Source: a virus. Taken from it: a stretch of 23,300 nucleotides of DNA. Below, piece by piece: positions 1 through 23,300 of this stretch; the first letter of the stretch is position 1, and the number at the start of each line of letters is the position of its first letter. The stretch covers positions 1 to 23,300 of IMG/VR virus record IMGVR_UViG_3300037336_000472; one strand, given 5' to 3'. Below the pieces are notes generated by a model. The model saw only the letters and a list, made by a program, of their open reading frames with translations, made no database searches and was not told the origin of the DNA. The translations under genes and the position numbers were made by a program.

Positions 1-1
1 C

Positions 2-301
2 GCCCTTTGCATTTCTCACGCAAACGACGTTGTTCCAAACGAGCGCATGGTGGAGACAAGCGGGGGCTTGCTGTTGTCATTCTCGATTGGCGCAACTGCG
101 GGGCCGATCACGGCATCACTGTTTATGCGCGATGACCAACCGGGTGGCCTCTTTATCTTTATTGGCGCAATTCTATGCCTGTTGGGCTTGTTTGTGATCT
201 ATCGGCTACTGACCGAGAAACGCAAAAAACCGCTGAAAAAAGCACCGTATGTCCAAACGTCAGCGGCGTCGCACGCGGTATTTCCGCCTAACGCTGATTA
301 G
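2..301 (+). CDS. MFS transporter, C-terminal part (cut by window edge)
   Basis: An open frame enters from the left edge and ends at TAG 299-301; only about the last 99 residues are visible. Hydrophobic segments (LLLSFSIGATAGPITASLFM and LFIFIGAILCLLGLFVIYRL) form the last two membrane helices, followed by a basic cytoplasmic tail (EKRKKPLKK). The stretch ANDVVPNERMVETSGGLLL fits the conserved loop and helix of YcaD-like major facilitator transporters, which are inner-membrane permeases. The substrate cannot be told from this part. It is the only non-phage gene on the left and converges on the phage late operon, so it is most likely host flanking DNA. Its last 14 bases overlap the fragment ORF on the other strand. 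Confidence 0.7.
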   Translation, partial: ALCISHANDVVPNERMVETSGGLLLSFSIGATAGPITASLFMRDDQPGGLFIFIGAILCLLGLFVIYRLLTEKRKKPLKKAPYVQTSAASHAVFPPNAD

Positions 302-386
302 CCACAACGGCGAGTGCAGCAAACCGCTGAAACCAGCTGGCCGTGTTGCCATCACCAAGGTCGGTTTTGTCCCACATTGCGGGCAT
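288..386 (-). pseudogene. Possible truncated 5' end of the next phage late gene (32 codons)
   Basis: Directly after the stop of the DUF6441-like gene, the minus strand has an ATG at 386, preceded at a loose distance by a GGAGGGG motif. It encodes 32 residues beginning MPAMWDKTDLGDG and containing TASWFQRFAALA, then stops at TAG 290-288 inside the 3' end of the MFS gene. The composition looks coding and the position is that of the next late gene (lambda U/V region). I infer the start of a tail-module gene cut off at the phage/host junction. It could instead be a genuine tiny gene or chance. Confidence 0.4.
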
Positions 387-394
387 CAGCCAAG

Positions 395-1018
395 TTACCC
401 CTCCACCCAGTTCGCTACAATCAATCCCGGCACGCGGTCAACGGCCCGCTCTGCATCGCGCGCCAGATCAAGGCGTTTCGCCAGCTTCACCTGTGGCACC
501 AACAGAAATATCGGCACGGTCGCGACGCCACGCCCGGTCTTTGACTTTGACGCGACACCCAACCCACGGCTGTTTAGTCGCCCTTCAGCCACCAACAAAC
601 TCGGGCCCCGCCTGCGATAGATAAACAGCAACTTCAGACCTTGCTTGCGTTCCCATTCACCCGGAGTGATCCGGCCACCACGGGCTGACTTGCCCGCAGC
701 CGCTGTCGGGATCGCCAGCCAAAACCCATTCTTGGACCGGATCAACGGCCCGGTGTCATGCGCGCGGAGGATCACCGGCGCTTGCGACCACACCAAGGCG
801 GCCGCACTTAGGCTGTCACCAGATTTTGGGTAAGTTTGGCTTCTTATCGAGTTTGCAAGCCGCCGCCCAAGCCCGGCACTGGTGATCTGAGCGCGCCAAG
901 CGGTCTTCAGCCCTGTACCCGCCTCGCGCATGGCGGTTGAGACAGCTTTTTCGCCTGCTTTGATCTCGGCGGCCATCGCCGCGATCAGATCAGGCGCAAG
1001 ATCGAGTTTGATCCTCAT
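395..1018 (-). CDS. Phage protein, DUF6441-like (head-tail or tail-completion position)
   Basis: 207 residues. The start ATG overlaps the stop of the upstream joining-protein gene by ATGA, so translation is probably coupled. The N-terminus (KLDLAPDLIAAMAAEIKAGEKAVSTAMREAGTGLK) is helical, followed by a W- and R-rich middle part. I recall similar proteins in Rhodobacterales prophages as DUF6441, but cannot confirm this here. Its place right after the gpFII-like gene and its size match lambda gpZ, which completes the tail for joining, so a role at the head-tail interface or in tail completion is inferred from position. It is the last full-length phage gene on this side. No catalytic motif is visible. 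Confidence 0.6.
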   Translation of the reverse strand: MRIKLDLAPDLIAAMAAEIKAGEKAVSTAMREAGTGLKTAWRAQITSAGLGRRLANSIRSQTYPKSGDSLSAAALVWSQAPVILRAHDTGPLIRSKNGFWLAIPTAAAGKSARGGRITPGEWERKQGLKLLFIYRRRGPSLLVAEGRLNSRGLGVASKSKTGRGVATVPIFLLVPQVKLAKRLDLARDAERAVDRVPGLIVANWVEG

Positions 1019-1326
1019 GCTGGGGCCGCCTCAATGGTCCAAATCAGCCGGTCGCGGTCGCGCACAGGCTTGCCTTGAATTAGAAACGTCTCATCGCCGA
1101 TCTGGATTTGCTCTTGCGAGCGGGGATTGGGCAGCTCTCGCACGCGCACATCAAAGCGGAAGGTCTCGGACCAGAGCCTTGCCGCCCCAAACTCCGTGAT
1201 GCTGTCTGCACTGCGCGTAATGATGCGGAGCTTGGTGAATTGTCCCTCGCAATCACGATACCAAGCTTCCTGGGCAAGGTTTGGGTCCGCAAAAAGCAGA
1301 TCCAAGGCCATTGCAAATGCGTGCAT
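1015..1326 (-). CDS. Head-tail joining protein (gpFII-like)
   Basis: 103 residues, starting at ATG 1326, eleven bases after the capsid gene stop, with a weak AAGG upstream. The C-terminal half is beta-rich (SETFRFDVRVRELPNP, IQIGDETFLIQGKPVRDRDRLIWTIEA), as in small head-completion proteins of the gpFII/Phage_attach type, which bind the portal vertex and form the tail attachment site. Position after the major capsid gene and before the gpZ-position gene follows lambda order. A later in-frame Met (MALDLLF) is an alternative start. Function is assigned from size, fold pattern and synteny; no diagnostic residue is available. Confidence 0.6.
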   Translation of the reverse strand: MHAFAMALDLLFADPNLAQEAWYRDCEGQFTKLRIITRSADSITEFGAARLWSETFRFDVRVRELPNPRSQEQIQIGDETFLIQGKPVRDRDRLIWTIEAAPA

Positions 1327-1337
1327 GTCAAACGGCC

Positions 1338-2360
1338 TTAAGTCGAACTCGTCAGTCGTATTGCCATGCGCGGCCGCTTGTTGACCGGCAGGATCGAGCT
1401 TTCCGTCATCAGATCAATCCAGCGGCCTTTTTCATCGAGATGCTGGCGGGCATAGAGGGGCAGACCGATGGTATTGGCGGCTTCCAGCAGATTGGCCGGC
1501 CCGCCATAGGTGGTGAAGGTGTCAAACGTGCCCAAGGGAAAGGCAATCCCGTCCCCCGCTGGGATCAACCGTTCTGCCGTCCCATTCGAGAGGGTGACAG
1601 AGCCGTTATATTCCTCAAACAGAACGCCCGCGAAAGGAAACGCGCGGCGCATGTCTTCGCGTAAGGGCTGCCCGCCCGTTGCGGAGAAGAACTTATAGGC
1701 TTCTTCGGTTTTGGGATGGCTGATCAGCTTGTCAAAGAACTCAGAGCTGACCAGCGCATGCGCGGTGGTCATGGTCTCGCCCAAAAGGTTGTCCTCAATC
1801 GCGCGCAACACAGAGCGGACCTTGCCTTGGATATTGGTGCCCGCAGTACCAAAGACAAAGTCGATGGCGAGTTGCTCAAGGCCAAACTCGGAGAAGTAAT
1901 TGTAAAGCGTGGTGCCCGCGCCATCTTTCACAATGCCGCGCAGCGCATTCATCTCCATATATTCGCGGGTCTGGGCATGCTTGCGCCGCATCAGCTGCAG
2001 CTTGCGGTTCATCACCTCAACCAGCGGGTCGGCTGCGTCCGAGACGCCGAGTGCGGGCTGGCCCTGAATATCCGAGGGCAGGATCACATCATCATGCGGG
2101 ATCCAAGGCAGCGCGAATGAGCGCATGGAGCGGGCTTCACGATTGCCGACGGTGGCGGGGGCACCGAGGGGGACCGAGGGCAGGAGGCTCAACACGCCTT
2201 GATGCTGTTCGATCACGATGGCGCGTTGCGAGACACCCTCAAAGCGAAAGAGGCCGATCTGGCCGAGCCGGGTGTAAAGATTGGGCAGGATATTGATCGC
2301 CTGCGTCATCTCGGCGAGCGAATAGCCGCCCGCGTCAAATGGGTTACGGGTGAGGGTCAT
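1338..2360 (-). CDS. Major capsid protein, lambda gpE family
   Basis: 340 residues from ATG 2360, which has GGAG six bases upstream; an in-frame TTG twelve bases earlier is less likely. The start NPFDAGGYSLAEMTQAINILPNLYTRLGQIGLF and the segment WIPHDDVILPSDIQG are typical of the gpE-type capsid family, and the length matches lambda gpE (341 residues). The protein builds the icosahedral shell around the scaffold. The decoration-protein gene lies immediately upstream and the joining protein downstream. An internal stretch LTSNG-like (GSVTLSNGTAERLIPAGDG) corresponds to the region that carries surface loops in this family. Nothing suggests a frameshift or truncation. Confidence 0.88.
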   Translation of the reverse strand: MTLTRNPFDAGGYSLAEMTQAINILPNLYTRLGQIGLFRFEGVSQRAIVIEQHQGVLSLLPSVPLGAPATVGNREARSMRSFALPWIPHDDVILPSDIQGQPALGVSDAADPLVEVMNRKLQLMRRKHAQTREYMEMNALRGIVKDGAGTTLYNYFSEFGLEQLAIDFVFGTAGTNIQGKVRSVLRAIEDNLLGETMTTAHALVSSEFFDKLISHPKTEEAYKFFSATGGQPLREDMRRAFPFAGVLFEEYNGSVTLSNGTAERLIPAGDGIAFPLGTFDTFTTYGGPANLLEAANTIGLPLYARQHLDEKGRWIDLMTESSILPVNKRPRMAIRLTSST

Positions 2361-2419
2361 GGGAAACTCCAAGGGAATGAGGGGTCAGAAGGGATGGACG
2401 TGCGGGGCGTGCAACTGGA

Positions 2420-2800
2420 TCAAGCGGTATCGCGTGGAATGATGCCAAGGGCTGCGAGTTGACCGTGCTTGGTCGCGGTTTTGGCGGCATCATCGACGGT
2501 GGTGTCAAAGACGAGGGCGGCTTTGGAGACGATGGCGGGGCCGCGCGCGATGATAAGGCCGGTGCCATCAGCGCCAGAGGCATCGACCGGGTAGAGCAGC
2601 ATGGCGGCAGCTGTCTGCGCGCCATCCGTACCGCCGGAGGTGGCCAGCTTGTATTTACCACTCGCGGTGATGCGGCCCAGCACAGCACCCACGGGATAGG
2701 TGGTTCCTGCCAACAGAGTGACGGTCTCGCGGGTATAATTTGGGTTCAGCTCATATTTGAGGATATCGCCTAGGCTGGGCGGTTGGGTCAGGACAGTCAT
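2420..2800 (-). CDS. Head decoration protein, lambda gpD-like
   Basis: 126 residues, ATG at 2800 with AAGGA eight bases upstream. The opening LGDILKYELNPNYTRETVTLLAGTTYPVGAVLGRI and the following short beta-strand pattern are typical of the HDPD/gpD family, trimers that cap and stabilise the expanded capsid. The length is close to lambda gpD (110 residues). It lies between the protease/scaffold and the capsid gene, as in lambda. Its ribosome-binding context (AAGGATCC then ATG) is nearly the same as that before the internal scaffold start of the upstream gene, which supports that nested start. Confidence 0.82.
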   Translation of the reverse strand: MTVLTQPPSLGDILKYELNPNYTRETVTLLAGTTYPVGAVLGRITASGKYKLATSGGTDGAQTAAAMLLYPVDASGADGTGLIIARGPAIVSKAALVFDTTVDDAAKTATKHGQLAALGIIPRDTA

Positions 2801-2901
2801 GTCGGGGATCCTTCTGGGGATGGAGGCATAAGCAATCCGCCGCCTGGGAGGGAAGGCGGAGTTTTAACATGGTCGTGGCAGTATGGCGGCTGTGGAACCG
2901 C

Positions 2902-3360
2902 TCAGCGTTTTGCCCCGGAGGCAGCGGCGCGTTTGGCTGCGGCAACAATAGGGCTTTCACTGTTCGAAGAAACCACCGGGGCTGGGGTGATTGCCACCAC
3001 ATCCCGCGCATCGGCTGCGGCCGCCGCGTGCTCCAACACTGAACGGCGCAGCGCCGCAGGCGTGGTGCCCTCCCTCAGGGCTTTTGCTGCATCAATAGTA
3101 ACGCCAAGCCGTCCCGCTTGCGCTGCAATCTCGGTGATCTCTGCCGCTTCAAGGCGAAGCTGGGCGGAAAGTTCGGCCCGCAGGGATGTCTGAAGGGCGG
3201 AGGTGGTGTCAGTCTTTGAAGGTCCCGGTGCCAGCGCAGATGCAGCGGCAGGTGGCACTTCGGGATCTGTGCCGCCATTTGCGGCAATATCACTCTGCGA
3301 TTGGCTATCTTGAGCTTCATCGGTGACGGGTTCAGTCTGTGGCAAGGTGTCGTTGTGCAT
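2902..3360 (-). CDS. Nested in-frame scaffold protein (lambda Nu3-like), internal start
   Basis: The protease gene has an internal ATG at 3360 (codon 324, MHNDTLPQ) preceded by AAAGGATCC, AAGGA being seven bases from the ATG. This nearly copies the ribosome-binding site of the following decoration gene. Starting here gives a 152-residue acidic, Ala-rich helical protein made of the scaffold-like tail only. Lambda makes its scaffold Nu3 in the same way, from an in-frame start inside gene C. The site and layout are seen in the sequence; its use is inferred. Confidence 0.6.
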   Translation of the reverse strand: MHNDTLPQTEPVTDEAQDSQSQSDIAANGGTDPEVPPAAASALAPGPSKTDTTSALQTSLRAELSAQLRLEAAEITEIAAQAGRLGVTIDAAKALREGTTPAALRRSVLEHAAAAADARDVVAITPAPVVSSNSESPIVAAAKRAAASGAKR

Positions 3361-4329
3361 GAGAGGATCCTTTCGGGATTGAATTTGGGCCGTGGTGGCC
3401 ACGCGGGATGGGAGGGTTGCGCGGATCGGAGACAAGCTTTGCCGAAAACTGGCAAACCCACGCGCAAGATCGATGACTTCGTCGGCAAGACCCGCCGTCA
3501 CAGCCTCGGTCCCGCGAAAGCTGGCGGCCTCGGTGGCGAGTGCGGCCTCTTGGCTAAGCCGCGCGCCGCGTCCCGTTGCCACCGTTTCCGCAAAGAGAAA
3601 CCGCAGCACATCAATTTCGCGCTGAATGTCGTCTTGGATATCAGCGGGCAGGGGCGTGTAGGGATTGGCATCGACCTTGTGCGATCCTGCGTGGATCAGC
3701 GTGACGCGCACCCCGTCTTGATCCAGCTGCCCGCTGAGATCGGCGTGCATCACCACGACCCCGATGCTGCCCACCGCCCCGGTGCGGGGCAGCAAGATGC
3801 GGTCGGCTTGGCTGGCCAGCGCATAACCGGCCGAGAAGGCGTGTTCTGCCACAAAAGCCCAGACCGGTTTGCTGGCGCGAACCGCACGAATACGATCTGC
3901 GAGGTCAAAAACACCCGCAACCTCGCCGCCAAAGCTGTCAATTTCCAATGCAAGCCCGCGCACGGACGGGTCGCTTGCTGCCGCCTCGATCTGGGCAGCG
4001 ATCCCCTCATAGCTGGTCTGGCCCGAGGACTGTCCGATCCAGCCCCCACGATGGATTAGCACGCCAGAAATTTCAATCACAGCGATGCCATCCACCACCG
4101 CGTAGGGGGCCTCACCATGCTGGCGGTAATCGTCCAGCATCACACCTGCCAAAATGCTGGCACGCGCTGTTGGCGGATGGGCGCTTTGCAACGCGAGGCC
4201 CTGATAAGTTGTCTCAACCTGCCGCCCAAGGATACGTGGCCCAAGGCCGGAGAGAAACGCCATGGCTTTGGATGGCTCAACCAGCAGCGGCGTGTTGAAG
4301 GCGCGCGCGGCAATGCGGGCATGCAGCAT
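2902..4329 (-). CDS. S49-family prohead protease with scaffold tail (lambda gpC-like)
   Basis: 475 residues. Residues about 80-290 form an SppA/S49 serine protease: DSFGGEV (131-137) for the oxyanion region, nucleophile Ser166 in AFSAGYA, and Lys218 in AGSHKVDANPYTP as the general base of the Ser-Lys dyad. In lambda-type phages this enzyme acts inside the prohead on scaffold and portal. The C-terminal third (from about residue 320) is Ala/Gln/Glu-rich and scaffold-like (LRAELSAQLRLEAAEITEIAAQAGRLG). The start ATG at 4329 shares one base with the portal stop (TGATG). A 101-bp gap with no gene follows before the decoration gene; it contains only a GC-rich inverted repeat. Confidence 0.88.
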   Translation of the reverse strand: MLHARIAARAFNTPLLVEPSKAMAFLSGLGPRILGRQVETTYQGLALQSAHPPTARASILAGVMLDDYRQHGEAPYAVVDGIAVIEISGVLIHRGGWIGQSSGQTSYEGIAAQIEAAASDPSVRGLALEIDSFGGEVAGVFDLADRIRAVRASKPVWAFVAEHAFSAGYALASQADRILLPRTGAVGSIGVVVMHADLSGQLDQDGVRVTLIHAGSHKVDANPYTPLPADIQDDIQREIDVLRFLFAETVATGRGARLSQEAALATEAASFRGTEAVTAGLADEVIDLARGFASFRQSLSPIRATLPSRVATTAQIQSRKDPLMHNDTLPQTEPVTDEAQDSQSQSDIAANGGTDPEVPPAAASALAPGPSKTDTTSALQTSLRAELSAQLRLEAAEITEIAAQAGRLGVTIDAAKALREGTTPAALRRSVLEHAAAAADARDVVAITPAPVVSSNSESPIVAAAKRAAASGAKR

Positions 4330-5843
4330 CAGGTCTGGTCCTCAGGCTTGCGCGAAGGGTCTTGCGCGTCATCGGTTTCATCTGTTGGATCGCTGTCGTC
4401 GTTTTCGTCTCCATTTTCATCCGGGCCCGGCAAAGCCTGCACACCTTGCGCGGGCGATCCGGGGCGGCGGAAGTCGAGGCCGAGCAATCGCTCGCGGCTG
4501 CGTTCGGCGGCGATTTCGCGGTCGACCTGTTCTGCGTCATAGCCGCGCTCGGCAATGGCTTGCGTGCGGGATTTGAGCCCCGCCTCGATCTGGGCGATTT
4601 CGGCATTGGCGTCCTTCAAAGGATCGACCCAGTCCCATTTGGTCGGCAGCCAGTTGGCCGCAAGGAACTGCGACCGGTTGGCCTCATAGCCGGGCAGAAC
4701 CAATGCGCCCGATAGCACGGCAGCGTCCATCCAGCGCGCATAGACAGGACGGCAAAGTTGAAAGACCATCACCGAGTGCTGCCAGGCCGAAACGCGACGC
4801 CGAAATTCGATAAGTGCAAGTCGCGAGTTCGAAAAGTTGCCTTTCACCATGTCATTGGTCAGATAAGGATAAGGAATGCCCAGCGCTGAGGCGACCTGTA
4901 GCAGCGTGCGGTATTGGAACGGCTCATAGGTCGCCCCTGAATCCGCAGGCTGGCCCACGGTCACATCCTCGCCCGGATCCAGCCGCACGACCTGGCCGGG
5001 GCTGATCTCAAAGCCGCCCAGCAAATCGTCATCCTCGGACGGCAGCAGGGGGTTTTCCGGGGCAGGGGAAGTGACAAACATCGCATACATTGCCGCCACC
5101 TTTTTGCGGTCCAGCTCGGCATCGTCGTATTGATCAAGCAAAAACAGCTTCACGACGGCGGGTGCCAGCTTTGAAACCCCGCGCAGTTGACCCGCTTCAA
5201 CGGGGTCGATCACATGGATGACCTCAGAGGCGGGCACGCGTACAATCTCCCCTGCCAACCCCGGATCGGTGCTGTCGCCGGGGTGCCGCCGAAGGAAGTG
5301 ATAGGCCACACGGCGTCCGACCCGGTCGAACTCAATCCCCTGACGGATAGCATTACCGTTACCAGCCATTCCCGTTTGGTGCAGCGGCAACATCTCGGCT
5401 GGCAGCATCTGAAGCTGCAAGGGCACCGACAATCCGTCACCTGCACGTCTAGGGCGAATCCGAAAGAAAACCTCACCGGCCAGAAACACTTCGCGCGCGG
5501 CTCGCCGCTGCAGCCCGTAGAAATCTGTCAGACCTTCGCTGTCTGCTTCATCTGTCCAAGCCAGCCAAAGGCGTTGCAGCTCTTCCTTGCGCGCCGCGTC
5601 TGCAATTTGCGAGATCGGTTTGATCCCGTCGCCCACAGTATTGGCAGCCCAGCTTTCAACAGCATTGGCCGCGTAGCCATTGTTGCGCACCAACCAGCGG
5701 GCGCGGGCGGTGATATCAGGCCCAGACGCCGCTATCAGCGCATTCACATGCGCGCGCGTCGCCTGAAACCCACGTAGACGGCGATGGTGCTGGCCAGCAT
5801 CAAAGCCACCGACAAAGGCGCCGAGGCGCTGCCGCCAGTTCAT
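4329..5843 (-). CDS. Portal protein, lambda gpB family
   Basis: 504 residues from ATG 5843, which overlaps the gpW-like stop by one base (TGATG); a GTG three bases earlier is possible. Family features in order: an N-terminal region ending in ARWLVRNNGYAANAVESWAANTVGDGIKP, then RAAREVFLAGEVFFRIRPR, DRVGRRVAYHFLRRHPGD, IHVIDPVEAGQLRGVSKLAPAVVKLFLLDQYDDAELDRKK, and YPYLTNDMVKGNFSNSRLALIEFRRRV. These are typical of the lambda-type portal, the dodecameric ring at one capsid vertex through which DNA is packaged. The C-terminus is acidic (ENGDENDDSDPTDETDDAQDPS). Length is close to lambda gpB (533 residues). No disruption is seen. Confidence 0.92.
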   Translation of the reverse strand: MNWRQRLGAFVGGFDAGQHHRRLRGFQATRAHVNALIAASGPDITARARWLVRNNGYAANAVESWAANTVGDGIKPISQIADAARKEELQRLWLAWTDEADSEGLTDFYGLQRRAAREVFLAGEVFFRIRPRRAGDGLSVPLQLQMLPAEMLPLHQTGMAGNGNAIRQGIEFDRVGRRVAYHFLRRHPGDSTDPGLAGEIVRVPASEVIHVIDPVEAGQLRGVSKLAPAVVKLFLLDQYDDAELDRKKVAAMYAMFVTSPAPENPLLPSEDDDLLGGFEISPGQVVRLDPGEDVTVGQPADSGATYEPFQYRTLLQVASALGIPYPYLTNDMVKGNFSNSRLALIEFRRRVSAWQHSVMVFQLCRPVYARWMDAAVLSGALVLPGYEANRSQFLAANWLPTKWDWVDPLKDANAEIAQIEAGLKSRTQAIAERGYDAEQVDREIAAERSRERLLGLDFRRPGSPAQGVQALPGPDENGDENDDSDPTDETDDAQDPSRKPEDQT

Positions 5844-6052
5844 CACAGGTCCTTTACGGCATGGGGGCGAGAGATCCGCCCGGCGCCGCGCTCGGCCTTT
5901 ACGATGCGCCGTTCGATGTCGAAGATGGCGGCCGCTAATTCAGCATCCGTGCCATAGGTCAGGGTCTTGCCATCATAGCTCACAGAGCGTGTGCCGCTAT
6001 ACCGCGCTGCCAGCAGCGCGCTGTGGCGGGATTTGAGATCATCGAGGGTCAT
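5843..6052 (-). CDS. gpW-like head-tail connector
   Basis: 69 residues, about the size of lambda gpW (68 residues). The pattern LDDLKSRHSALLAARYSGTRSVSYDGKTLTYGTDAELAAAIFDIERRI matches gpW: two helices around a short beta hairpin (VSYDGKTLTYG). gpW plugs the portal after packaging and makes the platform for gpFII and the tail. It sits between the large terminase and the portal exactly as in lambda, ten bases after the terminase stop, and its stop overlaps the portal ATG. Confidence 0.8.
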   Translation of the reverse strand: MTLDDLKSRHSALLAARYSGTRSVSYDGKTLTYGTDAELAAAIFDIERRIVKAERGAGRISRPHAVKDL

Positions 6053-6062
6053 TGCGTACTCG

Positions 6063-8111
6063 CTATTCCATGTATTTGGGCGTGCTTACCCGCCAGCCCC
6101 GCTTGCGCGGAGCGGCGATCCGCCCGGCTTGAGGCTCGGACGGTGTGTCAGTGTCGGCTTTGGTGGCAGCCGTGAGGGTCTCTACCCCCGCTTGTTTTTC
6201 GAGTTGCCGCCACATCCGTTCATCGAAGCGGTCGGCCCCGAGGATCCAGGCGGCCGCGCGGGCATAGACCCGGGTGTCCAGCGCCTCGTTACGCTCGCGC
6301 ATCTTTTGCCATTCCTGGCGCGCGTAGCCCCGCTTGTTGCGGATTGTGACGAGCTGCTCGGCCACCAGCTGCTTTAGCCATTCACTGTCAGCCCAGTCCG
6401 GCAGGTGTATCGTGCCCGCTGGATTTGACACGCCACTGGCGCGGTCTTCATCGCTCGGCCGCTCCAGCCGGAGATAGCGATAGGTCTCCGCCTTGAAGGT
6501 CGCCGTGGCCACTGTCCAGAGACGCGCGCCCCGCTTGAGCTTTCGTCCGTTTACTGTCGCATCAACGAAGGTCGGCCCTGAGACTGGCGTTGTGCGGTTG
6601 AAGCCTTCCATGCCTTTGACGGGGGCCACCTGTGCGATGCCTTGGGTGCGGGCCCAAGCGTAGACGGCTGCCGTTTCATACCCTGTGTCTATGGCCAACT
6701 TCGCCAGTGGCATGACTGCGCCGTGTTCATGAACCCATGTCTGGCCAAGAAGGGCCGTCAGCTTGTGCCAGCAGGCAGGATCATCCGGCCCGCCAGAGAT
6801 CACGACGTGATCGACAAGCCAACTTTCTAGGCCACGGCCCCAGGCCCAGACATCAACCTCGATGCGGTCCTTCTGCACGTCCGCCCCTGCGGTCAGGAAC
6901 AGGCCGCGTGCAGGGATTTGTGCCACGAACGTCTCGCGGCGATCAGCAAGGCGCTGCCATTCTGGCGCATCACCAGACTCGACCCATGTCTCGCCCAGCA
7001 GGGTGTTGCGCGCGGCGCGAAGCATCTCTTCCGAGCCTTGGGCCGCTAGCCATTCGCGCGCGATCTGCTGCCAGCTCTTCCAGCCCAAAGGCGAATAGAG
7101 CGCGGAGATATGGAAGCCGATGGAGTGCGGATCAGCCGACACAGCCGTCGCGCGCCATTCGCCTCGCTCCAACATCTGCGTCTTGTGGTGCTCGGCGATG
7201 GGCTTCTCACAACCCTCGCAATGATAGGCGGCGGTGTCGGGGCGTCCCTTGTCCCAGCGCAGGCGTTCAAACTGCAGCCACTGCATCGCGCCGCAATGCG
7301 GGCAGGGCACGAAATACCTGCGCTGGTCTGATGCCTCGTATTCCCGCTCGATCCGGCTGATGCCCCGGATTGTCGGGGTCGAGACCATGAACACCTTGCG
7401 CCGGTGCGAGAAGGTCGTGGTCCGGGCTTCGGCCAGCGTGACCGGATCGCCTTCCTCATCGGCAGAGGCTGGATAGGCGTCAACCTCGTCCAGAAAGATA
7501 TAGCGCGCGGGCATCGACCGCAGGCCGGTGGCAGAGTTGGCCCCGGTCAGCACCAGAATACCACCTTGGAATTCCTTCGACAGCATCGAGTTTCCCGCGT
7601 CGCGTGACCGGGCCGGATTGACCAGCGCACGCAGCACCGGGCTTTCCGAGATCAAGGGGTCCAATCGCCCGCGCGAGGTGCGTTTTGCCATCTCCACCGT
7701 CGGCAGCACCGCCAGCATCGGGCCCGGCGCGTGGTGGATCACGAAGCCGATCCAGTTGTTGCCAGCCTCCGTCGCGCCAACCTGCGCTGCTTTCATGAAC
7801 GAGATGCGCTGCGCCGGGTGGCGCGGCGACAGGGCATCCATGATTTCGCGCAAATAGGGCGCTCGCGCGGTGCGATATCGCCCCGGTTCAGCCGCGCCGC
7901 GCGACGAAAGCCAACGATGCGCATCCGCCCATTCCGACACCGTCAGGTCCGGATCGGGCCGCATGCCTTTGCGCCAGCTGCGCAAGATGTCTTCGGCCCC
8001 GTCAAACCCAAGGTCGAGATCGTCCGTCAGATCGTCGCTGGTCAGATCATCTTTGTCATCATCCAAGCGAGACCCGGAGATCGGCGAGGGCGTCGAGGTG
8101 CTGTCTGACAT
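6063..8111 (-). CDS. terL: Terminase large subunit, gpA family
   Basis: 682 residues; ATG 8111 has GGAAG five bases upstream. The N-terminal ATPase shows a Walker-A-like segment MKAAQVGATEAGNNW (about 106-120) and Walker B RYIFLDEVDAYP (203-214). A zinc-ribbon-like pair follows (C270xxC273 and C298xxC301). The nuclease domain begins near LTAGADVQKDRIEVDVWAWG, with Asp411 in the usual place of the first catalytic acid. The enzyme cuts the concatemer and drives DNA into the prohead. Length fits the gpA/GpA-type family (lambda gpA is 641 residues). The first 53 bases overlap the small terminase gene. Confidence 0.93.
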   Translation of the reverse strand: MSDSTSTPSPISGSRLDDDKDDLTSDDLTDDLDLGFDGAEDILRSWRKGMRPDPDLTVSEWADAHRWLSSRGAAEPGRYRTARAPYLREIMDALSPRHPAQRISFMKAAQVGATEAGNNWIGFVIHHAPGPMLAVLPTVEMAKRTSRGRLDPLISESPVLRALVNPARSRDAGNSMLSKEFQGGILVLTGANSATGLRSMPARYIFLDEVDAYPASADEEGDPVTLAEARTTTFSHRRKVFMVSTPTIRGISRIEREYEASDQRRYFVPCPHCGAMQWLQFERLRWDKGRPDTAAYHCEGCEKPIAEHHKTQMLERGEWRATAVSADPHSIGFHISALYSPLGWKSWQQIAREWLAAQGSEEMLRAARNTLLGETWVESGDAPEWQRLADRRETFVAQIPARGLFLTAGADVQKDRIEVDVWAWGRGLESWLVDHVVISGGPDDPACWHKLTALLGQTWVHEHGAVMPLAKLAIDTGYETAAVYAWARTQGIAQVAPVKGMEGFNRTTPVSGPTFVDATVNGRKLKRGARLWTVATATFKAETYRYLRLERPSDEDRASGVSNPAGTIHLPDWADSEWLKQLVAEQLVTIRNKRGYARQEWQKMRERNEALDTRVYARAAAWILGADRFDERMWRQLEKQAGVETLTAATKADTDTPSEPQAGRIAAPRKRGWRVSTPKYME

Positions 8112-8598
8112 GGGCTTCCAACACCCTCTGCAGGATCGCGGCCTCGATGATCACCGGCGCGCCGGTTTGCTTTTCCACCTCCGCTGCCACTTCGGCCGCC
8201 ATCAACGCCGCCACCCTGCTGGGCCACGTCACCCATGTGTCGCGTTCTTGACGCGCCAACCGGAACACCAGCGCTTCGGCGCGGGCGCGGTCGACCAGTG
8301 TGCCCTTCTTCTTCTGGATGCCAAGTTGCTTGTCCTGCGCCTGGTAGACGGTCAGCGCCGTGCGGGCCTTCAGGTATGATGAGCTGTCGGCGGGGCCGCT
8401 GAAGCTGCTGTCGCCGCCGCCGGTGCTGCGGCGCTGCTGGTCAGGATCAGTCATATCGGCCCGGCGCACATCAGACGCGGCCCCGTTGATCGATCCGTCG
8501 CTGTAGACCACCAAGCGGCTGGCCTTGCGTGCCTTCTGGATCGCCCCGCGCGACAGGCCGGTATGAGCGGAATACTCGCGTTCTGACATACCTTCCAT
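8059..8598 (-). CDS. terS: Terminase small subunit, Nu1-like
   Basis: 179 residues. The N-terminal EREYSAHTGLSRGAIQKARKASRLVVYSDGSIN is a winged-helix/MerR-like DNA-binding segment of the lambda Nu1 type, which recognises the packaging site; the rest is helical and forms the oligomer and the contact to the large subunit (VAALMAAEVAAEVEKQTGAPVIIEAAILQRVLEAHVRQHL). ATG 8598 is used here; an ATG nine bases later is an alternative. The gene is first in the late operon and overlaps the large subunit by 53 bases, longer than the few-base overlaps elsewhere in the window. A cos site would be expected near here but cannot be recognised by eye. Confidence 0.82.
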   Translation of the reverse strand: MEGMSEREYSAHTGLSRGAIQKARKASRLVVYSDGSINGAASDVRRADMTDPDQQRRSTGGGDSSFSGPADSSSYLKARTALTVYQAQDKQLGIQKKKGTLVDRARAEALVFRLARQERDTWVTWPSRVAALMAAEVAAEVEKQTGAPVIIEAAILQRVLEAHVRQHLDALADLRVSLG

Positions 8599-8738
8599 GG
8601 CGATTGCATTAACCTCAAGATATTGGAATTAAATGGAAATAACGATCTTATTCAGTTGATTACACTCCGCGATAGAGCGATTCATGGTGCAAGGCAAACG
8701 GGTGCATCGCACCCCTTAAATGAGGAACGGAGACCACC
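8599..8738. promoter_or_regulatory. Divergent intergenic region between late operon and small plus-strand genes
   Basis: About 140 bases, clearly A+T-richer than the coding DNA around it, separating the terminase operon (minus) from the small-gene cluster (plus). It must hold the start signals of both units, and a cos or pac site could be here too. TAGAGCGA at 8673-8680 recurs upstream of two other plus-strand genes. No convincing -35/-10 pair is visible. Confidence 0.4.
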
Positions 8739-8957
8739 ATGCGCGCACAGGAAAAGATGGGACACAGCTCGATGAGCGACGGATGGCGGGGCCACACCAG
8801 CCCCGCGCAAGAGCGGGTGAACTGGGTGATGGATGAAGTCATGTCGGGGCGGATGAGCCAGACCGACGGAATGGTCGAGATGGCACGCGCCCATGACATG
8901 ATGCGCGAGGAAGCCTGCGCGCGCACGACCCACCCTGAGCACCGCTGGGAGGAGTGA
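8739..8957 (+). CDS. Small phage protein, unknown
   Basis: 72 residues, ATG 8739 with CGGAG upstream; first gene of the plus-strand cluster. It is Met-rich, charged and helical (AQERVNWVMDEVMSGRMSQTDGMVEMARAHDMMREEAC), with no membrane segment and no known motif. The stop lies two bases before the ATG of the next gene, so the two are probably translated together. I do not recognise a function. A small acidic or regulatory protein of the phage early region is the most that context suggests. Confidence 0.6.
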   Translation: MRAQEKMGHSSMSDGWRGHTSPAQERVNWVMDEVMSGRMSQTDGMVEMARAHDMMREEACARTTHPEHRWEE

Positions 8958-8959
8958 TC

Positions 8960-9175
8960 ATGGCCAAACGCAAAACCACCCCTACACACGAAGACGTCCG
9001 CGAGGCCTTGATCCTTGGGATCGCCCAACGCCAGTTCTTCATTGAGACGCTGGAAACCCGGAACCGCGACCGTCTCGACTTCCACGATGTTGCGGTCTGG
9101 GCGATCCACGCGGCACTTGAAGAGGCCTTTGAAGCCGGACGCCGCGCTGGCGCTGCTGCAAAACCCCAATCCTGA
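8960..9175 (+). CDS. Small phage protein, DUF6900-like
   Basis: 71 residues from ATG 8960 (GGAGG seven bases upstream); an in-frame GTG at 8954 is less likely. The core ETLETRNRDRLDFHDVAVWAIHAALEEAFEAGRRAG is one that I recall from the DUF6900 family of small phage and plasmid proteins, with no known role. It is helical and soluble. It is tightly packed between its neighbours, with two bases before and twelve after, so it is part of one transcript. Confidence 0.62.
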   Translation: MAKRKTTPTHEDVREALILGIAQRQFFIETLETRNRDRLDFHDVAVWAIHAALEEAFEAGRRAGAAAKPQS

Positions 9176-9187
9176 AAGGATAAGACC

Positions 9188-9406
9188 ATGATCGCCACCA
9201 CCACCATCCGCATCGACTACGCAACACTGCCCGCACATTTCGACCGCTCGCGCATGAACGCCGTGGCCGAGGCCATCGAGGCCGCGCTGCGCGAGAACGG
9301 GATCACTGCCGAAGCCTCGGATGTGTTCTCGCATCTCAAGATCGAGCTGCCCACCACCCAGCTTTCTTCCGCCAGCACGGTGCTGGCTGATCTGCAGCTG
9401 ATCTGA
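9188..9406 (+). CDS. Small phage protein, unknown
   Basis: 72 residues, ATG 9188 with AAAGGA eight bases upstream. The predicted order is beta (TTTIRIDYATLP), helix (RMNAVAEAIEAALRENG), beta (DVFSHLKIELP), helix, a small alpha/beta fold. No motif or family is recognised. It is third in the cluster and follows the DUF6900-like gene by twelve bases. Good ribosome site and coding composition support a real gene. Confidence 0.58.
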   Translation: MIATTTIRIDYATLPAHFDRSRMNAVAEAIEAALRENGITAEASDVFSHLKIELPTTQLSSASTVLADLQLI

Positions 9407-9417
9407 GGGGAACGACC

Positions 9418-9723
9418 ATGAGCACCCGTGCGCAGATCGCCATTCAGATTGGTCCCGATGCATGGGCCCATGTTTATTGCCATTATGACGGCTACCCCTC
9501 TCACATGCTGCCAGCGTTGGCGCGCTGGACGCCCGAAGACATCCTCGCAGCAAAGGAAATCCGCCAAGTTCGCACAGACGCGATCGACTGTTTCGATCCG
9601 CCACGCGAACCGCCCATCCTGCAGCGACCGACCTGTGAGCTATGCCACCTTTACGTCTGGCAGGACGGGGTGTGGGTTGAACTCAAGCCCAGTGCTATTC
9701 AGCCCGAAAGCCCTCAACCATGA
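9418..9723 (+). CDS. Small phage protein with STRAQI...YCHYDGYP motif
   Basis: 101 residues; ATG 9418 follows a GAGGGG site. The opening STRAQIAIQIGPDAWAHVYCHYDGYPSHMLPAL matches a widespread phage/plasmid group whose members start with STRAQ and carry a Y-C-H-(W/Y)-D-G-Y-P box; no function is established to my knowledge. Other cysteines (ID-C-FD, CELC) could bind metal, but this is not shown. The stop overlaps the next ATG by ATGA, so the pair is coupled. Confidence 0.62.
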   Translation: MSTRAQIAIQIGPDAWAHVYCHYDGYPSHMLPALARWTPEDILAAKEIRQVRTDAIDCFDPPREPPILQRPTCELCHLYVWQDGVWVELKPSAIQPESPQP

Positions 9724-10082
9724 CCCTCACCCTCAACTGCCTGCCCGAAGGCGAGACCCTCGATGATGTCGTGCGTCGCAACTGCGCCATCGGCTTCGAT
9801 CTGCGCTTTTGCCGCAGCGTCGCCGTATCTCAGGACGACCGCGAAACCATTACCTGCGACCCGCCCGAGGCTGAATTTGCCACGCTTTACGCCCTGACCG
9901 ATCTGGGCGAGGCCATCGCTATCCATGATGTGGAGCTCTCCAACGCAGGGGCGGACGAGGTGGCGGCCGTCGCCCGTGCGCTGTTTGTCGCCATGATCAA
10001 CGCGCGGCGTGATCCACCCGACGCGGCACAACGGCACGAGGCCGAACAGGCGGCGCTGACCGATCCCCACCAGATATCATGA
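9720..10082 (+). CDS. Small phage protein, unknown
   Basis: 120 residues, starting by ATGA overlap with the preceding gene. Acidic in the middle (DDRETITCDPPEAEFATLYALTDLGEAIAIHDVELSNAGADE) with a helical C-terminus (VAAVARALFVAMINARRD). No known domain. It ends the first plus-strand cluster: the next gene has its own upstream control region of about 100 bases with a palindrome. Confidence 0.55.
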   Translation: MTLTLNCLPEGETLDDVVRRNCAIGFDLRFCRSVAVSQDDRETITCDPPEAEFATLYALTDLGEAIAIHDVELSNAGADEVAAVARALFVAMINARRDPPDAAQRHEAEQAALTDPHQIS

Positions 10083-10087
10083 TTGCA

Positions 10088-10104
10088 AAGCAATGATATT
10101 GCTT
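10088..10104. promoter_or_regulatory. Palindromic operator candidate
   Basis: AAGCAAT-GAT-ATTGCTT is a perfect 7-bp inverted repeat with a 3-bp centre, just after one gene cluster and 82 bases before the next ATG (10186). A second inverted repeat, ATCGCT-N7-AGCGAT (10121-10139), lies between. Their shape and position fit repressor or activator sites, but no protein can be assigned. Confidence 0.4.
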
Positions 10105-10185
10105 GGATTTAACTACGACAATCGCTGCACTAGAGCGATGGTTGTCACAGGAAAACGATGCAACTCAGCGAAGGACGACCAAGCC

Positions 10186-10413
10186 ATGACCATCCGCCGC
10201 GCCACCGACAATACCAAAGCCATCGACGCCTTCATGACCACCAAGTTCCAGATCGACGCAATGCTGGAACGGCTGCAGGCCCTCAGCGATGACCATTTCA
10301 ACACCCACCCGGACGAGATCAACTGGGGTGACGTTGGCACCCTGAACCACTACGCCAGCCTGCTGCGCCAGATTGCCGACAGCGCCTTCAAGGAGGGCGA
10401 ACATGCCGCTTGA
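10186..10413 (+). CDS. Small phage protein, unknown (INWGDVGTLNHYASLL family)
   Basis: 75 residues from ATG 10186 (AAGGA about ten bases upstream). The open frame continues upstream to 10093, but that part crosses the palindromic control region and is unlikely to be translated. The protein is helical (AIDAFMTTKFQIDAMLERLQALSDDHF ... NHYASLLRQIADSAFKEGEHA). I have seen this pattern in Rhodobacterales elements without a known function. Its 3' end overlaps the start of the DUF3489-like gene by eleven bases. Confidence 0.6.
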   Translation: MTIRRATDNTKAIDAFMTTKFQIDAMLERLQALSDDHFNTHPDEINWGDVGTLNHYASLLRQIADSAFKEGEHAA

Positions 10414-11011
10414 TCCCGCCCAGCGCCACCAGATTGAACAGGACCCCGTCATGACGAAACTCACCGACACTCAGACCATCATCCTCAGCGCCGGGGCCCA
10501 GCGCCCCGACAACCTCGCCATGCCGCTGCCCAAGGGGCTGCACGGTGCGGCAGCGAAGATGGCCGTCACCAAAATGATCGCACATGGCTGGCTGCAAGAG
10601 GTCGACGCCAACCTGCGCAGGGGTGAACCGCTCTGGCGCGAGACCGGCGATGGGCATGGCACCACGCTGGTGGTGACGGACGCTGGGCTGCTGGCCATCG
10701 GGATCGAACCGGTGGCGGCCAGCACGGTGACCAACTTGCGCAATGCCCAGCCAGCGCCGGACCCGCAGCCGACCGCAGCGGAGATGCCGAAACCGGTCAA
10801 TATCCGCGCAGGCACCAAGCAGGCCCAGATCATCGCTCTGCTGCAGCGCCCAGAGGGTGCGGCGATCACCGAGATCGTAGCAGAGACTGGCTGGATGGCA
10901 CATTCAGTTCGTGGCTTGATCTCCGGGGCGCTGAAAAAGAAGCTGGGCCTTCCCATTGCCTCTGAAAAGGTTGAGGGCAGAGGCACCGTGTACAAGCTGG
11001 ATGCGGCCTGA
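10403..11011 (+). CDS. DUF3489-like protein with C-terminal winged helix
   Basis: 202 residues from ATG 10403, which has GGAGG six bases upstream; the homologous core starts at a later Met (10451, TKLTDTQTIILSAGAQRP), so that start is also possible. Two parts are visible: an N-terminal repeat-like region (LPKGLHGAAAKMAVTKMIAHGWLQEVDANLRRGEPLWRETGDGHG) and a C-terminal segment GTKQAQIIALLQRPEGAAITEIVAETGWMAHSVRGLISGALKKKLG, a winged-helix pattern of the DUF3489 family. DNA binding is likely; targets are unknown. It converges with the minus-strand methyltransferase operon, with only 21 bases between the stops. Confidence 0.72.
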   Translation: MPLDPAQRHQIEQDPVMTKLTDTQTIILSAGAQRPDNLAMPLPKGLHGAAAKMAVTKMIAHGWLQEVDANLRRGEPLWRETGDGHGTTLVVTDAGLLAIGIEPVAASTVTNLRNAQPAPDPQPTAAEMPKPVNIRAGTKQAQIIALLQRPEGAAITEIVAETGWMAHSVRGLISGALKKKLGLPIASEKVEGRGTVYKLDAA

Positions 11012-11032
11012 CGCCCTGCTTCACCGCACGGG

Positions 11033-11260
11033 TCACCCGCGCTGTGAACGAGAGCACCAGCGTTCGAACAAGCGGCGAAGCGTGTAGCTGCGCAGCAATG
11101 AGATGCCCACGAAGATCGCGCCGATGGCGAGGTTCTCGCTCAAGCTCGGATGCAGCCCGAACCATGGGAACACCACGATCTGGGTCGCCAGCGCCAGCGC
11201 ATAACCCACGGCAACATTGGCGACGGCTTCCACAAGAGACATGCATCGGGACTGGATCAT
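11033..11260 (-). CDS. Small membrane protein, DUF7220-like
   Basis: 75 residues, start ATG overlapping the previous stop (ATGA). Two hydrophobic helices are visible (VEAVANVAVGYALALATQIVVFPWFGL and LAIGAIFVGISLLRSYTLRRLF) with an Arg-rich C-terminus, suggesting an inner-membrane hairpin with both ends in the cytoplasm. The MSLVEAVANVAVGY start is one that I recall in small phage/plasmid proteins named DUF7220, with no known function. It is the last gene of the five-gene methyltransferase operon. A role in superinfection exclusion or lysis would be speculation. Confidence 0.6.
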   Translation of the reverse strand: MIQSRCMSLVEAVANVAVGYALALATQIVVFPWFGLHPSLSENLAIGAIFVGISLLRSYTLRRLFERWCSRSQRG

Positions 11261-11718
11261 TTGGCTCCCTCCGGCGCGTGCAATTCATCGAGGATGCGGT
11301 TTGCGATCTGACCCACGTTGACGACGATGCATGGGCTTTCGTTTGGTGAGATCAAGATGTCCCCGATGTTGGCGAGTTGAACAAACTCGCAACGGCTTTC
11401 TTTTTTGCACCGATCTTCAAACCCATAGATCAACCAGACCACCCCGGTGCAATCGCCCGGCTGATCGACGCTGGTGCGCAGATATTGCAACAGGTGGTCC
11501 TGCACATACCGAAACGCGATTGATGGCCCGAGGCCGATGTTGCGCAAGTCCTGTGCCACGGCAATGGCCACCACGTCTCGCCAGCTATACCAGCGCTCCT
11601 TTCCGGGCTCGGGGGTGTGCTCCGGGCAAAAACCGTCGCGTGATATGGCCTGGTTCAGATCACCGCGCGGGATCGGGATCGCCTGCACCAGATCGCCCAC
11701 TCGCCAGCGCATGTTCAT
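11257..11718 (-). CDS. Unknown protein, possible MerR-like HTH N-terminus
   Basis: 153 residues, ATGA overlaps on both sides. The first 70 residues (MRWRVGDLVQAIPIPRGDLNQAISRDGFCPEHTPEPGKERWYSWRDVVAIAVAQDLRNIGLGPSIAFRYV) look like a MerR-type helix-turn-helix with the usual tyrosine/tryptophan-DVV segment after the wing. The C-terminal half is a beta-rich domain of unknown type (GVVWLIYGF, LANIGDILISPNESPCIVVNVGQIANRILDEL). It may regulate the operon or guide a methyltransferase; neither can be shown. MerR-like assignment is tentative. Confidence 0.5.
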   Translation of the reverse strand: MNMRWRVGDLVQAIPIPRGDLNQAISRDGFCPEHTPEPGKERWYSWRDVVAIAVAQDLRNIGLGPSIAFRYVQDHLLQYLRTSVDQPGDCTGVVWLIYGFEDRCKKESRCEFVQLANIGDILISPNESPCIVVNVGQIANRILDELHAPEGAK

Positions 11719-13073
11719 TCCGCCGTTCCTTCCAATTCATCAACGGTCACGCCTTTGCCCTCGCGCCGTGCTACCTTCCCCGTCGCAATCTCCCACCGTC
11801 GCACGGCGACATCACAATAGACCGGGTCCAATTCCATCGCGAAGCATCGCCGTCCGCTGCGTTCGGCAGCGACCAACTGGGTGCCAGAGCCGCAGAACGG
11901 CTCATAGATCAGGTCGCCGGGGTCTGAGAACGCCGTCAGCACTGCCTCGACCAGTGCAACCGGGAACACGGCCGGGTGCGATCCTGCCGCGCCCAGACCG
12001 CCCTTGTGGCGCATGATGCGTAACACGGAGTCCGGTATGCGGTGGCTTTGGATCGTATTGCCGGTTCCGGTTTTAGCATGGACGATGCCGTCGGCCCCGC
12101 GCAGACCACCGCCGCCAAGGGTTTCGCCCGCGTGTTTGGACGGGACGGTCTTGTGCGGTTTGCGGGGCGCGCGGTTGAAGTGGAAAATGAACTCGTGCGA
12201 CGGGGCCAGGCGGCCGTTCCAGTCGCCTGGCAGGCCCGGCCCCTGATCCCAGACATACCAGCCAAAGCGTCGCCAGCCAGAGGTGCGCATCCATTCCACC
12301 CATCCTTCCCAATAGGGCTGCCATTCACTGTCGCGGTGCACGAGGCCGAGGTTGACCAGCAGTTGGGCATCGTCGGTGATCGGGGCTGCGGCAAACACGC
12401 CTTGCATCAGCGCATCCCAATCGCCAACCTTTTCCTTGGCCGCGCCGTAGTCGCGCTGCTGGGCATACGGTGGCGAGGTGAACATCAGCGTGGCGGTTTC
12501 ACCCTGCATCAGCTTGGCGACGGCGGCGGCATCAGTCGCATCGCCGCAGCAGAGCCGGTGTTTGCCCAGCGCCCAGATATCGCCCGGGCGGGTGATAGGT
12601 TCGGCGGGCGGGTCGGGGATCGTATCGGCCGCATCGTCGGAAATCGTTGGGCGGTCATCGGCGTCTGCCAGCAGGGCGTCCAGTTCATCTTCGGGGATCC
12701 CGATCAGGCCGAGGTCGAAATCCTCGGCCAGCAGGGCCTGCAATTCCTGCAAGAGCAGCGCTTCATCCCAGCCGCCCAGCTCGGTTAACTTATTGTCAGC
12801 GATGCGATAAGCCCGGCGCTGCGCCTCGGTCAAATGGCTCAGCACGATGACCGGAGCCTCGGTCAGGCCAAGATGGTCGGCGGCCAGGACACGGCCATGA
12901 CCCGCGATCAACTCGCCGTCCTCGGCCACAAGGCAGGGCACAGTCCAGCCGAACTCGGCCATGCTGGCAGCGATCTTCGCCACCTGAGTGGCATCATGGG
13001 TCTTGGCGTTGCGGGCGTAGGGTTTGAGGCGGGCGAGGGGCCAGTGCTCGATCCGGTCGGGCTGCATCATCAT
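11715..13073 (-). CDS. ParB-domain DNA methyltransferase (TSPPY type)
   Basis: 452 residues from ATG 13073 (ATGA overlap with the gene before; the open frame extends upstream inside that gene). Residues 1-110 are a ParB/sulfiredoxin-like domain (DGELIAGHGR, residues 52-61; RRAYRIADNKLTEL). The methyltransferase follows, with catalytic motif TSPPY (199-203) before the AdoMet motif EPFCGSGTQLVAAERSGRRC (from 391). This order makes it a beta-class amino-methyltransferase (N6-adenine or N4-cytosine). Phages use such enzymes to protect their DNA from restriction. No restriction gene is nearby, so it is probably an orphan. Its ParB part is very similar to that of the second methyltransferase of the operon. 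Confidence 0.88.
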   Translation of the reverse strand: MMMQPDRIEHWPLARLKPYARNAKTHDATQVAKIAASMAEFGWTVPCLVAEDGELIAGHGRVLAADHLGLTEAPVIVLSHLTEAQRRAYRIADNKLTELGGWDEALLLQELQALLAEDFDLGLIGIPEDELDALLADADDRPTISDDAADTIPDPPAEPITRPGDIWALGKHRLCCGDATDAAAVAKLMQGETATLMFTSPPYAQQRDYGAAKEKVGDWDALMQGVFAAAPITDDAQLLVNLGLVHRDSEWQPYWEGWVEWMRTSGWRRFGWYVWDQGPGLPGDWNGRLAPSHEFIFHFNRAPRKPHKTVPSKHAGETLGGGGLRGADGIVHAKTGTGNTIQSHRIPDSVLRIMRHKGGLGAAGSHPAVFPVALVEAVLTAFSDPGDLIYEPFCGSGTQLVAAERSGRRCFAMELDPVYCDVAVRRWEIATGKVARREGKGVTVDELEGTAE

Positions 13074-13582
13074 TGCGCGGGTCCGGTCAAGGGCGTGTAG
13101 ACCACCAACGTGGTTGTGCCGGGAAGCCACCAGCTTGGGAAATCCTCCGGCCAAGTGGTTTGCAGACCTTTCAATTCCGCAAACGCAGCGATGTCCTGCC
13201 GTTTGGCGGCATCAAAGGTGCCATAGAGATGTGCGGCGACGGCGCATGCCATCCGGTCCTTGCGATAGTAGAACGGATGATCAACCAGTTCCCGTGACCA
13301 GGGTTCAGCGTAGTAACCGCGGCCGTCGAACAGACCGCGCCGCGCCAGCACCGCCGCAGTAAAGTCGGACCGGGACAAGGCCCAGCCACGGGTCGCGCCA
13401 AACAGCACCGCAAGTCGTTGCTGCACGGTGCGCAGATCCTGTTGCAGGGCGTTCAGGCGCAGGACGGATTTGGTCCCTGCGATCATGGCGCGCTTGTCGG
13501 CAATGGCGCTGATCAGGATACTGATCTCCATTGCGCTTGGGCCGGTGATGGTGCCAGGCAATTTGGATTTTGCGTTGTTCAT
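13070..13582 (-). CDS. Unknown protein between the two methyltransferase genes
   Basis: 170 residues, joined to both neighbours by ATGA overlaps. The N-terminal half is helical (EISILISAIADKRAMIAGTKSVLRLNALQQDLRTVQQRLAVLFGATRGW) and the second half has aromatic-rich segments (AEPWSRELVDHPFYYRKDRMACAVAAHLYG, TWPEDFPSWWLPGTTTLVVYTP). No membrane segment or known catalytic motif. Its fixed position between two paralogous methyltransferases suggests a role in DNA modification or in the same anti-restriction function, but this is inference from context only. Confidence 0.6.
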   Translation of the reverse strand: MNNAKSKLPGTITGPSAMEISILISAIADKRAMIAGTKSVLRLNALQQDLRTVQQRLAVLFGATRGWALSRSDFTAAVLARRGLFDGRGYYAEPWSRELVDHPFYYRKDRMACAVAAHLYGTFDAAKRQDIAAFAELKGLQTTWPEDFPSWWLPGTTTLVVYTPLTGPAQ

Positions 13583-14841
13583 GCCGCCAGCCTCTTGACC
13601 TTCAGGTCGGCGAAGGTTTCGCCGGTGTCTGCCAGCACGGCATTGGCGCCGGTGAATTGCTGCCAGCGCTCAACGGCCACATCGACATAAGCCGGGTTCA
13701 ACTCGATCCCGAAGCAAACGCGCCCGGTGGTTTCCGCCGCGATCAGCGTCGTGCCCGATCCCATGAAGGGTTCATACACCGCCTGACCGGGGTTGGAATT
13801 GTTCAGCATCGGGCGGCGCATGCACTCGACCGGCTTCTGGGTGCTGTGGATGGTGGTAGCGTCTTGGTCCTTGTTGGCGATCTTCCAAAGCGTGGTCTGC
13901 TTGCGGTCGCCCGCCCAGTGGCCCTTGCCGGTCTTTTTGACGGCATACCAGCAGGGTTCATGTTGCCAGTGGTAATCGCCACGGCTGAAAACGAGACTGT
14001 CCTTGGCCCAGATGATCTGCGACCGAACGTTGAAGCCTACCGCCATGAGGCTCTCGGCCACCTCTGCCGCGTGCAGCGCACCGTGCCAGACATAGGCGAC
14101 ATCGCCGGGGAACAGCGCCCAAGCCTCGCGCCAGTCGGCCCGGTCGTCGTTCAGCACAAGGCCGGTGCGCTTGGTCTTCGCCGCGCCCGTCTGGTTGCGC
14201 CAGGAGGGATCGTATTCGACTCCATAGGGCGGGTCGGTCACCATCAGCAGGGGGCGAACATCACCGAGCAACCGCCCGACCACATCAGCGGAGGTGCTGT
14301 CGCCGCAGATCAACCGGTGTGATCCCAGCTGCCAGAGGTCACCCGCAACCGACACCGGCGTGACCGGCGGTTCGGGAATGTCGTCTTCGCCCTCAACCGG
14401 CCCGTCGCCGCCCAGCGCATCTGGATCCCGCAACAGCGCATCCAGATCTTCGTCGGTGATCCCGAGCAGCGACAGGTCGAAATCCTCGGCCAGCAGCCCC
14501 GCAATCTCGTCGCGCAGCATCGCCTCGTCCCATTCGCCCAGCTCGGTTAATTTATTGTCGGCGATGCGATAGGCGCGGCGTTCGGCCTCGTCGAGGTGGC
14601 TGAGCCGGATCACCGGCACATCCTTCAGCCCCAGCATTGCCGCCGCCAGCACGCGGCCATGCCCGGCAATCAGCTCGCCGTCGTCAGCTACCATGCAGGG
14701 CACGGTCCAGCCAAACTTGGCCATGCTGGCCGCGATCTTGGCCACCTGATCGGTGCCGTGGATCTTCGCGTTGCGGGCATAGGGGCGCAGCCGGTCGAGA
14801 GGCCAAGTCTCGATCTGGCTCGGTGCGAAGACCAGGTCCAT
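13579..14841 (-). CDS. ParB-domain DNA methyltransferase (DPPYG type)
   Basis: 420 residues from ATG 14841 (MDLVFAPSQIETWPLDRL). The open frame extends to 14967, but that part would include a terminator hairpin, so the later start is better. ParB-like domain at 10-110 (DGELIAGHGR 54-63), catalytic DPPYGVEYD (from 203), AdoMet motif YEPFMGSGTTLIAAE (356-370). DPPY points to N6-adenine methylation, beta class. It is the first gene of the operon. The ParB part is nearly the same as in the other enzyme while the target-recognition parts differ, so the two probably methylate different sequences. Confidence 0.88.
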   Translation of the reverse strand: MDLVFAPSQIETWPLDRLRPYARNAKIHGTDQVAKIAASMAKFGWTVPCMVADDGELIAGHGRVLAAAMLGLKDVPVIRLSHLDEAERRAYRIADNKLTELGEWDEAMLRDEIAGLLAEDFDLSLLGITDEDLDALLRDPDALGGDGPVEGEDDIPEPPVTPVSVAGDLWQLGSHRLICGDSTSADVVGRLLGDVRPLLMVTDPPYGVEYDPSWRNQTGAAKTKRTGLVLNDDRADWREAWALFPGDVAYVWHGALHAAEVAESLMAVGFNVRSQIIWAKDSLVFSRGDYHWQHEPCWYAVKKTGKGHWAGDRKQTTLWKIANKDQDATTIHSTQKPVECMRRPMLNNSNPGQAVYEPFMGSGTTLIAAETTGRVCFGIELNPAYVDVAVERWQQFTGANAVLADTGETFADLKVKRLAA

Positions 14842-14928
14842 GGGGCGGTTCTCATTTGGGGCAGGGCGGACGTACCAACGCGCGCGGGCAACATGGCCAG
14901 CGACAGGATCGGCATCCGCGATGTGGGG

Positions 14929-14964
14929 AAAACAAAAACGCCCGCGAGGTTTATCCTCCGGGCG
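14929..14964 (-). terminator. Intrinsic terminator / attenuator upstream of methyltransferase operon
   Basis: On the minus strand a GC stem (CGCCCG-GAGG, loop ATAAA, CCTC-G-CGGGCG, one bulged base; 14964-14939) is followed at once by TTTTTGTTTT (14938-14929). This is a full intrinsic terminator lying 87 bases before the first methyltransferase ATG. On the plus strand the same stem is followed by CAATTTTT, so it may also work weakly in the other direction. Confidence 0.7.
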
Positions 14965-14982
14965 CAATTTTTCAATGATCTA

Positions 14983-15012
14983 TAGGTAGGTCAAGGGGGC
15001 TAGAAATGTCAA
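14983..15012 (-). promoter_or_regulatory. Sigma70-type promoter candidate for methyltransferase operon
   Basis: Minus strand: TTGACA (15012-15007), 18-base spacer, TACCTA (14988-14983). The -35 is perfect, the -10 matches at four of six positions. Transcription would start near 14976, about a dozen bases before the terminator stem, making a short leader ended or attenuated by that hairpin. Confidence 0.5.
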
Positions 15013-15026
15013 GTGAAAAAATGACG

Positions 15027-15208
15027 TGGATTCAATGACTTCTTACGGGGTGGCTTCCGCTGGCTGGCTTCCGGCGGGGTGGCTTCCACAAAGTGGATTC
15101 CCTGGATTCCGAAAAGAATCCAGCACGCCAAGATCGTGATTCCGCAAGTCTTTGATAATGAGTCGCTTTTTCCAAAATCGGGCGGCAGGTGGATTCCGCC
15201 TGGATTCC
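15027..15208. repeat. TGG(C/A)TTCC repeat cluster
   Basis: The 8-mer TGG(C/A)TTCC occurs in direct orientation at 15051, 15065, 15080 (C form) and 15094, 15103, 15190, 15201 (A form), with a one-mismatch copy at 15027 and an inverted copy near 15116. Spacing is 9-15 bases within the first group. There is no credible gene here. It could be a multi-site regulatory region, an accessory origin, or remains of a duplicated coding stretch. Confidence 0.6.
15102..15123. repeat. Perfect 8-bp hairpin in repeat cluster
   Basis: CTGGATTC - CGAAAA - GAATCCAG: an 8-bp stem with a 6-base loop, built from one direct and one inverted copy of the cluster's repeat. There is no T-run on either side, so it is not an intrinsic terminator. 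Confidence 0.55.
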
Positions 15209-15282
15209 CCGGTGAAAGTGCCTGTCGCTAGCGAAATGGCGCGCTGCGCCCCCCCGTATACGAATAGGGCCCGGGAGGAACC

Positions 15283-15441
15283 ATGCCAGGGGGGCGTGTC
15301 TGTTCCGGCCCAGACCGGACCGTCGTGGACGGCGCAGCGAACGGCAGCAGTGAGCCCATACTACGGGATGCTGCGCGACGCACCAAGGTCGGAGAAGCAC
15401 AGTCGAAGCGGACTTTGCGAAGTTCTTCGCAACGGTCGTAG
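15283..15441 (+). CDS. Small ORF with strong ribosome site, doubtful
   Basis: 52 codons from ATG 15283 behind GGGAGGAACC, ending at TAG 15439-15441 where the next promoter begins. The sequence (MPGGRVCSGPDRTVV..., ending KRTLRSSSQRS) is basic and of low complexity, with no known relative. The ribosome site is good but the codon pattern is not convincing. The 3' part resembles non-coding spacer DNA that I recall from Roseobacter genomes. It may be a gene remnant. Confidence 0.25.
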   Translation: MPGGRVCSGPDRTVVDGAANGSSEPILRDAARRTKVGEAQSKRTLRSSSQRS

Positions 15442-15472
15442 TTGACAGTCTGCCTCGTCCAAAGCCTATAAT
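15442..15472 (+). promoter_or_regulatory. Consensus sigma70-type promoter before cargo gene
   Basis: TTGACA (15442-15447) and TATAAT (15467-15472) are both perfect consensus hexamers, spaced 19 bases, slightly longer than the usual 17. They lie 60 bases before ATG 15532. No other promoter in the window is this close to consensus, which suggests independent, constitutive expression of the cargo gene. Confidence 0.6.
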
Positions 15473-15531
15473 TGAAGAGAGAACATGGCCCGCATAGAGG
15501 GTCCAGAATAAAGGCCCGAGCAGGGGTGACA

Positions 15532-16371
15532 ATGATCAATTTAAAACCAACAATTTCAACGATTGAGCATCTTTTGAAAGAAAACACTGAAGCCAGCGTA
15601 AGCTATGCCGCACTTGAATGCCGTCTGGCTATCGAGAGAATTTGCTATGAAAGGCTCCGGTTAGCGCACGACCACATTTCTCACGATGATTTGAGGAAAT
15701 GGCAGCCTAGGGATATCGTGAAGACGCTCATTCAAGAGGTTGATGAACACGCAGCAACAACGCTGACTATTTCGGTCGCCCGTGAAGTGCCGTCGGAAAA
15801 CACACCGGAAGGGTTCAAGGCGTTGGACTGGAAGCCTCTTGGAACGCAAATTGGGTTTAACCCAAATAAATTTGGGATGCTATGGAACGGACTTGCGAAC
15901 CTTGCCCTGCATATCGAAATCCCGACTTCGAAAGATGCGACCGTTAAACAATACGGCGACAAGCAAGCGATAGCATCCAAGGTCAAACAGGCTCTTGCGG
16001 AAATTAAAAAAATATCCGAAGGCACGTTGATGTCTACTGGCATGGGCGAGGAAGTTTCTTTTGATTGTGTCTGCGGTTCAAAGAACAAGCGGCGACTTGA
16101 ACTGTTGAAGGACGGGCAGACCATAAATTGCATAAATCCCAATTGTGATGAAAGCTATGACTACGTGCAGTCTGACATGTCCTTCGGGCGCAGAATCTTT
16201 GCGATTGTCTGTCGCGCCTGTGAAGCATCCCGCGACATTCCTAAGCGGATGGTTGAGAAACTCAGGACCGATCAACACATTCACTTCGACTGTGACCGAT
16301 GTAGCGAGACCATTTATGTGTCGTGGCGTCCCATGCAATCGCAGCGAACGGAACCGCCCGGGAAGGCTTGA
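15532..16371 (+). CDS. Cargo (moron-like) protein with two zinc-ribbon-like cysteine clusters, unknown
   Basis: 279 residues from ATG 15532 (AGGGG five bases upstream); the frame is open to a TTG at 15472, inside the promoter, so the ATG is preferred. Residues 1-80 are helical (YAALECRLAIERICYERLRLAHDHISHDDLRKWQPRDIVKTLIQEVDEHA), the middle is mixed, and the C-terminus has paired cysteines C179xC181/C200x4C205 and C227xxC230/C254xxC257, two treble-clef or zinc-ribbon-like units. RLRLAH fits the loose Rx4H spacing of HEPN ribonucleases, but this short motif is common by chance. The DNA is visibly A+T-richer than its neighbours, the gene stands alone on the plus strand between two minus operons, and it has its own promoter. 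This pattern fits a lysogenic cargo gene, perhaps for defence. Function is unknown. Confidence 0.72.
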   Translation: MINLKPTISTIEHLLKENTEASVSYAALECRLAIERICYERLRLAHDHISHDDLRKWQPRDIVKTLIQEVDEHAATTLTISVAREVPSENTPEGFKALDWKPLGTQIGFNPNKFGMLWNGLANLALHIEIPTSKDATVKQYGDKQAIASKVKQALAEIKKISEGTLMSTGMGEEVSFDCVCGSKNKRRLELLKDGQTINCINPNCDESYDYVQSDMSFGRRIFAIVCRACEASRDIPKRMVEKLRTDQHIHFDCDRCSETIYVSWRPMQSQRTEPPGKA

Positions 16372-16517
16372 AGTGATCGACTGTCTATTTATGTCCACTT
16401 TGCGCTGATTGCGGCCATTGGAGCGCGTGCAGCGAATTCACCCTTCGTCCGCACTGTGGTCATTCGTGCAGATCGCAGCGAATGACCGCTCACCGCTTAC
16501 CGCCCATTGCGACGTCG
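16372..16517. other. Intergenic region with strong hairpin
   Basis: No gene. GGTCATTCG at 16458-16466 pairs with CGAATGACC at 16479-16487; the inner TGC/GCA extends the stem with one bulged G around loop AGATC. No T-run follows. GCAGCGAA words recur here and near 15333, on both sides of the cargo gene. It may end transcription of the cargo gene or be a repeated element. Confidence 0.45.
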
Positions 16518-17177
16518 TTATCTGGCTCTCCAAGGTTTCACCTTCGGCATCACCCCTAACACCTCCACCTCCCGCAACATGCCGCCCGCCATCAGCCCAT
16601 CGCGCACCCAGTCCAGTGCTTGCCACCAATCCTCGTAGCCGCGCCGGGCGGAGGTGATCTGTTCCGGATGCGGCCGCCAGGTTACCGGACAGGCCCGCAC
16701 TTCGATTGTACGCCATTTGCCACTAACCAGTACTCTTTCGGTGCCGACAACGACGCTGACGGCACGATCGCCGTGGCGGTTGCGCTTCATATCAACCGGC
16801 ACGCAGCGTGGCACGACGCTAGGCATCCAGTCTGGCGTTGTGCCCGCCCGCGCCATTTCGGCCACGCTGATCGCCATACGGATGCCGCCGAGGCTGTCAG
16901 GCATCCCCGCTACTGTGGCGGCGATCACCTCTGCGTCAGCGTGGGTGTAACTGCCCATCTTGTGTTGGCCGCCGTCGACCTTGCAGCCCAGCGCTGCGCG
17001 TTGCAGCAGGATGAATTCGAAGCCAAAGCTATAGCCTTCCTCGGCCGCGTCCTTTGGTGGTGGCAGTTCCAGCTGCGCTTGTTCAACCCGAAACGCCCAT
17101 TCCAGCAACGCTTGCACGCCCAGCGCGCGTTTCACCGTTGCGCCGCCCGCGCGGCCAATCCGTCCCTGCATGCTCAT
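16518..17177 (-). CDS. Unknown phage protein, last gene of early operon
   Basis: 219 residues; ATG 17177 (or ATG 17171, MQGRIG) lies twelve bases after the methyltransferase stop, with a weak ribosome site. It contains a soluble mixed fold: an N-terminal helix (KRALGVQALLEWAFRVEQAQLEL), GYSFGFEFILLQRAALGCKVDGG, then HADAEVIAATVAGMP and a C-terminal WWQALDWVRDGLMAGG. No known motif and no membrane segment. Being the last gene of the replication/modification operon suggests a DNA-related or regulatory role, for example like the antiterminators and Q-type proteins often found there, but nothing in the sequence proves it. Confidence 0.6.
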   Translation of the reverse strand: MSMQGRIGRAGGATVKRALGVQALLEWAFRVEQAQLELPPPKDAAEEGYSFGFEFILLQRAALGCKVDGGQHKMGSYTHADAEVIAATVAGMPDSLGGIRMAISVAEMARAGTTPDWMPSVVPRCVPVDMKRNRHGDRAVSVVVGTERVLVSGKWRTIEVRACPVTWRPHPEQITSARRGYEDWWQALDWVRDGLMAGGMLREVEVLGVMPKVKPWRAR

Positions 17178-17189
17178 GGCTGCAATCTT

Positions 17190-18347
17190 TCAAAGAGGGT
17201 CATCTGCGCTGGGCCTTCCGGCCCATCCGTCGGCCGCCAGATCCACGGGCCCGAGGCCATGGGCAGCCGCGAGAGTGCGCCATGCATGTGCTGCTGCCAG
17301 TGGATGAACTCCGTTGCCGAGCAGGCGCAAAGCGCGTGCCCGATGGGCCAGCCCATCAGCCATCCGACGAAGATCGAATTGAGCCGCCGCCGTGCCCGGG
17401 CCTTCAGGATCCGCCGCGAGACGACGCGCCCATGCGAGGCAATCATCGAAGCCCAAAGCGGGCGCGAGATCGGAGCGTGCGGCAAGGACCGCCGCCCATC
17501 CAGCGTGATCGCCGGGGCCGGGTGGGTGAAGCCCTGTTCTGCACGGTAGTGCAGGATATCCATCCGGGATTTGCCATCCGCCCGCGTCACACTGGCTTCG
17601 CTCGATCCCTTCCAGTTCTGTGCGGCCGGTGTCGGCCATTGCGCCGCCTGCGCTGGCAGGGGTGGCATTCCGCCCGAGCCATAACTCTGCCCCGGCCCGC
17701 CCTTCGCGCCATCCGTCGCTTTCGGCGTCGACCAGTTCGTGATGCCCAGCGCCAGCGCTTCCGCCTTCCGCGTGAAGTCGCTGTTCCCGGCTGGGTTGTA
17801 GGTTCCCGTTCCAGGATGCAGGCTCATCGGTGTGGGCCAGGATGAAGATGCGGAGCCGCTGGTGCGGCGCGCCAACTTCTGCCGCACTGAGCAGGCCCGC
17901 CGCAGGCGTGTAGCCCATGTCCCAAAGCTCTCGCAGCACGGTTTCAAGGCCGAGACTGACGTGGCCCGAGACGTTTTCAAGGAAAACCCACTCGGGCCCA
18001 CATTCCCGGATGACCCGGGCGACCTCTGGCCAGAGGTGGCGTGGATCGTCGGCGCCGCCGCGTTTGCCTGCGGCGCTGAAGGGCTGACAGGGGTATCCTG
18101 CCAGCACAGTGTCGAAGGCCCCGCGGAAGGGGCGTGCGTCAAAGCTGCGCAGGTCATCCCAGATTGGTGCGGGGGCGAAATACCCTGCGCGCTGGGCTGC
18201 GATGAGCACCGCCCTTGGCCAGTCTGCCCATTCGACGAAAGTGCGGGTGTGATAGCCGGGTTCGGCGAGCATGAGGCCCAGATCCAAACCTCCGCCGCCT
18301 GCGCAGAGGGACAATCCGTGCCGGGGACGTGGCACCAAGCCATTCAC
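17190..18347 (-). CDS. DNA (cytosine-5) methyltransferase
   Basis: 385 residues, GTG start at 18347 overlapping the replication-gene stop as GTGA. C5-methyltransferase motifs in order: I LSLCAGGGGLDLGL (12-25), IV GYPCQPFSAAGKRGG with catalytic Cys87, VI ENVSGH (124-129), VIII QRLRIFILA (163-171), and X RLLGNGVHPLAAAHA near the C-terminus. Residues about 175-320 form the variable target-recognition region. The enzyme methylates cytosine at C5 with AdoMet. No restriction gene is adjacent, so it is most likely a phage orphan that protects replicated DNA. A 389-codon frame overlaps almost exactly on the same strand but shows none of these motifs. Confidence 0.92.
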   Translation of the reverse strand: MNGLVPRPRHGLSLCAGGGGLDLGLMLAEPGYHTRTFVEWADWPRAVLIAAQRAGYFAPAPIWDDLRSFDARPFRGAFDTVLAGYPCQPFSAAGKRGGADDPRHLWPEVARVIRECGPEWVFLENVSGHVSLGLETVLRELWDMGYTPAAGLLSAAEVGAPHQRLRIFILAHTDEPASWNGNLQPSREQRLHAEGGSAGAGHHELVDAESDGWREGRAGAELWLGRNATPASAGGAMADTGRTELEGIERSQCDAGGWQIPDGYPALPCRTGLHPPGPGDHAGWAAVLAARSDLAPALGFDDCLAWARRLAADPEGPGTAAAQFDLRRMADGLAHRARALRLLGNGVHPLAAAHAWRTLAAAHGLGPVDLAADGWAGRPSADDPL

Positions 18348-19378
18348 CGCACCCCCCGCTCACGCAGCTGTTCCGGGGTCACGAGACCCCGACCCAGCAT
18401 GGCATCGCGCATGGTGTTGTTGATTGCGCTGACGGGCAGGTAGCGATCAGAATTGATGATCTCGGCATAAAACACCGGCAGATCGACGATGGTCTTCGCC
18501 GCTGGCGTCTGATCCGTCTTGCGCTTGCGGCGCTTCCGACCTGCATCATCCGTCTTGCGCTGGGCAGCACGCTGCATGGCGCGGTCCAGCGCCTTTGGCC
18601 CATCGGGTGGTTCGGGATGATCGTGGCGTGTGTCCATCGCCGCCGTGATGATCTCTGCCTCGGTCAGCCCCAGCTCGGTGCGCCAACGCTGGATGTGCAG
18701 CCGGGGTGGCCAACCTTGCCACCAGCCGGGCAGGGCAACTGGATCCAATCCCAGCGTCGAAATCAGTTCTGCAAAGAAATAATCAAAATCGGAATCTCGC
18801 GCTTGCGCATCCTCCTCCTCCTTTACTGGTTTACTTAAGGGTTCTCTTACAAGGTTAGTGTCCCAATTTGAGACACGGGAATCGCTGTTTTTGAGACACG
18901 GGATTGCGTCAAAATGAGACACGGGCCCGTGTTCCAGATCGAGACACGGTGTTTGCGATATTTCTTGCGCCAACCCATTGTCAGAACGCATTTTTTCCGC
19001 ATTTGTGCCGTGTCCCAAATTAGGACACGGGATATCGGGGTCGAATGGTGCGTCGCCGCCTGTTTCTTGCGGGTTCTCGCCGCCCGGTCCTGGTGGTTTA
19101 AAACATGGCTCGAAGCTGAGGAGGTACCGTGTCGGTCGATGCTGGCCTGTACGCAGATCGACATTCCGGATCCGCCGGATAAGACCGCGCGCCTCCAGAT
19201 CATCGAGATGGCGGTTCAGGGTGGCGCGCCCGATTTCGCAATCATGCGCCAACCGCACCTGTGAGGGGAAGCAGCCGTAATCAGGATTGAACCGATCACA
19301 CAGATGCCAGAGCAATATTTTTGTGGTGGGTTTTAACCCACGCTGCTGGATGGCCCAGTTGGTGGCGGCATGGCTCAT
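18344..19378 (-). CDS. HTH replication protein (lambda O-like layout)
   Basis: 344 residues; ATG 19378 overlaps the nuclease stop (ATGA). Residues about 15-72 form a winged helix (LKPTTKILLWHLCDRF, CFPSQVRLAHDCEIGRATLNRHLDDLEARGLIRRI) of the HTH_36 type found in phage and plasmid replication initiators. A long linker (about 95-190) is coded by an iteron array. The C-terminal part has LGLDPVALPGWWQGWPPRLHIQRWRTELGLTEAEII, a strongly basic segment (RKRRKRKTDQ), and a terminal helix. Lambda O has the same plan: N-terminal origin binding, origin inside the gene, C-terminal helicase-loader contact. No helicase loader is recognised nearby, so host DnaB recruitment is inferred. Confidence 0.7.
   Translation of the reverse strand: MSHAATNWAIQQRGLKPTTKILLWHLCDRFNPDYGCFPSQVRLAHDCEIGRATLNRHLDDLEARGLIRRIRNVDLRTGQHRPTRYLLSFEPCFKPPGPGGENPQETGGDAPFDPDIPCPNLGHGTNAEKMRSDNGLAQEISQTPCLDLEHGPVSHFDAIPCLKNSDSRVSNWDTNLVREPLSKPVKEEEDAQARDSDFDYFFAELISTLGLDPVALPGWWQGWPPRLHIQRWRTELGLTEAEIITAAMDTRHDHPEPPDGPKALDRAMQRAAQRKTDDAGRKRRKRKTDQTPAAKTIVDLPVFYAEIINSDRYLPVSAINNTMRDAMLGRGLVTPEQLRERGVR
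18858..19030. repeat. Iteron array, putative replication origin
   Basis: Direct copies of (T/C)GAGACACGG have their GACACGG cores at 18872, 18895, 18918 and 18943, giving steps of 23, 23 and 25 bases. A fifth site is the 8-bp inverted repeat CCGTGTCC-N7-GGACACGG at 19008-19030, and partly matching inverted halves sit at 18858 (GTGTC) and 18927 (CCGTGT). The 23-base step is not a multiple of three, so the copies are read in different frames and the repeat must be kept at DNA level. A+T-rich stretches lie between copies 4 and 5 (18951-19004) and beyond copy 1. This layout resembles the lambda origin inside gene O. Confidence 0.68.
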
Positions 19379-19800
19379 GGCTGGGCCCTCCGCGTTGTGC
19401 AGGTGGCTTGGCGCTGGCCTGTATCTTGTAGCACCACGCGACTGGTAAGCCCGTGATCGGCCAGCGCGCCCAGCGCCTCGTCGAGGCTGCGCACCAGCGC
19501 CCAGCCAAAGCCCTGCGCTTGCACGGTATCGCGAAACGCTTCCTGCGCTGGGCTGAGCCGCCCCTTGAGGGATTTCAGTTCCAGAAACAGCACGCGCCCA
19601 TTGCTGAGAACCAGCAAATCCGCAAAGCCAGCATGTACGCCCATACCAACCAGGATCGCTTGGCGCTTGGAGCCGCGTGGGCCTGCTTCGGTCACTTCAT
19701 TGGCGCAGTGATGGATGATGGTGTCTTTGGGCAGTGCAAAGCGGAGCGCTATCACAACAGCGCGCTGCAGATCTGCCTCCGGTGTCCCGCGCCGCTTCAT
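19375..19800 (-). CDS. VRR-NUC domain nuclease
   Basis: 141 residues, ATGA overlaps on both sides. PD-(D/E)XK-type motifs of the VRR-NUC family are visible: Glu8 in the first helix, GVHAGFADLLVL with Asp61, FLELKS with Glu74 and Lys76, then RLSPAQEAF. Such small phage enzymes act on DNA branches or recombination intermediates and are often next to replication genes. Here it stands directly before the replication protein, suggesting processing of replication forks or junctions. The full set of catalytic residues is present, and the length is typical for stand-alone phage versions. Confidence 0.85.
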   Translation of the reverse strand: MKRRGTPEADLQRAVVIALRFALPKDTIIHHCANEVTEAGPRGSKRQAILVGMGVHAGFADLLVLSNGRVLFLELKSLKGRLSPAQEAFRDTVQAQGFGWALVRSLDEALGALADHGLTSRVVLQDTGQRQATCTTRRAQP

Positions 19801-20066
19801 AGGTGATCCTCCCCACCGCGAGACCGGTGATCGTCACGTCTGGGCGATTTGGCATCGAGGATGACCAGCAAGATCCGTGCGTCCTTGCATTCCTCGGGTG
19901 TCTGGCCGTGCTGCACCAGCACTTTGCAAGCCATGCGCAGGAGGTGATCTGAATGATGCGCCACGTCGGCCACCACGATGCGCGCCTCGCGCAGCCGCTC
20001 TTCAACCCAGTCCAGCCTGGCTTGGTCGTGATTGCGGCGATGACGGAAAGGAAGGGGCGCGCTCAT
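19797..20066 (-). CDS. Small phage protein, unknown
   Basis: 89 residues from ATG 20066, which overlaps the excisionase-like stop (ATGA); the open frame extends further upstream but this start fits the operon. Helical centre (RLDWVEERLREARIVVADVAHHSDHLLRMACKVLVQHGQTPEECKDARILLVILDA) and a basic, His/Arg-rich C-terminus. No known motif. Its tight coupling to a HTH gene and a nuclease suggests an accessory role in early phage functions. Not recognised. Confidence 0.55.
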   Translation of the reverse strand: MSAPLPFRHRRNHDQARLDWVEERLREARIVVADVAHHSDHLLRMACKVLVQHGQTPEECKDARILLVILDAKSPRRDDHRSRGGEDHL

Positions 20067-20308
20067 CGGTGGCCTCCCGCGCGCCGGGGGCTGGGTATTT
20101 CTTGCTGTGTAAGCCAACCCTGCACCGCGTCACGGCGATAATAGACCTTACGCCCAGCGCGCACGCAGGGTGGGCCAAAGCGGAGCCCCTCCCAGCGCCG
20201 CAGGGTCTCGACTGTCACTTCGAGCTCAAGAGCAAGATCGAGACGGCTTATCCAGCCACTCAAGATGCCTACTTTGGTTGATCGCGGGGCTGTTCCTTGT
20301 TGTGTCAT
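20063..20308 (-). CDS. Excisionase / AlpA-like HTH protein
   Basis: 81 residues from ATG 20308, with GGGAG seven bases upstream; the frame extends upstream, but this start has the ribosome site. The central part LSGWISRLDLALELEVTVETLRRWEGLRFGPPCVRAGRKVYYRRDAVQGWLTQQE is a MerR-type HTH_17 domain as in excisionases and AlpA regulators: helix-turn-helix then RKVYYRRDAVQGWL wing. It is the first gene of the early operon, divergent from the integrase gene 599 bases away, the usual place for a protein that directs excision. It could equally act only as a transcription regulator. Confidence 0.72.
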   Translation of the reverse strand: MTQQGTAPRSTKVGILSGWISRLDLALELEVTVETLRRWEGLRFGPPCVRAGRKVYYRRDAVQGWLTQQEIPSPRRAGGHR

Positions 20309-20384
20309 CGTCTGTCTCCCGTTTATCGCCCGACACGGACGGATTGCAGGTCTCAAGAAACGCAGACACGCAGGGGTGGCGGGA

Positions 20385-20429
20385 AGGCAGTGACCGGCGG
20401 TGATGCGCCAAAAGCTTGCCGGTCATTGA
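20385..20429 (-). repeat. Copy 1 of 45-bp inverted repeat (facing early operon)
   Basis: Read on the plus strand: AGGCA then GTGACCGGCGGTGATGCGC, C, AAAAGCTTGCCGGTCATTGA. It matches copy 2 at 43 of 45 positions in inverted orientation. Within it TGACCGGC and GCCGGTCA form an 8-bp inverted pair 19 bases apart. The matching TTTGAGAAAATT follows at 20442-20453 after a length difference of seven bases. Its outer edge is 77 bases from the excisionase-like ATG. Confidence 0.9.
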
Positions 20430-20596
20430 TAGTATTGGGTTTTTGAGAAAATTGACGCCTCGAGGCAGAGACCTCGTGGCTGCAAAATAGATGGGCAGAC
20501 TGGTTGGCGCGTCAGTGCGCACGCTATTTCACGGCTGATTTACAAGATTATGCCGCATTTTATGGGGTTTGGCGGGCATCCACGCGCATTGAGCCA

Positions 20597-20625
20597 ACCG
20601 GCAAGGGGTTCAGACCCTTGCCGGT
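20597..20625. repeat. Central hairpin sharing the GCCGGT word
   Basis: ACCGGCAAGGG - GTTCAGA - CCCTTGCCGGT is a perfect 11-bp inverted repeat. The right half with the following CATTGAT repeats the inner part of the 45-bp arms (CTTGCCGGTCATTGAT). No T-run follows directly. Confidence 0.85.
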
Positions 20626-20783
20626 CATTGATTTAAAACGGAATTTACAAAAAATAGGATGAGTTTGGCGCAGCATTTCTCTGTTTCAACATCGCTGGCA
20701 CTTGTTGCTTGGAGTGTCCTGCATCAGTTTAATGACGAATGCTGTCGTGTAGCCCTCATACTTTTTAATTTTCTCAAATGAAT

Positions 20784-20828
20784 TCAATGACCGGCAAGCT
20801 TTTAGCGCATCACCGCCGGTCACCGCCT
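20784..20828 (+). repeat. Copy 2 of 45-bp inverted repeat (facing integrase)
   Basis: Inverted copy of 20385-20429, differing at two positions. Its outer edge is 80 bases from the integrase ATG at 20908, nearly the same as the 77 bases of copy 1 from the other gene. AATTTTCTCAAA precedes it (20768-20779), matching the segment beyond copy 1. A further GCCGGTC half-site follows at 20832. Confidence 0.9.
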
Positions 20829-20907
20829 AGGTGCCGGTCCAGGAAGCGTGTTTCGCTTGAAAGGTCCGCGAATCTACGCCTGTGTCCGTGGCAGGAGGAG
20901 AGAAAAT

Positions 20908-22161
20908 ATGGTTAAACGTCTGCGATTAAATGACAAAACGGTGAGGGAGCAGATCCCGGAAGAGGATCGGGATTACCAGGTGTTCGACACCGAGATCCGT
21001 GGTCTTTCTATCCGCGTCTTGCGATCTGGCTCGCGATCGTTCGTGCTTGATTACCGCTTCGCAGGACGTCAGCGCCGCATGGCGATTGGGCGCTGGCCGG
21101 AATGGAGTGTGACGGCTGCACGGGAGCGCGCGCGAGATTTGCGTCGAGAAATCGACGAGGGGCGTGATCCGCTGGGCGAACGGGGGGAACTGCGCGAAGC
21201 GCCAAGGTTCAAAGACATGATCGACCGGTATGTGGCCGAGCACGTTCCCCATCTCGCTCCTCTGAATGCTGCGGACCAGCGCGCAATGCTGATCAAGCTT
21301 GTCGCTCCCCATTGGGCCAACAAGCTGGTGGCTGATATTTCCCCGCATGACGTCGCCCAATTGCTCAATGTCATTGCGCAGGGCAGGGCGCGCCCGTCGA
21401 AGCGAAAGCCCAACAACCGTGCACGCAAACTGCAGGGAGCCAAGCCCACGCCGATCCGCGCCAACCGCGTGGGAGGAGTTCTGCGTAAGATGTTCACCCT
21501 TGCGATCAGCTGGGGCTGGCGTGCCGACAATCCGGCAACGGGGTTTAAGAAGCGCGTCGAGAACGCGCGAGAGCGGTTCTTATCGCAAGAAGAAATCGGG
21601 AGGCTGGCCGAAGTGCTGGACGCGGCTGAGGATCAGCGCGCGGCGGGCATCATCCGGATCTGTATGCTGACCGGTAGCCGGGTTGGCGAGGTACGTCAGG
21701 CGCGGTTTGAACAATTCAGCTTAGAATTGGGAAGCTGGTCAAAACCTGCGGCTACCACCAAGCAGCGTAAAATCCACCGAATTCCAATCTCAGCCGATGT
21801 CGCGGCGATCGTGCGCCAGCGTGCACTTGTCGTGCCCAAAGGCAATCCTTGGCTGTTTCCCGGCGATGTTCCCGGTCAACCCGTCAAAGAAACCCGCCGC
21901 TTCTGGATCAATGTGCAACGAGACGCAAAACTGCCCGATGTTCGGATTCATGATCTGCGCCACACCTTTGCATCCTTGTTAGTCAGCGGTGGGGCATCAT
22001 TGGAGATGATCGGAAAGCTGCTGGGCCACAGTCAAGTGCAGACAACCCAGCGTTATGCGCATCTGATGGATTCGCCCCTGCGCGCGGGCGTCGATGCGGT
22101 GGCCGGAATGTTCCGGCCACGTCCCAAAATTGTCCATGATGTTGATCTGAAACGCGCGTGA
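20908..22161 (+). CDS. int: Tyrosine recombinase, P4-type integrase
   Basis: 417 residues from ATG 20908, which has AGGAGGAG upstream; a longer frame from 20848 lacks such a site. The N-terminal DUF4102-like arm-binding domain (DTEIRGLSIRVLRSGSRSFVLDYRFAGRQRRMAIGRWPEWSV) is followed by a SAM-like core-binding part and the catalytic domain: Arg258 in LTGSRVGEVR, Lys in TTKQRKIHRIPIS, His348 and Arg351 in HDLRHTF, His374 in LLGHSQ, and nucleophile Tyr383 in TTQRYAHL. It integrates and excises the element by recombination between attP and attB. All catalytic residues are present. No tRNA gene or clear attachment repeat is found nearby. Confidence 0.94.
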   Translation: MVKRLRLNDKTVREQIPEEDRDYQVFDTEIRGLSIRVLRSGSRSFVLDYRFAGRQRRMAIGRWPEWSVTAARERARDLRREIDEGRDPLGERGELREAPRFKDMIDRYVAEHVPHLAPLNAADQRAMLIKLVAPHWANKLVADISPHDVAQLLNVIAQGRARPSKRKPNNRARKLQGAKPTPIRANRVGGVLRKMFTLAISWGWRADNPATGFKKRVENARERFLSQEEIGRLAEVLDAAEDQRAAGIIRICMLTGSRVGEVRQARFEQFSLELGSWSKPAATTKQRKIHRIPISADVAAIVRQRALVVPKGNPWLFPGDVPGQPVKETRRFWINVQRDAKLPDVRIHDLRHTFASLLVSGGASLEMIGKLLGHSQVQTTQRYAHLMDSPLRAGVDAVAGMFRPRPKIVHDVDLKRA

Positions 22162-22175
22162 CGCAGCCCGCCTGA

Positions 22176-22772
22176 TTAGGCGTCGCCGCGCAGCGCGCGC
22201 CAAAATGGACGCAACCTGCGCCGGATGGTGCTTTCGTCCGGCACCTCACCGTTTTCTGCGACCTCGGCAAACCAATCCTGCATTTCCGCAATCAGCTCGG
22301 TCTGTGTGGTCGGCAGGCCGCGCTCGTGAATGCGCTGGATCATGGCCACATACATCCCTTCCCAATCATAGGGCGACACAGCACCAGCGCCGCCACCGAC
22401 GCGGCGCAACAGATCGTGCTCGTCTTCGAACCGAAGCACATCTTGGCCACTGATCAACAAATCTGAAATTGACACTTCGACACCGCCGACCGGCTCTGTA
22501 ACATAGATCCAGTCCTCAGCATGTTCAGGCTTCACGCGTTGCAGGTTGATAACGGTCGGCCCCGTTCCGTTGCGACGAAAGAGGGGCAGCATATCCATGG
22601 GTGATATTGTGATCTTGCCGGACACCTTGTCCGGGCCGCAGATAGCCAAGGGAATGCCGGTGACAATGTCGAGTTTCCCCTCGCTGGCCCAGCCAGAGAT
22701 ATCGGCGATGGTGCAGCCCCAACGTGTGGCGGTTTCGTGCAAGGTGAAGAATGCTCTTTGTGGCAGTGCCAT
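22176..22772 (-). CDS. Unknown protein, C-terminal winged-helix-like segment
   Basis: 198 residues from ATG 22772 (MALPQRAFFTLHE); in-frame ATG 22808 adds twelve residues and the frame extends to 22883. The N-terminal part TLHETATRWGCTIADISGWASEGKLDIVTGIP looks like a MerR-type HTH, the middle is beta-rich, and the C-terminal segment (GLPTTQTELIAEMQDWFAEVAENGEVPDESTIRRRLRPFWRAL) resembles a helix-turn-helix tail that I recall from proteins of integrated elements. Its stop lies 14 bases past the integrase stop, convergent, with CGCCT-GATT-AGGCG between them. It could belong to the element or to the flanking chromosome. Confidence 0.6.
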   Translation of the reverse strand: MALPQRAFFTLHETATRWGCTIADISGWASEGKLDIVTGIPLAICGPDKVSGKITISPMDMLPLFRRNGTGPTVINLQRVKPEHAEDWIYVTEPVGGVEVSISDLLISGQDVLRFEDEHDLLRRVGGGAGAVSPYDWEGMYVAMIQRIHERGLPTTQTELIAEMQDWFAEVAENGEVPDESTIRRRLRPFWRALRGDA

Positions 22773-23016
22773 TTTTAGTCCATTTCCTCGTTTAAAGGGG
22801 GCCGGCATGCTCTCTGAAGCAGGCAGGATAACGCCCAGGTTAATCTGAGGGCGGGCGTCCAGGCTTTGGATTGTAAAAGGCAATCATTTGCATCGCCGCC
22901 TCAAAGCTGACGGCAATATTCCTCAATCAATCTAACACCATAGAGCGAATCGTCCTCTAGAGGGAGCATACGCCCGGTGCTACGGCAGAAGCTGTCGGGG
23001 ATAAAAGGGGAACGCC
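22773..23016. promoter_or_regulatory. Divergent region between unknown gene and WYL regulator
   Basis: About 240 bases, the 5' part possibly coding if the minus gene starts at 22808 or upstream. The perfect palindrome CCTCTAGAGG (22954-22963) sits 54 bases before the WYL-type ATG, a good operator position. TAGAGCGA at 22941 recurs upstream of two phage genes. Confidence 0.4.
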
Positions 23017-23300
23017 ATGTCATACTATAAAGCGAAGGAACTATTGAGGTTGGCCAGCATTTCGGCGTCACGCCATCGCGGTGTATGCGTGAAGGATATC
23101 GTCGAAGAATTTCGCGTTAACGAGCGCACTGCCCAGCGCATGCTTTTCGCTTTACAGGAAGTGTTCCCGAGCCTTGCTTATAAAGCAGATAGTGACCGGC
23201 GCAGGTGGTGGAAGCTTCACGACACCGCAATACTCGGCAAGCAGAGCGTTTACGGCCATGAACTGTTTGCCCTCGAAATGGGCATGCGGCGCGCCCGCCG
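23017..23300 (+). CDS. WYL-domain-type transcription regulator, N-terminal part (cut by window edge)
   Basis: ATG 23017 with AAAGGGG upstream; the frame is open to the window end (94 codons). YYKAKELLRLASISASRHRGVCVKDIVEEFRVNERTAQRMLFALQEVFP is a DeoR/YafY-like winged HTH with the segment seen at the start of WYL-domain regulators, and ADSDRRRWWKL matches the wing and linker. The WYL domain itself would be beyond the edge. Such proteins often control defence loci (BrxR- and CapW-like) and sense ligands. Here it is divergent from an unknown gene and lies next to an integrase, fitting an accessory or defence region. Confidence 0.72.
   Translation, partial: MSYYKAKELLRLASISASRHRGVCVKDIVEEFRVNERTAQRMLFALQEVFPSLAYKADSDRRRWWKLHDTAILGKQSVYGHELFALEMGMRRAR

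Follow-up and report, generated by a model that had tools for sequence, protein, structure and literature searches.

The locus raises the question of why one 45-nt sequence stands in inverted copies before two divergent genes, those for an excisionase-like protein and an integrase, and which protein would recognise both copies. The window, namely the whole stretch of 23,300 bases analysed here (IMG/VR virus record IMGVR_UViG_3300037336_000472), contained terminase, portal, replication, and integration genes, indicating a temperate phage, and its relatives were prophages, mostly of Rhodobacterales. The phage is one of marine and soil bacteria, and the prophage group is widespread in Rhodobacterales and other Proteobacteria.

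The xis-like gene (20063-20308, minus strand) encoded a small MerR/excisionase-type wHTH protein (PHROG 66, E = 4.8e-6; weak Pfam MerR matches, under the curated cut-off), and was the first gene in the minus-strand run xis-g4-vrr-rep-methylase. Across a gap of 599 bp between the two start codons (ATG at 20308, minus strand, and at 20908, plus strand), int (20908-22161, plus strand) encoded a tyrosine integrase with an Arm-DNA-bind_3 domain. The uncharacterised phrog_13283 gene (22176-22772, minus strand), whose product is proposed below as the operator-binding regulator, was convergent with int, and the 5' part of a gene for a WYL-domain regulator (23017-23300, plus strand) was cut by the end of the record. 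Elsewhere in the window, a cytosine methylase gene (17174-18347; also 2358-3924 in the relative L084) was covered by two long overlapping frames on the same strand, the second of which was also open in relatives, and two neighbouring paralogues (11715-13154 and 13579-14967) resembled, on reading of their sequences, fusions of a ParB-type domain with a DNA methylase.

Repeat copies in the window

The two copies, R_xis (20385-20429, minus strand) 5' of the xis-like gene and R_int (20784-20828, plus strand) 5' of int, matched as inverted sequences at 43 of 45 positions (96%) with a separation of 354 nt, and their outer edges stood 77 bp (xis) and 80 bp (int) upstream of the respective ATG, as the initial annotation had described. 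The longest inverted arm in the intergenic region (two mismatches at most) was 45 nt, in contrast to a maximum of 15 nt over 60 shuffles, thereby excluding a chance origin. Both copies contained TGACCGGC-N19-GCCGGTCA (at 20391/20418 and 20788/20815), and the homology said to continue inwards was found as a 12-nt extension, TTTGAGAAAATT, at 20442-20453 on the xis side and at 20767-20778 on the int side. In the gene-ward direction, the conserved unit also exceeded the 45-mer (to about 20372 for R_xis), with about 60-75 bp being common to both upstream regions. The third partial copy claimed between the arms was likewise confirmed: M (20596-20634; partial copy at 20617-20634) had a match in direct orientation 202 bp from R_xis and an 11-bp stem (20597-20607 and 20615-20625), and scored as terminator-like but without a T run. 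Only two class-specific sites were present in the 23.3-kb record (profile scores of 53 and 41; the next was 8.8), and a sigma-70 promoter search of the intergenic region recognised none near the sites.

A typical site consisted of an inverted half upstream, about 19 nt, and then gene-ward direct units at spacings of about 8-10 and 18 bp, for which the autocorrelation of tandem units gave modest peaks only (lags 8 and 18). The spacer was identical at 19 of 20 positions between the copies of the window, and the match ran inwards, whereas the corresponding values in ten close relatives were 7-17 of 20. This difference suggested that the near-perfect copies of the window are probably a recent conversion tract, to which both inner extensions probably belong, superimposed on a conserved pair of operators.

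Sites and attachment regions among relatives

The survey yielded 126 loci, dereplicated to 102: 24 with the layout of the window (type A) and 78 with another (type B). Type A has the order rep, vrr, g4, and xis (all leftward), the gap, int (rightward), phrog_13283 (leftward), and, in brackets as it were, WYL (rightward); type B has int (rightward), phrog_13283 (leftward), the same bracketed WYL (rightward), the gap, and then xis, g4, vrr, and rep (all rightward). The layout changed once on the xis and phrog_13283 trees and 14-16 times on the rep and vrr trees; the single change on the former indicated an old rearrangement rather than phase variation, and these data suggest about one inversion event behind the two layouts. 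When positions 18344-22772 of the window were set beside relatives L004-L154, the int-phrog_13283-(WYL) block was inverted relative to xis/rep in most of them, and vrr and rep, next to the int/xis module, were highly mosaic.

A matching site was found before int (about -120 to -60) and before xis (-112 to -50) in nearly all loci of the 102 dereplicated relatives. The copies were inverted in type A, and were direct repeats separated by 2.5-3.5 kb in type B (int, about -100 to -70; xis, about -93 to -63); judged from their positions in the sequence, the copies follow the genes, not the layout. The upstream half of the site was clear in 69 of the 78 xis copies of type B and in 47 of the 78 int copies (about 14 expected in shuffles), and this lower frequency at int argues against an RNA stem as well as against a strict palindrome. 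Of the 24 type A elements, 20 had M as a direct-orientation copy at a distance of 200-203 bp from R_xis, and few type B elements had a recognisable M. Xis leaders of type B (e.g. L108, L109, L134, and L142) had a small GC hairpin just 5' of the ribosome-binding site, with stems that varied but remained complementary.

The sequences of the int and xis sites co-varied across relatives. The mean score between the int and xis sites of the same element was 38.1, versus 16.8 between elements, and 10,000 permutations reached at most 20.7 (102 elements); 101 of the 102 elements exceeded all shuffled controls for int/xis site similarity. On clustering, the xis copies fell into 13 classes and the int copies into 19, and most of the xis-copy classes corresponded to one dominant int-copy class, although not one to one (28/2/1 in the largest, 10/3/2/1 in the second). 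Class 1, that of the window, is TGACCGGC/GCCGGTCA, class 2 (among type A) is GGGTGGC/GCCACCC, and other classes had sequences such as TTCCACC-TTCCGCC-TTCCGG and CAATTCCGGTC. The exact patterns of two site classes, searched in 2.9 million viral contigs, were found only before int or xis of the family of the window. In one type B relative (L200:3955-5290), a deletion fused a truncated int nearly onto xis, with phrog_13283 gone and both operator copies kept, and the L055 contig carried a second int, which was truncated and had a site from a different class (L201:11003-11986; possibly a chimera or a decayed prophage).

In 54 loci, the 3' half of tRNA-Met (CTCATAACCTGAAGG..) flanked the module at its int end. 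Its place and strand were constant within each layout: all 10 type A loci had it past int on the plus strand (2.4-7.1 kb from the int start), and all 44 type B loci had it before int on the minus strand (0.45-5.7 kb). A matching tRNA-Met copy was present at the opposite prophage end in two genomes. Tandem TCAACGCC..TCAACCCG repeats beside the tRNA-Met core were common to most sequences, and conserved GTCAACGCC..GTCAACCCG repeats adjoined the attachment site; the repeats beside the core are likely arm sites. As mapped by sequence, the attachment site is the tRNA-Met end, remote from the int/xis sites (0.4-7 kb from int); since the record of the window ends before the tRNA-Met region, its own attachment site was deduced from relatives. 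An attachment site at the int border of the type B layout was rejected, as the tRNA-Met core is situated beyond this border. Integrated prophages with the layout of the window had an unbroken int-xis region, and the copies were neither at the attachment core nor split between attL and attR.

Prophage PD29, which is on the L148 contig, is given with tRNA-Met and an end at 51,532 in the published list (PMC6536676), and this end was close to the core mapped here. The same list has the L084 prophage (PD47) as intergenic (PMC6536676), at odds with the tRNA-Met remnant found 5.9 kb past its int start. Large serine recombinase genes were observed at or near some tRNA-Met ends (L142:109-1512 and the right end of the same prophage), one frame of which continued into the tRNA remnant. 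Variable cargo genes lay between the int module and tRNA-Met in L075, L076, L082, L084, and L142; some of them resembled, by sequence reading, HipA-like, DUF2326-like, and ImmA/IrrE plus PIN genes.

The initial annotation had offered shared operators, leader elements, paired integrase arm sites, and an invertible segment as explanations. Co-regulation of int and xis by shared operators was supported, since the site was present before both genes in both layouts and the copies co-varied, while the copies following the genes and the attachment site lying elsewhere led us to reject the arm sites and the invertible segment. Paired arm sites, or a part of attP, would suit copies adjoining int and an Int with an arm-binding domain; this is nevertheless very improbable, because attachment occurs at the tRNA-Met end in 54 relatives with different, conserved repeats of its own, integration leaves the int-xis region joined, and the site changed completely between two relatives (L080 and L082, see below) in which Int kept 92% identity. 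In spite of inverted 45-mers 354 bp apart, inversion of the segment between them is close to excluded: a single orientation was found in 15 of 15 aligned close relatives, and 78 of the 102 relatives have direct repeats kilobases apart. An RNA hairpin in both mRNA leaders could explain why the inverted half-sites change on both sides between classes, but appears improbable given that the stem-forming, gene-distal half was often absent at type B int and that two leaders have no need to share sequence. We also regard it as highly improbable that the copies have no common function and are alike by gene conversion only; the spacer and inward match of the window fit such a process, whereas in relatives the spacers diverged while the half-sites stayed matched, and the pattern held over about 13 classes, in either layout, and at kilobase distances.

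Candidate binding proteins

Distances between sites (xis copy) correlated with those between proteins: 0.87 for Xis, 0.87 for phrog_13283, 0.43 for Rep, and 0.30 for VRR, and the all-pairs partial correlation was 0.43 for Xis versus 0.29 for phrog_13283. Site class changed 13-15 times on the int, xis, and phrog_13283 trees (minimum of 12) and 34-35 times on the vrr and rep trees, with the int tree performing as well as that of phrog_13283. Linkage explains part of the correlation between the site and the proteins.

Natural swaps, which span one class boundary (class 1 versus class 2), provided the discrimination between the candidates. Type B classes 10 and 12 gave none because these two classes differ little. 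L080 (class 1) and L082 (class 2) were 92% identical in Int, 89% in Xis, and 55% in phrog_13283, and their sites were unrelated. At the DNA level, int was 80-89%, xis 84%, and phrog_13283 68% identical, and the gap was 66%, versus 64% for shuffled sequences; that is, the intergenic DNA was at the shuffled level despite conserved genes on both sides. The values for a pair of the same class, L080 and L076, were 75% for the gap and 80% for phrog_13283. L181 was found only by the exact class-2 site scan of viral contigs, independently of protein searching. Its Int was nearest to elements of other classes (77-78%, versus 72% for class 2) and its Xis to L080 and L076 (class 1), whereas the class mean of its phrog_13283 was 63% for class 2 versus 50% for class 1; the ten nearest phrog_13283 proteins were all from type A elements with the class-2 site, except L007 and L081, the upstream regions of which were too short for typing. 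In this sequence comparison, phrog_13283 tracked the site in both swaps (L080/L082 and L181), a pattern that may be one of immunity-type co-diversification. Since it changed in step with the site, the phrog_13283 product is the best candidate for the operator binder, and a likely regulator.

Alternatively, the xis-like MerR-type protein itself may be the binder, autoregulating its own promoter and controlling int through the same site, similar to RdfS in ICEMlSym(R7A). Xis had the highest partial correlation with the site, RdfS is an earlier example of an RDF that binds at both promoters (PMC11963761), and tandem direct repeats are the targets of BldC-like proteins (PMC5859096), comparable to the direct units of the site with their spacings of about 8-10 and 18 bp. 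On the other hand, the recognition helix and wing of Xis differed at only 1-2 positions between L080 and L082, L181 combined a class-2 site with a Xis nearest to class-1 elements, and no site-like units were found among the listed tRNA-Met attachment regions, where an excisionase should act. In these two comparisons, the site did not appear to follow the DNA-binding specificity of Xis, as would be expected for a system of the RdfS/TorI type, and we consider Xis unlikely to be the binder. The WYL regulator was also rejected: no WYL homologue was found beside the module in L082, which has the sites, or in other class-2 relatives, making it an unlikely binder.

Turning back to phrog_13283, no curated NCBIfam match was obtained, the Pfam match was sub-threshold only (DUF6922, E = 0.045), and no relatives were found in INPHARED (50,697 annotated phage records). 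An AlphaFold2 model (39 sequences; pLDDT 86, pTM 0.58) predicted an N-terminal winged helix resembling BldC and Xis and a C-terminal three-helix, helix-turn-helix-like domain. The best VIA-align scores included Z 5.8 for a TnsB HTH, 4.9 for BldC, and 4.6 for Pukovnik Xis, all of which were below Z 8 and possibly reflect a generic arrangement; a Foldseek search against PDB and viral models gave no match with E < 0.001, and the E of the MerR/BldC-like fold was above 1. At phrog_13283 itself, we found no copy of the site, and, thus, no sign of autoregulation. We tentatively suggest, at somewhat less than even confidence, that phrog_13283 founds a new two-domain family of phage lysogeny regulators and that its operator specificity diversifies in an immunity-like manner, the operators of 13 or more classes having the same placement at int and at xis.

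Proposed regulation and comparison with known systems

We consider it fairly probable that the repeats are a phage-specific operator before int and before the xis/replication operon, and that one phage protein, with phrog_13283 as the best candidate, binds both. Sequence comparison showed the site and its position at both genes, that it is independent of the layout, that its copies co-vary, that the attachment site is distant, and that phrog_13283 tracks the site in swaps; binding by phrog_13283, repression in the lysogen, and joint release of int and xis are what we infer. One operator copy would serve int and the other the xis/replication operon, with the weaker M 200 bp from the xis copy, and a single phage-encoded DNA-binding protein would occupy both sites. 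Through such shared occupancy, one signal would govern integration as well as excision/early replication. The phrog_13283 product would most likely repress in the lysogen, activation being the alternative, and Int and Xis would be switched on jointly once repression is lost. The operator and the protein may diversify together, like the immunity specificities of other temperate phages.

In function, the putative int/xis operator system would resemble RdfS and immunity-operator systems. In ICEMlSym(R7A), as proposed here, one small wHTH regulator binds near the xis and int promoters and controls both (RdfS/IntS; PMC11963761); however, the RDF is itself the binder there, the site at int lies inside attP, and a consensus motif was not found (PMC11963761), whereas the present phage has near-identical sites and a remote attP, and its best candidate binder is a protein other than Xis. 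IntS/TorI of KplE1 likewise shows tight int control with a link to the excisionase, but int of KplE1 is repressed via attL, which overlaps the int promoter (PMC2951348); the attachment site in the family of the window does not overlap the region upstream of int. Joint diversification of the operator and repressor between related phages is known in the immunity systems of Cluster A mycobacteriophages, which differ in having 20-30 sites across the genome and a characterised repressor (PMC6550527), versus two full sites plus M and an uncharacterised candidate protein here. A predicted winged-helix domain and tandem direct units are reminiscent of the MerR-like BldC, which binds tandem direct repeats (PMC5859096), although phrog_13283 has a second, C-terminal HTH-like domain and the similarity in fold was weak (Z 4.9). 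The Paracoccus tRNA-Met prophages with tyrosine integrases (PMC6536676) include members of this family, and the available portion of that paper does not mention the repeats.

In this phage family, integration and excision appear to be tied to one regulator through duplicated, co-diversifying operators, whereas known designs place int control in attL. Natural swaps single out one uncharacterised protein as the candidate for this regulator, and the many operator classes would offer ready material for studies on the evolution of repressor specificity.
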